Assembly: GCA_000218705.1 (NCBI GenBank)
Contig: GL947594.1
Location: forward strand, 647,876 to 711,875
Origin: Prochlorococcus marinus bv. HNLC1
Lineage (GTDB): Bacteria > Cyanobacteriota > Cyanobacteriia > PCC-6307 > Cyanobiaceae
Direction of reading: 5' to 3'
Length of the DNA stretch: 64,000 nt
Position numbers and translations under genes: made by a program. This document shows, in pieces, positions 1 through 64,000 of this stretch. The notes below the pieces were generated by a model. That model was given only the letters and a program-made list of their open reading frames with translations, did not search any database and was not told where the DNA came from. How positions within the stretch are numbered: position 1 is the stretch's first letter; each line of letters opens with the position of its first letter.

Positions 1-209
1 TTAAAAACTTCATATGAATAGATTTAATTTTTATAAAAATAAGAAATTTTTTATATAAAAATTAAAATATACATTATTTTAGTTTTTTTATTAATCTAAT
101 CTTTATTAAATTTTCATAAATTAAGAATAATTCAATCTTCGCAAAAGTTATTTATTTACAACTAATCATTTCTTATTCAATTAGCATTGTCGATAATTCT
201 TATAGACCA

Positions 210-422
210 GTGAAAGATATTTCTCATGATGAAAATGCAATTCATGTTTGTAGATACGTATTAAATTACATTCGTAATCGTCAAAGAATAATGGAAGTAA
301 AAGACTTATACCAAAATCGAATGGCTCTTTTAGAAGAGTATCGAGAGTGGATCTCAGAGGGAATAAGTCAAGATTACGTACTTTATTTAATATCTAAAAA
401 CGAAATCTCTGATATAAATTAA
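210..422 (+). CDS. small conserved-looking hypothetical protein (70 aa)
   Basis: Short open frame starting at GTG. The product is soluble and highly charged, with no membrane segment or signal peptide. It is predicted mostly helical, with a QNRMALLEEYREW stretch near the middle. I do not recognise the family. The amino-acid composition is protein-like and the frame is isolated between AT-rich flanks, so it is probably a real small gene. An internal ATG at the MALLEE position is an alternative start. Confidence 0.5.
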   Translation: MKDISHDENAIHVCRYVLNYIRNRQRIMEVKDLYQNRMALLEEYREWISEGISQDYVLYLISKNEISDIN

Positions 423-465
423 TTTTTATTTAAAGTAAATGAAAGACTAAATTTAATTTTAAATA

Positions 466-762
466 TTAACACCAATAGACTTTAATTTGACAACCATTTA
501 AGCTTAAAGATCTCCAGAACTTTTCTTCATCTCTTGTTAAATTATCAAATTCTCTAATATATACACATCCATTTATCTCTTTTAGATTTTTTGCTCCCCA
601 AAAATCTAATAGATCATCTTCATCATAAAAATAATTATCTCCGAACCATTCTGAAATATTGAGATTATTATATCTTTTATAAAATCTGAAATTTTCTTGT
701 TCTTTTTCTAGCAACTTATTGTAAATAAAAGATCCAATTATCAATTGAGCTGGAATATTCAT
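466..762 (-). CDS. hypothetical protein (98 aa)
   Basis: The product is rich in aromatic and acidic residues (for example SEWFGDNYFYDEDDLLDFWG around residues 37-55) and has two cysteines near the C terminus. No signal peptide or membrane span is evident. I do not recognise the family. The balanced composition in a very AT-rich region supports real coding. It is convergent with the preceding small gene. Confidence 0.5.
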   Translation of the reverse strand: MNIPAQLIIGSFIYNKLLEKEQENFRFYKRYNNLNISEWFGDNYFYDEDDLLDFWGAKNLKEINGCVYIREFDNLTRDEEKFWRSLSLNGCQIKVYWC

Positions 763-1078
763 TAATTTAACTTAATGGCTTTTATTAATTAAATAAAATA
801 ATCAAAGATTTAATGGACTTTTTAAAAAAGTTTTTAACCAGTGAAATAAATGAGTAATATTAATTTTATTTCACATTAATATAGAGTTTCCTTTTTTTGT
901 TAATGAATCTTTATTTTTTTATAAGGTCTTAAGGAAATTAAAGATGAAGAGAATGTTAAGAATGTATCGATTATTGTGCGTAATTATTAATTTACATCCA
1001 TATTTAAGAAAAATATATTTTAAAAATTCTAGATTTTTTAAAATATTAATAATTAAAGACTTAGCAGCATTTAATTAA
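763..1078. other. non-coding gap
   Basis: About 316 bases of AT-rich sequence with short A/T runs between a leftward small gene and the recombinase remnant. No convincing ORF, hairpin with a T-run, or RNA motif was seen. Confidence 0.5.
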
Positions 1079-1537
1079 TTGACTGAAGATCTGAATCTAT
1101 CTTTAAATAGAAAAAATTACCTATCTGAAAAAAAATTTTATCTTTCTCAAGAAGAAATACTTGAATTAGCAGTGAAAGTCATTGTTCATCCTACTTATGG
1201 TTGGTTAACAACAGCACTTATTCTTTATGGTTGTAGAACTGTTGAGACATTTTCATTAATACCCTCATCTGATGGGACAGCCTCAGTAATTGACTTTGAT
1301 AATAATCCTACTAAAAATGTAAGGAGAAAGGTTTTAGCAAATCCTTATGATTTTGTTGGAAAATTAAATATGTGCGATCAAATTTCTCAACCTGTTTTTT
1401 ATGAGAATCTTGAAGATTATAATTTTGATGAGTTAAATAATATTATTTCTAATTGGAAAAGTTGGTTTAAGACTATAAAAAGTAATTTAGAATTAGATGA
1501 TTTAAGAGGTTATTGGTTAAAGAGAGTAATAAATTGA
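1079..1537 (+). pseudogene. probable tyrosine recombinase (integrase) remnant, 152 aa
   Basis: Starts at TTG. Residues about 40-62 contain PTYGWLTTALILYGCRTVET, which resembles box I of tyrosine recombinases (small residue-Gly-x-Arg-x-x-Glu), followed by a strand-rich segment with a TKNVRRKVLANP stretch as in phage/cyanobacterial integrase catalytic domains. Near the C terminus, LDDLRGYWLKRVI resembles the LRHxxAxR box II, with the usual His replaced by Gly. The protein then stops before any catalytic tyrosine box, and the N-terminal arm-binding domain is missing. It therefore looks like an inactive fragment of an integrase, although it could be a small protein of other function. No tRNA target is visible nearby. 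Confidence 0.45.
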
Positions 1538-1744
1538 TTGTTTCCCTATCTAATTTTATTAAGCATATATAATGGTATTACTTAAAAGTATTTTCTATTA
1601 AAGAACATATTTAAATTTTAAATAATAAATAATGTTGTCTTTTTTATTAAATTCCAAATTTATATATTAATTCGAAAGATTATTATATATTTAGGTGAAT
1701 TAATTGATCAAAAAGCTATTTACAACTTTGATAATTATATGAAT

Positions 1745-1927
1745 TTAATTGTGAACTGAATCTTTATAGCTATTTAGATTATAAATTTTTTCAAGATTGT
1801 GTTTTATATTATGTTTAATAATATTCTTATTTTTGTTACTTTTACTAGCAATGTAGCTTGTTGAATATATAAATAAAAGTGTAAATAAAAGTATATTCGC
1901 TAAGCAGTAGAATACAGCTAAAGACAT
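1745..1927 (-). CDS. possible small membrane protein (60 aa)
   Basis: The N-terminal ~25 residues (MSLAVFYCLANILLFTLLFIY) form one hydrophobic segment, followed by a Lys/Asn-rich tail. Family unknown. Low-complexity AT-rich codons make a chance ORF possible. Confidence 0.3.
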   Translation of the reverse strand: MSLAVFYCLANILLFTLLFIYSTSYIASKSNKNKNIIKHNIKHNLEKIYNLNSYKDSVHN

Positions 1928-2318
1928 TTAATTTTTATTAATAAATGAATATTTTCCCATATGATGATGAACCAAAATATAAAAAAGCTACAACTTGATA
2001 GGTCTTAATATTACAAAAACAAAAAAAAATGTTATAAACACAAATAAAATTAATACTGAATTTTTTTGTGATTCTTATTTTAGATAAAAATGATTTGGAA
2101 AGATCACTATTTATTTAAAACTTTTAATTATGGGCTTTAGTTGACTTTATGACTAAGGTAGGAATTAATATGAAAGGCCAAATTTTTTTTACATTTTTTA
2201 AATTGTATATAATAAAAACTTTTTATTACGGCTTAAAATAATGAGTGCTATATTTTATTAAAATCGCTTATAAACATTTGGTTTCATTTAGTATCTAATT
2301 TGCCGATAATTTAAGTTT
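1928..2318. other. non-coding gap
   Basis: About 390 bases. It contains a 17-codon frame (ATG near 1944) too short to defend. No clear promoter, terminator or RNA motif was seen. Confidence 0.4.
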
Positions 2319-2468
2319 TTAACCGAAATTAATATTTTCTTGAAAGATTCCAAAAAGATCATTACCAAGTACTGCTGTAATAATAAGAAATAGTGCGACA
2401 ATTCCAAAAAGAGCGCTCACATCTTTAATGTCATAAGGAGGTTTAAAAAGTGGTTTTTTATCACTCAT
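2319..2468 (-). CDS. single-span membrane peptide (49 aa)
   Basis: Read directly on the reverse strand: ATG at 2468, stop at 2319. The product begins MSDKKPLFKPPYDIKDVSAL, followed by one strongly hydrophobic segment (about residues 20-35, LFGIVALFLIITAVLG) and a short polar tail. The layout of a charged Pro-containing N terminus plus one span is typical of small thylakoid or membrane proteins of marine cyanobacteria. I cannot name the family. Confidence 0.6.
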   Translation of the reverse strand: MSDKKPLFKPPYDIKDVSALFGIVALFLIITAVLGNDLFGIFQENINFG

Positions 2469-2670
2469 TGGATTTTTCTAGTTATTTTTATCTTAATTGA
2501 TTTAAAAATCTAATGTCTTTGACTCTTCTGAATTATTTAAAAATATGATTCAATCTTTTTTCGAATATTTTTATTATTTTAAGTCAGGTTACATTTTGTT
2601 CAATTTAGTGATGTATTTTTTTTTAATATGCTTTTTGAATGTAAAATTCATTAGATCATAATTTTGTTTT

Positions 2671-2865
2671 ATGTTTTCTAGAGGAAAAAAAAGCACAGCT
2701 AAAAAATCTGTAGTAGTTGAAGAAAAACCGCTTTATGTACAGTTTCTTCCCTTCTCAAATATGATGAATGAAAGAGCTCAGCTTCAAAACGCTTTGGCTT
2801 TTACTTTCATAATGGGGTTTTCAATTTTTGGAATTGCTCTCTGGAGACTTTCAGCTTTAACTTAA
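2671..2865 (+). CDS. small membrane protein, possibly Hli-like (64 aa)
   Basis: A Lys-rich N terminus is followed by LPFSNMMNERAQLQNALAFTFIMGFSIFGIALWRL, a single hydrophobic helix from about residue 40. The NERAQxQNAxAFxxxMGF pattern is reminiscent of the ExxNGRxAMxGF chlorophyll-binding helix of high-light-inducible proteins, but the Asn-Gly-Arg core is not conserved, so the relation is only a suggestion. The ATG is preceded by AT-rich leader sequence with no clear ribosome binding site. Confidence 0.6.
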   Translation: MFSRGKKSTAKKSVVVEEKPLYVQFLPFSNMMNERAQLQNALAFTFIMGFSIFGIALWRLSALT

Positions 2866-3126
2866 TTAATTTGAAATAATAGATTTTATTTGAGATTCCT
2901 TATTATCTACTAGAGTAATTAACCATTTGGCCGCTAAAGCTCTTGATATTTGCCTATTTATTAAAAACCTACATATATGTATATGTAGGTTTTTTTCATT
3001 TTGACAATTAAATTTTTTCTCAAACTCTAATATGGATTCTTCACTATTTCTTTTTTTTAATTCATCAATTAATGCTTCATGAGAAGCATCATTAAATAAT
3101 CTGCCTAAATTTAAAGAGATTGTCAT
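2866..3126 (-). CDS. hypothetical protein (86 aa) containing a terminator-like palindrome
   Basis: A soluble, charged, mostly helical product: residues 10-50 are Glu/Lys-rich, and residues 60-86 contain ISRALAAKWLITLVDNKE. The composition is protein-like on both sides of a perfect 32-bp inverted repeat (2963-2994) that encodes the middle KNLHIHICRF. The gene lies downstream of nrdJ on the same strand. Family unknown. The hairpin may be an insertion into the gene or a terminator shared with the convergent upstream gene. Confidence 0.5.
   Translation of the reverse strand: MTISLNLGRLFNDASHEALIDELKKRNSEESILEFEKKFNCQNEKNLHIHICRFLINRQISRALAAKWLITLVDNKESQIKSIISN
2963..2994. terminator. perfect 15-bp inverted repeat flanked by A/T runs
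   Basis: Arms AAAAACCTACATATA and TATATGTAGGTTTTT are separated by 2 bases, with extra T residues to the right. It is shaped like a bidirectional intrinsic terminator between a rightward gene ending at 2865 and leftward nrdJ transcription, but it lies inside an open frame. Confidence 0.55.
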
Positions 3127-3211
3127 TAAAACATAAAAGCTTACCTAGATTTAGCTAGAAAATTTGAAATTAAAAACTACTTTAAGATGAATTAATGAAT
3201 AAACTTAATAA

Positions 3212-5544
3212 TTAATCTTTAGGTTTTGATAGAGGGAGAAGACATTTATCTGAATCGCAGCCTGCAGGTCCTGCTTCAGTTAATTCACCTGTGTCATATT
3301 TATTAAGCGCATCAAAGAAGTCATCATTAACTCTCCTCTCTTCAACTTTATTTTGTAAGAAGATATACTCCTCTTTATTAATTGGCTCAAAAGGTAGTCT
3401 TGGGAATGTGGCATTGGCATCAAATCTTGCTAGTAGTGCAGCTGAAATATACCCTTTATCATCATCAATGGCTTGATGAATAGCTTTTGCTAAGTCTTCA
3501 ATTTCGTTCTCTCTAAATTCAATCGTAGCAGAAGTATTGTGTTCTGTATAAAACCTTTGAACCTGCATATAAAAATCGAACTGTGCTAAAGCTGAGAAAT
3601 TATTTATGTCTATTTGATCAGCTCCTTCTATATTTGCCCAACTAACCTCAGTTGGAATCTCAACAAGCCATTCAGTACATCTTGGATCAAATGGATTATC
3701 TAATAGTTTTCCATTCTCATCAATATCACCTTGAGCTGGAACAACGGAATAACCATAGTCCATACAAGCAAGCGCTATAGGATCATTTTTCCTAAATGTT
3801 ATTCTTCGAATAAATCTCTGAGCTTTTGGGGGATGCCAACCAGGAGCAGCTCCTGTTAAAAGACTTTTTGTACCTGCCGGTTGTACGGTTGTACATCTAT
3901 TTGGTCTCCTAAGTTTGTGTTTATCGCAATATTCCCATACGGTTTCTTTAACAATCATTCTCCATGAATCTAGGTATTTAGCTTCTTGTTTTTTAAACTG
4001 AATCCCCTCTTCTGTATCTGGTCTACCGTCTTCCCACCATTTCAGCCATGGTGTCCCAAAAGCATGGACTAAAAAGTCAAATAATCCAGTAAAGCTTACA
4101 CCCACAATGGGATCAAATTCTCTACTCTTTCTGTATCTTTCAACTTCAAATTCATGATTAAGTAAACATGCTACAGATAGAGCTGCAGCTTTAAATGCTT
4201 TTTTCTGCTCCTCAAAATTATTAGGATCAATTTGATTTAGGTGTACTTCTGCCAAATTACAGTGGAAATCATTTCCGAGTATTTCACCGCATGGGTTTAA
4301 GCCATATCTAGTCATTCTATGATCAAGTTCTTCTTCTGAGTAAGGTCCGTAATTCATATTTATCCATCTTCTCGCTTCTTCTTTTCCTTGCTCGGAATAT
4401 ATTCCAATAAATTCTTTGCGTAGTTCCTCATTAATTAAAATGTCGGCGTTGGATCTCGCAATAGCTTCTGGGCGAATTGAATAGCACCTTCTCCAGAACT
4501 AAATTGTTTACTAACAGCATCTAATATCGTTTGATAAGAAGGTTTAGAGTGATATACCCTAGTGTGGTTAGCCATCTTTAAAGCTGCTTTTTCAGGATCT
4601 ATTATCCAAGAACCACTTTCATCTTGACTCCATAAATTTTCTTTAGCTGAAGCTGCTTCCAAATCATCTGAAGCAAATTGTCGCATCCCTGCACTTCTTC
4701 TTATATTTCCTGCAACTATAGTTACTGCTGCTTCATCTATAAGTAAACAACATTCAACAGTAGTTAATTTCCTCCCAACTGCTTTATTTAATAATGCTGA
4801 TACTCTGGAGTAAAGTTCATTTAACTTCACAGGGTTAGCCATCCCTCCAAATCCCTTTAGAGATTCTCCCGCAGGTCTTATATCTTCTAAATTAATATAA
4901 ATATTAATTTCTTTGTCAAAACTTTTATTACTTGATGCTTCAAGAAGATATTTATAGCTATCTACCCAGCCTCTTCTACTATCTCCCACTTTTATAAATA
5001 TATTATTATCTTTAATTTCAATAGTTGATTTCTCTTGCCTTTTATCTTTTGGGGTTATACCAACTTCACTAATTGACTTCACATTAAGTTTATTGCGGAT
5101 TACGGGGAGTTTTTCTATAAAACGAGGTTCAATTATCGCCCCTGTTCCACAGCCCATCATCGCTAAATCCATCATTAAGGCAAATGCCTCCCAATCAATT
5201 AAATTTGTCGAAGTACAATTATAGGCACCTGAGAAATTCTCATTCTTAATTATCCAAGGAGTACCTCCTATCCACAACCATCTCCCAGAAGGTTGAGCTT
5301 TTTGATTCTTTTGCATCTCCTTCATTAGGGTTAATTCTTCTTTACTTAAATTTCCTAATTTTTGAAGACCAGATAAGTTTCTTTCCCCTACTTCGCTCCA
5401 ATTTTCTCTTTTACCGTTTGCTTTTTTTCTGCTATACGATCTGAAGAAAACTGGATATGCAGCAGGTGCTGTTGAAGGAAATTCATCTTTCTTAAGATCG
5501 TTGGAGTTGCTCTCAGAAGAAGCTTTATTGGATGCAATTGTCAC
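3212..5544 (-). CDS. nrdJ: B12-dependent (class II) ribonucleotide reductase, broken by one frameshift
   Basis: Adenosylcobalamin-dependent reductase that makes deoxyribonucleotides from ribonucleoside triphosphates. The N-terminal part (about 369 aa, 5544-4435) carries PSGRWLWIGGTPW, GAYNCTSTNLIDW and GCGTGAIIEP. The C-terminal part (4434-3212) carries LNPCGEILG, with the conserved Asn-Pro-Cys-Gly-Glu of the active site, and CTTVQPAGTKSLLTG. The two halves are in different frames. Restoring one base in the GGG at 4470-4472 (CCC to CCCC on the coding strand) joins AIQFA to PEAIARSNADIL and gives about 777 residues, the expected size. No nrdA/nrdB was seen in the window. Since this enzyme is normally the only reductase in Prochlorococcus, a sequencing error is more likely than a dead gene. 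Confidence 0.9.
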
Positions 5545-5664
5545 AGTTAATTCTTAATTTGTAAATGGCCGGTATGAGAAGACTAACTCTACCTGTGGTG
5601 TCTGCAACCATTCTTATCACTATTTAACGCTTTGTGTAAAATATGTTTATTAAAATATTTTAAA

Positions 5665-6360
5665 ATGGATAGAGAACCTGAGCCTGAATTAATGAATAAA
5701 AAGAGTCAGGTAAAGGCTTATTGTGCGGCAGATTTTTCTTTAGGTGAAAATAATTTGATTAAATTTATAAGTAATTATTTAAAAATAAATAATATTAATT
5801 TATCAAAAAATGATTTAATTGTAGATTTAGGTTGTGGTCCTGGGAATATTTCTGAGAAGTTATCTGAAAGATGGCCAGATGTAAATGTTTTGGGCGTTGA
5901 TGGATCTCAGGAAATGATTAGGGAGGCAGAATCGAGATTATTTAAAAATAAAATTGTGAATAAATATAGAAATTTAAATTATCTATGTTCAGATATTCGA
6001 AAAATTAGTTCACACGAAATTTTTTCTAGAAAGAAGATTACTTTATTAGTCAGTAATAGCTTGATACATCATATTAACCATATAGATAATTTCTTTAAAT
6101 TTATAATTAATCTCTCAAACAAAGAAACAATAAATTTTCATAAAGATTTGATAAGGCCAAAAGATCAAGAAACGGCTTTAAAGTTAAGAGATAAATGCTC
6201 TCAAAAATTCAGTAGTATTCTTACAAATGATTATTATGCCTCTTTAAAAGCATCTTACAGAAAAAATGAAGTTCAGGAAAAAATATTAGAATTAAATCTT
6301 AACTCAATGAATGTCATTGAAGAAACAAAGGAGTATTTAATCGTATATGGTAAGGTTTAA
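5665..6360 (+). CDS. class I SAM-dependent methyltransferase
   Basis: About 231 residues from the ATG at 5665; an in-frame TTG at 5632 would add 11 residues, but the ATG is preferred. The glycine-rich SAM motif IVDLGCGPGNIS is at about residues 52-63, and the acidic residue ending the second strand is in VLGVDGSQEM. SNSLIHHI fits motif post-II. Substrate unknown. The C terminus KEYLIVYGKV is typical of the fold. It lies between nrdJ (divergent) and prfC, 34 bases upstream of prfC on the same strand. Confidence 0.8.
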   Translation: MDREPEPELMNKKSQVKAYCAADFSLGENNLIKFISNYLKINNINLSKNDLIVDLGCGPGNISEKLSERWPDVNVLGVDGSQEMIREAESRLFKNKIVNKYRNLNYLCSDIRKISSHEIFSRKKITLLVSNSLIHHINHIDNFFKFIINLSNKETINFHKDLIRPKDQETALKLRDKCSQKFSSILTNDYYASLKASYRKNEVQEKILELNLNSMNVIEETKEYLIVYGKV

Positions 6361-6394
6361 ATTATAAATAAAATCTCAGTGGTATTGAGCTATT

Positions 6395-8035
6395 TTGATG
6401 ACTACAAATGATAAAAATTTAAATATAGATAATATTTACCAGGAGGTAAATAAAAGGAGAAATTTTGCAATAATTTCGCATCCTGATGCTGGTAAAACAA
6501 CTCTTACAGAAAAACTACTCTTGTACGGTGGCGCGATACAACAAGCAGGAGCTGTTAAAGCCAGAGGCAATCAAAGAAAAGCTACTTCTGATTGGATGGA
6601 AATTGAAAAGCAAAGAGGTATCTCAATAACTTCAACAGTATTACAATTCGAATATGAAGAATCAGTTGTAAATTTATTAGATACTCCTGGGCATCAAGAT
6701 TTTTCTGAGGATACATACAGAACTTTAGCTGCTGCAGATAATGCAGTTATGCTTGAGGATGCTGCAAAAGGTTTGGAACCTCAAACAAGAAAGTTATTTG
6801 AAGTTTGCAAGCTGAGAAAGATACCAATATTTACATTTATAAATAAGATGGATCGACCGGGTAGAGATCCTTTATCTCTTTTAGATGAGATTGAATCTGA
6901 ACTCAAGTTAGTAACACTTCCTATTAATTGGCCTATTGGTAGTGGTGATCAATTTAGAGGTGTTGTCGATAGAATTAATGAAGAGGTTATATTGTTTGAT
7001 AAAGCTAAAAGAGGGGCACAATCTCAAGAAAAGAGGATAAGTTTAAATGATAAAAATCTTACAAATTACATAGAAGAAGAATTATTAAACAATACTCTTG
7101 AAGAGCTTGAGTTACTCGATGAAGCCGGTGCAAAATATGAAAAAGATAAGGTCTTTAGAGGTGATTTGACACCAGTATTCTTTGGTTCTGCAATGACTAA
7201 CTTTGGGGTGAGACCATTTCTTGATAGTTTTTTAAATTTAGCTAAGAAACCTTCTTCGAGAAGCAGTAACCAAGGAGATATTGAACCTACGAAAAATAAA
7301 TTTAGTGGATTCGTTTTTAAACTTCAAGCAAATATGGATCCAAAACATAGAGATAGAGTTGCTTTTATAAGGGTATGTAGTGGAAGATTTGAAAAAGATA
7401 TGTCAGTCAAGCATTCAAGGACTGGAAAAGTTATTCGATTATCTCGTCCACAAAAAATATTTGGACAAGATAGAGAAGTTGTTGATGATGCCTATGCGGG
7501 AGATGTAATTGGTTTAAATAATCCTGGAATGTTTTCGATTGGCGATACTTTATATACAGGGTCTCATTTAGAATATGAGGGTATACCATGCTTCAGCCCT
7601 GAGATATTTAGTTGGTTAAGAAACCCAAATCCATCAGCTTTTAAAAACTTTAGAAAAGGTGTAAATGAATTGAGAGAGGAAGGCGCTGTTCAAATTCTTT
7701 ATGATGTAGATGAAAGTAAAAGAGATCCAATTCTTGCAGCCGTGGGCCAATTACAACTAGATGTAGTTAAACATAGGTTAAAGAATGAATATGGTGTGGA
7801 TTCAAACTTAGAAACAATGGCATTTCAATTGGCAAGATGGGTCACTGATGGCTGGACAGCTTTAGATGAAATAGGAAGAATTTTTAATTGTAAAATTGTT
7901 AAGGACTGCTGGAATAGGCCGGTTATCCTTTTTAAAAATGAATGGAATCTTAATCAGATAATCGAAGACTATCCAAAATTAAATTTGAGTAAAGTTGCAC
8001 CAGTGGTGAGTGGTGTACAACCAATTGATTTATAA
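6395..8035 (+). CDS. prfC: peptide chain release factor 3
   Basis: GTPase that removes RF1/RF2 from the ribosome after peptide release. The 546-residue length is normal. The G domain shows the P-loop SHPDAGKTT (about residues 28-36), the switch region [21 protein letters not shown] and [10 protein letters not shown]; these together distinguish RF3 from EF-G. The C-terminal domain III includes [13 protein letters not shown]. The ATG at 6395 is followed by a second in-frame ATG codon. Confidence 0.95.
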
Positions 8036-8088
8036 ATTACCAAATGGATACTAAAATTAGTTAGGCTAATAAAAATTAAAAAAGAATT

Positions 8089-8766
8089 TTGGACATCAAT
8101 CAAAATAGTAACAAACCAGAAAAAACACCTTTTGAAGTTTTAGGTGTTAATCAAGGTGCAAGTTTTGAGGATATTCAAAAGGCGAGAGATGAAAAAGTTA
8201 AGGAAGCTGGTGATGATTTAATAGCTAAAGCAAAAATAGAATCATCATATGATCAATTGCTTATGGGTAGTCTAAAAGCGAGACAATCTGGAAGTATAAG
8301 TTTTGAGGCACAAAATGCATCATTAAAAGAAAATCAAAATATTAAAACAATCAATAGTCAGTTCCCACTTTTATCAAAAATTAAAAATTTAACTAAAAAT
8401 AGTTCGAATAATTCTCAAAAATTCAGTCTTTCAAATATATCTTCAGGATCCTATGATCAATCATCCTCTAAATTAGCGATTGGACTATTATTCATTATTA
8501 TCCTTTTTGTAAGTCCAGATTCATATAATAGGCTTCTTTTATCAATATCTACTTTGATTCTCATTTATTCCCAACTTAGATCTGGGAAAAAGTTTTTTGG
8601 TTCATTGGGATGGAGTATTGCATTCCTCTCTTTAGGACTTATTTTTGGTGGTTTAATAGAAACAAATTCACTTATACAAGAGGTATCTAATAGTTCCATC
8701 TCCGTTGAAAAGATTCAAAGTCTACCTGCAATGCTTATTTTATGGTTAGGCATCATTTTTCTGTAA
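8089..8766 (+). CDS. CPP1-like / J-domain-like membrane protein
   Basis: 225 residues from a TTG start. The N terminus TPFEVLGVNQGASFEDIQKARD resembles the J-like domain of CPP1 (chaperone-like protein of POR), without a canonical HPD tripeptide. A Ser/Asn-rich linker (about 90-125) precedes three to four hydrophobic segments (about 128-145, 150-160, 170-190, 208-225). CPP1 in plants stabilises protochlorophyllide oxidoreductase; such a role here is an inference. It follows prfC in the same direction by 53 bases. Confidence 0.7.
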   Translation: MDINQNSNKPEKTPFEVLGVNQGASFEDIQKARDEKVKEAGDDLIAKAKIESSYDQLLMGSLKARQSGSISFEAQNASLKENQNIKTINSQFPLLSKIKNLTKNSSNNSQKFSLSNISSGSYDQSSSKLAIGLLFIIILFVSPDSYNRLLLSISTLILIYSQLRSGKKFFGSLGWSIAFLSLGLIFGGLIETNSLIQEVSNSSISVEKIQSLPAMLILWLGIIFL

Positions 8767-8768
8767 AT

Positions 8769-9668
8769 TTAACTATCAATCATAGCTTTAATTTCATCAA
8801 AAGTTATTACATATTTTTCTTTGCAGAATTCACATACTAATTCTGCCTTCTTATCTTTTTCAAGAATATCTCTAAGTTCTTTTTTATCTAACATCTTCAT
8901 AGCTCCAAGACTTCTTTCTCTTGAACATCTACATTTAAATTCAATTTCTTGGGATCGAGCATTTTCACTTATTGATAAATCATCGATATCCGGAAAAATT
9001 TTTTTTATTACTGATAACAAATTGTTAGTACCATGAAGTTCCTCACTAAATGATTTCATCTCTCTGCATCTTTCCTCTAGTAAAGAAATAAGTAGAGGGT
9101 CCGTTTCTTTTTTTGGGAGAACTTGTGCTAATAATCCACCACTACAAATTACATCACTCTTTTGAAATTTTTCTCCAATGAAAACAACTGATGGGGTTTG
9201 TTCTGAATGAAGCAAATACGAGGCTAAGTCTTCTGCAATTGTCCCATTTATTAATTCTACTGTGCTTGTAAAAGGATCTCCTGTGCCATTATCTCTTATT
9301 ACATTTAGATAGCCTGTCCCAACTGCTTCTTTGAAATTAAAATTAAATTTACCATCTTTGTTTTTGATAAGGTCTAATTCTAAATTAGGGTTGCCTACAT
9401 AGCCTCTTACTTTGCCATCTCTCCCCGCATCTACTAACAAACCTTTTAAAGGTCCATCTGATCTGATTCTAAAAGTAACCCTACCATGCATTATTTTCAT
9501 AGAACTTGCTAATAATAATGCAGCACTAAAAGATCTTCCAAGAATAGCTGTAGTTAGAAATGATAATTTATGTCTTTCTTTTGCTTCTTTTAAGGATTCT
9601 GTCACCGATACAGCAATTAATCTAATCCCACCATTGGCAGCAGTAGCTCTTACAATTTTATCCTCCAA
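8769..9668 (-). CDS. hslO: redox-regulated chaperone Hsp33
   Basis: 299 residues, full length for the family. Hsp33 is a cytoplasmic holdase activated when oxidative stress releases its zinc. The zinc/redox site is visible near the C terminus: KCRCSRE (CxC) and VCEFCKEK (CxxC). The conserved N-terminal core includes [11 protein letters not shown] and [14 protein letters not shown]. It is convergent with the CPP1-like gene (2 bases between stops), and its start lies 3 bases from the stop of the ABC ATPase gene upstream, suggesting a shared transcript. Confidence 0.95.
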
Positions 9669-9671
9669 TAT

Positions 9672-10304
9672 TTAACCTCCTAATGTTTTTAGTCTACCCG
9701 CAGTCAGTAAAAATTTCCTAGATGTTAACTCTTGGAATAATTCAGGTTCGTGAGTAACAACAATAATAGAATTCTCTGAGCTAAGTCTTAGTATTAAGTC
9801 TTTAACATCATTTTTCATTGACCAATCAAGTCCAGCAGTTGGTTCATCTAGAAGAATTATATTTGGCTCCCTTAGTAGTTGAACCGCAACTGCTAATCTT
9901 CTTTGTTGTCCACCACTTAATTTCTCTGGAGGAGCAGTTAAATTAATTTTAGATAGGCCAACTTTGTTTAATACGTTTTTTATTTTGATTTCTTTAATAG
10001 ATTTATATCCAAATTTTAATTCCTTGCCTATAGTTGCTCCAAGAAAAAATCTTTCTGGAAATTGAAAAACTAAACCACAAAGCCATCTTCTCCTCCTAGA
10101 ATTCATTATTTGATTTTTCCAAATAATTCGACCTCTTTGAGGATCTGTCAAACCACTTATGATTTCTAAAAGAGTTGTTTTACCAGAACCACTCTCTCCA
10201 CTTATTAATATAATTTCATTATTATTAATTTTGAGATTAATATTATCAAGAACTTTTTTTCTCCCTGTTTGTGGTTGATAAGTGATATGTTCAAGTTCAA
10301 GCAT
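9672..10304 (-). CDS. ABC transporter ATP-binding protein (ABCI11/NAP14-like)
   Basis: 210 residues with Walker A SGESGSGKTT (about 34-43), Q-loop VFQFPERFF, signature LSGGQQRR, Walker B IILLDEPTAGLD and the H-loop VVTHE. The FPERFF segment after the Q-loop is like ECF-type and plant ABCI11 (NAP14) ATPases. No permease is adjacent. Substrate unknown; a metal or cofactor importer of the ECF type is possible. It sits directly upstream of hslO. Confidence 0.85.
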   Translation of the reverse strand: MLELEHITYQPQTGRKKVLDNINLKINNNEIILISGESGSGKTTLLEIISGLTDPQRGRIIWKNQIMNSRRRRWLCGLVFQFPERFFLGATIGKELKFGYKSIKEIKIKNVLNKVGLSKINLTAPPEKLSGGQQRRLAVAVQLLREPNIILLDEPTAGLDWSMKNDVKDLILRLSSENSIIVVTHEPELFQELTSRKFLLTAGRLKTLGG

Positions 10305-10382
10305 TATCTGGAGAAATTTATAATTTTGTTTCTTTGAATAACAAACATATAATAGTTAATAATACAAAAAAGTATATTAAAA

Positions 10383-10826
10383 ATGAATGTTAGTTTTAGA
10401 GAGGTTGATCCTTTTAATTGTTGGATTTGGATAAAGTTTTTTGAAGTACCTAATCAGCCAGAGAAAAATTATCTTGATGGTCTTTTTGATAGTTGGTATG
10501 TATTAGGAAGATTAGGAGGTTTTAATTCAGAAAATCTTCAAACTCATGAAGAGGGAGCTGAACTAAGTTGGATGGCATATGATAACGAATTATCTAAATC
10601 CTCAATGCCTTCATTAATGCATAATTTAGGACAGTTGGAATATCAAAATTTATGGTCAAGATGTTGGGTTGATTTTGGAACAGCTGATCCAATCTCTATT
10701 GATATTCTTATTAATGCTTTAAATCAAGTTTCAGCTGATTATGTAAAAATTGAAGAATTAATAATTGGAGGAGAAAATAGTGATTGGGAAGTAGAAGATC
10801 ATCCTGATTCTATTTTTAATAATTAA
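10383..10826 (+). CDS. DUF3531 family protein
   Basis: 147 residues, soluble. MNVSFREVDPFNCWIWIKF and FDSWYVLGRLGGFNSENLQ match what I know of the DUF3531 family, found in cyanobacteria and plastids, function unknown. It lies 11 bases upstream of rsmE on the same strand. Confidence 0.75.
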   Translation: MNVSFREVDPFNCWIWIKFFEVPNQPEKNYLDGLFDSWYVLGRLGGFNSENLQTHEEGAELSWMAYDNELSKSSMPSLMHNLGQLEYQNLWSRCWVDFGTADPISIDILINALNQVSADYVKIEELIIGGENSDWEVEDHPDSIFNN

Positions 10827-10837
10827 GAAATTTAATT

Positions 10838-11617
10838 ATGAAGAATTTAGCGAGACTAATAATCGAGAACAAAAGAATCAAAAATTTGGAAAATAATAAA
10901 TTGAAACTCTCTAATGAGGAATCTCATTATCTTAATAAAGTTATGAGATTAAAAATAGGAGAAGAAATACAAATAACAAATGGAGAGGGATATTTATGGA
11001 AAGGTATTAAAAATAAAAATAATATTCTAGAGATTCCTAACATAAATAAACCAATTCTAGTTCAAGATAAAAAGAAAGTATTCTTAGGTATTGCAGTTGC
11101 TATACCTAAAAGTGGTTTCGATGATATTTTAAAAATGTGTACAGAAATTGGAATCGATTTTATACAACCTTTATATTCTGAACACCAAATAAAAAGGATC
11201 TCAAATCAAGCTTCCAAAATGGATAGATGGAATATAATCATTAATGAGGCAGTCGAACAATGTGAAAGATTATGGAAACCAAAAATATTAAATATTTTAG
11301 ATATTTGTGAATGGATAATTGCATGCAAAGCAAAAGATATTATTTCAATATCTTTAACTAGAGATGAAAGTTGTATAAGTTTAAATGATTGGTTAAAAAT
11401 GCAAAATTTACCTATTCAAGAAACAACTATTATCTGGAATGTAATTGGCCCTGAAGGAGGTTGGTCTAAGAGAGAAATTTGTTGTTTTAAGGATAATAAA
11501 ATTCAATTTATTAAATTATCAGAAAGTATTTTGAGGACATCTACTGCTTGTGTAACAGCTGCATCAATGCTTTCTCAATGGAGAAGTTTTGATATGGAAT
11601 CAAATCATTTAATCTAA
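10838..11617 (+). CDS. rsmE: 16S rRNA (uracil-1498-N3) methyltransferase
   Basis: 259 residues, SPOUT superfamily. An N-terminal PUA-like domain carries HYLNKVMRLKIGEEIQITNGEG. The C-terminal trefoil-knot region shows WNVIGPEGGWSKRE and KLSESILRTSTACVTA, the SAM-binding loops of RsmE. It methylates U1498 in the decoding site of the small subunit. It sits between the DUF3531 gene and the DUF92 gene with gaps of 11 and 2 bases, suggesting an operon. Confidence 0.93.
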   Translation: MKNLARLIIENKRIKNLENNKLKLSNEESHYLNKVMRLKIGEEIQITNGEGYLWKGIKNKNNILEIPNINKPILVQDKKKVFLGIAVAIPKSGFDDILKMCTEIGIDFIQPLYSEHQIKRISNQASKMDRWNIIINEAVEQCERLWKPKILNILDICEWIIACKAKDIISISLTRDESCISLNDWLKMQNLPIQETTIIWNVIGPEGGWSKREICCFKDNKIQFIKLSESILRTSTACVTAASMLSQWRSFDMESNHLI

Positions 11618-11619
11618 AA

Positions 11620-12351
11620 ATGAAATTATTTTTAAACTCTTTTACTATTGGATTTATTATTAATTTTTTCCTAATTTTTGTATTTAGGCGATATCCAATC
11701 ATGACAAAAGGTGGATGGATGAGTGCAGGGATTTTAGGTACATTACTTTGGGGATCTTTGGGATGGAAAGGCTGGATAAGTGTGGTTTTATATCTGCTTT
11801 TAGGATCTTTAGTTACTAAGATAGGATTTAAATACAAAAATAAATTAGGAATTGCAGAAAAAAGAGGAGGGCGCAGAGGACCTGAAAATGTTTTGGGATC
11901 GGCTTCTACGGGTTTGTTTTTAGCATTGATGATTAAATTAAATTTAGCAAATCTAATATTATTAAAAGTAGGTTTTGCAGCAAGTTTTGCTGCTAAGTTA
12001 GCAGATACTTTTGGAAGTGAAATTGGAAAAAGATATGGTAAAAATACTTTTCTAATAACCACATTTAAAAAAGTTAGACAAGGTACTGAAGGTGCAATTA
12101 GTTTAGAAGGAACAATTGCGAGTTTATTTGGTGCACTTATTATGTCATTTGTAATGTTCATTTTAGGATTCATTACAATAGAAAAAGGATTTTTTATAGT
12201 TTGTTTTTCAGGTTTTGCCGCTACAATTTTTGAAAGTTTTATTGGAGCAACATTTCAAGATAAATTTAATTTAAGTAATGAAGCTGTTAATGCAATTCAA
12301 ACAAGTTTTTCAGCAACTTTGGCAATATTATTGTATAAATTTATTTTTTAA
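11620..12351 (+). CDS. DUF92 / TMEM19 membrane protein (VTE6-like)
   Basis: 243 residues with about six hydrophobic segments. KRGGRRGPENVLGSASTG (about 86-103) and the KLADTFGSEIGKRYGK segment are hallmarks of the DUF92 family. Plant VTE6 and its cyanobacterial relative are reported phytyl-phosphate kinases that salvage phytol for tocopherol and chlorophyll. The same activity here is inferred from family membership. The ATG lies 2 bases after rsmE. Confidence 0.85.
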   Translation: MKLFLNSFTIGFIINFFLIFVFRRYPIMTKGGWMSAGILGTLLWGSLGWKGWISVVLYLLLGSLVTKIGFKYKNKLGIAEKRGGRRGPENVLGSASTGLFLALMIKLNLANLILLKVGFAASFAAKLADTFGSEIGKRYGKNTFLITTFKKVRQGTEGAISLEGTIASLFGALIMSFVMFILGFITIEKGFFIVCFSGFAATIFESFIGATFQDKFNLSNEAVNAIQTSFSATLAILLYKFIF

Positions 12352-12366
12352 AAAGCATTTAATTTC

Positions 12367-13011
12367 TTAATTTACTCGCCATTTCTGAAGAGCTTCCCAA
12401 CTTCTTAATCTTTGATATATATATAAATGGCCACTTGAGTTTAAATGAATTCCGTCATTTGAGAGCCAATTAATACTTCTACTATCGGAATTCATTTCTT
12501 TAAAAGTAGGAAGGAAAGGAACATTCTGATTTATACAAACTTCTTCTATCCTTTTCTCATATGCATCGCAATGTTCATTTGCGTACCATAAGCATCCTCC
12601 AAATGGCATTTTTCGTTCATCTACGGGTGACAATCCCATAACAAATAATTCTGCTTTTGATCGCATTTCATTAATTAATCTCTCAAATCCATATTCGAAT
12701 CCATCTATTTCAATTTGAGGCCTACCATTTATTTGGCCAATTCTGGCGGTATCATTTAAACCTACACTTAACAAAATCCCTTTTGGTTTATTTCTTCTGG
12801 TTTCTCCTCTAGATGACCATTCTTTCTCCCAGCGATAAGCAACTTTTTCAATGCCATCACCTCTGACTCCTAATTGATAAATTATTGGACTATTTTTTTG
12901 ATTTAACCAATCTTTTTTAAGCCTTTCGCACCACCCCCCTCCTTCTACATCACCCCAACCGTAAACTGAACTATCTCCTATCACTATTAACTGTTTTGGT
13001 AATTTATCCAC
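12367..13011 (-). CDS. SGNH/GDSL-type hydrolase
   Basis: 214 residues. The GDS block is IVIGDSSVYGWGD (about 9-21, nucleophile Ser), the Gly block is near LGVRGDG, the Asn block is LLSVGLNDTARIG, and the catalytic Asp/His pair is in NDGIHLNSSGH. No signal peptide, so probably a cytoplasmic esterase or lipase. Substrate unknown. It follows the phn permease gene on the same strand. Confidence 0.85.
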   Translation of the reverse strand: MDKLPKQLIVIGDSSVYGWGDVEGGGWCERLKKDWLNQKNSPIIYQLGVRGDGIEKVAYRWEKEWSSRGETRRNKPKGILLSVGLNDTARIGQINGRPQIEIDGFEYGFERLINEMRSKAELFVMGLSPVDERKMPFGGCLWYANEHCDAYEKRIEEVCINQNVPFLPTFKEMNSDSRSINWLSNDGIHLNSSGHLYIYQRLRSWEALQKWRVN

Positions 13012-13035
13012 TATTTATTAAAGTTAGTTTGCAAG

Positions 13036-14538
13036 CTAAATTAATTTAGATTTAATTTTATCATTTAATAATTCTCCGATAATCGCTATTGAGCTATAAG
13101 AAAATATGATTATAAACACTTCATTCCAAGCAAAGGAACTAAGTGATTCTTTTAGTTGCCACCCAAGCCCTATACTGCCAACTATACTAACAATTGCTGT
13201 TTCTCTAAAAATGATATCAGACCTATAAGCACAATAAGATAAGTAACTTTTTGACTGTTTTATGAATAATCCAATTAACCAACTAGATCGATTTGAAAGT
13301 CCGATAGACTTAAATGCTAGATAATTATTTCTATCAATTTCAGATAAATTATCATTCAATAATTTAAAAGTAATTCCAGCATTATAAAAACCTAAAGTTA
13401 TTGCAGCTAAGGATAATGAGGGTTCATTAAACATCAATAAAATTAAAATAATTATTGTTGGAGGTATTATGCGAATAATAAATGCGAAAAACCTAAGAGT
13501 AATTATGAAATATTTATTTTGTGAAATTAACAAAAGAAATGGAGGAACACTTATTGCAATACCCGATGAAAAAATACTTAAAGTTATCGTATCAAAGATT
13601 GATTTTAAATAGTTGTCCGGTAAATTAATAAAATTTAAAAATATATTTTTACTTAATAATAAATTTGAAAGGTAATAATTATTTATTAATAAGTTAATTA
13701 AAAAATAAATAGAGTAAAAAGTTATTAATATGGATATGCAAATAATCAATAAAATAAAATTTGAATTTATTCTTTGAATTTTCACTTGCTTTAATATAAG
13801 TTTGAAAAATAATATTAAAGAAGAAATAGAAAATATATAAGTCCACATTTCATTGAAATTTAAAGCTTGAAAAGATAAGAAAATACTTGTGCCTATTCCT
13901 CCAATCCCAAATAATCCAAGTATTGCTGTACTTCTGATAGAACATTCAAGTCTATAAAAACCAAAATTTTTTATTGTTTTTATTATTGGAGACCATATTA
14001 ATGTAATTAAAGAAGAAAAGTTATTACCATTTAATGTAGTAATCGATTCTATTAAGTCTGCACTTACTAGTTCTAATTGCTCACTTATTACTTTCGCATT
14101 TATTGCTATAAATGGGAGACAAATTGCTAATATTCCAATTGAAATATTAATTCCAAATATTTGCATTAGAATTAAACACCATACTAATTCATGAATAGAT
14201 CTGATTATGTTTAAGATAAATCTCAATAAGTATTTTATAAGAACCGGAATTCTAATTAATTTATAAAAAATATCTGATGATAATATTCCCAAAAAACAAC
14301 CAAAAATAATACTAATAAGCCAACTTGTAAAAGCAATAAAGAGAGTCTCATTTAATCTAGTTATTGATATATTTATAATTTGATTATTAATTTTTGGAGT
14401 AAAGGCTGCTTTAACAAAATCAAGAAATAGTTCTAATCCACCAATATGGAAATCATTTATGATTTGATAAGTTATTGGTAAAAATACTAATATAGGTAGA
14501 AAGCTTATTAAGGTATGATCTAATTTTAATTTTTGCAA
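13036..14538 (-). CDS. phnE: phosphonate/phosphite ABC transporter permease, tandem fusion
   Basis: 500 residues with about 12 hydrophobic segments, twice the usual PhnE length. Both halves contain an inner-membrane permease motif: residues about 150-220 (SADLIESITTLNGNNFSS to TAILGLFGIGGIG) and about 400-470 (LSEIDRNNYLAFKSIGLSN to ETAIVSIVGSIGLG). So it is a fused pair of PhnE domains. It is the last gene of phnD-phnC-phnE. Very AT-rich with many Ile/Asn codons, like its neighbours. Confidence 0.88.
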   Translation of the reverse strand: MQKLKLDHTLISFLPILVFLPITYQIINDFHIGGLELFLDFVKAAFTPKINNQIINISITRLNETLFIAFTSWLISIIFGCFLGILSSDIFYKLIRIPVLIKYLLRFILNIIRSIHELVWCLILMQIFGINISIGILAICLPFIAINAKVISEQLELVSADLIESITTLNGNNFSSLITLIWSPIIKTIKNFGFYRLECSIRSTAILGLFGIGGIGTSIFLSFQALNFNEMWTYIFSISSLILFFKLILKQVKIQRINSNFILLIICISILITFYSIYFLINLLINNYYLSNLLLSKNIFLNFINLPDNYLKSIFDTITLSIFSSGIAISVPPFLLLISQNKYFIITLRFFAFIIRIIPPTIIILILLMFNEPSLSLAAITLGFYNAGITFKLLNDNLSEIDRNNYLAFKSIGLSNRSSWLIGLFIKQSKSYLSYCAYRSDIIFRETAIVSIVGSIGLGWQLKESLSSFAWNEVFIIIFSYSSIAIIGELLNDKIKSKLI

Positions 14539-14580
14539 TTTATTAATTAATAAATATTCTTAAGATGAAAATCTCTTAAT

Positions 14581-15282
14581 TCATCTCTTAGAAATATCTA
14601 AAGAAATTTCTCCATTTTTTAAACCAATAACTCTTGTAAATCCATCTATTAGTTCTATCTTATGAAGGGAGAATAAAATAGTATTTGGGAATTTAATTTT
14701 ATAATTATTCAATCTTGAAATAAAAAGATTTTTTAAGTAATCACATAATTTTGGATCTAAATTATTAAAAGGTTCATCAGCAAATAATATTTCTGGTTCT
14801 TGTATTATTGATCTTGAGATTGCAATTCTCTGTTTTTGTCCACCTGATATATTTTTTAAATTTTTAGAATAAATTCTTGAGTTTAATTGACATAATTCCA
14901 TGCATTTATGAGCTTTATGAAATGAGCTTATATTTAATAAATTTTTAAAAGTGAAAATTAGATTTTGATTACTTAATAAACCACAATTTACATTTTGCTC
15001 TGCTGAAAGATCATCTATTAATCTTAAGTCTTGCCAAATTGTTCCGATTTTTCTTTTCTGAGAATTATAAAGATTATTAAAATTTTTACCATATATCTTT
15101 ATGTCTCCATAAGTTTGCCTTTTTGTGCCATTTAAAATTGAAATCAATGTGGTTTTTCCTGCGCCACTTTTACCAATTAATGCGATCTTTTCTCCTTCTT
15201 TTATTTCTAAATTTATATTTTTAAGTATTTTATTATTATTATATTCAAACGAAATATTATTTAATTCTATGAGACTTTTCAT
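14581..15282 (-). CDS. phnC: phosphonate/phosphite ABC transporter ATP-binding protein
   Basis: 233 residues: Walker A ALIGKSGAGKTTL (about 34-46), Q-loop IGTIWQDLRL, signature ISGGQKQRIAIS, Walker B EILFADEPFNNLDP and switch SLHKIEL, in which the H-loop His is preserved. The start overlaps the stop of phnD by 4 bases, so the genes are translationally coupled. Confidence 0.92.
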   Translation of the reverse strand: MKSLIELNNISFEYNNNKILKNINLEIKEGEKIALIGKSGAGKTTLISILNGTKRQTYGDIKIYGKNFNNLYNSQKRKIGTIWQDLRLIDDLSAEQNVNCGLLSNQNLIFTFKNLLNISSFHKAHKCMELCQLNSRIYSKNLKNISGGQKQRIAISRSIIQEPEILFADEPFNNLDPKLCDYLKNLFISRLNNYKIKFPNTILFSLHKIELIDGFTRVIGLKNGEISLDISKR

Positions 15283-16174
15283 CTGATTTTTTTTAGTTTT
15301 CTCCCAATTTCTTCAATATTTTTATACTGTTTAGCATCACTATTAATAAATTTTTTAGCATTAAACATTTCTAATATTATTTTATGATTGGGATTGTTTT
15401 CATTTAAATTTAATATCGCTTTTTTCAATTTTTTTGTAAAACCACTATAAAATTTCTCATCTAAATCTCCCTGCGATAACCAATGATAATCAACGTAACT
15501 TGGCGTTACAAAAAAAACATCGACATTTTTGGTCCTTTTGGGATTATTTTTTAAATTTTTTTCCCAAATTTGTTTGTTCAGAGCTCCTGCCTCAAAAGCT
15601 CCGCTATTTACTAACGCTATAGTGGCGTCATGGCTGCCACTGAAGCCAGGCTTCTTACCTTTAAATTCAGAAGTTTTTACACCCGCAATATTTAAAAAAT
15701 ATTCTGGCATTAATCTACCTGAAGTTGAATTTTCAGAGCCGAAAGTAAATCTAAGATTTCTTAAACTTTTTAGGTCACTTAATTCTTTAGCAGGAGTTAA
15801 GTTTAATTTCTTGTTAACTATAAATACACTTTTAAATTCTTTGTCTATGTCTCTCTGAGCTATTACTATTGAATTCGGTGTTTGTAATCTTGCTTGAACT
15901 CCAGTTAATCCTCCAAACCAAACAAGGTCAAGATTTTTTGTCCTAAAACCTGTAACTGCACCTACATAATTAATAACTGGAACATATTTTACCTCCACAT
16001 TTAATTGCTTTGATAATTCTTTGGATAATGAATTAAACCTTCTATCTAAAATCTCTTGATTCTGATCAGGAATAGCTCCAATTTTTAGTATATTCTTTTC
16101 AGCTTTTATAGATGAACCAAGAACTGAAAGTAAAATAAAACTTGGAATAAAAATTTTTTTAAGAAATTTATCAT
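15279..16174 (-). CDS. phnD: phosphonate/phosphite-binding periplasmic protein, N terminus frameshifted
   Basis: The intact frame from 15998 gives 239 residues with VGAVTGFRTKNLDLVWFGG, FGSENSTSGRLMPEYF and HDATIALVNSGAFEAGAL, all typical PhnD ligand-binding segments. Upstream, a different frame beginning ATG at 16174 encodes MINFLKK, and the PhnD frame continues as IFIPSFILLSVLGSSIKAEKN. This is a signal peptide split by a missing base in the T7 run at 16154-16160. Repair gives about 298 residues, the family size. Related Prochlorococcus PhnD1 proteins bind phosphite and methylphosphonate. The ATG directly follows the aspC stop, so aspC-phnDCE may be cotranscribed. Confidence 0.88.
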
Positions 16175-17353
16175 TTAATAAAATTTGTTGATTGCTTTTT
16201 TTAATCTTTTAAGCCCGTCTAAAATATTAGATTTTGAAGTGGCACAAGATATTCTAATACATTGATCATTACCAAAAGCCTTCCCAGGAACAACAACTAA
16301 GCCAAAATCTTCGAGAGCTTTTTTACAAAAGTCAACTGATGAGATATTTGCGTTTGGTAGTTGTGGAAATGCGTAAAATGCTCCATTTGGAGAGTTTAAA
16401 TGAATATTTTCTATATCTTTAAGACCTTTTGAGAGTACTTGTCTCCTTTCGTCGTAAATCAAATTGATTTCTTCAAAATAGTCTTTTTTAATTTTTAATG
16501 CTTCAATTGCACCTTTCTGTACAAATGAACATACATTACTAGTACTTTGACTTTGTAAGGATGAGGATGCTTTTATTACATCTTTTCTTCCAGCTAAATA
16601 ACCTACCCTCCATCCAGTCATGGCCCAACCTTTTGCAAAACCATTAACTGTATAAATTCTATCTTCTAAATCTTTCGCTAATGAAACTACAGGTATATGA
16701 TTAACTTTATTTTTTAAAATTAGTTCATAAATTTCATCAGATAATATATTAATTTGATCATGCTTTCTTATGATTTCTATTATTTCAAGTAACTCATTCT
16801 CACTAAGTACTTTACCTGTTGGGTTATTAGGGGAATTTATAATTATAAATTTTGTTTTTGAAGATATTTTTTCTTTGAGTTGTTCTACATCAATCTTAAA
16901 ACCATTCTTTGGAGAGGTTTCTAGGAAAATAGGTTTACCTCCAGCTAGTTTTACAATCTGAGGATAACTGAGCCAATATGGGGAGGGGATAATTACTTCA
17001 TCGCCTTCATTTAAAAGAATTTGAAATAAATTGTAAATAGCTTGTTTTGCACCATTTGTTACCAAAATATTCTCAAAATCATACTTAATATTGTTTTGCA
17101 GTTCTAATTTATTTGCGATGGCATTTCGCAATTCTATGTCTCCAGCTGCTGGTCCATATTTAGTAAATCCATCGAAAATGGCTTTGCTAGTTGCCGAAAT
17201 AACCTCTTTAGGAGCATCAAAATCTGGTTCGCCTGCACTTAGATTACATATATCTTTACCTTCTGCTGCAAGTTTTTTTGCTTTGGCACTTATTTCAAGT
17301 GTAAGTGAAGGTTCGATAGTAAGTGCCCGCTTTGATAGTAATTCTTCACTCAT
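16175..17353 (-). CDS. aspC: aspartate aminotransferase (class I, PLP-dependent)
   Basis: 392 residues, full length. Fold-type I markers: SAGEPDFDAPKEV (about 38-50), INSPNNPTGKVL, LSDEIYELI, and the PLP-lysine loop VNGFAKGWAMTGWRVGY (about 235-251). The C-terminal substrate arginine is in CIRISCATS. It transfers amino groups between aspartate and 2-oxoglutarate, or possibly related substrates such as prephenate. Its stop abuts the phnD ATG. Confidence 0.92.
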   Translation of the reverse strand: MSEELLSKRALTIEPSLTLEISAKAKKLAAEGKDICNLSAGEPDFDAPKEVISATSKAIFDGFTKYGPAAGDIELRNAIANKLELQNNIKYDFENILVTNGAKQAIYNLFQILLNEGDEVIIPSPYWLSYPQIVKLAGGKPIFLETSPKNGFKIDVEQLKEKISSKTKFIIINSPNNPTGKVLSENELLEIIEIIRKHDQINILSDEIYELILKNKVNHIPVVSLAKDLEDRIYTVNGFAKGWAMTGWRVGYLAGRKDVIKASSSLQSQSTSNVCSFVQKGAIEALKIKKDYFEEINLIYDERRQVLSKGLKDIENIHLNSPNGAFYAFPQLPNANISSVDFCKKALEDFGLVVVPGKAFGNDQCIRISCATSKSNILDGLKRLKKAINKFY

Positions 17354-17570
17354 TAGCTATAAAGTGATTTGAAATCACTTTTAAATTTTATTATCTTTAA
17401 AAGAATAAATAATATTGCGACTGTATGCTCTTTTTTTATAATTTTTCTTAATTTTTCAATATTTTTTATTAACAAATTAATAAGGAAAAGATAAAATTTT
17501 TATTCCATTAATTAACCTTACTAAATTAGAAAATATTTATTAAGTTTATATAGATATTACTTATAAGGTT

Positions 17571-18074
17571 TTGAATAGATTAGTTGTTGGATCTGGAAAT
17601 ATTTTTGGAAATTTAGTGGTTGTTGGTGAAGCTCCTGGAGCTCAGGAAGATTTAGAAGGTAAACCTTTTGTAGGTAAATCTGGAAAGTTTTTGAAGAATT
17701 TATTGGAAGTTTCCGGAATTAATATTTATGAAGAGGTTTATTTTTGTAATGTTATAAAGTGCAGACCTCCAAGAAACAGAAAACCTACTCCCAGTGAGAT
17801 CTCTATTCATAAACCTTGGTTGATTCAGCAAATAAAGTTAGTTAATCCTAAAGTCGTTGTACTAGCAGGCTCCACTGCTATGAAAACTATTCTTGAAGTT
17901 AATAAACCAATATCTCAACTTAGAGGTAAATGCTTTAATTTAAAGGGAATAGAATACATACCAATATTTCATCCTTCTTACTTAATGAGATTTTCACAAA
18001 ATGAAATTAATAATCCTTACGGATTAACGTTAAAAGATCTTCAGAATGTTAGAAATAAACTATATAATTTATAA
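17571..18074 (+). CDS. family-4 uracil-DNA glycosylase-like protein, short form
   Basis: 167 residues from a TTG start. VVVGEAPGAQEDLEGKPFVGKSGKFL matches motif 1 of family 4/5 glycosylases, and IFHPSYLMR matches motif 2 (HPS). NVIKCRPPRNRKPTPSEI is also typical. The N-terminal CxxC that normally starts the 4Fe-4S site is absent (no open frame continues upstream), and the usual second Cys after PSEI is a His (SIHKPW). Only one of four expected cluster ligands is clear, so the protein may lack the cluster. It probably excises uracil from DNA, but activity is unproven. Confidence 0.8.
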   Translation: MNRLVVGSGNIFGNLVVVGEAPGAQEDLEGKPFVGKSGKFLKNLLEVSGINIYEEVYFCNVIKCRPPRNRKPTPSEISIHKPWLIQQIKLVNPKVVVLAGSTAMKTILEVNKPISQLRGKCFNLKGIEYIPIFHPSYLMRFSQNEINNPYGLTLKDLQNVRNKLYNL

Positions 18075-18108
18075 TTAAGTAGGTTTCAAACTGAATACCT
18101 AAAGTTTC

Positions 18109-19329
18109 ATGTCTTTAACTAAATCAAAAGAAGTTAATAATTTATCCAAAAGGTATTCTACTCAGATAGAGAGAAGAATAACAAAAACAGTAATGGTTGG
18201 AGATGTAGGTATCGGTAGTGAACATCCAGTAAGGATACAATCTATGATAAATGAAGATACTATGGACGTTGATAATGCAGCCTTAGCTATCAAAAGACTT
18301 CATGATGTAGATTGTGAAATAGTAAGACTAACAGTACCATCTGTAGCTCATGCAAAAGCTGTTGGGGAAATAAAGAAAAAGTTAAGAGATAATGGTATTA
18401 ATACACCTCTAGTTGCTGATGTTCATCATAATGGGATGAAAATAGCTATGGAAGTAGCTAAACATGTTGATAAAGTAAGAATTAATCCAGGTTTGTTTGT
18501 ATTTGAGAAATCAGATCCATCAAGAACTGAATATAGTTATGAAGAATTTGACTCAATTAAAAAAACTATTTTAAAAAGATTTACACCCTTAGTAGAAGTT
18601 TTAAAGTCACAAGATAAAGCTTTAAGGATTGGCGTTAATCATGGATCTTTATCAGAGAGAATGCTTTTCACTTATGGTGATACTCCCTTAGGGATGACTG
18701 AGTCTGCGATGGAATTTGTGAAGATTTGCGATGAACTTGATTTTCATAACATTATAATTTCAATGAAAGCATCGAGAGCACCGGTTATGATGGCGGCTTA
18801 TAGAATGATTGCGGATAGATTAGATAGTGAAGGTTATAATTACCCACTTCATTTAGGCGTAACTGAAGCAGGAGATGGTGATTATGGCCGTATAAAAAGT
18901 ACAGCTGGAATTGCTACCCTTCTGGCTGAAGGACTTGGAGACACCATTAGAGTTTCTTTAACGGAAGCTCCGGAGAAAGAAATACCAGTTGGATACTCAA
19001 TTTTACAATCATTAGGACTAAGAAAGACAATGGTTGAATATATTAGTTGTCCTAGCTGTGGTAGAACTCTTTTTAATCTCGAAGAAGTTGTTGATAAAGT
19101 AAGAAATGCTACATCGCACTTAACTGGATTAGATATTGCGGTCATGGGATGCATCGTTAATGGACCGGGTGAGATGGCAGATGCAGATTACGGATACGTT
19201 GGGAAGGGAAAAGGTACTATTGCTCTATATAGGCGAAAAGAAGAAATTAGAAGAGTACCAGAAGATGAGGGCGTAAAAGCATTAATTCAACTTATTAAAG
19301 ATGATGGGAAATGGATTGATCCTGAGTAA
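18109..19329 (+). CDS. ispG: 4-hydroxy-3-methylbut-2-en-1-yl diphosphate synthase
   Basis: 406 residues. This iron-sulfur enzyme of the MEP pathway converts methylerythritol cyclodiphosphate to HMBPP, feeding carotenoid, phytol and quinone synthesis. Conserved blocks: [42 protein letters not shown], and the C-terminal cluster ligands [12 protein letters not shown] and [22 protein letters not shown]. The next gene downstream is a protease on the same strand. Confidence 0.97.
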
Positions 19330-19380
19330 ATACGCTTTTAACACAACTTTTCAAAAAAAAGTATAATTGAATTAATAATC

Positions 19381-20730
19381 ATGTCTCATTTGAAATTTAA
19401 AAATATCTTTGAAAGAAAAAAAATTATTTTATTGCCATTTTTCTTTTCAGGACTTTTGTTATCAAATACAATTGAATCTTCAGTTTTAAAAAGTAGTAAT
19501 AAGGAAGTAATTGATCATGTATGGCAAATAGTGTATAGAGATTTTTTAGATTCAGAGGGTAAATTTAATAAATCAAATTGGATTAAATTAAGAAAGAAAT
19601 TATTATCAAAAAATTACCCTAATGCTGATGATGCATATATTGCTATTAGAGAAATGTTAAATAATTTAAATGATCCTTATACAAGGTTTCTAGATCCTAA
19701 GCAATTTAATGAGATGAGGATTGATACTTCAGGAGAATTGACAGGTGTAGGTATTCAAATTTTAAAAGACTCGGAATCAGGATTTCTTGTTATCGTTTCT
19801 CCAATTGCCGGTTCACCGGCCTCTGAATCTGGAATACAAGCAAAAGATAAGATAATCTCTATTGATAACATTTCAACAAAAAGTTTAGATATCGAGGGAG
19901 CTGTGAAATTAATTAGAGGTAAGAAAGGTACTAAGGTTAATTTAGAGATTTTGAGGAATGGATCTATTTTTAATAAAACTCTTGTGAGAAAAAAAATTGA
20001 GATAAAGTCAGTTACAAGTAAAATTAATTCTTCAAGAAATGGTTTTTTGGTAGGTTATTTGCGCATTAAGCAATTTAATGCAAATGCTTCAAAAGATTTA
20101 AAAAAAGTAATACTTGATTATGAAACAAAAAATGTCTCTGGATACATCCTTGATTTAAGAAGTAACCCTGGTGGGTTGTTAGATTCAAGTATTGAAATTT
20201 CGAGACAATTTATCGATAAGGGAATAATCGTAAGTACATTATCTAAAAATGGTTTAAAAGAAGTAAAAAGGGCTAATGGTAGTGCTTTGACGAGTAAACC
20301 ATTAGTAGTGCTGGTAAATGAGGGTTCAGCAAGTGCTAGTGAGATCGTTTCTGGTGCAATAAAAGATAATCTTAGAGGTAAATTAGTTGGTAAAAAAACT
20401 TTTGGGAAAGGTCTTGTTCAGTCGATGAGATCACTTGTAGATGGTTCTGGCTTAACAGTTACAGTCGCAAAATACTTAACTCCAAATGGTATTGATATAA
20501 ATAAATTTGGAATTAGGCCTGATATAGAAGTCAATATGAATGTAAATCCTATACTTCAAAATCAGATAGGTACAAGGAGAGATAAACAATATAAAGTTGG
20601 AGAAAATGTTTTAATAAAACTTATAGAAAATAAAGGCTCAAATATTAGCTTCGTCCCTAATTCAACTAATCTTAATGTTGCATTGGATAACCCAAAAAAG
20701 AGAAATAAAATATTAAAAACTCATATCTAA
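19381..20730 (+). CDS. carboxyl-terminal processing protease (S41 family)
   Basis: 449 residues. An N-terminal hydrophobic segment (about 14-30) suggests export or a membrane anchor. A PDZ domain (about 108-200) includes GELTGVGIQI and GSPASESGIQAKDKI. The protease core has LRSNPGGLLDSSIE, the nucleophile loop VNEGSASASEIVSGA and the lysine-containing GKKTFGKGLVQS. This is the CtpA-type architecture, used in cyanobacteria to mature PsbA among others; which paralogue this is cannot be told from sequence alone. Confidence 0.92.
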   Translation: MSHLKFKNIFERKKIILLPFFFSGLLLSNTIESSVLKSSNKEVIDHVWQIVYRDFLDSEGKFNKSNWIKLRKKLLSKNYPNADDAYIAIREMLNNLNDPYTRFLDPKQFNEMRIDTSGELTGVGIQILKDSESGFLVIVSPIAGSPASESGIQAKDKIISIDNISTKSLDIEGAVKLIRGKKGTKVNLEILRNGSIFNKTLVRKKIEIKSVTSKINSSRNGFLVGYLRIKQFNANASKDLKKVILDYETKNVSGYILDLRSNPGGLLDSSIEISRQFIDKGIIVSTLSKNGLKEVKRANGSALTSKPLVVLVNEGSASASEIVSGAIKDNLRGKLVGKKTFGKGLVQSMRSLVDGSGLTVTVAKYLTPNGIDINKFGIRPDIEVNMNVNPILQNQIGTRRDKQYKVGENVLIKLIENKGSNISFVPNSTNLNVALDNPKKRNKILKTHI

Positions 20731-21681
20731 CATTTTTTTTATGGGTTTATATGCCTTTTCTATAATTTCAGGTGGTAACTCAATAGAAGGATAATTATTT
20801 TTTAAGCAATCTAAAATTTTTTCTAGTGTATTTAATTTCATATAAGGACATTCATTACATTTGCACCCTTCTAAATCAGGTACCTCTATAAAATTCTTAT
20901 TTGGTTCTTTCCTCTTCATTTGATGAATTATGCCTGGTTCAGTAAGCACCATAAATGTTGTTGAATCATCGCTGCTTATGAAATCTAATAATTTGCTGGT
21001 AGAGCCTATATAGTCAGCTAAATTTAATAAATTCTGGCTACATTCTGGATGAGCTACTACCTTTGCGTTAGGATTTTCAATTTTTAATTTTAGTAGGGCT
21101 TCTTCACTAAAAGTTTCGTGAACGATGCAACTTCCTGGCCAAAGTTTAAGTTTTCTTCCTGAGTTTTTCTGTACCCATCTTCCTAAATTTTGATCAGGTG
21201 CAAAAATTATCTTTTTGTCTTTTGGAAGTTTATTTACTAATGCAACTGCATTACTACTAGTGCATATAAGATCACTTTGAGCTTTTACTTCAGCTGTACA
21301 ATTAATATAACTGACTACGAAATGTCCTGGATTATCTTCTCTAAATTTCTGAAATTCATCTGCAGGACAGTCGTTTGCCAATGAACATCCAGCATCTATA
21401 TCTGGTAATAAAACTGTTTTATCCGGACAAAGTATTTTTGCAGTTTCAGCCATAAAGTGAACACCACAAAATATAATTACATCTGCATCAGTATTTGCAG
21501 CTTTTCTTGATAACTCTAATGAGTCACCAATAAAATCTGCTATGTCTTGAATCTCAGGCGCCTGGTAGTAGTGAGCAAGAATTATGGCATTTGAATTTTT
21601 GCATAAAGTCTTTATCTCAGAAATTAAATCTTCTTCAGTTCTGGTAGATTCTTTATTAGCTGTAGAAGTTGTAATGGTCAG
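20713..21681 (-). CDS. nadA: quinolinate synthase, start probably non-ATG
   Basis: Makes quinolinate from iminoaspartate and DHAP for NAD synthesis. Conserved: IILAHYYQAPEIQDIADFIG and FCGVHFMAETAK upstream of residue 100, CTSSNA, HPEC and GCKCNECPYMK. The first Met (MAETAK, 21453) is far too late: the AHYYQ motif and first cluster cysteine lie upstream in the same open frame. Upstream of that Met no ATG, GTG or TTG exists before the stop at about 21687. CTG at 21681 or ATT at 21675 are the only plausible starts, giving about 322 residues. Confidence 0.92.
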   Translation of the reverse strand: MTITTSTANKESTRTEEDLISEIKTLCKNSNAIILAHYYQAPEIQDIADFIGDSLELSRKAANTDADVIIFCGVHFMAETAKILCPDKTVLLPDIDAGCSLANDCPADEFQKFREDNPGHFVVSYINCTAEVKAQSDLICTSSNAVALVNKLPKDKKIIFAPDQNLGRWVQKNSGRKLKLWPGSCIVHETFSEEALLKLKIENPNAKVVAHPECSQNLLNLADYIGSTSKLLDFISSDDSTTFMVLTEPGIIHQMKRKEPNKNFIEVPDLEGCKCNECPYMKLNTLEKILDCLKNNYPSIELPPEIIEKAYKPIKKMLDMSF

Positions 21682-21727
21682 GATTTAAAATGTATTTTAT
21701 TAATTATATGATCAAATAGAAAAAATT

Positions 21728-22570
21728 CTGTCAAATTTTAAAATTGCTGTTGTTGGAGATTGTCATGGACTATGGTCTGAGGTAGATGTCAGCATCTTAT
21801 CAAAAAACAAGCCTGATATCGTTTTATTCGTTGGAGATATTTCAGAAGGCAATATAAAAATATTGAAAAAGATTAATTCTCTAGAAATTCCTTCATTTGT
21901 GATCCTCGGTAATCATGATAGGGGCCACGATAAATCGGGAGAAATCCTACTAAAACAAATTAGAATTCTTCAAGATAAATATTGTGGGTGGAAGTTAAAA
22001 ATTTTTAATAATCAATTAAATATTATTGGAGCAAGACCATGTAGTTCAGGAGGAGGTTACTTTTTATCTAAAGAGATGATAGGGGTTTATGGTCCCTTAA
22101 CCGAGGAAGATTCAGTAAAAAAGATTCTTAGTTGTTATGAAAATGCTCGTATAGAGCTTCCTCTTTTAATTATTGCCCATTCTGGTCCTTCAGGTCTGGG
22201 ATCTGAACCAGAAAGTATTTGTGGAAAAGACTGGAAACTTCCTTCAATGGATTGGGGAGATAGAGATTTATCTTTGGCAATATCAAAAATTCAAAAAGAA
22301 AGGAAGTTAGATCTTGTGATTTTTGGTCATACTCATAATCAATTAAAAAGAAATCTAGGTGAAAGAAAGATGTTTGTCGTAGATAAAAGAGGAACTGCTT
22401 ATCTTAATTGTGCTGTCGTTCCAAGATATAAAAAAATTGAAAATGATGAAATAATCATAAATTTCTCTTGGATTGAATTTCAAGATAATAAGTTAAGTTA
22501 TATTTCTCAAAGATGGTATACGGAATTGGGAGATATTTTTAGTGAGGATATATTATTTAAGGCTAATTGA
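21728..22570 (+). CDS. cyanobacterial metallophosphoesterase (TIGR04168-like), start probably non-ATG
   Basis: Calcineurin-like phosphoesterase: VVGDCHGLW (metal ligands D, H), FVGDISEG, LGNHDRGHD, IAHSGPSGLG and IFGHTHNQ. The first two motifs lie upstream of the first ATG/TTG-like codon (TTG at 21863) in an open frame that has no ATG, GTG or TTG. CTG at 21728 is the best candidate, giving about 280 residues. Substrate unknown. Divergent from nadA, with only 46 bases between the two proposed CTG starts. Confidence 0.85.
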   Translation: MSNFKIAVVGDCHGLWSEVDVSILSKNKPDIVLFVGDISEGNIKILKKINSLEIPSFVILGNHDRGHDKSGEILLKQIRILQDKYCGWKLKIFNNQLNIIGARPCSSGGGYFLSKEMIGVYGPLTEEDSVKKILSCYENARIELPLLIIAHSGPSGLGSEPESICGKDWKLPSMDWGDRDLSLAISKIQKERKLDLVIFGHTHNQLKRNLGERKMFVVDKRGTAYLNCAVVPRYKKIENDEIIINFSWIEFQDNKLSYISQRWYTELGDIFSEDILFKAN

Positions 22571-22580
22571 TATTAATTAT

Positions 22581-23381
22581 TCACTCGAATTTCTTAGGTT
22601 CTCTGTAACGAGAGAAAAGAGTTTGGGATAAAAGATATCCACCAATTGCTGCAGCTGAGAATGCAAGACTATTTTTAAATAAAGGCATTATTTCTGATGA
22701 TCTTGTAATAATTGGAGCCAAGCCAAATACTCCAAAAAGCATTCCCCATAGAGGCGATAAAAGAGCAAGAAAACCAATTGAGATAAATTCATTATCTTTC
22801 CTAGGCGCAGCGGAAAATCCTGCTACTAAACCACCTAGGATAGAGGTGCATAATGTCCATATATATTGTTCTTTAGTAAATCCAGGAACCACTTGACATC
22901 CGCCTCTTTCCAAGCAAACTTTTACAGAATTTATAGCATCAAGTACCGCTCCATCCTCTCCGTTATCACGAACATAATATTGATTCCCAAATCTTGTCTG
23001 AAGTTCAACCCAAAATAATCTTGGTAGAAATGAGAAATATGCTTCTCCTACATTAAAATTTAATAAATTACCTCCTCTGGGATCAGCAACTATAAGAAGA
23101 CTTGTTTCATCAAGATTCCAATAATCTTTTATCGCAAGCCCAGGATTACTTTCAAATTGCGATAAATACTTTATTTTCCATCCACTTTCATTCTCAATTG
23201 TATTTAAATTCTCTTCAAGTACTTCTTTTTGTTTAGGACTTAATATTTTAGCTAAATCGAGGACTGGTGAATTCACTTCAGGCAAAAGCTCTGGATTATT
23301 AAGAGCGAAAGATGGTTTACTAAAAATTAGTATTGCTAGAGATAGAAAAATTCCTAATAAATAGTTAATCTTTGTAGGCAT
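22581..23381 (-). CDS. TPM-domain protein (TLP18.3/Psb32 family)
   Basis: 266 residues. N-terminal signal peptide MPTKINYLLGIFLSLAILIF ending near SFA (about 27). The TPM domain, about 35-165, includes VLDLAKILSPKQKEVLEENL and LLIVADPRGGNLLNFNVGE. Two C-terminal hydrophobic stretches (about 180-200 and 212-232). Psb32/TLP18.3 proteins protect or repair photosystem II; that role is likely but inferred. It is convergent with the phosphoesterase gene. Confidence 0.85.
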   Translation of the reverse strand: MPTKINYLLGIFLSLAILIFSKPSFALNNPELLPEVNSPVLDLAKILSPKQKEVLEENLNTIENESGWKIKYLSQFESNPGLAIKDYWNLDETSLLIVADPRGGNLLNFNVGEAYFSFLPRLFWVELQTRFGNQYYVRDNGEDGAVLDAINSVKVCLERGGCQVVPGFTKEQYIWTLCTSILGGLVAGFSAAPRKDNEFISIGFLALLSPLWGMLFGVFGLAPIITRSSEIMPLFKNSLAFSAAAIGGYLLSQTLFSRYREPKKFE

Positions 23382-23403
23382 GAAAAATTTTTAACTCCTT
23401 ATA

Positions 23404-24612
23404 TTGTCACCGATGAATAGTCTTCCTGCGAATAGCCCAAGATGGTTTACAGAAATAATTTCGGAAAAAGGAGGCATTTTAAGTTTTTATGATTATATGA
23501 ATATTGCATTAAATAATCCAACTAATGGTTATTACGGAAGTGGCAAGGCAAAAATAGGCCAAAATGGTGATTTTGTAACTTCTCCATCTCTATCTGATGA
23601 TTTCTCTCACCTTTTAGCTATTCAACTAGAAGAGTGGATATTACAAATAAAAAATAAGTTAAATTTAAAAAAGAGAATAACAGTTCTTGAATTTGGTTCT
23701 GGTAAGGGGTGTCTATTAGGAGGAATAATTAATTATTTTCTAAATAAAAACTCTCAAATTCTTAATGATATTTCATTTAAAATAATTGACTTAAATGAAG
23801 GAATGATTGAAATACAGAAAATAAATTTAAAAAAGTTTCTTGAAAAAGGCATTGATATAAAGTGGGTATCTTTAAGTGATTTAGAAGATGATAATTTAAA
23901 TGGAATAGTTATTGCTCATGAAGTATTAGATGCTTTTTGTGTTGAAAGAATTCAATTTAAAAAAGGTGTAATTTATCAACAAGGTGTACAGTTAAATAAA
24001 GAGAATCAAACTCTAGATTTTATAAATTTGCAACTTACTGAAGAAATAAAAAAATTTATTAAAGAAATTAAAAATGAATTAGGGGTGAATATTCCTCCTG
24101 AAGATGCTCCAGAAGAATGGACTACCGAATTAAATATTGATAATTTAAGTTGGTTGGAAAATCTATCAAGAAAAATTAATAATGGAATATTACTAATCAT
24201 TGATTATGCAATAGATTCTAAAAAGTATTATTCCCCTCAGAAAAATGACGGAACTATATTAGCTTACAAAAATCAAAGGGCATTCAGGGAAATCCTACAC
24301 AGTCCCGGTGAGTTTGATTTGACATGCCACATTTGTAGTGACCTCTTGATTTATCAGGCAAAATTAGCAGGCTTTGAATCACTTGGATTAGTAAAACAAG
24401 GGGAGGCATTACTTTTATTGGGCTTAGCTCAAAAACTATTTGAAATTCAGAATAATCTAAAGAATGATTTATCACAGGCTTTAATAAGAAGGGAAGCGAT
24501 GCTTAGATTAGTAGATCCAATTTGTTTGGGAGATTTCAAATGGTTTGTTTTTAAAAAATCTAGTAATAAAGAATTTTCAATAGAATCTAAATGCATTAAC
24601 AAAAGTATTTAA
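23404..24612 (+). CDS. SAM-dependent methyltransferase of the MidA/NDUFAF7 family
   Basis: 402 residues from TTG; ATG at 23413 is an alternative. The N terminus has [25 protein letters not shown] and [21 protein letters not shown], characteristic of the family. The SAM motif [14 protein letters not shown] is followed by [14 protein letters not shown] and LLIIDYAID. The family arginine-methylates complex I in mitochondria; the cyanobacterial target is unknown. It overlaps the 3' end of convergent aroB by 17 bases. Confidence 0.85.
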
Positions 24613-25687
24613 GGAAATCACTTTCAACAATATCGGTATAAATACTAACTTTTCCTATTTTGTTAGGTAGTATAAATCTCATTTTGCCTTCTTGAACTTT
24701 TTTATCACCCATTAAAATCCTAACTACATCTGATTTATTTAAAGTTGGAACCTCTATTGGTAATCCATATCTTTTTATTAAATTATTCTGTCGAGTAGTT
24801 TCTTCTTTTTTCCATAACCCTTTAGAAAAAGCAATTTCGCCAGCAATCCTCATCCCAATTGATATTGCTTCTCCATGCAAATATTCTCCATATCCACATA
24901 AATTTTCAATAACATGGCCAAAAGAGTGTCCATAATTTAAGTAGGCCCTAATACCTTTTTCTTTTTCATCCTCTGAGACAATATCAGACTTTATCTCCAC
25001 TGAATCCTTTATAATTTTTACCAAACTTTGATTTTCTAGATTAACTATATTTCTTAAATTAAATTCATCTTCTAAATATTCAAAAAGTTCTTCATCTCTT
25101 ATAATCCCATATTTAATTATCTCAGCCATGCCTGCATTAAATTCACGTGATGGAAGTGTTTTTAATGTGTCAGTATCAATAAATACGGCTTTAGGTTGAT
25201 TAAAAGCACCAATTAAATTTTTACCTTTTGGATGATTTACTCCAGTCTTACCTCCTACTGATGAATCAACCATCGACAAAAGAGTAGTAGGGATTTGAAT
25301 ATAATCTAATCCTCTTAACCAAGTAGCAGATGCAAAACCAGTAATATCTCCAACTATTCCTCCTCCAAGTGCGATCATTAATGAACCTCTTTCCATCCCA
25401 TATTCAAAAGCGGCATCATAAATTTCATTTAATGTACTAATGTTTTTAAATTTTTCTCCTGCTTTAATAATAAAAATTTTTGCAGAATAATTATTTTCTT
25501 TTAAGTTATCTAATACTATGTTTCCAAATAAATTAGCAATTTCCTGGTTTGATACTATTAATATTTTTCTTGTACTTTTTATACCTAATTCAACTAATCT
25601 ATTACCGATTTCAGATAATAATCCTGCTTTTATTGTTACCTCATAAAAGTTTTTATCAATCGGCACATGGATTTTGTTTTCAATCAC
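24596..25687 (-). CDS. aroB: 3-dehydroquinate synthase
   Basis: 363 residues, full length. Second step of the shikimate pathway, NAD- and zinc-dependent. Visible: [47 protein letters not shown], and the zinc His positions in [11 protein letters not shown] and [12 protein letters not shown]. The start at ATG 25687 is well placed. It faces purK divergently with about 117 bases between. Confidence 0.96.
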
Positions 25688-25804
25688 AGCATTTATAAAA
25701 TTTGATAAAGTATCTTTTTAAAAATATTTTTATCATAACTTGATTTGAAAATTACTTCAAAATATTTAGTTGTTAAGAATAAAAAATAGTAATAAAATTT
25801 TTAT

Positions 25805-27004
25805 ATGTCTATTTCAGGAAATATTAATAATTATTCAAAACCCTACCCAATAGGAATTATTGGCGGTGGTCAATTAGCATTAATGCTTGTAGAGGCTGCA
25901 AAAGAAAGGGATGTAAAAGTTTGTATCCAAACGAAATCTTCTGATGATCCAGCGGCATTAAAAGCAGATAAAGTTATTCATGCTGATCCATTGCAAATTA
26001 AAGGTAATAAGACTCTAATAAAGAACTGTGAAAAAGTTATATTTGAGAATGAATGGGTAAAAATTGAAAAATTAAAACAATTCTGTTCTGAGGTTTCCTT
26101 CATTCCAAATTTGGATGCATTAAACCCTTTAGTGGATAGGATTTCTCAAAAAAGATTTATAGATAAATTAAATTTGCCTTCACCAAAGTGGCTATCTATA
26201 AGTGATTATGCAAATCTTGCGGCAGAAGATCTAAAAGCATGGAAATTTCCAATAATGGCAAAATCATTTAAAGGTGGTTATGACGGGAAAGGGAATAAGA
26301 AAATCTCCTGCAAAGAAGAATTAGATGATTTTTTAAGTTTAAATAAATCTGAAGAATGGATATTTGAAGAATGGATTGATTATGAAAAGGAAATTGCTTT
26401 GATTGGGTCTAGAGATAAGGATGGTGTTGTAAGAGTATTTCCTATAGTTGAAACTTTTCAATCAAATAATGTCTGTCATTGGGTATTATCTCCTGCAGAA
26501 ACATCTTATGAAATTGATTTATTTGCATATAATATTTTTTCATCGATTGTCAATGATTTAAATTATGTAGGTGTTTTGGGAATAGAATTCTTTTTTGGTA
26601 AAAGCGGTCTTTTAATAAATGAGATAGCCCCAAGGACTCATAATTCTGGACATTTCTCGATTGAAGCATGCAATTCAAGCCAGTTTGATCAGCAAATATG
26701 TATCTCTGCAGGTATAAAAACACCTGATATAAATATGAATAGCAAAGGGGCCTTGATGATCAATTTACTAGGACTTAGAAAAAATCACTCTTTAAAAATT
26801 CAAGATAGGATTGATCTTCTATCTAATATCAATGGTGCAAATATTCATTGGTACGGGAAATCTAAAGAAACATTTGGAAGAAAAATGGGTCATATTACCT
26901 TTTTGCTTAATGAAAATAATCATGAGAAGAGATATGAAAAAGCTCTCTCATTAAAAAAAGAAGTTAATCATGTTTGGCCATCTCCTTATGACTCCAAAAA
27001 ATAG
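25805..27004 (+). CDS. purK: N5-carboxyaminoimidazole ribonucleotide synthetase
   Basis: 399 residues, ATP-grasp enzyme of purine synthesis converting AIR and bicarbonate to N5-CAIR. GIIGGGQLALMLVEAAKERD (N-terminal preATP-grasp), KSFKGGYDGKGNKKI (ATP-binding loop), FEEWIDYEKEIALIGSRD and NEIAPRTHNSGHFSIEAC are clear PurK signatures. The 6S RNA gene follows on the same strand, an arrangement known in cyanobacteria. Confidence 0.96.
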   Translation: MSISGNINNYSKPYPIGIIGGGQLALMLVEAAKERDVKVCIQTKSSDDPAALKADKVIHADPLQIKGNKTLIKNCEKVIFENEWVKIEKLKQFCSEVSFIPNLDALNPLVDRISQKRFIDKLNLPSPKWLSISDYANLAAEDLKAWKFPIMAKSFKGGYDGKGNKKISCKEELDDFLSLNKSEEWIFEEWIDYEKEIALIGSRDKDGVVRVFPIVETFQSNNVCHWVLSPAETSYEIDLFAYNIFSSIVNDLNYVGVLGIEFFFGKSGLLINEIAPRTHNSGHFSIEACNSSQFDQQICISAGIKTPDINMNSKGALMINLLGLRKNHSLKIQDRIDLLSNINGANIHWYGKSKETFGRKMGHITFLLNENNHEKRYEKALSLKKEVNHVWPSPYDSKK

Positions 27005-27021
27005 GTTAATATGATTTAGCT

Positions 27022-27205
27022 ACCTTATTGGTCGAATTCTTTTACTGTGCTCTGATCTGACTCTTTATCGACTTGTGGAGACTGTCGTGATGCTGAAGTA
27101 GACCATCCTAGTAGTTGGAAATGGATGCTCACTTTGTCTCCTCTTCTGGCTTTTCCAGGTCGATGCAACAGAGATTTGACGGTAAAGTGGTATTCCTCTC
27201 AAAAG
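27022..27205 (+). ncRNA. ssaA: 6S RNA (RNA polymerase regulator)
   Basis: This stretch directly 3' of purK folds as one long interrupted hairpin. GG and GAAT (27030-27038) pair with ATTC and CC (27191-27197); TTTACTGT (27041-27048) pairs with ACGGTAAA (27179-27186); CTCTG with CAGAG; ATCGAC (27067-27072) with GTCGAT (27159-27164); GGAGAC (27077-27082) with GTCTCC (27136-27141). The size of about 180 nt, the rod shape with internal bulges and the purK neighbourhood match cyanobacterial 6S RNA. The exact ends are estimated. Confidence 0.8.
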
Positions 27206-27240
27206 CTTGTTATAATGACTGTTTTTGAGGGGTATTTTAT
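27195..27240 (+). terminator. intrinsic terminator-like hairpin after 6S RNA
   Basis: CCTCTCAAAA (27195-27204) pairs with TTTTGAGGGG (27223-27232) with one mismatch; a T-rich tail follows. It overlaps the last bases of the proposed 6S rod, so it may be an alternative fold. Confidence 0.45.
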
Positions 27241-27306
27241 TTTTATCTTGAGAGAGGATACACTAAAATCCTTTTCCAAAGACCTTAGCCAATTTAATAT
27301 TCTAAA

Positions 27307-27459
27307 ATGAAAAAATGTGATGTTTGCAATAAATTAGGCAAAGTCCATTACAGGGTTAAATCAATTAAGTTTAAGACTTGGATATTTTCTTGTGAAGAAT
27401 GCTGGGAGTATATTTCTAATCAAGAGAAATATTGTTATGGAGGTACAAGAAAATCTTAA
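27307..27459 (+). CDS. small zinc-ribbon-like protein (50 aa)
   Basis: Read directly: ATG 27307 to TAA 27459. It starts MKKCDVCNKLGKVHYRVKS and has a second pair in FSCEECWEY, so two CxxC knuckles about 22 residues apart form a probable treble-clef or ribbon zinc site. A third Cys lies near the C terminus. No family name recognised. It could be a nucleic-acid-binding or assembly protein. Confidence 0.65.
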   Translation: MKKCDVCNKLGKVHYRVKSIKFKTWIFSCEECWEYISNQEKYCYGGTRKS

Positions 27460-27602
27460 TTTGTTTAATTTATGCAGATTTAAAAATATTTGAGGAGATA
27501 TAAACTATTGAGATAGAATATTTTATCCATTGATGGATACATATTTACGAATAGGGATAATTCTAGTAAAATCACTAAATATAGCTTTAAAATTTTAGTT
27601 TC

Positions 27603-27998
27603 ATGACGCAAGCAAAGTTAGAGGGATTACTCAAGATAGATAACGAATCTTATAACCTTTTAAGAGTTTTTCATATGATGATGGAATTGGATAATACCCA
27701 GGATGTTCCTCTTCAGTCAATGGCTGTGTTTATGTATATTGCGAGCTTTCAAAATTGTAATAAACAGAATATTGAAGAACACTTCAAAATGAGTAAAGCT
27801 AGTTCTTCAAGAATCACCGATTATTTATCTAGATATCACAGACTTGGTAAAGCAGGGCTTGGGTTAATTTCTAAAGAAAGAGATAATAAAGACAAACGCA
27901 AAACATCCTTGAAGCTTACTAGAAAAGGTAAGGATTTAATTGAAAAGATATTTGGAATGCTTAATGAAGATATAATAGATTTTGAAATTGAGGAATAA
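27603..27998 (+). CDS. winged-helix (MarR-like) DNA-binding protein
   Basis: 131 residues. Residues about 37-110 form a helix-turn-helix and wing: VPLQSMAVFMYIASF, then NIEEHFKMSKASSSRITDYLS as recognition helix, and the wing with KERDNKDKRKTSLKLTRKGKDLIEKI, which is a typical MarR wing followed by the C-terminal helix. Ligand and targets unknown. A phage or island origin is possible, as it opens the accessory stretch. Confidence 0.7.
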   Translation: MTQAKLEGLLKIDNESYNLLRVFHMMMELDNTQDVPLQSMAVFMYIASFQNCNKQNIEEHFKMSKASSSRITDYLSRYHRLGKAGLGLISKERDNKDKRKTSLKLTRKGKDLIEKIFGMLNEDIIDFEIEE

Positions 27999-28061
27999 TT
28001 TTTGCAATCTTTTAAAATTAAATATTAACTTCTAATTAGCTCGGATTATTGATTTAAATTA

Positions 28062-28262
28062 TCACTGCTCTTGCCTTTCTTGTATTTTTATTTGTTCAAA
28101 TTCTTTTTTAGAAACCACTCTAATTTTGTATTCTGGATACCTTGTCTTCCACCATTTGTTTAAGGATATTGCTACCCCAGTTAAATCTCTAGTACAGATA
28201 TGTACCCAAAGAATTTTATTTTGATCTTGCTTAAAAAATTCCCAATTAGTAGATTTATTCAC
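28062..28262 (-). CDS. hypothetical protein (66 aa)
   Basis: A basic, Trp-rich, soluble product (NWEFFKQDQNKILWVHICTRD, LNKWWKTRYPEYKIRVVSKKEF). Family unknown. Its GTG start overlaps the stop of the 29-residue membrane peptide upstream by 4 bases (GTGA), suggesting coupled translation. Confidence 0.55.
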   Translation of the reverse strand: MNKSTNWEFFKQDQNKILWVHICTRDLTGVAISLNKWWKTRYPEYKIRVVSKKEFEQIKIQERQEQ

Positions 28263-28348
28263 TTTATAAAATAAATAATTAAACCAATAAAAGAACTACC
28301 GACAAGCAATAAGACCATTAATAAAGCTACTAACTTTGCTAATCCCAT
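28259..28348 (-). CDS. tiny membrane peptide (29 aa)
   Basis: ATG 28348 to TGA 28259. Almost entirely one hydrophobic helix: MGLAKLVALLMVLLLVGSSF then IGLIIYFIK. It overlaps the following GTG start by 4 bases. A single-pass peptide of this type is common in Prochlorococcus membranes; function unknown. Confidence 0.5.
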   Translation of the reverse strand: MGLAKLVALLMVLLLVGSSFIGLIIYFIK

Positions 28349-28732
28349 TCATTTATCCAATTAATGAAAGAATAAGGGTCATTAACTTTTCAACAATAAA
28401 TCTTCTATCCATATAAAAAAGTGATTTATTCTCCTAATTTTAGATAGTCTGTCAACAATAACCATTAAAGCTTTAGCTTAAGGAGTTGATTGCTTTTCTG
28501 GTCAGAACTTTTAATTAATTTTCCTAAAAAGAAGTTGATAATAAAGTTTTCCGAGGCAAAATAATTTTTATTGGCAACGAATCCTCTTACAGAAGCAAAA
28601 AATAGCTACATAAATCTACATTTATGTAACAGTACTGATACGTATATCTCAATAAAGGTTAGTTTTAGGCGAATAACTTTACAATAATTAATATTTATGT
28701 TACATTAATTAACAATTAAACAATTTTTAATC
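28349..28732 (+). promoter_or_regulatory. upstream region of the hli cluster
   Basis: About 384 bases without a defendable ORF. It holds a perfect 8-bp inverted repeat (28607-28628) about 105 bases before the first hli start. The sequence between it and the start is AT-rich and probably contains the promoter, but no confident -35/-10 pair can be named. Confidence 0.45.
28607..28628. promoter_or_regulatory. inverted repeat, possible operator
   Basis: TACATAAA and TTTATGTA are separated by 6 bases, forming a perfect dyad. There is no T-run downstream, so a protein-binding site upstream of the light/stress-responsive hli genes is more likely than a terminator. Confidence 0.45.
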
Positions 28733-28840
28733 ATGACTCCAGAAGCAGAAAGATTTAATGGATGGGCAGCGATGCTCGGTTTCGTTGCAGCAGTCGGTGC
28801 ATACGTATCAACTGGTCAAATCATTCCAGGATGGTTCTAA
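28733..28840 (+). CDS. hli: high-light-inducible protein (35 aa)
   Basis: ATG 28733 to TAA 28840. The product is MTPEAERFNGWAAMLGFVAA followed by VGAYVSTGQIIPGWF. It is a minimal one-helix chlorophyll-binding protein: the ExxNGxxAMxGF motif is present, with Trp in place of Arg after NG, plus the TGQIIPG tail of multicopy Prochlorococcus Hli proteins. It is thought to bind chlorophyll or carotenoid and dissipate energy near photosystems. Its stop overlaps the next start (TAATG). Confidence 0.9.
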   Translation: MTPEAERFNGWAAMLGFVAAVGAYVSTGQIIPGWF

Positions 28841-28983
28841 TGGAAAACAATCAATCTAAGAGAAACATTGATCCTCAGAAAATTACAGCTGAGAAGCTCA
28901 ATGGAAGATTTGCTCTTCTAGGAGTAATCGCGCTAGTTGGCTCTTATGTCACAACAGGTCAAATTATCCCAGGTATGGTTTAA
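28840..28983 (+). CDS. hli: high-light-inducible protein (47 aa)
   Basis: ATG 28840 overlaps the stop of the previous hli gene and its own TAA (28983) overlaps the next ATG, so three genes are translationally coupled. A polar N terminus (MENNQSKRNIDPQKITAEK) leads to LNGRFALLGVIALVGSY and TTGQIIPGMV. The frame is open further upstream, but that part is antiparallel to sense: it runs through the first hli gene in another frame, so the 28840 start is chosen. Confidence 0.9.
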   Translation: MENNQSKRNIDPQKITAEKLNGRFALLGVIALVGSYVTTGQIIPGMV

Positions 28984-29186
28984 TGTCACGTTCAATTTCA
29001 ATCACAACAGAATCTGGTGGAAGACAAAATATTTTCCCAACAGAGGTTCAAACTCAACTTGTTGAGGAATATACAAATTATCCAGTAGAAGCAGAGAAAG
29101 CTAATGGCAGATGGGCAATGCTCGGTTTCATTGCTTTAATTGGCGCATACGCTACTACAGGTCAAATTATTCCAGGAATATTCTAA
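28983..29186 (+). CDS. hli: high-light-inducible protein (67 aa)
   Basis: Third of the coupled hli genes, starting in a TAATG overlap. A 38-residue polar N-terminal extension precedes the chlorophyll-binding helix EKANGRWAMLGFIALIGAY and the TGQIIPGIF tail. Glu and Asn of the ExxNGR motif, the expected chlorophyll ligands, are present. Confidence 0.93.
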   Translation: MSRSISITTESGGRQNIFPTEVQTQLVEEYTNYPVEAEKANGRWAMLGFIALIGAYATTGQIIPGIF

Positions 29187-29188
29187 AG

Positions 29189-29272
29189 ATGAATATAGAT
29201 ATTTTCCTCATATCATTTTTCTCCTACTTATTAATACCAGTAATTATGGTTGCAAAAGGTAGAAAAGCATAA
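29189..29272 (+). CDS. tiny membrane peptide in hli cluster (27 aa)
   Basis: ATG 29189, 2 bases after the preceding hli stop, to TAA 29272. MNIDIFLISFFSYLLIPVIM forms one hydrophobic helix, ending in a basic tail VAKGRKA. Coupling to hli suggests a role in the same membrane complex. Family unknown. Confidence 0.6.
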   Translation: MNIDIFLISFFSYLLIPVIMVAKGRKA

Positions 29273-29312
29273 ACTTTTATTTATTTAAATCAAACTCAAT
29301 TTTCTAAAACCC

Positions 29313-29504
29313 ATGGATGTACCAGTATATGATTTCCCCAATTCTCCAATTTTATTACTTGGATTTTTTGGGATTTTAGTTGCACTTACAACTTTATTCA
29401 TCACATACAACAAATATTTTAACTCTCCATTAAATAGAGATAAAAAGTTTGTTAAAAATTCATTGGAAATTGAATTTAAAAAAGTTTCATCACAATTATC
29501 TTGA
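29313..29504 (+). CDS. small membrane protein in hli cluster (63 aa)
   Basis: One hydrophobic helix at about residues 10-30 (NSPILLLGFFGILVALTTLF), then a Tyr/Asn segment and a basic soluble tail. Same strand and spacing as the hli genes around it. A reverse-strand frame over the same bases is a shadow. Confidence 0.65.
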   Translation: MDVPVYDFPNSPILLLGFFGILVALTTLFITYNKYFNSPLNRDKKFVKNSLEIEFKKVSSQLS

Positions 29505-29552
29505 GATGAAACCGATTTCAATTGAACTTTATAAAAGATTAATCAAAAAGCA

Positions 29553-29651
29553 ATGAGTCCTTTAGGTGAATTCTTAATTTTAGTAATAGCCTTTACAGGT
29601 CTTACACTTTTTTATTCAATAAAGCAATTCGAAGAATCAAAATCCCCTTAA
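29553..29651 (+). CDS. tiny membrane peptide in hli cluster (32 aa)
   Basis: ATG 29553 to TAA 29651. MSPLGEFLILVIAFTGLTLF then YSIKQFEESKSP: a single span with a charged C terminus, resembling low-molecular-weight photosystem subunits in shape but matching none I can name. Confidence 0.6.
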   Translation: MSPLGEFLILVIAFTGLTLFYSIKQFEESKSP

Positions 29652-29674
29652 TTATTCAATTCTTTACCAAAAAA

Positions 29675-29815
29675 ATGGAAAAAGCAAACACTAAAACAAT
29701 AGAAAAAGAAAAAATTGTAGCAGAAAGGCTCAATGGAAGATTTGCCATGATGGGTTTTATTGCTCTTATTGGTGCTTATTTAACTACAGGTCAGATTATT
29801 CCAGGGTTTATTTAA
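29675..29815 (+). CDS. hli: high-light-inducible protein (46 aa)
   Basis: ATG 29675 to TAA 29815. Lys/Glu-rich N terminus, then ERLNGRFAMMGFIALIGAYL and TTGQIIPGFI. Complete ExxNGRFAMxGF motif. Fourth hli gene of the cluster, separated from the first three by three small membrane-peptide genes. Confidence 0.93.
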   Translation: MEKANTKTIEKEKIVAERLNGRFAMMGFIALIGAYLTTGQIIPGFI

Positions 29816-29885
29816 ACAATTTCCTATAAAACTTTGAAAAGGTTTAGATTAACATTATTAAATTAATATGAAACAATAATATCCA

Positions 29886-30125
29886 TTGATTTGTATTTTA
29901 ATGTTGTTAGTTTGGGTTATGAAGAATTTTTTCAAGTCACTATTAAACCTTTTCAACTTTAAAGAAAAGACTATCCATATGACAATTTCTGAATTAAAGG
30001 CTTTTAATATTCGTGAAGAAAAAATTGAAAAGGAAAGAAGATTCAGAGCTTACATTTCAGAAATTAACCAAAGACATAACAAGATAAGGAAAAGAGAAAG
30101 GAATTCTTTAAGGAAAGCATCTTAA
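29886..30125 (+). CDS. hypothetical protein with basic helical tail (up to 79 aa)
   Basis: Starts at TTG; ATG codons a few residues in are alternative starts. The N terminus is hydrophobic (ILMLLVWVMKNFF); the remainder is a long charged helix (REEKIEKERRFRAYISEINQRH). It might be membrane-anchored with a coiled-coil or nucleic-acid-binding tail. Family unknown. Confidence 0.5.
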   Translation: MICILMLLVWVMKNFFKSLLNLFNFKEKTIHMTISELKAFNIREEKIEKERRFRAYISEINQRHNKIRKRERNSLRKAS

Positions 30126-30208
30126 TTTTTCTCCTTATTCCATATTCACTGAGATGAAAGAGTCACTTTTCTTGCTAAATTCTTAATAAGAAAACTATTA
30201 AATTTAAT

Positions 30209-30337
30209 ATGAATAATTTAATATCTCACGATTTTCAGCAGGCAATGCAAATACTTGGTGTCTTTATTGGACTATATGCAATTATTTTTGGTTTATTACT
30301 TGGAACAGATCAACCTAAATTGAAAAAACAAAAATAG
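30209..30337 (+). CDS. tiny membrane peptide (42 aa)
   Basis: ATG 30209 to TAG 30337. MNNLISHDFQQAMQILGVFI, then GLYAIIFGLLLGTD and a Lys-rich end: one hydrophobic helix with polar flanks. Located just after the hli cluster on the same strand. Family unknown. Confidence 0.6.
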   Translation: MNNLISHDFQQAMQILGVFIGLYAIIFGLLLGTDQPKLKKQK

Positions 30338-30531
30338 ATTAGTTTTGTTTTAATTGATATTTACATAGATTCTTAAGTATCTTTTTTCATTTAAATTAAA
30401 TGAATCTTAAAAATAAGTAGATATATAGTTATTCATAAAGTTAATTATAAAAATTATATTTAAGGATCTATAGGCAATTTTCATAATTAAAATTTAAACA
30501 ATTTAAATAAAAAGATATGAATAGAAAAATA

Positions 30532-30555
30532 ATGCTTTTAGTTAACTAAAAGCAT
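30532..30555. repeat. perfect 24-bp palindrome
   Basis: ATGCTTTTAGTT is followed immediately by its reverse complement AACTAAAAGCAT with no spacer. It lies in a gene-free stretch (30338-30618). It could be a dimer-binding site; with the TATTTTTATT that follows, it could also be a terminator. Confidence 0.5.
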
Positions 30556-30618
30556 GAAAGTATTTTTATTGCTAAAAAAATAAAAGTGATTTAATTTCGA
30601 GTGATTAATTTTTTATCG

Positions 30619-30708
30619 ATGACTTTTGATATGTTGCTTATCCCTTTTTGCATTCTTAGTATCTTTTATCTTGTTAATCGTTCTAAAAAGCTTAAAAGAG
30701 TAAAGTGA
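30619..30708 (+). CDS. tiny membrane peptide (29 aa)
   Basis: ATG 30619 to TGA 30708. MTFDMLLIPFCILSIFYLVN then RSKKLKRVK: one hydrophobic segment with a strongly basic cytoplasmic tail (positive-inside pattern). Family unknown. Confidence 0.5.
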   Translation: MTFDMLLIPFCILSIFYLVNRSKKLKRVK

Positions 30709-30895
30709 TTATTTAATCCAAATGTAAAAGTATTTAAATTATTCTTTATGAGATCTCTTGTTCCTATGAAGTTTTTTGATTTGGACGATTAAAACTGAGA
30801 ACCTTTCAATGAATTATGGTTTAAGTATCTCTTCTTATAAGAATTCAAATGATTACTATAAATATTATTTAACATTATACCTAAGAAATAATTCC

Positions 30896-31177
30896 CTATG
30901 CTGCTTCAGGGGCAAATACTGTTTTTTGCTGCATCCAATAATTACACCCTTTAAATAAGTGGTCTACTTGTGGAATAAGTTTTCTTTGGATTGGACAAGT
31001 AAGTATTGTCGCATAGGTATCTGTTGTGCTGAAGCGAAAGTGATTGCATGTAATACATATTCTCGTACGCCTCCTTTTTAATTCTCCTTCCTTGAAATAA
31101 TTCCATGATAGAGGTTCCTCCATGATTTTTAGTATATATGTACTACTATTCATAACAACAGTTCTTCTTGTGGTCAA
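30896..31177 (-). CDS. Cys-containing hypothetical protein (93 aa)
   Basis: The likely core starts at the internal Met of MNSSTYILKI. It shows CITCNHFRF, LTCPIQRKLIPQVDH and KGCNYWMQQ: four cysteines plus His spaced like a zinc or iron-sulfur site. No membrane segment. Family unknown. An opposite-strand frame across this region lacks such order and was left out. Confidence 0.6.
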   Translation of the reverse strand: MTTRRTVVMNSSTYILKIMEEPLSWNYFKEGELKRRRTRICITCNHFRFSTTDTYATILTCPIQRKLIPQVDHLFKGCNYWMQQKTVFAPEAA

Positions 31178-31298
31178 GTGATTGGTATTTAATTTTTTTT
31201 ATTTGATGTCATTAACTCTATATTTTGTAATTAAAAATTTTCCTAAGAATATTTTCGCAGTAATATTTCGATAAAACTAAAATAGATTTATTAAATAT

Positions 31299-31511
31299 AT
31301 GAGTATGGGCGAAGCTAAAAGAAGAAAAGTTCTTGGTATGCCACCTAGAGTTAAAAAGAATCAAAAATTTGAATCTGAAAGATTAATTTCATGGCTTCCT
31401 ATTAGTAAAAAGCAAATGTCAAAATATCCTTATGCTGCTCCAGTTACTATGGCTATTGGTTTAATACTTTTGCTAGTTGATTGGACCAATTTAAATGTTG
31501 GCGCTGGATAA
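31299..31511 (+). CDS. DUF2839 family membrane protein (70 aa)
   Basis: MGEAKRRKVLGMPPRVKKNQ at the N terminus and SKYPYAAPVTMAIGLILLLVDW at the C-terminal helix match the cyanobacterial DUF2839 family. One predicted membrane span. Function unknown. ATG at 31299; the second Met (MGEAKRR) is an alternative. Confidence 0.8.
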   Translation: MSMGEAKRRKVLGMPPRVKKNQKFESERLISWLPISKKQMSKYPYAAPVTMAIGLILLLVDWTNLNVGAG

Positions 31512-31764
31512 TGAATTTTCCTATTTATTTTTGTATGTCTATCTTTAAGTCTTTTGATTTTAAAATTATTCTACTTAATAATTTAAATAATGATATTATA
31601 GAAACTTTTTCTAAATTATAGTAAATATCAAAATGCAAGCGTTCTAAATTTTTATCTTATTTAGAAATTTTATCAGTTGTATTTAATAGTTTTTTAAAGT
31701 AATCAATAGAATTTTTATGTTCGTGTTTATAGAGTTTTCAGAAATTTATTATGAAAATTCTTAT

Positions 31765-31866
31765 TTAATAATTTTGTTTAAATCCTTTCGAGGTTTGCGT
31801 TAATCTTGCACCAAGATAAGTTAATAGAATAACCCAAAATACAATTTCTAATCCTAAGTTTGCCAT
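31765..31866 (-). CDS. tiny membrane peptide with strong ribosome-binding site (33 aa)
   Basis: ATG 31866 to TAA 31765. MANLGLEIVFWVILLTYLGA then RLTQTSKGFKQNY: one membrane helix with a basic tail. A GGAGGAATAAAG sequence ends just before the start, an unusually good Shine-Dalgarno for this genome, which supports real translation. Family unknown. Confidence 0.6.
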   Translation of the reverse strand: MANLGLEIVFWVILLTYLGARLTQTSKGFKQNY

Positions 31867-32198
31867 TCTTTATTCCTCCATTAGTTCTATTAATGGTTTA
31901 ATTCATCTGGCTGCTAAAAAACAAGAGTAAAAGTGCTTAAAATAAAATTTTTTATTTTGACTAATTAAGCTTCTATCATTTGCAATTCATAAAAGATACA
32001 CTCTTCATTATTTTCTTGGTATAAGAAATTAAATGCATCTTATTTTATAAATTATGTCTATATTTATAGACTTAAATTTAGTTCTCAATATTCATAGATT
32101 TTAAACATTAAGTTCTTCTATATTAGATAGAAGTTAATAAATTTAAGAAGATTTGCTTATTGATATCAATAGGTAAAAGTCATAATATTTATATAGTT

Positions 32199-32357
32199 AT
32201 GGAATATTTTATGTCTTGTAAAAAGGGTCATCATACACATGAACAAAAAACTAAAAATTCAAATAATTACTCAATAAAGAAAAATAGTGATGTAGTAGAT
32301 CGTTTTTTGAGCGTCTTATGGAGAAGAGAAGTGGATTGGAAATTAACTTTTAAATAA
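32199..32357 (+). CDS. possible small His/Cys-containing protein (52 aa)
   Basis: From ATG 32199 (a longer frame from 32160 is less likely): MEYFMSCKKGHHTHEQKT, then a polar segment ending RFLSVLWRREVDWKLTFK. The CxxxHHxH cluster might bind metal. Family unknown and coding not certain. Confidence 0.35.
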   Translation: MEYFMSCKKGHHTHEQKTKNSNNYSIKKNSDVVDRFLSVLWRREVDWKLTFK

Positions 32358-32764
32358 AAATTCAAATATCAAAAAGAAAGCCAGAATAAATAAAATAAAT
32401 TTTATAAAAGTTAAAAATTTTTTTCTTATTGAAAAAAATAAGCGAATATTATTCCTTTAGATAATAATAATTTTATAATGGCTTATTTCAATGAAAAAGA
32501 TCAAATTATTCTATGAATTTTTAAAATTCATTATCAATTTTTTTTAAACTAAATTTTTCTGAAATAAAAAATTTCCCCTTCAAATTACGAACTCTAATAG
32601 TTTATTAAAAGATAAAACTTTTTTTTCTGTCAAAAAGTAAATATCTTTCATTGGACTATTTAGGTATCTCTAAAAAATGCAAAATATTATATTATCCTAT
32701 TTTTAAAATTTAAATGCAATGCGTAGAATAACTGATTTACATTTTATGTTTAGATAAATATATT
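32358..32764. other. non-coding gap
   Basis: About 400 bases of extreme AT content with A/T runs. No ORF or hairpin worth naming was found before the RNA candidate that follows. Confidence 0.4.
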
Positions 32765-33081
32765 ATGAGTGTTGAGTTATAGGAGGTCTTCCAAAATGGT
32801 CGATAGCCTGCCAGAAATTTCTTAGAAAAAACCGACTAAATTAACTGCTCCAATTATTTTTTATTAATGTCTAAACTTAATTCTTCTGCATCGTATAGGT
32901 GCCCTATAAGAAACAAGTTTAATACTAGTTATCTTAGCCCCAGTTAAGAATAGTTGGTTTTAACGATTTTAAAAAATAAGTAAATTACTTAATAACAAGG
33001 ATCAATGATTTAGGTGCGTTATTAAGACTAAATTCAATAATAAAGTTAAAAGAGGGTATTTATTAAATGCTCTCTTTTTTC
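32765..33081 (+). ncRNA. candidate RNA or leader with strong SD, 9-codon ORF and terminator
   Basis: AGGAGG at 32781-32786 precedes ATG 32796 of a 9-residue frame (MVDSLPEIS, stop at 32825). Downstream are a perfect TATAGG/CCTATA hairpin (32894-32908) and a terminator at 33047-33081. No larger ORF follows. It could be a small regulatory RNA, a micropeptide gene, or the leader of a lost gene. The 5' end is estimated. Confidence 0.4.
33047..33081 (+). terminator. intrinsic terminator
   Basis: AAAAGAG ... CTCTTTT arms enclosing an ATTTA/AAAT inner stem, then T residues. It may serve both the RNA candidate on the left and the leftward small gene ending at 33083. Confidence 0.55.
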
Positions 33082-33082
33082 T

Positions 33083-33331
33083 TCATTTTTGAAAATATTT
33101 AATAAAAGTGTATTTTAAATTTTTATTTTTAATTTTTGCTTTGATTTTACAACTTTCAGGGTCCCATTCTTTTTGAATAGCTCCTAAAAAATCATAAATA
33201 AAATTATCTGGGCAATTTACTTTATCCTGAAGAATCTCTAATTCTTTTTTTATAGAGTAATAACTTTCTGATATTGCACCCAAATTATCCTCTTCACTTG
33301 GTACCCAATTTGAATTTTTAAAATCACTCAT
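33083..33331 (-). CDS. hypothetical protein (82 aa)
   Basis: A soluble acidic N-terminal part (NWVPSEEDNLGAISESYYSI) followed by a basic Lys-rich end; two cysteines. Family unknown. It follows the 57-residue gene on the same strand by 13 bases, suggesting a pair. Confidence 0.55.
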   Translation of the reverse strand: MSDFKNSNWVPSEEDNLGAISESYYSIKKELEILQDKVNCPDNFIYDFLGAIQKEWDPESCKIKAKIKNKNLKYTFIKYFQK

Positions 33332-33344
33332 TATTAAATTTTAA

Positions 33345-33518
33345 CTACTTATTTTCTTCAGTAATATCATAATAAAAATTTTTTTCAAAATCTGTATCGG
33401 AACAACAAGTTTGTCCAATTATTTTTTCCAAGAAATCATATGCCTCTTCATAAGTATTGAATTTCTTAGTCGTATAAAAATCTTCTTTCCCATCAATTCT
33501 TTTTAAAATAAAGATCAT
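33345..33518 (-). CDS. hypothetical protein (57 aa)
   Basis: ATG 33518 to TAG 33345. MIFILKRIDGKEDFYTTKKF, then NTYEEAYDFLEKIIGQTCC and an acidic tail. The pattern of a strand, a loop, then a helix starting TYEEAYDFLE looks like a small alpha/beta domain. Two adjacent cysteines. Family unknown. Confidence 0.6.
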   Translation of the reverse strand: MIFILKRIDGKEDFYTTKKFNTYEEAYDFLEKIIGQTCCSDTDFEKNFYYDITEENK

Positions 33519-33580
33519 TTTATAAATAAAACTATAGTAATTTAAGTAAATTTAAATTATCTTATTAACTATTTTATAGT

Positions 33581-33772
33581 TTATGGGTATAGTTTTTTTA
33601 TTTTTTGCTTTTGTTTATCAAGTTTATTTTTTTCATATTGTTCTGACATTATTTTTCTTATAAGTAATTGTGGTATTAGCCAAATTAAGGCTATAGCTAT
33701 TGCCATAAAAGCAGGATTTCTCCAAGTCAACTGGATAATCCTTAATCGTAAATCTTCATCTAAAAATTCCAT
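33581..33772 (-). CDS. small membrane protein (63 aa)
   Basis: An acidic N terminus, one hydrophobic helix at about 18-38 (NPAFMAIAIALIWLIPQLLI), then a long Lys-rich tail. Family unknown. Composition and a clear single span support coding. Confidence 0.55.
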   Translation of the reverse strand: MEFLDEDLRLRIIQLTWRNPAFMAIAIALIWLIPQLLIRKIMSEQYEKNKLDKQKQKIKKLYP

Positions 33773-33978
33773 AATTTAATAAAAGTTATTTCAAATTAAT
33801 TTAAAGATTAAAGTTTTAATTTTCTAATTACATAAATAACATTCATCAGATTTACTCTCTCAAACAATTTAATATTTAATACTAACTAAATTAAAAATTT
33901 TTAGTAGTAATATAAAATTCTTAAATATCATTAAATTTACTATTACTTAGTTAGGATATTATTAGTTTTTTTGATACC

Positions 33979-34644
33979 TTGCCAAAATTTTTAATAACCG
34001 GTTCTAATCGAGGAATTGGTCTTGAATTAACGAGACAACTTCAAGAAAGAGGTGATTATGTTATTGCTACTTGCCGAAATACCTCAGAAGAATTGATTAA
34101 TTTAGGAGTTAATATAATTGATAATGTTGATATTTCATCTGGGCATTCAATAACAAAATTAAAGAGTAAATTGAAGGATATCAAGTTAGACTGCCTTATT
34201 CATAATGCTGGTATTGCTGAATATAATTCTTTTGAGGATTTAGATCCTGAAAGTATTAAGAAGCAATTTGATATTAATGCTTTAAGCCCATTATGTATGA
34301 CAAGATCCCTTATTAACCTTTTCAATAAGAAATCAAAAATTGCATTTATAACAAGTCGCATGGGCTCAATTGATGATAATACTTCTGGCAGCTCTTATGG
34401 ATATCGCATGTCTAAAGTTGCTTTATCTATGGCAGCCAAATCTCTTTCAATAGATTTAATCAAAAAAGAAATATTTGTAGCTATTCTTCACCCAGGATTA
34501 GTAAGTACCCGTATGACTGGCTTTACAAATAATGGGATCTCAACTAAAGAATCAGCTAAGGGTCTTTTGGAAAGAATTGATTCTCTTAATTCAAGTAATA
34601 GCGGAAAATTCTTTCATGCCAATGGCGAGGAATTGCCTTGGTAA
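33979..34644 (+). CDS. short-chain dehydrogenase/reductase
   Basis: 221 residues from TTG. Rossmann motif LITGSNRGIGLEL (TGxxxGIG, about 5-17), LIHNAGIAEY (NAG), catalytic region with Ser in FITSRMGSI and YGYRMSKVAL (YxxxK). The loop LHPGLVSTRMTG follows. NAD(P)-dependent oxidoreductase of unknown substrate. The shape is similar to C-factor/sniffer-type SDRs. Confidence 0.88.
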   Translation: MPKFLITGSNRGIGLELTRQLQERGDYVIATCRNTSEELINLGVNIIDNVDISSGHSITKLKSKLKDIKLDCLIHNAGIAEYNSFEDLDPESIKKQFDINALSPLCMTRSLINLFNKKSKIAFITSRMGSIDDNTSGSSYGYRMSKVALSMAAKSLSIDLIKKEIFVAILHPGLVSTRMTGFTNNGISTKESAKGLLERIDSLNSSNSGKFFHANGEELPW

Positions 34645-34742
34645 AGGTTTTCTTGTTTTGATTTATTAAATTAACTTTAAATATTTTTCTAATTACTTCT
34701 CATATTATTTTTTTATGGTTATTGTTAAGTAAATTATTATAA

Positions 34743-34877
34743 AAAGGAGGTGATTCATTGTCGTATCTACCGAAAAGTACGGTTACAAGAGAGGCCGTGA
34801 ATTCAATATCTACAATTTCTCTGGTCTCTCATTCTATTGTTAAGTCAAAAGGTTTTATTATTAATCGTTTTATATAG
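34743..34877 (+). other. strong SD followed by a 39-codon ORF, possibly within an sRNA
   Basis: AAAGGAGGTGAT at 34743-34754 matches the complement of the 16S rRNA 3' tail over 12 bases. TTG 34758 opens a 39-residue frame beginning MSYLPKSTVTREAVNSIS, stop at 34877. The RNA can also form a GAGAGGCC/GGTCTCTC hairpin, and a strong terminator follows at 34889. It may be a micropeptide gene or a structured RNA. Confidence 0.4.
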
Positions 34878-34888
34878 ATTTAAATTTA

Positions 34889-34928
34889 AACTTCCTTATA
34901 CAAAAAATTTATAAGGAAGTTTTTTTAT
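34889..34928. terminator. bidirectional intrinsic terminator
   Basis: AACTTCCTTATA (34889-34900) and TATAAGGAAGTT (34910-34921) pair perfectly around 9 bases, followed by T residues on the right and preceded by A/T-rich sequence on the left. The restored stop of the leftward amidotransferase lies inside the hairpin. Confidence 0.8.
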
Positions 34929-35660
34929 GCTCAATTATTTTTTCAAGGATTTTTTTTATAAATAAAATTCTTTCATTAAGGGTACTTGATTCAAATTTAC
35001 AACATTGATTTTTCAAGATTTTTTGCCCATTTTTACCTAATCCAGAAATTATAAATTTTTTATCATTCTTAATCCAATCACTTGTCATATCCCTTCAGTT
35101 TCAACATGAAATTGTAACCCATATATTGACTCTCCTACTTTAAATAATTGTTCACGACATCGAGTACTGCTCGCTAATAGTTCTGCCTGAGGAGGAAGTA
35201 TTATCCGATCTCCATGCCAATGTAAGACTTTTAATGGTTCTTTTATACTTAAACTTATTTCTTCATTAGATTTTTCATCAATTGATGAAATCTCAGACCA
35301 ACCTAATTCTGGTTTATTTTCTTTATTAGATTCATCTTTTAGTCGCTCTATTTTTCCTCCTAAAACATGAGCTAAGAGTTGAGCTCCAAGGCAAACACCA
35401 ATAATAGATATTTGATTTTCTATTGCTCTCTTTAGAAAATAAGTTTCTTCTCTTAACCAAAAATATTTTTCGTTATTAATGTCCCTCACACTCATAGGAC
35501 CACCCATTATTAAAATTAAATCATCTTTTTTAGGCTCTGGTAATTTTTCACCAAGAGATAAATTGTATATTTCAGGAAGAAATCCCTTTTCCTTTGCAAT
35601 TTTTAAGAATAAACCTGGTCCTTCTCTTTCTATATTCTTTAAAACTAATAATTTCTTCAA
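34909..35660 (-). CDS. class I glutamine amidotransferase, frameshifted near the end
   Basis: The intact frame (35660-35085) has 191 residues: LILIMGGPMSVRD, the nucleophile elbow IGVCLGAQLLAHVLGG (Cys about 90) and YGLQFHVETE with the catalytic His-x-Glu. It stops abruptly at ETEGI. In another frame the sequence continues DMTSDWIKNDKKFIISGLGK to TAA at 34909. One extra base at the CCC of 35091-35093 restores about 250 residues, normal for the GMP-synthase-like amidotransferase family. Substrate unknown. Confidence 0.8.
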
Positions 35661-35703
35661 TTAAGTAAAACCTCTTTTTTTAATCTTTAAATAAAATTTA
35701 TTA

Positions 35704-35958
35704 TTATATAAAAGCACTAATAATTAAAAATAATATGCCTAAAACCACTGATATAATTGAGATATCAACAATTAAATCTTTCCAGTTATAACCTTTGAGC
35801 ATTTTTTCTTTATCTTCTTCATTCATTAAATTTTTAAGCCACGACCAGTCTAAAAGTTGAGTCAAGGCAATACCAAAGATAATGTGTCCAAAAATTATAC
35901 CAATCAGATCAATTTTCGTAATATCTTTTGCAAATTCAATAAGTAAAAATATCTTCAT
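35704..35958 (-). CDS. small membrane protein (84 aa)
   Basis: Hydrophobic segments at about 20-38 (GIIFGHIIFGIALTQLLDW) and 62-84 (VDISIISVVLGILFLIISAF). An acidic-basic loop lies between. Its ATG overlaps the stop of the 74-residue gene upstream by 1 base, so the two are probably cotranslated. Family unknown. Confidence 0.6.
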   Translation of the reverse strand: MKIFLLIEFAKDITKIDLIGIIFGHIIFGIALTQLLDWSWLKNLMNEEDKEKMLKGYNWKDLIVDISIISVVLGILFLIISAFI

Positions 35959-36182
35959 TAATCATCTTTAGTAGTAGAAGTTTTCCTTTCTTCTTTATAT
36001 TTTTCCCAAATTAATTTTAAATTATCCTTAGAAAATCTATTTTTTAAATCCTTAAATTGTTTTTTAAACAACTCATAATTTTCATCTAACTCCCTTTTTG
36101 TTTGATCATCTAAAAAGTTAGAAGTTAATTTGAAAATATACCAACTGGTGGCTATTAGAAGTATTAATCCTATTATTTGCAT
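35958..36182 (-). CDS. small membrane-anchored protein (74 aa)
   Basis: An N-terminal hydrophobic helix MQIIGLILLIATSWYIF is followed by a long charged, likely helical tail (DDQTKRELDENYELFKKQFKD). Coupled to the downstream 84-residue gene. Family unknown. Confidence 0.6.
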   Translation of the reverse strand: MQIIGLILLIATSWYIFKLTSNFLDDQTKRELDENYELFKKQFKDLKNRFSKDNLKLIWEKYKEERKTSTTKDD

Positions 36183-36365
36183 ATTGTTTTTAATATATAA
36201 TACAACTTTTAATAAGTTTTTGAAAATTTTCTGAAAAAGTAAATTTTTTCAAGTTTTGAACTATTAATTTTTAAAACCATAAGAATTATATTATTTCATG
36301 AATTAAATCAGTATAAACACTGATTTACTTTATTGATTTTTCAGAAGAGAATATTTATAGTAAGT

Positions 36366-36474
36366 AAGGAGGAACCAATTAATGGTTTGCAATCCACCTG
36401 AGTATTTACAAAAGAAATTCTTATTTAAAGAGAAGCCGAGAATGGGACATTCGTTATTAACCTCAATCAATTAA
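36366..36474 (+). other. strong SD followed by a 30-codon ORF
   Basis: AAGGAGGAA (36366-36374) lies 7 bases before ATG 36382, which opens a 30-residue frame starting MVCNPPEYLQKKFLFKEKPR, stop at 36474. No larger gene follows; a terminator lies at 36639. Similar in layout to the loci at 32781 and 34743. Confidence 0.45.
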
Positions 36475-36638
36475 TCTGATAAGATTTGCTTAATAAAAAG
36501 TAAAAAAGGAGATTAAAAACGATAATTGTCCCCGAATCCAACTTTAATATTCTTGATATATTAATTTAGAGTTGTTCTAATAATTAGTAAAACAAGTAAT
36601 CTTTGCATTACTTGCTCTTATAAAAAAGAATATTAGGA

Positions 36639-36662
36639 AGAGGCAAATATTGCCTCTTTTTT
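36639..36662 (+). terminator. intrinsic terminator
   Basis: AGAGGCAA (36639-36646) and TTGCCTCT (36650-36657) pair perfectly around 3 bases, followed by six T residues. It probably ends the transcript that carries the short ORF at 36382. Confidence 0.8.
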
Positions 36663-36799
36663 ATAAACTATATTATGGTTTATTAAAACTTAATTACTCT
36701 TTTAATATTTTTAGCTTTTTGATCTTTTTTACTAATTAATAAGATTATTTAAAAATAGTAATTTATACTGTGTAATTAAATTCTATCTAAGATGTATAT

Positions 36800-36885
36800 T
36801 ATTTATATCAGAAAACTCCTCACACATAAATTTCTGATTATAAAAAGCGCTTATAAATTATTTCAATAGGTGCTTTTTTATTTTG
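36800..36885 (+). ncRNA. Yfr1-like small RNA
   Basis: Contains ACTCCTCACAC (36815-36825), the ultraconserved unpaired motif of the cyanobacterial sRNA Yfr1. It is bracketed by ATCAGAAA (36807-36814) and TTTCTGAT (36831-36838), and followed by a terminator stem AAAAAGCGC/GGTGCTTTTT (36842-36878). In typical Yfr1 the motif lies between two hairpins; here it lies in the loop of the first, so this may be a divergent copy. Yfr1 is known to pair with outer-membrane porin mRNAs. Confidence 0.65.
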
Positions 36886-36996
36886 TTTATAAGTTATCAA
36901 AATATTTTAATATCTTCAAGTTTTAAATAAAATTCTGAATAGAAAGAAAGTATATATTTTTAGTGAAAAAGATTTTAAATATTAAACTTAATAAAT

Positions 36997-37257
36997 TTAT
37001 AAATCATATTTACTTTGAGGATTATTAAGAACATAACCTTTACCAAAACAATTTAAACAAGTTTTTGCTCCATCTATTGATGTCCTTCTATATCCATATC
37101 CATTGCATTTGTTACAATTGAATCTAACTTTTTTAGAAATTTTAGAACGAATTTTTTCAGCTTTATGAAGCAAAGATACTGTTTCTTTTCTACCAGTTGC
37201 TAATTCAGCAATCTTTAAAATCTCGTCATATTTTTTTTGTAAAACTTTTTTTTTCAT
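36997..37257 (-). CDS. DnaJ-type zinc-finger-like small protein (86 aa)
   Basis: A helical Lys-rich N-terminal half, then FNCNKCNGYGYRRTS and KTCLNCFGKGY: two CxxCxGxG-like repeats as in the DnaJ cysteine-rich region. There is no J domain. It may bind zinc and act in protein folding or as an assembly factor; this is inference from the motif only. Confidence 0.7.
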   Translation of the reverse strand: MKKKVLQKKYDEILKIAELATGRKETVSLLHKAEKIRSKISKKVRFNCNKCNGYGYRRTSIDGAKTCLNCFGKGYVLNNPQSKYDL

Positions 37258-37474
37258 TATTTAATTAAAAGCATTAAAAAGTAAATTACTTAATAATCTT
37301 TATTAGAAGATTACAGACTATATTTTTAACTAGTTGATCAAATCTACCTAAAAAATTTTTTAATTGCTTTGAACTTAATTAGAATTATGTTCAATTTAAT
37401 GAAAATTTAATAATTAAAATAAAATTTATTAAATTTAATTATGTCGAACAAATATAAAGATGTAGATATAACTT

Positions 37475-37645
37475 TTAATCTAATTTTTCATTTATTTCTC
37501 CAGCTTTCTTTAAATTTTTTATGAGTAGATCATTTTCTTTTGTTAAATTGTCTAAGGCCGATTGTGTAAATTGTTCTTTGGCTTCAAATTTAGCAGACTT
37601 TAAAAATTTTTTATTAGGATATTTTTTTCTGGATTCAAGATTCAT
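37475..37645 (-). CDS. small charged hypothetical protein (56 aa)
   Basis: ATG 37645 to TAA 37475. MNLESRKKYPNKKFLKSAKF, then a long amphipathic helix with EAKEQFTQSALDNLTKEND. No membrane span. Family unknown. A 27-codon frame on the other strand was considered a shadow. Confidence 0.55.
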   Translation of the reverse strand: MNLESRKKYPNKKFLKSAKFEAKEQFTQSALDNLTKENDLLIKNLKKAGEINEKLD

Positions 37646-38134
37646 ATTCAAATGTGAAGTAAAAAAATTATAAAAGTTAAAAATTTTAATTTGAGTAATA
37701 AATTTTACAAAAAAAAAATTATTATCATCATTAACATTCTTTCGTAAGTTTTGTACATTGCTGTGGAAAAAACTGTTGAAAAACTCCTAAAAAGTGGATA
37801 ACTTTTTTGGGGATCATTGAAAATAAAGGGTTTTACTTAAATTACTTAATTTTTTTTAATACAAGATTAAAAGATTAAATGAAATAATAAAACTATGTAA
37901 GAAGCTAGTAATAACCTTGGGATCAACACTTTATATGAATTTTATAAATTAATCAACAATAAAATTACTTGATAAATCCAATTAAAATTTTTCATGTTTT
38001 ATGAAGAAAATTTACAATAAAAATTGATTTATAAAATCCCATATTAAAGAAATAAGTGTTCCGGTTTTCTCTATATTATTTCGTCACTGTGAAGATAATA
38101 ATTATATAGATTTTAAGTATTAAATGACACTACT
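37646..38134. other. non-coding region with DnaA-box-like repeats
   Basis: About 490 bases. TGTGGAAAA (37762-37770), TGTTGAAAA (37774-37782) and AGTGGATAA (37793-37801) resemble DnaA boxes (TTTTCCACA/TTATCCACA read on the other strand). No gene was found. The remainder is AT-rich without clear structure. Confidence 0.45.
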
Positions 38135-38371
38135 ATGACTGACTCAAAAAGCGAAAAAAAATCTTGCTCTGGAAAAGGTAAAGCTATGTTTACGTATGGA
38201 ATCTTGCAGCTAGGTTCAAGCTTGATTTCAGCTATATCCTTAGCCCTTATTGCATTTAGCTTGTGTAGTTTAAAAAGTGAATCTAAAAATTTTAATAATT
38301 GCGTTGAAGAAAAAATTGAACAATCTTTTACCATCTCTGATGCAGTAAATTATTGTAATGGTGGAAATTGA
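38135..38371 (+). CDS. small membrane protein (78 aa)
   Basis: A Lys/Ser-rich N terminus, one hydrophobic helix at about 20-48 (YGILQLGSSLISAISLALIA), then a soluble tail with Cys residues (FNNCVEEKIEQSF, VNYCNGGN). Two Cys in the tail could form a disulfide if it is exported. Family unknown. Confidence 0.6.
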   Translation: MTDSKSEKKSCSGKGKAMFTYGILQLGSSLISAISLALIAFSLCSLKSESKNFNNCVEEKIEQSFTISDAVNYCNGGN

Positions 38372-38515
38372 TTAAATTTATAAGAAATTAATTTTACTTA
38401 TTATTGATTATCTAATCTTTAAATAGCTTTTACCTTCAAGTTTATTTTTTAACAGAAAAGCTTTATGAAATTAAGTTACTTATTTAAAAGGTATACTTAC
38501 GAAAAGTTCTAATTT

Positions 38516-38755
38516 ATGGATCCTCTTCATTCTTTAATTCGAGAATCTTTAAACCAAAGACCATTAGGTCAATCAAAAAATTTTGAATGGTTTATTACTG
38601 AGATTGGAATTGCAGCCCTTATGAAGGGGCAAAATAAGAACATTTCTTCTTTCGATCCTATTAAAGAAGCTATTGAATTAGATTTAGATTTAAGCAAAGA
38701 AGAGAAGCAACTTATTAAGTTAGATGAAAAACAAATTATTTTATTTTATTCATAG
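38516..38755 (+). CDS. hypothetical protein (79 aa)
   Basis: Soluble, acidic product: MDPLHSLIRESLNQRPLGQS, WFITEIGIAALMKGQNKN, then a Glu/Lys-rich end. Predicted helical. Family unknown. The ATG at 38516 is close to the upstream A/T-rich leader with no clear SD. Confidence 0.6.
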   Translation: MDPLHSLIRESLNQRPLGQSKNFEWFITEIGIAALMKGQNKNISSFDPIKEAIELDLDLSKEEKQLIKLDEKQIILFYS

Positions 38756-38835
38756 ATTGCTTACTTGATATATTAAATTCCAAATCTTTTAAAGATTTTC
38801 TAAATTATAATAATTACCTTATCTCAAGCTTTTTT

Positions 38836-39048
38836 ATGAAATGGCCACCTACTTTATGCTGGACGGCTCCATACACCAAAAACGGTAATAGGCATTTTCA
38901 AGTTAAATCCTTTGGTGGTAAAAAAGATAATAGATGGGTTGAATTGTTTGCCACTAAAGACGAAGATCTTCTTATAAAAATAAGTTGGAAAGATCTAAAA
39001 TTAAAATGGAAAAGCGGTTGGCAAATGTTGCCTAAAGAAAATAACTGA
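38836..39048 (+). CDS. TIGR02450-like Trp-rich small protein (70 aa)
   Basis: Seven tryptophans in 70 residues: KWPPTLCWTAPYTKNGNRHF, NRWVELFATKDED, ISWKDLKLKWKSGWQMLP. The pattern KWT..p..k.kHF, WVEL.A, W..L.....W..GW resembles the tryptophan-rich family TIGR02450. Function unknown. Confidence 0.65.
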   Translation: MKWPPTLCWTAPYTKNGNRHFQVKSFGGKKDNRWVELFATKDEDLLIKISWKDLKLKWKSGWQMLPKENN

Positions 39049-39089
39049 AAAATTTTAATACAATTAAATTCAGATAAATTTAAACATAT

Positions 39090-39476
39090 CTAAGTTTGAC
39101 TTTCTGAATTTAGTGCTTTCTCTCTCATAAACATAAATGCTCCAAAAGAAAAGGCTAAAGAAATTAAAAATGTAATTGGAAAATATAAACCCCATAATTT
39201 CATTTTTAATCTTTTACCTTCTACAAAATAAAATATAAATATAGCTATTAGAAGTACAGCAGTGTCTGCAGAAACAAATCCTGAGGTAGGAGTTGACCAT
39301 GCCCCATTAAAGAAATTTTGACCAATCTCTAAGGGTGATCCAGTCACAATGCCATCTTTTACTTGATTTGCAAATTTTACAATAAAGTAAAATGGCCATG
39401 CTAAACCTGCAAAACATGTAAATCCATAAAGAGCCAGTCTTAAATTAAGCCACATAATAATTTCTCGAAAATACAT
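39090..39476 (-). CDS. DUF2834-like membrane protein (up to 128 aa)
   Basis: Four hydrophobic segments at about 14-32, 68-84, 92-106 and 108-120. WSTPTSGFVSADTAVLLIAIFIF and the WGLYFPITFLI region fit the DUF2834 family. The internal ATG at 39455 (MWLNLRLALYG) is a likely alternative start. Function unknown. Confidence 0.7.
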   Translation of the reverse strand: MYFREIIMWLNLRLALYGFTCFAGLAWPFYFIVKFANQVKDGIVTGSPLEIGQNFFNGAWSTPTSGFVSADTAVLLIAIFIFYFVEGKRLKMKLWGLYFPITFLISLAFSFGAFMFMREKALNSESQT

Positions 39477-39616
39477 TTATAGCAATAATTTTAAATAATT
39501 TGATGTAAAAAATAATTCAAATTTTTGATCATAGTTAAAATTAATATTCAATTCTCTAAAAAATTTTTCTTTTATTTATAAAACAATTATTATTAGGTTT
39601 GTATATAAAACTTTAA

Positions 39617-39997
39617 ATGGAAGTAAACAATAGTAATTCCGAATCATTAGATAAAGTTGAATACAAAGATGTTCTACAAGAAGAAATACAAAATTTTCTT
39701 GAAATTGAATCATCAAAAAGTTACGAAGATATAGAGAGAAAAAATAGATTATCCAGAATAAAGAAAACTCCTCTAGAAATAATAAATAGATTACTATTTT
39801 TCCTATTTATTGGAAGTTTTATTTTCTCTTTTATTTCTGTTTACTCAGAAAATAAAACATGGTTTGTCTTTTACGTAATAAGTGCTTTTTCTTGCGTTTT
39901 TTATACTCCAAACAGAAAAGCATTAAAAGAATTAATTGCTGCTTGGCCTAATATCGAAGATATTATAAGAGGAAGAAGTTTATGGCGAAAAAAATGA
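39617..39997 (+). CDS. hypothetical two-span membrane protein (126 aa)
   Basis: An acidic N-terminal half, then two hydrophobic helices at about 58-76 and 80-98 (IINRLLFFLFIGSFIFSF; WFVFYVISAFSCVFY), and a basic C terminus. Its stop overlaps the start of the 37-residue gene that follows. Family unknown. Confidence 0.6.
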   Translation: MEVNNSNSESLDKVEYKDVLQEEIQNFLEIESSKSYEDIERKNRLSRIKKTPLEIINRLLFFLFIGSFIFSFISVYSENKTWFVFYVISAFSCVFYTPNRKALKELIAAWPNIEDIIRGRSLWRKK

Positions 39998-40095
39998 ATC
40001 CAATTAATTCTTTTAAAAGATGGCTTCTTAATATCTTAGTTCCATTTATCGAAGGTAATAAGAAAAGAAAGAAAAGTGATAAGTTTACTGATTAA
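39982..40095 (+). CDS. small basic protein (37 aa)
   Basis: ATG 39982 to TAA 40095, overlapping the 126-residue gene by 16 bases in another frame. MAKKMNPINSFKRWLLNILV, then PFIEGNKKRKKSDKFTD: an amphipathic helix with a basic tail. Family unknown. Confidence 0.45.
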   Translation: MAKKMNPINSFKRWLLNILVPFIEGNKKRKKSDKFTD

Positions 40096-40293
40096 ATATA
40101 AATTAAGGAAATTATTTATTACTAATAGGTTTATTTTTATCATTAAAAATGCAGTGATTTTTAGAATTGGGAAGAAAAATATAAATTATAATAAAAAAAT
40201 AGATGACTTTATAATTAAAATTGGATTTTTATTAAATAGAATCGCAGTGATAAAAAATTTTTTCTAAATTAAAAGGTAATAAAATTAAATTTT

Positions 40294-40638
40294 TTGAAAT
40301 CTCTAAGGCCTATTTATAATCCATTAAATAGTTATTTAACTGAAAGGAAATATGATAATGCTTTTTCCAAATTTAATAAGCTTATTAAAATAGCTGGCTG
40401 TTTGCCCAGGACAGAGGTTTTAAAAAAAGAAAATAATTACTGGAAAGGAGTTTGTCGAAGTTTAATTTTTAGGTTCCCAGATGATCTAGAAATCTTATTA
40501 ATCTCAAACAACAAGAACATAAAAAATTCGCAGGGAATAATTCAAGTAAGATCATCATCTAGGATTGGACAATCGGACTTAGGAGTTAATAAAAAAAGAG
40601 TAGAAGATTTATTGTCTGAATTAGAAAAACTCAGATAA
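40294..40638 (+). CDS. DUF1499 family protein (114 aa)
   Basis: From a TTG start. IIQVRSSSRIGQSDLGVNKKRVEDLLSELE at the C terminus is the hallmark of DUF1499, and RFPDDLEILLI is consistent. Often found as a soluble lumenal or cytoplasmic protein of unknown function. Confidence 0.8.
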   Translation: MKSLRPIYNPLNSYLTERKYDNAFSKFNKLIKIAGCLPRTEVLKKENNYWKGVCRSLIFRFPDDLEILLISNNKNIKNSQGIIQVRSSSRIGQSDLGVNKKRVEDLLSELEKLR

Positions 40639-40670
40639 AAATGTGTTGACAGCTTAGCTATATTAATTAT

Positions 40671-40937
40671 ATGAAAAGTAAAGTCAACATTAAAGGTTCA
40701 ACACTTGGTAGATTTGCCACCCTAAGTTTAAATATTTGCTTAATATCTTTATTGTTCTCAATTTTTGATTTAATCTTTAGGTTTGTTAAATTTATTTTGA
40801 TTTATAAAGAGCTTAACTATCTATGGGCTTTATATTCAAATTATTATTTTTTTATCACCATATTATTTTCTGGCTCTTGGTTAGTTACTAGTTATTTTGT
40901 AACATCATACTTTTTTAATAATAAGAAACTCATTTAA
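40671..40937 (+). CDS. small membrane protein (88 aa)
   Basis: Two hydrophobic regions at about 15-40 (LSLNICLISLLFSIFDLIF) and 52-80. Basic N terminus. Family unknown. Same strand as the DUF1499 gene, 32 bases downstream of it. Confidence 0.55.
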   Translation: MKSKVNIKGSTLGRFATLSLNICLISLLFSIFDLIFRFVKFILIYKELNYLWALYSNYYFFITILFSGSWLVTSYFVTSYFFNNKKLI

Positions 40938-41044
40938 ACTCATTTATTAGTTTTTAATTAAAAGATTTTTTAAAACCTCTTGTAAAATTTTCTTTTAAAA
41001 ATATATATTTATGCTTTAATTCATTTAAACAAGCCACTAACTTC

Positions 41045-41173
41045 ATGGTGAAAATTATTCTTGTAGGAATTATTTTAGCTTTGGTATATTCACAACCAGA
41101 CTTAAGACTTACTGTTGCAGATTGGTTAAGATCAGCATCTGACTTTTTAGTGGAGTCTGTACAAGTTAAATAA
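41045..41173 (+). CDS. small protein with N-terminal membrane helix (42 aa)
   Basis: ATG 41045 to TAA 41173. MVKIILVGIILALVYSQPDL then RLTVADWLRSASDFLVESVQ: an N-terminal hydrophobic helix followed by an amphipathic helix. It resembles short conserved cyanobacterial peptides of this shape. Convergent with znuB. Confidence 0.6.
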   Translation: MVKIILVGIILALVYSQPDLRLTVADWLRSASDFLVESVQVK

Positions 41174-41191
41174 TATTATTGAAATTTTAAA

Positions 41192-41983
41192 TTAATTATC
41201 ATTTTCTCCTTTAATAAAAATAAGTGAAATAACACAAATTACGCTTATTGCAGGACCTGGAGATAAATTAAAAATCATAGAAATAGTAAACCCGATTATC
41301 GAAATTAAAAGACCATAACTTGATGATCTAATCATCGCAATCCTTAAACTAGGAGCTTTTCTTACACCCAAAAGAGTTGGAGTTGAAAGTAAAGCTATTA
41401 CGAGTATTACTCCAACAGCTGACATTGAACTTACTATTACTAAGGCAGTTGTAAAGCTAAGAGCTAAGTTTAATATTGAAACATTTATTCCGCTTGCAGA
41501 AGCCCCCTCTTGATCCAAACCAACATAAATAATTTTTTCATATCCAAATGTAATCAGACATGTAAACATTAAAAATGCAATTAAAGTTCTTATTAAATCT
41601 CCAAAATTTGCTGTTAATAAATCTCCAAATAAAACCGCTTCTAAGTCAATTCTTATTCCTAATATTGGGATAATTAAAACACCAAGACCTAGCATTCCCG
41701 CAAGGATTGTATTCATAACAGCTTCATAGTTTTCACTTTTTTTGTTAGTTAAACTTTCAGCGACAATTGCTCCAGTAAGACCACTTATTACTCCACCAAT
41801 AGATGGATGAACACCTAATGCCAGCGCTAAAGCTAAGCCAGGTAAAACGCAATGAGAAATAAGATTAACTTGAAGTAATCTTTTGTGAGTGATCAATACT
41901 GTTCCCATCGCAGGGCACAAAATACCTGTAAAGATTGTAATTATTAATGGTAATAGCCACCAATTTGAATAAAAAAAAGACAT
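41192..41983 (-). CDS. znuB: zinc ABC transporter permease
   Basis: 263 residues with about eight hydrophobic segments. PAMGTVLITHKRLLQVNLISHCVLPGLALALALG and the LGVRKAPSLRIAMI segment match the metal ABC-3 permease family. Its ATG is 17 bases from the divergent zur start. The ATPase gene znuC lies upstream on the same strand with zur, in opposite orientation, between them. Confidence 0.92.
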   Translation of the reverse strand: MSFFYSNWWLLPLIITIFTGILCPAMGTVLITHKRLLQVNLISHCVLPGLALALALGVHPSIGGVISGLTGAIVAESLTNKKSENYEAVMNTILAGMLGLGVLIIPILGIRIDLEAVLFGDLLTANFGDLIRTLIAFLMFTCLITFGYEKIIYVGLDQEGASASGINVSILNLALSFTTALVIVSSMSAVGVILVIALLSTPTLLGVRKAPSLRIAMIRSSSYGLLISIIGFTISMIFNLSPGPAISVICVISLIFIKGENDN

Positions 41984-42000
41984 TAATGGAATGATTCGGT

Positions 42001-42432
42001 ATGATCTTGAATACAGGTTTGAAAAATAACTCCATGCTTGGAATTGAATTTGAGATCACTAAAAGGCAAAAACATCTTCTCGATGAACTTCAAAGATGTG
42101 ATGATGAAATGAGTGGTCAGGAACTTCATAGACAACTTGTTAATGCTAATAAAGCCATGGGTTTGACAACCGTTTATAGAAATCTTCAGGTTTTGATTAA
42201 ACATGGCTTAATAAGGTCGAGACATCTTCCAACTGGCGAAGTCTTATACACTCCTGTTGATAGAGATATTCACCATTTGACATGTGTTCAATGTGGAGAG
42301 ACTTCAAAAATTGAAGGTTGCCCTGTGAAAGATATTCATGCTCCAAAGGAAAGTTCAAAGCAGTTTCAATTTTTATTTCATACTCTCGAGTTCTTCGGTA
42401 TTTGCCAAGAGTGCTTTCAAAAAAAAGCATAA
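42001..42432 (+). CDS. zur: Fur-family zinc uptake regulator
   Basis: 143 residues. Winged helix: MSGQELHRQLVNANKAMGLTTVYRNLQVLIKHGLI. Zinc sites: HHLTCVQCGE (CxxC) and GICQECF (CxxC), plus DRDIHHL. Placement among znu genes supports Zur rather than Fur. The ATG at 42001 is used; a later in-frame ATG (MLGIEFEITKRQ) is plausible. It lies tail to tail with znuC and head to head with znuB. Confidence 0.9.
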   Translation: MILNTGLKNNSMLGIEFEITKRQKHLLDELQRCDDEMSGQELHRQLVNANKAMGLTTVYRNLQVLIKHGLIRSRHLPTGEVLYTPVDRDIHHLTCVQCGETSKIEGCPVKDIHAPKESSKQFQFLFHTLEFFGICQECFQKKA

Positions 42433-42446
42433 TTTTATAAAAGATT

Positions 42447-43217
42447 TTAATCACAATCACATAAATTTTTTTCTTTTAAACAACAGATATCATCAAGTTT
42501 ATTTTGAACCTCTTTAGGCGTTCCTATCGCGATAACAGTTTTATCAAGAACTACTACTTTGTCATAAGCATTTAGAGATGAACCCCAATCATGACTACTT
42601 ATAAAAACAGCCATACCCGCATCAGCAATTTGACGGATAATTTTTAGAAATTCATCTCTGGCTGGAGGATCTAATGCTGAGCATGGTTCATCAAGAAGAA
42701 AAAATTTTGAGGGTGACATCAATGTTTTTGCTAAAAGGGCTCTTTGTTGTTGACCTCCGGATAAGGAATCAAGTCTTCTTTTCGCAAGATTTGATATGCC
42801 TACTCTCTGCATAGCAGCCTCTACCTCACAACATTTATTTATCCAAGTCTTTGGATTTGATATCAATTCTTTTATTTGAAAGGGTGAATCTTTTCTGAAC
42901 CTTGATTTCTTTATTTGTCCAAGAGCAACTAATCGTTCTACCGTTATTGGGAATTTCCAATTCATTGAACTTCTTTGAGGCATAAGAGCAACTTTATTTC
43001 TTACCTTTAATAATTTTTCACCATCTATAGTTATTTCACCTTTATCGGGTGCGCCTTGACCTTGCATTAATCTTAATAATGTAGATTTACCAGCTCCGTT
43101 AGGTCCTACTAATGCAGTTAGTGTTCCAGGCTTTATTTCTAAAGAAACTTTACTTATAGCAGGCTGTGTTTTTTTTGAATATGAATATGTAAGATTTTTT
43201 GCATTAAGTGTTTGCAT
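42447..43217 (-). CDS. znuC: zinc ABC transporter ATP-binding protein
   Basis: 256 residues. Walker A ALVGPNGAGKSTLLRLMQ (about 34-51), Q-loop LMPQRSSMNWKFP typical of metal ABC ATPases, signature [13 protein letters not shown], Walker [15 protein letters not shown]-loop ISSHD. The C terminus ends DDICCLKEKNLCDCD, rich in cysteine and possibly metal-binding. Divergent from znuA across 137 bases that hold a Zur-type palindrome. Confidence 0.92.
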   Translation of the reverse strand: MQTLNAKNLTYSYSKKTQPAISKVSLEIKPGTLTALVGPNGAGKSTLLRLMQGQGAPDKGEITIDGEKLLKVRNKVALMPQRSSMNWKFPITVERLVALGQIKKSRFRKDSPFQIKELISNPKTWINKCCEVEAAMQRVGISNLAKRRLDSLSGGQQQRALLAKTLMSPSKFFLLDEPCSALDPPARDEFLKIIRQIADAGMAVFISSHDWGSSLNAYDKVVVLDKTVIAIGTPKEVQNKLDDICCLKEKNLCDCD

Positions 43218-43318
43218 AGATCATTATTCTCTTATGACTCCATTATTAAACATAACAATATAGGTAAAATTAATTCGAGTTTCAAAACATTTTGCATTAA
43301 GACTTGATTAAATAAATG

Positions 43319-43335
43319 AAAATGATTATCATTTT
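43319..43335. promoter_or_regulatory. Zur box upstream of znuA
   Basis: AAAATGAT-T-ATCATTTT, a perfect 17-bp palindrome 19 bases before the znuA ATG and in the znuC/znuA divergent spacer. The ATGATnATCAT core fits Zur/Fur-family operators. Confidence 0.8.
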
Positions 43336-43354
43336 AAGATATTAAAATATTTTT

Positions 43355-45220
43355 ATGTCGATTTTTAAAAAAGCTTTTTTTCGCAAGAAGTTATTCAAAA
43401 ATAATTCATTGATAAAAAATTCTATTGTTGCAGGTTCGGTTTTTCTCTCAGCATTTGGCCAAGATGCATTTGCAAAGGATAAAAAATATGTTGCTGTTGA
43501 ACCTCTAGCTTGTGATCTTGTGAAGTCAATAGCTCTTCCTTCTGATCAAGTTAAATGCTTAGTTGGTAGAAAGGAAGATGTGCATGATTTAAAAATCAAT
43601 CCAAGACAAACACAATCACTTAGTAACGCTGATAAAGTTTTTACTCTTGGGAAAGAGATGACCCCAGCCATGAGAAATTGGGAAGAAAAATCTCAAACAG
43701 TTGTAGTTGGTGTAAGTGCAATTGATGTTGAAAATCCTTCGGGAGATTCAGGGGCTTTTGAGTGGGCGGGTGTTTTCGATCTAAGAGAAGGAAATTACAC
43801 ATGGTCATTTGCAAAAGTTGATGGAGATTATGCTGATCCTGCAATGAAAATGGTTATTTTAGAATCTAGTGATATAGAAGCTTCAGAAGATTATGCTTCT
43901 GAATTACTTAGTGCTAGTAAATCTATAAATAAAAAAAATAATGGTGTTCTAGTTCCAAGTGATAAGGCTTACACTCTTAAATTTGATCAAGATAAAGATA
44001 AAACTGTTTTTAATTTAGAAATTAAAAAAGATGGTAAATATGCATTTTTTACCGAGCATATGCCCTTTGAATTTGAAGCAGATGAACATTTTCTAAAGGA
44101 TCTTGCAAGGGTTGATATTGAGCCTATTTCTCAAGAACCAGATGTTGGAGGCCATGACGATCATGATGATCATGCAGGACATTCTGATCATGGGGCTGAA
44201 GCTTTTGAATGGGCAGGAACTTTTGATCTCCCAAAGGGAAATTACACATGGACCTTTGCAAAAGTTGATGGCGAATATGCTGATCCTGCTATGAAGATGG
44301 TAATAATTCAATCGGGAGATATAGAACAATCTGAGAAAATGGCATCAGATTTATTGGAATCTGATAACTCCATTAATAAATTTAATAATGATATTCTTGT
44401 CGCAAGTAAGGCTGCATATTCTTTGAATTTTGATCAAGATAAAGATTCGACAGTATTTAATTTAGAGATTAAAAAGAGTGGTAAATATACATTTTTTACT
44501 GAGCATATGCCCTTTGAATTTGAAGCAGATGAACATTTCTTGAAGGATATTTCTAGAATTGATATCGAGCCTATAGCTCAAATTCCTGACGAGGGAGATG
44601 GGCACCATCACCATCATCATGGGCATGGTTCTTTAGATCCTCATGTATGGCATGATCCCAGTAATATCATAAAAATGACTTCTGTTATTGGAAATAGTCT
44701 AAAAAAAGATATTTCCGTTTTCAATAGAAGAGATAGAAAATTAGTAAATGAAAGAATTGATTCTGTTAATTCAATATTAACTAGCTTAAATAAATGGGCT
44801 TTTGAACAAGTAGCTACTATTCCTGCCTCAAATAGAGTTATTGTCTCCAAGCATAAAGCTATGGATTATTATGGTGCAGCATATGGTTTTGAAACTATAA
44901 GTTTATTAGACACTTTGGGAGATTCATCTAGTTTAAGACCTGAAACTATAAGTTCAGTTTTAAATGAATTAAGAGAAGATAATGTTAAAGCTCTTTTCCC
45001 TGAGCAAAAGCCTGCTTCTAAATTGCTTCGTAATTTAAGCAGACAAAGTTCAATACCTCTTGCTGAAGATCAAATATTTGTAGATGGACTAATGCCCAAA
45101 GGTAATACTGTATCTGTTGCTGTACATAATACATGTACAATTGTGAATTCATTAGGGGGTTCATGTGATAAGGCATCGGGAATTGACCTTGAGAATAAGT
45201 GGAATTCGCTATCTAATTGA
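43355..45220 (+). CDS. znuA: zinc-binding periplasmic protein ZnuA with two inserted repeat domains
   Basis: 621 residues, about twice the usual ZnuA. Signal-peptide-like N terminus to about residue 40. First ZnuA lobe to about 125, with the zinc His in EDVHDLKINP (H77). Then two copies of an unnamed domain, residues about 135-260 and 284-409 (period 149), each starting FEWAGxFDL and containing YADPAMKMVI, FDQDKDxTVFNLEIKK and FFTEHMPFEFEADEHFLKD. They are separated by a His/Asp linker (HDDHDDHAGHSDH) and followed by six His (about 417-422). The second lobe has DPHVWHDP and VSKHKAMDYYG, the other zinc ligands. So a ZnuA fold is interrupted at its His loop. Duplication is recent, as the copies are very alike. 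Confidence 0.9.
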   Translation: MSIFKKAFFRKKLFKNNSLIKNSIVAGSVFLSAFGQDAFAKDKKYVAVEPLACDLVKSIALPSDQVKCLVGRKEDVHDLKINPRQTQSLSNADKVFTLGKEMTPAMRNWEEKSQTVVVGVSAIDVENPSGDSGAFEWAGVFDLREGNYTWSFAKVDGDYADPAMKMVILESSDIEASEDYASELLSASKSINKKNNGVLVPSDKAYTLKFDQDKDKTVFNLEIKKDGKYAFFTEHMPFEFEADEHFLKDLARVDIEPISQEPDVGGHDDHDDHAGHSDHGAEAFEWAGTFDLPKGNYTWTFAKVDGEYADPAMKMVIIQSGDIEQSEKMASDLLESDNSINKFNNDILVASKAAYSLNFDQDKDSTVFNLEIKKSGKYTFFTEHMPFEFEADEHFLKDISRIDIEPIAQIPDEGDGHHHHHHGHGSLDPHVWHDPSNIIKMTSVIGNSLKKDISVFNRRDRKLVNERIDSVNSILTSLNKWAFEQVATIPASNRVIVSKHKAMDYYGAAYGFETISLLDTLGDSSSLRPETISSVLNELREDNVKALFPEQKPASKLLRNLSRQSSIPLAEDQIFVDGLMPKGNTVSVAVHNTCTIVNSLGGSCDKASGIDLENKWNSLSN

Positions 45221-45231
45221 ATTAGTTTATT

Positions 45232-45249
45232 GAAATGGTTTTCATTTTC
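45232..45249. promoter_or_regulatory. second Zur-box-like site between znuA and the CobW gene
   Basis: AAATGGTTTTCATTTT differs from the znuA box at only 2 of 16 positions and keeps AAATG/CATTT arms. It lies about 55 bases before the CobW-gene ATG, suggesting Zur control of that gene. Confidence 0.6.
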
Positions 45250-45303
45250 TAATTTTCTAAACTATATTTAATAGTAGATTAATTGTTTGAAAACCATTTA
45301 ATT

Positions 45304-46662
45304 ATGAATTCTGAGAATAAGGTTCCAGTTACTATTCTTACAGGCTTTTTAGGATCTGGTAAAACTACTCTTCTTAATAGGATTTTAGGAGAGGAGCATG
45401 GAAAAAGAATTGCAGTCATTGAAAATGAATATGGTGAAGTTGGCATAGATCAGGGTCTTGTAATTGATGCTGATGAAGAAGTCTTTGAAATGTCAAATGG
45501 TTGTATTTGTTGTACTGTTCGAGGAGACCTCATAAGAGTTCTTGGTAATTTAATGAAAAGAAGAGATAAGTTTGACTATGTTTTAGTTGAGACTACTGGC
45601 TTAGCTGATCCTGGCCCTGTGGCTCAAACTTTCTTTATGGATGAAGAAATAAGTTCAGAATTTACATTAGATGGGATCGTTACTCTTGTAGATGCAGCTC
45701 ATATTGATCAACAGCTAGGACGCAGCAACGAGAGCTCTGAGCAAGTTGCTTTCGCGGATGTAATCGTTCTTAATAAGACTGATTTGGTATCCGATGAAGC
45801 ACTAACAAATATTGAATCAAGGCTGAAAGATATGAATCGTATGACTCGTATTATTCGAGCAAAGCAAGCAGATGTACCAGTAGAAACAGTTTTAAATCTT
45901 AGCGCTTTTGATCTTGATGAAGTCCTTAAAAGGAGGCCTAGTTTTCTAGAACCTGAATATCCTTTTGAGTGGAGTGGTGTATTTTCTTTGGAAGAAGGCA
46001 AGTATGAATTAATTCTTGAAGAAGGACCTGATCCAGAAATGTCTTTAGTGGCGATATTAGATCAAGGATGTACTGAAGATGAATTAAAGGAAGGTGCTGA
46101 ATCTTGTGTTAGATACTATGCAGAAGCTCCTGAAGAATTAACACCAAATAGCATTATCCCGTATGAGAAACATGTTAACTTGAATTTGCAAAGTCAAGGC
46201 AGTAAGAGATTTATCTTAGATCAGAAAAAATCTTCTAAAGTTGGACTTTTCACTCAACATACTGCAGAAGAATTTGAAATTAAGTTGAAGAGTTTAAATG
46301 AACCAAATTCTGGGAAAATTATATTACCTGAAAGTGAAAGAATATGGGTAGCAGAGCATGAACATGATGATGAGGTTGGTTCAATAGCAATCGAAAGAGA
46401 TGGGGATGTTGATCCTGAGAAATTAAATACTTGGATGGGTAAATTACTTGCTGAAAAAGGAGTTGATATTTTTAGAACAAAAGGTTTTATAAGTTATGCA
46501 GGGAATCCAAAACGTATAGTCTTCCAGGGTGTTCATATGTTATTTACAGCTCAACCAGATAAGGAGTGGGGTGATGAACCTCGAAAAAATCAATTGGTTT
46601 TCATTGGTCGAAATCTTGATGAAGAGCAAATGCAGAAAGATTTTGATAAATGTCTAATATAG
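45304..46662 (+). CDS. CobW/COG0523 GTPase, probable zinc chaperone, with inserted domain
   Basis: 452 residues from ATG 45304 (a TTG at 45283 would add 7). P-loop GFLGSGKTTLLNR, IENEYGEVGID, GCICCTVRGDL with the CxCC metal motif, ETTGLADPGP and NKTD mark a COG0523 GTPase. Residues about 221-325 hold a domain homologous to the ZnuA repeats: FEWSGVFSLEEGKYEL, DPEMSLV and LFTQHTAEEFEIKL. CobW_C follows, with VGSIAIERDGDVDPEKLNTW. A HEHDDE stretch lies before it. Likely delivers zinc under deficiency. Overlaps the WD40 gene by 13 bases. Confidence 0.88.
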   Translation: MNSENKVPVTILTGFLGSGKTTLLNRILGEEHGKRIAVIENEYGEVGIDQGLVIDADEEVFEMSNGCICCTVRGDLIRVLGNLMKRRDKFDYVLVETTGLADPGPVAQTFFMDEEISSEFTLDGIVTLVDAAHIDQQLGRSNESSEQVAFADVIVLNKTDLVSDEALTNIESRLKDMNRMTRIIRAKQADVPVETVLNLSAFDLDEVLKRRPSFLEPEYPFEWSGVFSLEEGKYELILEEGPDPEMSLVAILDQGCTEDELKEGAESCVRYYAEAPEELTPNSIIPYEKHVNLNLQSQGSKRFILDQKKSSKVGLFTQHTAEEFEIKLKSLNEPNSGKIILPESERIWVAEHEHDDEVGSIAIERDGDVDPEKLNTWMGKLLAEKGVDIFRTKGFISYAGNPKRIVFQGVHMLFTAQPDKEWGDEPRKNQLVFIGRNLDEEQMQKDFDKCLI

Positions 46663-47723
46663 AGCCATTTTCACCAAGAGGAATGCTCCATGAAGGTTGG
46701 AGCTCTGAGGTTGATGATTACGCAATTGTTTGTGGATGGGCAATGGGAGGAAAAATATTTGTTGTGGGTGACGCCGCTGGAGGTCTTTATGCTTTTGATT
46801 CTTTGAAAGGAAATACTATTTGGAAAAATGATAATGTTCACAAGGGAGGATTATTAGCAATATCTATAAATTTAGATGGAGATATTATTTCAACTGGCGG
46901 CCAAGATGGATGCGTTAGATTTTGGAGAAGTGAAGATGGAGAGGAAATAAAAAAAATAGAAATTGGTAAAGGATGGGTAGAACATCTCAAGTATTCTCCT
47001 GATGGTAAATATTTATCAGTAGCTCTTTCAAAGAATGCATACGTTTTAAATTCAGAAGGTCAAGAAATTTGGAGATCAGAAAATCATCCAAGTACTATAA
47101 GTGCCATAGCTTGGGCAACAAATAATGAATTGGCTACAGCTTGTTATGGCCAAGTGGCTTTTTACCAGATTAATAAAAATAAAATTAATCAAAAATTAGA
47201 ATGGCAAGGCTCGTTAATCTCAATGGTTATTAGTCCTAATGGGGATATTGTTGCTTGTGGTAGCCAAGATAATTCTGTACATTTCTGGCGTCGATCCACG
47301 GGGCATGATGCTGAAATGACAGGTTATCCCTGTAAGCCAAGTAATATCTCTTTTGATCATACTGGTACATTATTAGCTACAGGTGGAAGTGAAAGAGTTA
47401 CAGTATGGAGTTTTGAAGGGAATGGACCAGAAGGTACCATCCCAGGTGAATTAGGCCATCATACTCAACCTGTAACAAGTCTCTCTTTCTCAAATAAAGG
47501 AATGCTTGTCGCCTCTGGATCTAGGGATGGTTCAGTTGTAGTGAGTTTTCTAGAGAAAAATGGGAATGGTAATCCTGTGGGAGCAGCATTCTCTGGGAAT
47601 TCTGTCTCCGCAATTGCATGGCGACCAGACGATTGTGCAATTGCCGCTGTTAATTCTGAAGGTGGAATAAATTTATGGAACTTTAAAGTTAGAACTGAGC
47701 TTTCATCAAAAGGATTTGCATAG
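46650..47723 (+). CDS. WD40-repeat protein
   Basis: 357 residues. Repeats end in patterns such as GGQDGCVRFWRSEDG, GSQDNSVHFWRRSTG, GGSERVTVWSFEG, GSRDGSVVVSF and AAVNSEGGINLWNF, giving a probable seven-blade propeller. No signal peptide, so cytoplasmic. It starts inside the end of the CobW gene and is therefore translationally coupled, suggesting it works with that GTPase in zinc homeostasis as a scaffold or target. Confidence 0.88.
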   Translation: MSNIEPFSPRGMLHEGWSSEVDDYAIVCGWAMGGKIFVVGDAAGGLYAFDSLKGNTIWKNDNVHKGGLLAISINLDGDIISTGGQDGCVRFWRSEDGEEIKKIEIGKGWVEHLKYSPDGKYLSVALSKNAYVLNSEGQEIWRSENHPSTISAIAWATNNELATACYGQVAFYQINKNKINQKLEWQGSLISMVISPNGDIVACGSQDNSVHFWRRSTGHDAEMTGYPCKPSNISFDHTGTLLATGGSERVTVWSFEGNGPEGTIPGELGHHTQPVTSLSFSNKGMLVASGSRDGSVVVSFLEKNGNGNPVGAAFSGNSVSAIAWRPDDCAIAAVNSEGGINLWNFKVRTELSSKGFA

Positions 47724-47837
47724 ATATTTATTAATAAAAATATTTTAAATTATTCATATGCTTGGTTTGTATAAATAATGCAAATAGATTTTAGTTATAA
47801 ATTTTGAAATTTTTAAAAATTAGAAGATAATCAAAAT

Positions 47838-48893
47838 ATGAAATTAAAGTTATTTGAATTTTATTTATTAAAAGAATATCTGAGACCTTGGTTAGGGCTT
47901 ATTTCCTCACTATTCTTTTTATTTTTTCTAGGAGCAATTGGATATCGCTTTACAGAGGGATGGGATTGGGGTGATTGTTTATGGATGGTTCTAATAACAG
48001 TTAGTACAATCGGTTTTGGAGAAGTTCAGCCATTGAGCCCTGAGGGAAGGATTGTAACACTTTTAATTATTGTAGCTGGACTTATATTTGTTCAATTTAC
48101 TTTTCAAAAAGCTGTTAGATTATTTGAATTAGGTTATTTTCAAAGAGTAAATGAATTACGCTTTAAAAGAATTCTTAGAAAAATGAAAGATCATGTAATC
48201 TTGTGCGGATATGGGAGAGTTGGGCAAGAAATATCTAAGCAAATAAAAACACAAAATATACCAATAGTTGTTGTTGAAAATGATACTGATAGAAAAAAAA
48301 TTGCTGAAGAAAATGGCTTGGAGGTTTTATTCGCAGATGCAACACTTGATGAAACATTAAATTTAGCTGGTTTAAATACCTGCAAAAGTTTGGTCGTAAC
48401 TCTTCCAAACGATGCTGCAAATTTATATGTGGTGTTGAGTGCAAAAAGTATTAGAAATTCTGTGAAAGTTATTGCTAGAGCAGGTACAGAGGAGTCTGCT
48501 AGCAAATTAAGGTTGGCAGGCGCAAATATTGTAGTAAGTCCATATATCGCAGCAGGAAGAGCTATGGCATCAATGGCCTTGAGGCCAATTGCTATTGATT
48601 TTCTTGATTTATTAGCAGGAAGTGAATGTGAAATAGAGGAATTCGAATTAAGTAATGATATAAGTCTTTTTGAAAATTCAGGGAAAAGGACTCTTTTAGA
48701 GTTGGGGATAGGGAAAAAAAGTGGTGCAAAAATTTTAGCTATTAAAGAGGATCAAAAATTAATAACTAATCCAGGAGGTGAATTTTTACTTCAACCAGGC
48801 CAAATTTTAATCACTTTTGGCAGCAGAGATCAGTTAGATACGCTTGCAGGATTATTAGGAAATCTTGTTACCTCCGCTGAACTTCTAAAATAA
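47838..48893 (+). CDS. potassium channel-like protein with RCK/TrkA-N domains
   Basis: 351 residues. Two membrane helices (about 20-38 and 70-90) flank a pore loop TVSTIGFGEVQPLS, where TIGFGE replaces the classical TxGYGD filter. A TrkA-N Rossmann domain (about 115-235) has HVILCGYGRVGQEISKQI, and a TrkA-C domain lies at about 255-345. It is a 2TM RCK-gated channel, predicted for K+; selectivity is inferred from the filter. Same strand as pstS downstream. Confidence 0.9.
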   Translation: MKLKLFEFYLLKEYLRPWLGLISSLFFLFFLGAIGYRFTEGWDWGDCLWMVLITVSTIGFGEVQPLSPEGRIVTLLIIVAGLIFVQFTFQKAVRLFELGYFQRVNELRFKRILRKMKDHVILCGYGRVGQEISKQIKTQNIPIVVVENDTDRKKIAEENGLEVLFADATLDETLNLAGLNTCKSLVVTLPNDAANLYVVLSAKSIRNSVKVIARAGTEESASKLRLAGANIVVSPYIAAGRAMASMALRPIAIDFLDLLAGSECEIEEFELSNDISLFENSGKRTLLELGIGKKSGAKILAIKEDQKLITNPGGEFLLQPGQILITFGSRDQLDTLAGLLGNLVTSAELLK

Positions 48894-49003
48894 TTTATAT
48901 CAATAAAATTTGATTAATATCAATATTTGATGTATTTCTTAATCTTTAATTTTTCTTACTTAGTCGGATGATATAAATAGAAGTCTTTACTCTAAGGGTT
49001 GTT
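48894..49003 (+). promoter_or_regulatory. pstS upstream region with possible Pho box
   Basis: CTTAATCT followed by TTA and ATTTTTCTTA (about 48938-48960) resembles a degenerate Pho box made of two direct half-sites (CTTAACCT type). The second half-site is poor, so the call is tentative. Confidence 0.35.
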
Positions 49004-49975
49004 ATGAGCATTTTTAAGAAAGCTCTCATTTTCTCTTCTGCAATTTCATTAATTTTTTCTCCCTCAGCGATAGCATCAAAAAGATTGAATGGTGCAGGTG
49101 CTTCATTCCCTGCCAAAATTTATACAAGATGGTTTATTGACTTTGCAAAATCAGGAGGTCATAAAGTTAATTATCAGTCAGTTGGTTCAGGTTCTGGAAG
49201 GAAGGCCTTTATTGATGAGACTGTAAATTTTGCTGCTTCTGACGATCCAATGAAAGAAGCTGATATAAAAAAAGTTAAAAGAGGTCTTGTTCAAATACCA
49301 ATGGTTGGAGGCACAATTGCCTTTGGATATAATTACGATTGCAATTTGAAGTTAACACAAGAGCAAGCTGTTCAAGTTGCAATGGGAATTATAAAAGATT
49401 GGAAGGAAGTAGGATGTAATTCAGGGAAATTAACTTGGGTCCATCGATCTGATGGATCAGGCACGACTAAAGCTTTTACAAATTCTATGGAGGCTTTTTC
49501 TGAGACTTGGAATTTAGGTACTGGTAAATCTGTTAAATGGCCTTCGGGAGTTGGAGCAAAAGGTAATTCTGGTGTCGCGGGTGTTATACAAAACACTCCC
49601 GGAGCAATTGGTTATGTCAATCAATCATATATAAAAGGTAATGTTAAAGCAGCAGCATTACAAAATCTTTCTGGAGAGTTTGTTGCTCCTAATATTGATT
49701 CAGGAGCAATAGCTTTAAATGGTATAACCCTCGATGAAAATTTAGCTGGTAAAAATCCAAATCCTACTGCTAAAGGGGCTTATCCAATAGCAACTTTAAC
49801 TTGGATACTTGCTTATGAAAAAGGTAATGGCAGAAATACTAAGGCAATTCAGGATACATTTTATAAATTGCTCAGCGATGAATACCAATCAAAAGCTCCT
49901 GCCTTAGGTTTCGTTCCCTTGAAAGGGGAAATATTAAAAAAATCAATTGATGCTGTTGGAAGAATAGGAAGGTAA
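49004..49975 (+). CDS. pstS: phosphate-binding periplasmic protein
   Basis: 323 residues. Signal peptide to about 25 (ending in ASA-like sequence), then the typical PstS start LNGAGASFPAKIYTRWF. Phosphate contacts: GSGSGRKAFIDE (about 61-72), FAASDDPM, HRSDGSGTTKAFTN. ATG at 49004. It binds phosphate and feeds PstCAB encoded 2.7 kb away on the same strand. Its 3' end overlaps the convergent arsJ gene by 33 bases. Confidence 0.95.
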   Translation: MSIFKKALIFSSAISLIFSPSAIASKRLNGAGASFPAKIYTRWFIDFAKSGGHKVNYQSVGSGSGRKAFIDETVNFAASDDPMKEADIKKVKRGLVQIPMVGGTIAFGYNYDCNLKLTQEQAVQVAMGIIKDWKEVGCNSGKLTWVHRSDGSGTTKAFTNSMEAFSETWNLGTGKSVKWPSGVGAKGNSGVAGVIQNTPGAIGYVNQSYIKGNVKAAALQNLSGEFVAPNIDSGAIALNGITLDENLAGKNPNPTAKGAYPIATLTWILAYEKGNGRNTKAIQDTFYKLLSDEYQSKAPALGFVPLKGEILKKSIDAVGRIGR

Positions 49976-51199
49976 TTTAGAACTAGTAAGCCAAGCAATA
50001 AAAATCAAAATAGATGAAGTATATAAACAATACTGCATACCTATAGTGGCATTTTTACCGAGCATAAATAATAAGCCAGATAGTAGGGTTCCAAATAATC
50101 TTCCCGCTGCATTAGCCATATAGTAATAACCAACATTTAAACTTACTTTCTCATTATCTGAATAAGCCAAAATCAAGTACGAATGAGTAGATGAATTCAT
50201 TGCAAAAATAAAGCCGAATATTATTAATCCAATAACAATTACAGGACCTAATGATTTATCACCGTTTAAAGCTCCAGCAATAAATAAAGGAATAACCGTC
50301 AAGATAAGTCCCCAAAATTGAACGGTAGTTTTTGTTGGGCTATTATTTTTCCCCCATACTTTTCTAAGTAATGGAGCTAATACTTGAAAGAAACCATAGA
50401 TTATTATCCATCCACCCAAGAATAGTCCTATTTTTAAATAATCCCATCCAAAAGAAATGTCTAAAAATACTGGAAGAGCTACTACAAACCAGACATCTCT
50501 TGCTCCAAATAAGAAAAACCTCGCACTTGAAAGAATATTTATACCTTTAGACTTTGAATAAAGGTCTTTAAAAATTGGCTTTCTTTTCATTTTCCCTGAA
50601 TCTTTAGGAAGACATAAAGTTAAAAAGAATGCGAAGCATAGACCTAAACCCATTATTCCAACTGCATTATTAAAGCCCAATAGCTTATATAAGAGCCCCC
50701 CTAAGAAGAAGCCAACACCCTTAAGTGCATTTTTAGATCCTGTTAAAATTGAAACCCACTTAAATAATTGTTTTTGACTATTTTGATTATTCTCTTCTGA
50801 ATCTGGAACTATTGATTTAACTGCACTTTTTGCACTCATTTTATTTAAATCTTTTGCTACCCCACTAAGCGCTTGGGCTAACATAACGTATGAGACGCTA
50901 AAGATTACTGACCAATTCTCTTTGACTGGAATCAGCATGAAAAGAGCAAGAATTTGCAGAATTGTTCCTATCCATAAAGTAAGTCTTAAACCATATCTTG
51001 CCCCTATCCAGCCTCCAAAAAGATTTGTAATTATTCCAAAAAACTCATAGAAAAGAAAAAGTAAAGCAATTTGCAGAGTTGAATAACCAAGTTCATGAAA
51101 ATGACCAACAACTAGTATTCTCAATGCACCGTCAGTAAGAGTAAATGCCCAATAGTTTGCGGTAACGACACTATATTGTTGAAGGCTAGATAACTTCAT
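49943..51199 (-). CDS. arsJ: organoarsenical efflux MFS transporter ArsJ
   Basis: 418 residues, about 12 membrane segments. Its position directly downstream of a GAPDH gene and near an ArsR gene, with VVTANYWAFTLTDGALRILVVGHFHELGYS and FEFFGIITNLFGGWIGARYG at the N terminus, fits ArsJ. ArsJ exports 1-arseno-3-phosphoglycerate made by the partner GAPDH, giving arsenate resistance. The assignment rests on context plus MFS features; the C terminus overlaps pstS. Confidence 0.88.
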   Translation of the reverse strand: MKLSSLQQYSVVTANYWAFTLTDGALRILVVGHFHELGYSTLQIALLFLFYEFFGIITNLFGGWIGARYGLRLTLWIGTILQILALFMLIPVKENWSVIFSVSYVMLAQALSGVAKDLNKMSAKSAVKSIVPDSEENNQNSQKQLFKWVSILTGSKNALKGVGFFLGGLLYKLLGFNNAVGIMGLGLCFAFFLTLCLPKDSGKMKRKPIFKDLYSKSKGINILSSARFFLFGARDVWFVVALPVFLDISFGWDYLKIGLFLGGWIIIYGFFQVLAPLLRKVWGKNNSPTKTTVQFWGLILTVIPLFIAGALNGDKSLGPVIVIGLIIFGFIFAMNSSTHSYLILAYSDNEKVSLNVGYYYMANAAGRLFGTLLSGLLFMLGKNATIGMQYCLYTSSILIFIAWLTSSKLPSYSSNSIN

Positions 51200-51204
51200 A
51201 AAAA

Positions 51205-52233
51205 CTAAAATTTATTTTCTTTTTCAATTACATAAGAAGTAAGATCTGCAAGCCTGCAACTATAACCCCACTCATTGTCATACCAAGCATAAACCTTTAA
51301 TAAATTTGAATTTACAACCATCGTTGAAAGTCCATCAATTATTGAACTTCTACTGTCATTTAAGTAATCAGCAGATACTAAGGGTCTCTCCTCGTATCCA
51401 AGAATACCTTTTAAGTATGTTTCAGATGCTTTTTTAAATTCATTATTTACTTGCTCTTCAGTTACTTCCTTATTTAATTCAAAAACTACATCAGTTAATG
51501 AGGCGTTTAGAAGTGGAACCCTTACTGCATGACCATTTAGTTTTCCTTGTAATTCAGGAAAAATTTCAGCAATCGCTTTAGCTGATCCAGTTGTAGTAGG
51601 TATTAAGCTTTGCATGCATCCTCTCGCTCTTCTTAAGTCACTTTTGTAAAAATCTACTGGAGATTGTGTATTTGTAACGTCATGAATAGTTGTTATAACC
51701 CCATGTTTAATTGAGAAATTTTCATTAACAACTTTTACTATGGGAGCCAAGCAATTTGTAGTACAGGATGCTGCTGTAATTAATTTATGTTTTTCAGGTT
51801 TATATAGGGCTTGATTAATTCCATAAACAATATTGAGTGCTTGTTCTCCTCCAACAATTCCTTTTACAGGACAGGCAACTATTACTTTTTTAATTCCAAG
51901 AGAATCAAAGTATGGATTTAATTCTTCGGGAGCTTTGTTTTTCCCTGTACATTCCAAAACAAGATCAACCGAAGATTTATTCCATGGAACATCAAGATAG
52001 TTCTTTATTGATGTAAAGGAAATTTTTTTACCTTCAATTATTATTTCGTTGTCATTCGAAGCTATATTTTTATTCCATTTACCATGAACAGAATCAAATT
52101 CTAGTAAATGAGATGCAGTTAAAGAATTCCCACTAATTTCATTTATATGAGTTATTTCTATATCTTTTCTTTCCCATAAAATTCTTAAAACTAACCTACC
52201 AATTCTTCCAAATCCGTTAATTCCAATTTTCAT
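51205..52233 (-). CDS. gap1: glyceraldehyde-3-phosphate dehydrogenase, ArsJ-associated
   Basis: 342 residues. Rossmann [14 protein letters not shown], catalytic cysteine in [12 protein letters not shown]-type [19 protein letters not shown] and the [12 protein letters not shown] terminus. 5 bases separate its stop from the arsJ start. Most cyanobacteria have a separate photosynthetic gap2; this copy's placement indicates it makes 1-arseno-3-phosphoglycerate for ArsJ, although a glycolytic role is possible. Confidence 0.92.
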
Positions 52234-52258
52234 AAAAACATCGAAACTGATTTATTAT

Positions 52259-52295
52259 ATATCAAAAATAATTGATATATCAATAAATTTGATAT
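52259..52295. promoter_or_regulatory. double ArsR-type operator
   Basis: Two inverted repeats share a middle half-site: ATATCAA-6-TTGATAT (52259-52278) and ATATCAA-5-TTGATAT (52277-52295). They sit in the spacer between divergent gap1-arsJ and arsR, where an ArsR dimer is expected to bind. Confidence 0.75.
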
Positions 52296-52347
52296 GTATA
52301 ATTAAATTTTTTAGGTTACCATTCAAATAGTTAATAATATTTCGGTC

Positions 52348-52665
52348 TTGTTAGAGCAACTTAAAAAAATTAACAGTAAACAGTTTATTGGGATAATGGA
52401 GTCTCTCTCTGATCCAATTAGAATAAATATTCTTGAATTAATGATGGGTGGTGAGATATGTGTTTGCGACATAGTCAAAGTTACAGGTTTGTCACAGTCA
52501 AAAATCTCTTATCACATAAAGATACTAAAAGATTCAGGACTTATTTCTGATAGGCAGGAAGGTAGATGGGTCTACTACAAACTAGATTTAGAAGTTTTAT
52601 CAGATATTAAAAGTTGGATGAGCAATTTAATTGAGTCATCATCGAATAAGAGAGCTTGTGAATAA
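52348..52665 (+). CDS. arsR: ArsR-family repressor
   Basis: 105 residues from TTG. Winged helix with GEICVCDIVKVTGLSQSKISYHIKILKDSGLI and the wing RQEGRWVYYKL. The CVC of the ELCVCDL-type As(III) site is conserved, and a third Cys lies at the C terminus (RACE). Divergent from gap1-arsJ and 80 bases upstream of pstC on the same strand, so it could also affect pstCAB. Confidence 0.9.
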   Translation: MLEQLKKINSKQFIGIMESLSDPIRINILELMMGGEICVCDIVKVTGLSQSKISYHIKILKDSGLISDRQEGRWVYYKLDLEVLSDIKSWMSNLIESSSNKRACE

Positions 52666-52745
52666 TCAAATATTAAAATTTTTTGATTTTTTTGAAAGTC
52701 TTTTTGCTCATTTAGTAGTAGATTTATAGAGTTATTCTTTTTTTA

Positions 52746-53696
52746 ATGGAAGAGAAATTAACTCTTTTCAAGAATCGTAAAAGATTCGGTATCGAAAAAA
52801 ATATAGATATTATCTTCAAGAATACTGCTTTAGTCTTGTCTAGCTTCGTAGCAATAATACTTTTAGGAATTATTTTAGTAGTTTTTTTTCAATCATTTGA
52901 ATCATTTTCTAAATATGGGTTGAAATTTCTTTTTACTTCTGAATGGAATCCAGTGAAGGATGAATATGGCGCTTTTGCAGCTATTTATGGAACCGTAATC
53001 ACCTCTTTATTTTCAATATTTATAACCATCCCACTCGGAGTTGGTACGGCAATTTTTATTACAGAAGATTTTGCTCCAAAAATTATAAGAGAGATAATAG
53101 GCTCATTTGTTGAATTACTTGCTGCAATACCATCGGTTGTTTTGGGATTGTGGGCAATATTTGTTATGGAACCTTTTTTTAGAGGATTCTTTGCTCTCCT
53201 TCATTCTTGGTTTAGCTGGATACCTTTATTTAGTTCAGAACCAACAGGTAGAAATTCTTTATTGGCAATATTAATTTTAGTTGTAATGTTATTACCAATA
53301 GTTACATCAATTTCTAGAGATACATTAAATCAAGTACCAAAGAAGTTGAGAAATGCAGCTTATGGAATAGGAGCTAGTAGATGGAAGACAATCTTTTCAG
53401 TGATCCTTCCAGCAGCATTATCAGGAATAATGGCAGGAGTCTTACTAGCTCTTGGTAGGGCTATGGGAGAAACTATGGCAGTAACTATGATCATTGGTAA
53501 TTCAAATGCTTTTAGTTGGTCTCTATTATCTCCCGGTTATACAATCTCCTCTATGCTTGCAAATCAATTTGGTGAAGCAGATGGAACTCAAGTCTCATCA
53601 TTATTTTATGCCGCTTTTATATTAATGATTTTATCTTTATTGGTAAATATATTTGCTCAGTTCCTTGTTAAAAGATTTAGTCTCAAATACAGATAA
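52746..53696 (+). CDS. pstC: phosphate ABC transporter permease
   Basis: 316 residues, about six membrane helices. AAIYGTVITSLFSIFITIPLGVGTAIF, ELLAAIPSVVLGLWAIF and LRNAAYGIGASRWKTIFSVILPAALSGIMAG, the ATPase-contact EAA loop, are typical PstC. 2 bases separate it from pstA. Confidence 0.95.
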   Translation: MEEKLTLFKNRKRFGIEKNIDIIFKNTALVLSSFVAIILLGIILVVFFQSFESFSKYGLKFLFTSEWNPVKDEYGAFAAIYGTVITSLFSIFITIPLGVGTAIFITEDFAPKIIREIIGSFVELLAAIPSVVLGLWAIFVMEPFFRGFFALLHSWFSWIPLFSSEPTGRNSLLAILILVVMLLPIVTSISRDTLNQVPKKLRNAAYGIGASRWKTIFSVILPAALSGIMAGVLLALGRAMGETMAVTMIIGNSNAFSWSLLSPGYTISSMLANQFGEADGTQVSSLFYAAFILMILSLLVNIFAQFLVKRFSLKYR

Positions 53697-53698
53697 AA

Positions 53699-54598
53699 AT
53701 GCAAAATCACAATCTCTTTTATCAAAACAAATCATCGCGAAATATAACCGATATATTTCTTACCTCAATATCTTTCCTTTTTGCTCTTTTTGCGATTCTA
53801 CCTTTAATTCTAGTTGTTTCCTATATTTTGTTTAAAGGAGGATCTCAAATAAGCCTTGATCTATTTACTCTTGAACCTAATCCTCCTGGAGATGAATTTA
53901 GTGCAGGAGGAATAAATCCCGCTCTTGTTGGGACATTAATAATAACTTCAATTGCCTCTTTAATTGCAATACCCATTGGAATGGGAGGTGGTATTTATCT
54001 TGCTGAGTATTCTAAAGGAGGTTTATTCGCTAGATTTATTAGATTTGGAGTGAACGTTTTAGCTGGAGTTCCTTCAATTATTGCTGGGGTATTTATATAT
54101 GCACTTATAGTTTCAACTAAAATAATATTTGGCAGTACTTACAGTGGCCTTGCAGGAGGTATCGCTTTATCTATATTAATGCTTCCATCAGTTATAAAGA
54201 CAACCGATGAAGGTCTAAAATTAGTACCAAATGAGTTAAGGCAGGCCTCTCTAGGCATTGGTGCAAGCATGTATACGACTATTTTGAGAATAACTCTTCC
54301 AGCAGCATTTAGATCAATCGCTACAGGAGTTGTGCTTGGGATTGCAAGAGCTGCAGGGGAAACTGCACCTTTAATTTTTACTGCACTTTTTTCTTATTAT
54401 TATGTATCCGGTTTTGAGGATTTATTTTACGAAATGGGTTCTCTTTCTGTCTTAATTTATAACTTCGCACTTGAACCTTATGATGTTCAAAATAAATTAG
54501 CTTGGGCAGCTTCCTTTATACTCGTATTGTCGATATTATTTGTAAATATATTTGCAAGGATCCTTGCGAACATAACAACTAAAGAAAAGAGGATATAA
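53699..54598 (+). CDS. pstA: phosphate ABC transporter permease
   Basis: 299 residues, six membrane helices. NVLAGVPSIIAGVFIYA, IALSILMLPSVIKTTDEGLKLVPNELRQASLGIGASMYTTILRITLPAAF and ARAAGETAPLIFTA define PstA. Its stop abuts the pstB ATG, one operon with pstC and pstB. Confidence 0.95.
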   Translation: MQNHNLFYQNKSSRNITDIFLTSISFLFALFAILPLILVVSYILFKGGSQISLDLFTLEPNPPGDEFSAGGINPALVGTLIITSIASLIAIPIGMGGGIYLAEYSKGGLFARFIRFGVNVLAGVPSIIAGVFIYALIVSTKIIFGSTYSGLAGGIALSILMLPSVIKTTDEGLKLVPNELRQASLGIGASMYTTILRITLPAAFRSIATGVVLGIARAAGETAPLIFTALFSYYYVSGFEDLFYEMGSLSVLIYNFALEPYDVQNKLAWAASFILVLSILFVNIFARILANITTKEKRI

Positions 54599-55402
54599 AT
54601 GATAAAAAATAAAAAACAAAAAAATAAAATCATTTCTTTAGATAATGTTTCAATAAGTTATGGCTCTTTTGAGGTAGTTAAAAATATATTTTGTGACTTT
54701 AAAAAAGGCTGTATTACCTCTTTAATAGGCCCTTCTGGATGTGGAAAGTCTACAGTGTTACGCTCGCTCAATAGGATGAATGATCTAATTCCTAATTGTT
54801 CCTTAAAAGGAACGGTAATGTTTGATGGCATTAATATTTATGATAAAAAGATTGATCCTGTTGAAGTAAGAAGAAGGATAGGCATGGTATTTCAACAGCC
54901 TAACCCTTTTCCAAAATCTATATATGAAAATATTGCTTTTGGTGCCAGGATAAATGGTTATGTAGGAAATATGGATGAGCTTGTTGAAAATTCTTTGATC
55001 AAAGCAGCTTTATGGGATGAATGTAAGGATAAATTAGGTGATAGTGGCTATTCATTATCAGGCGGACAACAACAAAGATTATGCATAGCTAGAACGATTG
55101 CAATTGAGCCGCAAGTAATATTAATGGATGAACCTTGTTCAGCTTTAGATCCAATTTCAACTTTAAAAATTGAAGAGACAATGCACGAATTGAAAAAGAA
55201 TTTTACGATAATAATTGTCACTCATAATATGCAACAAGCACTTCGAGTTAGTGACATGACAGCATTCTTTAATGCCGTAGAATATGAAGACGGAGATGGG
55301 GGAAAGGTTGGCTACTTAGCAGAGTATGGCTCTACAAGCAAAATATTTAATTCACCTAAAGAAAAGACTACTCAGGAATATATATCTGGCAAATTTGGAT
55401 AA
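54599..55402 (+). CDS. pstB: phosphate ABC transporter ATP-binding protein
   Basis: 267 residues. Walker [23 protein letters not shown], which includes the PstB-specific Rxx[20 protein letters not shown], signature [14 protein letters not shown], Walker [14 protein letters not shown] and H-loop IIVTHN. It drives phosphate import with PstCA. Confidence 0.97.
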
Positions 55403-55512
55403 TTAAATGTAAAAATTTTATTAGGTATTGAGGTAAAAACTACACTTTATTAGATCAATTTTTCTTGCTTTGTATGATTTATTAATTTAATCTAGATAAA
55501 TATTAATAATTA

Positions 55513-55647
55513 ATGGAGAAATCCAAAAATATTAAGTTTAATTTTTTTAAATTTATTAATACAGGTATTATTGGCCCCTTAATTAGTTTTGGTTTTTTAA
55601 CTTCTATTATTCTTTTTCTTGTAATATTTTTTGGAATTCAATATTAA
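55513..55647 (+). CDS. small membrane protein (44 aa)
   Basis: ATG 55513 to TAA 55647. A basic N terminus (MEKSKNIKFNFF) and one long hydrophobic helix, IIGPLISFGFLTSIILFLVI. Shape like a photosynthetic small subunit, but no family recognised. 110 bases after pstB on the same strand. Confidence 0.55.
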   Translation: MEKSKNIKFNFFKFINTGIIGPLISFGFLTSIILFLVIFFGIQY

Positions 55648-55717
55648 TGTAAAAAATGTACCTTTAACTAGACAAGTAGTATAAATACCTATATAGTGTG
55701 AAAAATAATTTTTTCCT

Positions 55718-55807
55718 TTGAATAACTTTCCTTATTTACCATTCATCATTTTTGCAGGGGCTTTAATAACAACTGCTACATTTGGATTACCTGTTTTTTA
55801 CTCTTAA
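55718..55807 (+). CDS. tiny membrane peptide (29 aa)
   Basis: TTG 55718 to TAA 55807. MNNFPYLPFIIFAGALITTA, then TFGLPVFYS: one hydrophobic helix. Start codon TTG and small size make it tentative, although the sequence is protein-like and follows another membrane-peptide gene. Confidence 0.45.
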   Translation: MNNFPYLPFIIFAGALITTATFGLPVFYS

Positions 55808-55965
55808 AAATAAGCTTATTGTTTTTTACATACTTTTATACAAATTAATTTTTATTATGTAAAAAATTTTATTTGACTTTTAAAAAAAAAGAGTAAATAT
55901 ATTAATGTAATCAATAAAATTTCTTTATTACATCATTTTTAATTGATCCAACTAATAAATTAAAT

Positions 55966-56118
55966 ATGAACAAAACTCAGGAACAGTTAGAAAAACTTAG
56001 AAAAGTTGCTGAATTATCTTTAAATAAGACAGAAGAGCTTCAAAAAGTATTAGCTCAAATAGAAGCACTTATGTCAAATACTGAGCTACAAGAAGTTTCA
56101 AAGAAGAAGAAAGATTAG
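55966..56118 (+). CDS. small coiled-coil protein (50 aa)
   Basis: ATG 55966 to TAG 56118. MNKTQEQLEKLRKVAELSLN, then KTEELQKVLAQIEALMSNTE: a continuous amphipathic helix with heptad-like Leu spacing and a Lys-rich end. Soluble. Family unknown. Confidence 0.6.
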   Translation: MNKTQEQLEKLRKVAELSLNKTEELQKVLAQIEALMSNTELQEVSKKKKD

Positions 56119-56533
56119 TTAAATTTTATAATTATATATTCAATAAAAGAGTGAAAAAATTTTTTTTACAAAAATGTGGAAAAACTTGTGGAAAAAATCT
56201 TTAAAAGTCTTTCTTTTTTTTGGACTCACTAACAAAAGGAAAAAAATTATTAAAAATTTTTAAATTAATATTTCTAATAAAAATAATTTTTTTCAATTAA
56301 AATTTTAATTAGGTAAACTTATAATTTTATCTCTTAAAAAAATTTTTTTCTATATTATATTTTATTACTTTAATAATTCTTTAGATAATTTCTTTTATTG
56401 ACATAAAATAGCTAATAAAAATTAGATAATAAATTATTACTTTTATGTAAAGCTCTTAAAATTAATTTTAAGTGAAATTACTTAATAAAAAGCAAAAATA
56501 AGCAATTTATTTGTCAATAATGTATCAGAAATG
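56119..56533. other. non-coding region with tandem DnaA-box-like 12-mers
   Basis: TGTGGAAAA occurs at 56175-56183 and 56187-56195, a 12-base period (TGTGGAAAAACT then TGTGGAAAAAAT). The same TTTTCCACA sequence is the usual cyanobacterial DnaA-box form. The remaining sequence is very AT-rich with A/T runs. No gene seen. Confidence 0.45.
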
Positions 56534-56833
56534 TTAATTATTTAGTGTTCTGTTAATTTCTTTTTTGCATACATTTACATTAAATGATTGTATGGTTTTC
56601 ATTTGTAAACCACTTTTCTCTGATACTTCAACCTTTGCATTACATTCATCCTGTTTATAAGCCATGTAGCTTGGACTAATCAATTTTATATCATTTATTT
56701 TTGAATTAATATTTTTATATTCTTTCATTATTAATGTTAATGCTTCAATTTCTACAGAAAATGAATCATTTGGGTAGACATATAATGGCAATATAAATAA
56801 TGTGGAAAAAATCGAGAAAATTAACTTTTTCAT
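56534..56833 (-). CDS. exported hypothetical protein (99 aa)
   Basis: A signal peptide of about 22 residues, MKKLIFSIFSTLFILPLYVY, precedes a mature region with two cysteines (DECNAKVEV, NVCKKEI) that could form a disulfide in the periplasm. Family unknown. Confidence 0.6.
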   Translation of the reverse strand: MKKLIFSIFSTLFILPLYVYPNDSFSVEIEALTLIMKEYKNINSKINDIKLISPSYMAYKQDECNAKVEVSEKSGLQMKTIQSFNVNVCKKEINRTLNN

Positions 56834-57025
56834 AACAATATTTATAGTTTATTTTTTTATAACGCAAATTCCTTTATAGGAACATAGGTATATTTGTACC
56901 AATTATATTTACTTTATGAATTTAAGTTTTTTAAAAATATATTTGATTTAACTTTTTATGTTTTTTAATATTTATTAGATCTTATTTTTATATTTAATTA
57001 TTTATCGAACTTTATCTAAAATTAT

Positions 57026-57685
57026 CTAACTAATTTCAACAATATTATTTTCAGAAATTAATGCCCATTTCTTAAAATGTTTTTTACACAAAAAACCACC
57101 AGTCAGATCGCCAAAGGATGGTAGATATAGATTATTGTTAAATGAATCAAAAGCAAAACATTTAAAAGAAAGTTGATCTTGGTTATTTCTTAAAATTAAT
57201 TTTGGGTGATAATGTCCACAAATATTTAATGTATTATTGTCTTTTTTAGTAATTGGTTCATGAGTAAACAGAAGATTTAATGATTTTTTTTCTTTTAAGT
57301 AAGAAATATTACTTATTTGACAACCTTTATCATGATTTCCTTCTATTAATTCAATTTTATTTTCAAAAATTTTAAAAAGTCTTTCCACTTTATAAATTAG
57401 ATTTTTATTTAGGGAATACTTACTATGAAATAAATCACCTAAAATGACTAACTTTCTTGGTTTGAATTGATTTATTAATTTATAAATTCGATTTATATTA
57501 TTTTCGTCTTCATTATTTGTTAGAGGAATACCATTCAATTGAAAATACTCTGCTTTCCCAATATGTATATCACTTATTAGCAATTCTCTTGTTAAGGGAA
57601 TAAATAAAGCTTGACTAGCATAAAGTTCTAATTTTGTACCATTCCAAGAAAAATTAATATAAGGGCATGTTTTATTATTTTTCAT
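57026..57685 (-). CDS. pdeM: ligase-associated phosphoesterase PdeM
   Basis: 219 residues. Calcineurin-like motifs: LISDIHIGKAEYF (Asp-x-His), LVILGDLFHSK (GD), IEGNHDKG (GNHD), THEP and CGHYHP (GHxH). It is the last gene of the ligase-associated DNA repair cluster and its start overlaps the helicase 3' end by 11 bases. Confidence 0.9.
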   Translation of the reverse strand: MKNNKTCPYINFSWNGTKLELYASQALFIPLTRELLISDIHIGKAEYFQLNGIPLTNNEDENNINRIYKLINQFKPRKLVILGDLFHSKYSLNKNLIYKVERLFKIFENKIELIEGNHDKGCQISNISYLKEKKSLNLLFTHEPITKKDNNTLNICGHYHPKLILRNNQDQLSFKCFAFDSFNNNLYLPSFGDLTGGFLCKKHFKKWALISENNIVEIS

Positions 57686-60155
57686 ACGATTTTATTAATT
57701 TATTTACTCTTTCTTCTATAGTTTCATTACTTAATGTATTATTTAATCTTTCTACAAGTAATGGAAATGCAAATGGGCTAGGACTATTTGTCTCATTAAG
57801 AATAAGATCTAATTTACTCATTCTTTGAAGACAGGAATTAATTCGGTCAATTTCTAATTGATTTTTTTTAACTTCTTCGTATGACTGTTTTAAGTAATAA
57901 ATGATTATTTTCATACTTATTAAAAACTTCAAATAATAAATTTGAGCTAATGATTAATTGATTAGATGTTTTTAATTTAGATGGATTATTGTTATTAATT
58001 AAGCCACTTATTTGAGCAATATTTTTAAAATTATTTTTAGTTAATTCTGAAAAATTTATTGCACTTTCTAAATCTTTTGCCAAATTTTTACTACTCATAA
58101 AATAAGATAAATAATTATTTAATAATGAAAAATCATAGTTTTCTGTTGAAGTTATACTAAAGCCAAAATCATTTGAGGTTATGCTGAAGGTGGCTTTATT
58201 TAGATTCGCATATCTTAGTGCCCATAAGAATGCAATACCTTCATTAACAAATTTTCCTTCTAAGGGAAAAACAAATAATGTTTTAAACCCTTTATAAGAA
58301 TAAATTTCTGTAAGTAATTGTTTCTCCCTTGGGATATTGGAAATTTCCTTCTGCTTTTCTAATATAGGTAATAAGGATTTCAATTCCTCATTCACAAATT
58401 CCTTTGAAGCTAAATAATTCATTTGTAAGACTTATTTCTTTTCTTATATTTTTACTGAGAAGATCAGATATAACCATTTGTCCTCCAATCCAAGCAGGGA
58501 TCATTGAACTTTTTTGGGAAGACTTTTTTACATATAAAATATTATCTCTAATTTTTATAAATTCGAGCATTTTTCCAGCAAAGAAAAAAGTATCACCAAT
58601 CTTTAATTTAGAAGCAAAATTTTCTTCCAAACTTCCTAATGATTTTCCTTTTATGTATTTAACTATTACTGATTTATCACTCGTAATTGTTCCAATATTA
58701 AATTTATGAATTCTAATTAATGTTTTATCTTTTACTATATATTTAAAATTATTTTTATTATTAAATTCATAATTTTTTTCTATCTTTTTGTATTTTGGAT
58801 AGGCTTTAAGACATCTTCCCCCATATTCCAAAAAGTCTAGGCACCAATTCCAATCTTCATCTTTTAAATTTCTGTAACTAAGGCAATTTTTTATTCTTTC
58901 TTTTTCTATATTTGGATCAAAACCTGGTCCACAAGCAAGAGTTACTAAATGCTGTAAAAGTACATCATATGATAATTCAGGAATATTTATTTTTTCTGTA
59001 ATGCCCTTATTTATTAACCTTCGCATAGCACTTACTTCTAATAATTCAAGAGCATTTGTTGGCATGAATAATATTTTTGATATACCTCCTGGTTTATGTG
59101 CACTCCTACCAGCTCTTTGTATAAGACGACCTATGTTTTTAGCACTTCCTATTTGAACGATTTGATCAACTGGTTGAAAATCTACTCCTAAATCAAGAGA
59201 GCTAGTACAAACTACCCATTTTATACTTCCCTCTTTTACTCCTTCTTCAACTAATTTTCTATCTTCTTTATCTAATGAACCATGATGAAGTGCAATATTA
59301 TCTTCCATTTCTGGGTTGAAATATCTTAGACATTGAAACCACCTTTCAGATTGATTCCTTGTATTTGTAAATATTAATGTACTTTTACTTTTATCAATTT
59401 CTTTTATAAGTGATTTATGACTTTTAATTCCTAAATGTCCACTCCATGGGAATGTACCAATTTTATCTGGAATAACACTCTTTATTTCGATGCTTTTGAC
59501 TATATTACTTTTAATTATTTTAGGCTGTTTATAACTTAATCCTAATATTGAACTAGCGGCCTCTTCTATATTCCCAATAGTTGCACTCATAGCCCATATT
59601 TGAATATTTTGATTATTTCCTCTTAGCCAACTTAAAGCTAGTTCACATTGATTACCTCTTTTACAACCCATTAATTCATGCCATTCGTCGATAATAATTG
59701 AAAATAAATTAGTAAATAATTTATTTGCTTCTTTATTTGCAATTAATAAAGTTAAGTGATTCAGGAGTTGTTATTAAGATGTTAGGAGGTTTAATTATTT
59801 GCTTTCTCTTTTCATAATTAGAAGTATCACCATTTCTAATCCCTACTGAAATATTGGCATCGAAAAATTGAATAGCGTTAATTATGGATTTTTTTAAATC
59901 TCTACTTAAAGCCTTTAATGGAGTAACTAATAAAATATTTATACCTTTTGAAAAATTTTGTTCTTTTAATTTTAAAAGTGGACCCATTAAGGCAGCATAA
60001 GTTTTACCACAGCCTGTTGGAACTTGTATAATTCCACTTTCACCTCTTGAATAAGAATCCCAAGCCTCAATCTGAAAGTCTAATGGTTGCCAATTGTTTT
60101 TCTTGAAAAATTTCCTAATATAATTCTCTGAATCTTTTTCATATAATTTTTTCAT
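57675..60155 (-). CDS. ligase-associated DEXH-box helicase, broken by three frameshifts
   Basis: Total span about 826 codons, the family size. Part 1 (60155-59733): Walker A VPTGCGKTYAAL, TPLKALSRDL, ITTPESL. A frame change near 59753 leads to LLIANKEANKLFTNLFSIIIDEWHELMG (DEWH box). The next part (to 58388) has SATIG, HHGSLDKEDRK, CTSSLDLGVDF and RLIQRAGRSAHKPGG. A second break near 58415 leads to YLASKEFVNEELKSL, and a third near 57893 to KQSYEEVKKNQLEID. Each looks like one extra A on the coding strand. It unwinds DNA in a repair pathway with the adjacent ligase and nucleases. Confidence 0.85.
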
Positions 60156-60157
60156 AA

Positions 60158-61792
60158 TTAATTCCTTATCATCCTCTTTGCATTTTCTAAACTATCTGCA
60201 TCCTTTATATTTTTATCTTTTCTCCATCTGGTTATTCTCGGAAATCTCAATGCAATTCCTGATTTATGACGTTTAGAAATTTGTATATTATCAAATGAAA
60301 TTTCAAATACTAATTCAGGCTTAACAGATCTTACTGGTCCATATCTTTCTAATGTATTTTTTCTAATCCATTTATCTAATTCTCTGATTTCTTCATTATT
60401 AAGTCCTGAATAAGCATTTGCAAATTTAACAAGTTTATTATTTTCCCAAATAGCAAAACTATAGTCAGTATATAAATCTGCCCTTTTACCACTTCCTGGT
60501 TTCGCATAAATTAAAACCCCATCAAGTTGCATAGGATCAATTTTATATTTCCACCAGTTACCTTTCTTTCTTCCAGGTAAATATTTAGAATTTTTATTTT
60601 TTATAACTAAACCTTCTGTCTTAATATTCCTAGCAGAATTTTTTGCTTCTTCTAGCTCTTCCCAATTATTAATTTTAAGCAATTTTGTGATTTTTATCTT
60701 TCTAGAGTTATTATTTTGATCTTCTGAGATTGAATTATAGAATTTTTCTTCAAGAATATTTCTTCTCTCACTTAAGATTTTACTTCTTATATCATTTCCA
60801 TTCATTTCTAAAATATCATAAGCTATAAAAACTACAGGTAAATCTTTTTGTATTTTTGCAGAGGGTGATTTCCTTCCAAGTCTCTTCTGTAATAATGAAA
60901 ATTCTTTGGGGCAGTTTTTAATTTCATCCCAAATTAAAATTTCTCCATCTAAAACAAAGTCATTTTTAAAATCTGATATTATTTTTATTAATTCAGGAAA
61001 AGTTTTATTAACTAACTCCTCTCCTCTTGTCCATATTGATATATTATTAGATCTTTTTATTATTTGACTTCTAATGCCATCCCATTTTGATTCAAATTGA
61101 TATTGATTTATTGATGTTGTTTCCTTTATTTTTTCATCAAATGTATTGGCTAATTGAAAAGGGTATGGTTTATAGGCAAGTTCTTTTTGTTCTAATTTTT
61201 GATTAATTAAAAAGATATATGTTTCTTCAATTGGATCAAAATCACCCATTAGCCTATGAAGAATTATAGACTCATCTATTCCAATCATATTTGATATTGC
61301 TTTTGTAACAAGACCTTTAGAGACTCCTATCCTGAATGAACCTGTAAGAATTTTATTAAAAATTAATTGATTATCATTTGTGGTTTTTTCCCATAAAAGT
61401 TTAATTTGAGATTTTTTCTGAGGTTCTTCTAGTTTGGATAAATTTGGTAATATTTTATTTAATAATTGATCTAGAGATATATCTTCTTTAATATCTTTTT
61501 TTAATAAATTATCTTGTAAAAGTAAAGAAATAACTTCTGCTGAATCTCCAACTTTTGCATAACATGTTTCTATTAACCATATAGGCATTTTATAAATATC
61601 TGCATAATACTCTCTAAGTGATTTACCACTTATAAATCTTTTATTCCTCTTACCTATTAATAAATATATTGTCAAAATATTATTTAAGTTACTACTGGAT
61701 TTAAAATATTTAGTTAAAGAATTAATTTTTTTATTAATACTATTATTTGAATCTAATTCTTCAAATAATTTAGAAAATTTATTAAGGCTCAT
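60158..61792 (-). CDS. ATP-dependent DNA ligase
   Basis: 544 residues, intact. N-terminal helical domain, then motif I ESKWDGIRSQI with the adenylated Lys in KWDG, LDGEILIWD (motif III region), EGLVIKNKNSKY (motif IV) and NWWKYKIDPMQLDGV (motif V). OB-fold end: SFDNIQISKRHKSGIALRFPRI. Seals nicks with ATP. Its stop is 3 bases from the helicase start; the start overlaps the nuclease stop by 4 bases. Confidence 0.95.
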   Translation of the reverse strand: MSLNKFSKLFEELDSNNSINKKINSLTKYFKSSSNLNNILTIYLLIGKRNKRFISGKSLREYYADIYKMPIWLIETCYAKVGDSAEVISLLLQDNLLKKDIKEDISLDQLLNKILPNLSKLEEPQKKSQIKLLWEKTTNDNQLIFNKILTGSFRIGVSKGLVTKAISNMIGIDESIILHRLMGDFDPIEETYIFLINQKLEQKELAYKPYPFQLANTFDEKIKETTSINQYQFESKWDGIRSQIIKRSNNISIWTRGEELVNKTFPELIKIISDFKNDFVLDGEILIWDEIKNCPKEFSLLQKRLGRKSPSAKIQKDLPVVFIAYDILEMNGNDIRSKILSERRNILEEKFYNSISEDQNNNSRKIKITKLLKINNWEELEEAKNSARNIKTEGLVIKNKNSKYLPGRKKGNWWKYKIDPMQLDGVLIYAKPGSGKRADLYTDYSFAIWENNKLVKFANAYSGLNNEEIRELDKWIRKNTLERYGPVRSVKPELVFEISFDNIQISKRHKSGIALRFPRITRWRKDKNIKDADSLENAKRMIRN

Positions 61793-62802
61793 TTCACTTC
61801 TTTTAGTTGTTTAATATTAAGATCTTCTTTATCTCTAAGAAAGTTAGCTAACGATTCTCCATCTCCATGATTAAGAAAAACTCTTTTTGCTTTAGATTCT
61901 TTTATTGTTTTGATTAAGCCATTCCAATCTGCATGATCAGAAATAATAAATCCCTTATCAAAGCCAGATCTTTTTTTTAACGCTCTTATAGACATCCAAC
62001 CACTTGCGAAACCAGTTTGCACCCTTTTAAATTTTTTCAGAAAATTTTTATTGTTTAATGATGGTGGAAGTAATAATAAACTATTTTTAAGATTATTTAT
62101 TTCTAAGTCCTTATCATAAACCTTTGTTTCTGCAAGTTCTATTCCAAGGCTTTTGTAGATTACATTCATTTTTTCAATGCTTTTATGTACATAAATATTT
62201 TTAAAGTTCTGGCTATTTAGCTCACTTAATAATCTTTGAGCTTTACCCAAGGAATAACAAAAGAGAATTGATGTTGAATCTTCAGATTGAGTAACCCATT
62301 TTGTAATATAATCTATAACTTTGTTTGTTGATTCCCAATTGAATATAGGAAGTCCGAATGTTGATTCGCATATTAAGAAATCAGTTTTTAATTTCTCATA
62401 ACTTTTGCAAGTTTTATCTTTTTGTCTCTTAAGATCACTAGTAATTAACCATATCTCAGAACCTGCCTTTATCTTTATTTGAGATGAACCTAAAATATGC
62501 CCAGAGGGATGTAGTGAAAAATTTATTCCATTAATTAAAAATTCTTTATCATAATCAATAGTTTTTAAATTTAGATTATTTCCAAATCTTTTTCTTAATA
62601 ATAATCCAGTTTCAATTGAACAAATATATTCTCTACATCCATTTGTGAAGTGATCAGAATGAGCATGAGTTATTATTGCTTTTTCAACTGGTTTATAGGG
62701 ATCTATCCAAGTATTGGCTGATTCGCAATATAATCCATTAATTTTTTGTGTAATTAAATTTTGTTTAGAATTTATCAATCGATTTAATCGAAATTCATAC
62801 AA
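61789..62802 (-). CDS. ligase-associated MBL-fold exonuclease
   Basis: 337 residues. Metal site ITHAHSDHF (HxHxDH), LHPSGHILGSSQ, LITSDLKRQKDK, LNHGD. This beta-CASP-like architecture matches the ligase-associated DNA damage response exonuclease. First gene of the four-gene cluster, overlapping the ligase gene by 4 bases. Confidence 0.92.
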   Translation of the reverse strand: MYEFRLNRLINSKQNLITQKINGLYCESANTWIDPYKPVEKAIITHAHSDHFTNGCREYICSIETGLLLRKRFGNNLNLKTIDYDKEFLINGINFSLHPSGHILGSSQIKIKAGSEIWLITSDLKRQKDKTCKSYEKLKTDFLICESTFGLPIFNWESTNKVIDYITKWVTQSEDSTSILFCYSLGKAQRLLSELNSQNFKNIYVHKSIEKMNVIYKSLGIELAETKVYDKDLEINNLKNSLLLLPPSLNNKNFLKKFKRVQTGFASGWMSIRALKKRSGFDKGFIISDHADWNGLIKTIKESKAKRVFLNHGDGESLANFLRDKEDLNIKQLKEVK

Positions 62803-62816
62803 ATTAATTTAGCTAA

Positions 62817-63227
62817 TTATGCCCAAGCTTGTTTGGTCAGAGATATTATAGATATCATGATTAAAATTCCAATAACAAATTGATTACTCCACTTTTTCAT
62901 AAATAAAGATAATTGAAATTCCTTGTAAACTTTAGCTATTGGATTTATATCAATAATATTTTCTGTAGTTTCAATATTGGATTTACTTTCTTTCTTCCTC
63001 AACTCATTTATTAAATTTAGTTCACAATTAGCTATCTCTTCCATATAACTAAGAACATTATTATCTTTCTGATTTAATAGATTAATTACTATTTCTAAAT
63101 TATTTTTATTTTCATTAATAAAATTCTGAACAATTTGTTCGGAACTTTGACCTCTTTTAATCTTTTCTATCAATCTTTGCTTGGACCAAGATTTATCTAG
63201 AATATTTAAAACCTCGTAGTTATTCAT
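62817..63227 (-). CDS. hypothetical protein with C-terminal membrane anchor (136 aa)
   Basis: A soluble, Asn/Lys/Glu-rich helical region (about 1-105) is followed by one membrane helix near the end (NQFVIGILIMISIISLT). Probably tail-anchored. Lies 14 bases before the nuclease gene on the same strand, so it may be the first member of the repair operon, or only a neighbour. Confidence 0.6.
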   Translation of the reverse strand: MNNYEVLNILDKSWSKQRLIEKIKRGQSSEQIVQNFINENKNNLEIVINLLNQKDNNVLSYMEEIANCELNLINELRKKESKSNIETTENIIDINPIAKVYKEFQLSLFMKKWSNQFVIGILIMISIISLTKQAWA

Positions 63228-63317
63228 GATTAAGTAATTTTACTTATGATATCTAAAAATATGTTTTAAACGTGATTTATACGAGTTATTATTCAAATAT
63301 ATTGTAAAATTTTATAT

Positions 63318-63602
63318 TTATTTTATTAATCTATTAGGAAAATATTTATTATTTGTAGATTTGATAGTAAATTCCTTTTTTTTACTTGTCTCATTTAATG
63401 AATCAATCTTTATATCTATAACCTCATTAGCTACATTTTTCCCGTTATTGAAGTAAGTTTTAATTTTTTCTTCCTCTTTATTGTCTAACCTCTTGGATGC
63501 TCCTTTGGCATAAATTCCAATTTCGTTGCATGCTTTAATAACTTTCTTGGCATCTATGCCAAGATCTTTAGAAATCAAATGAATAGGTTTTTTTTCCGAC
63601 AT
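63318..63602 (-). CDS. IF2_N-domain small protein (94 aa)
   Basis: KPIHLISKDLGIDAKKVIKACNEIGIYAKGASKRLDNKEEEKI matches the IF2_N domain found at the N terminus of initiation factor IF-2 and in some RNA-binding proteins. The rest is a charged disordered tail. There is no GTPase domain, so it is a free-standing IF2_N-like protein. Function unknown; a nucleic-acid-binding role is plausible. Confidence 0.75.
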   Translation of the reverse strand: MSEKKPIHLISKDLGIDAKKVIKACNEIGIYAKGASKRLDNKEEEKIKTYFNNGKNVANEVIDIKIDSLNETSKKKEFTIKSTNNKYFPNRLIK

Positions 63603-63683
63603 TAATTATTGAATATTAATTAGATTATATCTCTTATCCCTAATATTTCTACTTTATTTTCATTCAATACTTATTAATTTTCG

Positions 63684-64000
63684 CTAATCATTATTTTTTT
63701 TTAGATTAAATTCTCTTTTCATCGTTGGATTATTATAAGTTAATTTTTTAATAGTTAGATCTTGTGATTTTATATTAGCTCTCTGCAGATGTTGTTCTGA
63801 TAAAAGTAATGCCTCTTTTGTCTTCTCAAGATTTCTAATCGTTTTATCAATACCCAATATTGCATCTTTAAATCTATCAGAAGCAAGCCTAACATTATTT
63901 CCAACCGCATACTTAAATTGATTTAGAGTACTCTCGAAATTTGTTATGTCTAATTTTTTAGCCTTTTCAATTTCTAGCTCACGTTTATATTTTAATGACT
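63684..64000 (-). CDS. DUF2130 protein, C-terminal part, cut by the window edge
   Basis: An open frame of 105 codons runs off the right end and stops at 63684. It contains ELEIEKAKKLDITNFESTLN, VRLASDRFKDAILGIDKTI, and ends LTIKKLTYNNPTMKREF, the typical end of DUF2130 (coiled-coil, nuclease-like) proteins. Partial, so the rest cannot be seen. Confidence 0.75.
   Translation of the reverse strand, partial: SLKYKRELEIEKAKKLDITNFESTLNQFKYAVGNNVRLASDRFKDAILGIDKTIRNLEKTKEALLLSEQHLQRANIKSQDLTIKKLTYNNPTMKREFNLKKNND

Follow-up and report, generated by a model that had tools for sequence, protein, structure and literature searches.

The loop of canonical ZnuA proteins is a flexible His-rich stretch, and in the ZinT/AdcA-type fusions a second folded domain is joined to a ZnuA-type protein. 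AztD, a periplasmic beta-propeller zinc chaperone often encoded near CobW genes, hands zinc to a ZnuA-type protein (PMC6689063), and ZepA is a Zur-controlled cyanobacterial zinc exoprotein with an Ig-like sandwich, a PEP-CTERM and the motif H-X2-9-H-F/Y-H, reportedly absent from Archaea (PMC10957091). Among the COG0523 GTPases about 40% of 887 proteins carry His-rich regions, and the genes of 'subfamily 5' members are reportedly clustered with those for WD40-repeat proteins and ZnuABC, predicted Zur sites accompanying several of them (Haas et al. 2009, PMC2770081).

The window analysed here, a stretch of 64,000 nucleotides from Prochlorococcus marinus bv. HNLC1, contains a cobW-WD40 pair that, together with its relatives, occupies the same neighbourhood as 'subfamily 5' (PMC2770081). 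This neighbourhood, and not a position in the tree of Haas et al., suggests that the window CobW protein belongs to that subfamily. The passages of the 2009 paper that deal with 'subfamily 5' make no mention of an inserted domain, and no description of one was found in the literature, where the CobW/WD40/znuABC neighbourhood is already published. The features of the locus are as follows.

41192..41983, minus strand: znuB-like metal ABC permease (PF00950 ABC-3, E = 3.2e-42)
42001..42432, plus strand: Fur-family regulator (PF01475 FUR, E = 2.5e-19)
42447..43217, minus strand: znuC-like ABC ATPase (PF00005, E = 5.6e-31)
43317..43336, no strand: Zur-box-like palindrome TGAAAATGATTATCATTTTA in the znuC–znuA interval, read directly
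43355..45220, plus strand: ZnuA, predicted exported zinc-binding protein of 621 residues with two domain copies (PF01297 ZnuA, E = 3.4e-39; solved relatives)
43757..44125, plus strand: domain copy 1, ZnuA residues 135-257, with His235 and Glu239 (independent profile, E = 3.5e-20)
44147..44203, plus strand: His/Asp tract separating the ZnuA copies, ZnuA residues 265-283 (sequence reading)
44204..44569, plus strand: domain copy 2, ZnuA residues 284-405, with His384 and Glu388 (independent profile, E = 7.8e-18)
44594..44629, plus strand: second His tract, ZnuA residues 414-425, immediately ahead of the DPHVWHDP motif (sequence reading)
45304..46662, plus strand: CobW-type COG0523 GTPase, 452 residues from the ATG, with one domain copy (PF02492, E = 9.3e-61; PF07683, E = 8.4e-27; YjiA 1nij, E = 1e-65)
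45964..46305, plus strand: domain copy 3, CobW residues 221-334, with His319 and Glu323, in a gap of the YjiA alignment (independent profile, E = 2.9e-28)
46357..46371, plus strand: HEHDD tract directly C-terminal of the CobW copy (H352 and H354 fully conserved across 27 aligned CobW proteins)
46650..47723, plus strand: WD40-repeat gene that overlaps the cobW 3' end (PF00400, E = 6.7e-29)

The palindrome resembles the Zur-box consensus, and the match of the pattern to TGAAAATGATTATCATTTTA is not independent, since the pattern was derived from the window itself. Zur binds the same znuC–znuA interval in Synechococcus WH8102 (PMC9337993), and the regulator at 42001..42432 is, from its genomic position, probably Zur. 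The sequence-only reading of this region as a zinc locus agrees with the presence of znuABC, the Fur-family regulator and the palindrome. A TTG at 45283 is a possible alternative start of the CobW-type GTPase.

The same reading had proposed one domain shared by ZnuA (twice) and the adjoining CobW (COG0523) GTPase (once), which profile searches confirmed, with a length of about 115 residues. A profile of 36 copies, built without ZnuA, without Prochlorococcus and without the window-phylum rows L069 and L125 (left out because their domain sequences also occur in the window-phylum genomes L061 and L062), matched these three copies only among the 406 six-frame ORFs of the window (E = 2.9e-28, 3.5e-20 and 7.8e-18), with nearly the same result when both rows were included. 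The best value among the 8,120 ORFs of 20 shuffled copies of this set was E = 0.052. A profile built from 11 ZnuA copies alone recovered the CobW copy (E = 3.7e-7), BLASTP of the CobW copy against the ZnuA copies gave E = 1e-9 and 4e-8, and the local scores of 105 and 98 compare with averages near 27 and highest values of 56 and 51 for shuffled sequences (2,000 shuffles each). Single-sequence and profile searches each find three copies in the whole genome (one contig, 90.74% complete). The residues named beforehand are found in place in ZnuA (FEWAG at 135 and 284, TEH histidines at 235 and 384, spacing 149) and in CobW (FEWSG at 221 and His319, numbered from the ATG at 45304). The CobW segment had been given as 221-325; its start is right and its end has to be moved to about residue 334. 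The ZnuA repeats, described as near-identical, are only similar, sharing 85 of 112 residues (76%) and, at the DNA level, 256 of 336 bases.

The window ZnuA matches the Pfam ZnuA family and aligns to solved members of the cluster A-I substrate-binding proteins, its domain copies occupying a loop gap in the alignment to these relatives (4utp, E = 1.9e-13). The number of copies per protein is one to two among relatives; an 873-residue ZnuA with two distant copies was set aside as a likely assembly artefact, a run of unknown residues lying between its near-identical halves. The CobW protein shows the GTP-binding domain, the GCxCC motif (NGCICC is invariant in 27 aligned CobW proteins) and the CobW C-terminal domain. 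Its copy is placed at the junction of the GTPase and C-terminal domains (query 214 to 355 against 214 to 221 of the YjiA chain), which are not contiguous as they are in YjiA, about 134 extra residues lying between them; judged by its sequence, this protein is a variant within the COG0523 family and not a non-member.

The sharing between ZnuA and the CobW GTPase was upheld, and the idea of a domain confined to znu/CobW genes or to this locus was not, other hosts having been found. The domain is present in COG0523 GTPases of ten named phyla and in haloarchaeal ZnuA, with homologues in archaea and Bacillota. It is also carried by two CDF exporters (the second 70% identical to the first outside the domain), by a polytopic membrane protein of Alicyclobacillus, where it is flanked by His stretches, and by small lipoprotein-like proteins, one encoded beside cbiM and one beside a urease operon. 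The Alicyclobacillus protein was considered as a NicO/RcnA-type transporter, for which Pfam and NCBIfam gave no match, and is left unassigned. In viral contigs 62 stretches fit the peptide patterns and none encodes a relative by tblastn; a search of phage records for the domain gave no match. The domain recurs in metal importers, exporters and GTPases of bacteria and archaea, nearly always beside His stretches that may be able to hold metal. A part in metal sensing, docking or buffering had been suggested beforehand, and a role in metal handling is likely, judged from the host proteins.

The conserved polar residues of the domain lie in a strand that starts with E-W, in a loop with D-P and in an H-x-P-x-E-F motif on the C-terminal side; Trp, Gly and Phe residues are also conserved. 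Both the His and the Glu of the H-x3-E motif are kept in 69 of 69 non-redundant copies, and a first Glu and an Asp in 68 of 69 each, counts that are not independent because the copies are related by descent and 51 are of CobW type, mostly found with a CobW-type query. The TEH histidine proposed earlier for alanine replacement is the invariant His. The first Glu was ruled out as an invariant residue and is no essential ligand everywhere, since one copy (L186) carries Lys in its place. An HxH lies within 45 residues C-terminal of the domain in 66 of the 69 copies; the other three are first repeats of two-domain ZnuA proteins and have HxxH spacing there. With near-copies counted, 162 of 170 copies have an HxH no more than 60 residues away, and the control gave 10 of 401 sequence windows from ORFs of at least 200 residues in the same DNA (7 of 368 once the ZnuA and CobW ORFs are removed). 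In CobW the tract is short (116 of 117 copies show at most 2 or 3 His per 12 residues), and as His-rich regions are common in COG0523 proteins it may be a habit of the family and not a sign of coupling.

We give close to an even chance to the proposal that the domain is a portable beta-sandwich of transition-metal trafficking proteins, with a predicted metal site of its own, which together with the His tract would load the metal site of the host. The domain would be coupled to the flexible His-containing tract, usually C-terminal of it, and its site would consist of the His and Glu of H-x3-E plus the conserved Asp and Glu. It would exchange zinc with the tract (nickel or cobalt, perhaps, in certain hosts), and this exchange would pre-load or buffer metal near the host site, which may be the cleft of ZnuA, the GTPase site of COG0523 proteins or a transporter. 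A more tentative proposal, possible and in our judgement somewhat doubtful, is that this putative metal-binding domain, with its own conserved site (Glu, Asp, H-x3-E), serves as one shared metal-loading module in the zinc importers, zinc GTPases, CDF exporters and stand-alone lipoproteins of bacteria and archaea.

Alternatively, the domain could hold no metal itself and dock to a partner common to importers, GTPases and exporters. For CobW this partner might be the adjoining WD40 protein: of 80 loci from one homologue search, 70 encode a WD40 relative downstream of the host. Around the CDF exporters, the membrane protein and the small proteins no WD40 gene was seen within the stretches viewed (by phmmer for L127 and L140, elsewhere by annotation or ORF listing). 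ZnuA and CobW both bear the domain in the window, yet they are expected across a membrane from each other, so that a common partner is hard to picture; and while the beta-sandwich resembles many recognition domains, it is a His and a Glu that never vary. Docking seems unlikely on this evidence. Slightly less probable is a structural spacer that merely positions the flexible His tract, its conserved residues serving the fold. Such a spacer has no obvious need for an H-x3-E invariant in 69 of 69 copies, or an Asp kept in 68 of 69, across hosts, even if a structural role is possible for them; the HxH tract adjoining 66 of 69 copies, the variation from one to two copies in ZnuA and the conservation of Trp, Gly and Phe in the manner of a fold core speak in its favour.

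The AlphaFold model of domain copy 1 is a confident beta-sandwich (pLDDT 89.6). The domain had been called unnamed, and indeed no curated Pfam or NCBIfam model matched better than 0.001: among 42 members scanned the best Pfam value was 0.0013 (DUF7055, in 4 of the 42; on one member it covers residues 86-118 only, at 15 bits against a cut-off of 27.6) and the best NCBIfam value 0.0048 (1 of 42). In the PDB, a single copy reached E = 0.46 at best by sequence, the 42-member profile had no match up to E = 10, and Foldseek with the domain model gave nothing under 1e-3. A viral fold library gave no match under 1e-3 either, the best (6.5e-3, probability 0.98, but a TM-score of 0.35) falling on a portion of a phage BppU-domain protein of 894 residues. 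The whole-CobW model matches YjiA and other GTPases and is uninformative on the domain. Structural re-alignment gave a best Z of 5.2 (86 residues, rmsd 3.2) with part of an alpha-L-fucosidase, and weaker matches to CBM6 (4.4), CBM35 (4.2) and the p24 GOLD domain (4.0), values below 8 that may reflect only a shared general arrangement. The model points to a beta-sandwich without a clear solved relative. These weak matches would suit a jelly-roll domain binding a small molecule, such as a metal chelate or a sugar, in the manner of carbohydrate-binding modules; with Z so low, Foldseek silent under 1e-3, and the cytoplasm the expected place of the CobW and CDF copies, where a part in sugar binding is not evident, we regard this as improbable.

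In the best tree a branch (92/86) separates the 51 CobW copies from the ZnuA copies. A derivation of the ZnuA copies from the adjoining cobW is absent from this tree, although the topology test does not reject a tree that unites the ZnuA and CobW copies of cyanobacteria (p-AU 0.151), nor one with a single ZnuA insertion common to cyanobacteria and haloarchaea (p-AU 0.466). Chance resemblance, or recent local copying between neighbour genes without wider meaning, can draw on that p-AU of 0.151 and is nonetheless scarcely credible: chance is contradicted by the independent profile search, and the shuffle tests, the split in the best tree and the homologues in archaea and Bacillota also speak against this reading.

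If the metal-loading reading is true, uptake, intracellular delivery and efflux would have one hand-over part in common. One domain family across importers, GTPases, exporters and lipoprotein-like proteins, beside His tracts and with an invariant H-x3-E motif, offers a concrete, easily expressed module on which to study metal loading, and bears on how the zinc GTPases of COG0523 take up their zinc and give it away. It is also a sequence tag by which some 'hypothetical' proteins may be read as metal-related, and for marine picocyanobacteria it is relevant to survival where zinc is very scarce.

ZepA (PMC10957091) invites comparison as a cyanobacterial zinc protein under Zur that has an Ig-like sandwich domain. 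It differs in being an exoprotein with a PEP-CTERM, and its motif H-X2-9-H-F/Y-H was not seen in the three window copies, read by eye. GOLD domains and the CBM6/CBM35 jelly rolls are alike in overall arrangement (Z about 4 to 4.5), with no sequence relation found, and on the model this is too low to class the domain with them. AztD (PMC6689063) differs in being a separate beta-propeller protein, whereas the domain described here, a small sandwich, is in most cases built into its host protein. As claimed beforehand, the window ZnuA is not a ZinT/AdcA-type fusion: it has no ZinT match in a Pfam search at E <= 1 (which listed ZnuA, DUF5024 and CBM_35, the last two below the cut-off), AdcA appears among its NCBIfam matches for the ZnuA core only (residues 412-559) and far below the cut-off, and the domain lies inside ZnuA. 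In position the window ZnuA domains are like the His-rich loop of the cluster A-I ZnuA proteins, whose region they share, beside His tracts, with the difference that one or two folded domains are inserted there.

The domain, a module of about 115 residues, is carried by two neighbouring genes that cluster in the window annotation with znuB, znuC, a Fur-family regulator gene and a WD40-repeat gene:

Within 43355-46662: ZnuA, 621 residues (PF01297, E = 3.4e-39)
Within 43355-46662: CobW-type COG0523 GTPase, 452 residues from the ATG at 45304 (PF02492, 9.3e-61; PF07683, 8.4e-27)
46650-47723: WD40-repeat gene, overlapping the end of cobW

The sequence-only reading had placed one common domain twice in ZnuA and once in the CobW protein, and its coordinates are correct (FEWAG at residues 135 and 284 with the TEH histidines at 235 and 384; FEWSG at 221 with H319), as is its statement that the window ZnuA contains no ZinT-type fusion, for which the protein was tested. 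The shared domain itself proved real in BLASTP (ZnuA against CobW, E = 1e-9 and 4e-8), profile and shuffle tests. An independent profile of 36 copies, built without ZnuA, Prochlorococcus and the rows L069 and L125, the latter dropped because genomes of the window's phylum also contain their sequences, matched only three places among the 406 ORFs of the window, one in CobW (2.9e-28) and the two repeats in ZnuA (3.5e-20 and 7.8e-18). The best E value among 8,120 shuffled ORFs was 0.052. Keeping both rows gave 2.4e-28, 3.2e-20 and 8.4e-18, with a shuffled best of 0.042, and a profile built from nothing but 11 ZnuA copies still recovered the copy in CobW, at 3.7e-7. Between the two ZnuA repeats, identity over 112 codons is 76% in protein and DNA alike, and they therefore do not look like a fresh duplication.

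The description of the domain as unnamed holds in the libraries searched (Pfam, NCBIfam and PDB sequences). Scanning 42 members gave best E values of 0.0013 in Pfam (DUF7055, in 4 of the 42) and 0.0048 in NCBIfam, and the weak Pfam matches with scores shown (DUF7055, DUF5024, CBM_35 and others) all fell under their cut-offs; a profile search of PDB sequences returned no match up to E 10. AlphaFold modelled the first ZnuA copy with confidence (pLDDT 89.6, pTM 0.81), with main strands predicted at 4-10, 13-20, 30-37, 72-76, 83-90 and 94-100, a helix at 41-53 and a short helix at 104-107 holding the Glu of the C-terminal H-x3-E motif. The same elements are predicted between the two known domains in the model of the whole CobW protein (pLDDT 83.4). 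In Foldseek neither the PDB nor the viral library gave a match under 1e-3; structural re-alignment reached a best Z of 5.2, and CBM- and GOLD-type sandwiches scored about 4 to 4.5, values too weak for membership to be assigned. In 69 non-redundant copies, over alignment columns up to 105, the His and the Glu of H-x3-E are present in 69/69, and the first Glu, a Trp and the Asp of D-P in 68/69 each. Judged by strand order only, one end of the modelled sandwich could bring together the first Glu, the Asp and H-x3-E.

Alignment of CobW with YjiA (5-214 to 2-214, then 355-447 to 221-313) leaves a gap, and the domain is thus inserted between the GTPase and C-terminal domains. ZnuA aligns with the metal-binding lipoprotein 4utp in two segments, 41-109 (to 31-99, weakly) and 423-584 (to 132-287); the two domains and their His tracts thus occupy the loop region. 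An HxH follows within 60 residues C-terminal in 162 of 170 distinct copies, a set without partial and identical copies (CobW 117/117, ZnuA 37/45, small proteins 4/4, CDF 2/2, membrane protein 2/2), compared with 10/401 control windows from window ORFs of at least 200 residues, or 7/368 once the ZnuA and CobW ORFs are removed. In the non-redundant set HxH lies within 45 residues in 66 of 69 copies, the three misses being first repeats of two-domain ZnuA with the spacing HxxH. In CobW the tract is short (116/117 copies have two or three His), and His-rich regions are reported in about 40% of 887 COG0523 proteins in the available part of PMC2770081; the case for coupling is therefore carried mainly by the other hosts. 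A Verrucomicrobiales CobW copy (L139:244-669) has a His-rich insert within the domain itself.

The domain is broader than had been claimed and is not restricted to znu and CobW genes: CDF exporters, a membrane protein and small proteins also carry it. A genome-contig scan confirmed 133 places. Among the best 80 of these, many of them metagenome bins, the NCBI phyla were Poribacteria (29), Pseudomonadota (10), Acidobacteriota (9), Chloroflexota (7), Planctomycetota (6), Cyanobacteriota (6), Actinomycetota (3), Verrucomicrobiota (3), Bacillota (2), Gemmatimonadota (2) and Nitrososphaerota (1), plus two bacteria without phylum. Seventy-eight of these 80 hosts are CobW-type, some cut by contig ends, a share biased by the CobW-type query. 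The remaining two, the CDF exporter L127 of Paenibacillus alginolyticus and the polytopic membrane protein L140 of Alicyclobacillus montanus, are the two Bacillota, so the CobW form occurs in ten named phyla among the best 80 of 133. A second CDF exporter (L186), 70% identical to L127 outside the domain, carries it near the C-terminal end; the adjoining gene resembles CsoR/RcnR-type regulators. One small protein (L167), which begins like a lipoprotein and combines the domain with a His tail, adjoins CbiM (PF01891, E = 1.3e-51), and in Natrinema versiforme a urease operon is followed by a small protein consisting of the domain and flanking His stretches. One haloarchaeal ZnuA that bears the domain has two CobW-type GTPases in its vicinity; of these, P0008, whose translation was read, has a His stretch and no domain copy by alignment. 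On a Haloarcula halophila plasmid one domain-bearing ZnuA is split over two frames, a broken gene (L037:3467-4776), and another copy is intact in frame (L149). In an 873-residue ZnuA frame (L055, genome G270) two near-identical halves are joined by a stretch of unknown residues, which suggests an assembly artefact.

Protein searches of plasmid records matched 7 with the ZnuA-type query (haloarchaeal ZnuA and small hypothetical proteins, an Alicyclobacillus plasmid protein, one record unannotated) and 11 with the CobW-type query, which added two Pantoea, one Paraburkholderia and one Natrinema. Further genome sets showed a wide yet patchy spread. Counting the seed genomes, the domain was found in 26/339 genomes of the window's phylum, 3/299 (two being seeds) of the class to which the Paenibacillus genome belongs, 2/299, 10/161, 2/161 and 6/246 in the phyla of four other seeds, and 2/59, 2/159 and 1/5 in three orders; in one order set the second genome matches a plasmid hit of the ZnuA-type query in both sequence and coordinates, and carries a further copy besides.

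The tree, built from 69 copies over 119 columns, leaves many forks unresolved; in it one branch (92/86) separates the 51 CobW copies from the ZnuA, CDF, membrane and small-protein copies. The window CobW copy groups with CobW copies from its relatives and from a genome of the Chloroploca seed's phylum. The AU test rejected neither a grouping of the ZnuA copies of cyanobacteria with their CobW copies (p 0.151) nor a grouping of the ZnuA copies of cyanobacteria with those of haloarchaea (p 0.466). CobW copies L171-L177, from genomes of the Chloroploca seed's phylum, resemble marine picocyanobacterial copies, L171 standing beside the CobW copies of the latter in the tree; transfer or binning may account for this.

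The hosts known so far have transition-metal handling in common and differ in expected compartment, fold and transport direction. Given also the invariant H-x3-E and the adjacent His tract, the best-supported reading is a metal-binding module that would work with the tract to load the host's site. The domain would bind metal through ligands that we infer, exchange it with the adjacent tract, and the metal would then pass to the host's site. The rivals are a docking module, a pure spacer and a jelly roll that binds a small molecule.

In the window's genus (37 genomes, its own included, many incomplete), a single ZnuA-type query found the ZnuA form in 23, only the CobW form in 5 and none in 9. 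The available part of a review (PMC8786288), by comparison, gives the picocyanobacterial ZnuA cluster CK_2462 as almost absent from Prochlorococcus; domain-bearing ZnuA was perhaps clustered apart in that survey. For this comparison the window's genus is taken as Prochlorococcus on the strength of close named relatives (L135, L138). Of the best 80 of the 133 places, 70 have a relative of the window's WD40 gene downstream of the host, the misses being L077, L085, L098, L125, L127, L130, L131, L136, L140 and L141 (in L085 and L098 the stretch ends soon after the host); ZnuA relatives occur in the fetched stretch at 33 and ZnuC matches, which may be any ABC ATPase, at 29. On a Paraburkholderia plasmid (L189) a WD40 gene follows the host by annotation. 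No description of the domain was found in the portion of the literature searched, subscription papers and supplements lying outside its scope. The surrounding systems are already known: in the parts of the sources available, a 2009 paper (PMC2770081) reported that COG0523 subfamily 5 genes cluster with znuABC and with WD40 genes, and the Synechococcus WH8102 cluster synw0968-synw0973, which holds znuABC, is up in a zur mutant (PMC9337993). The new part is the domain.
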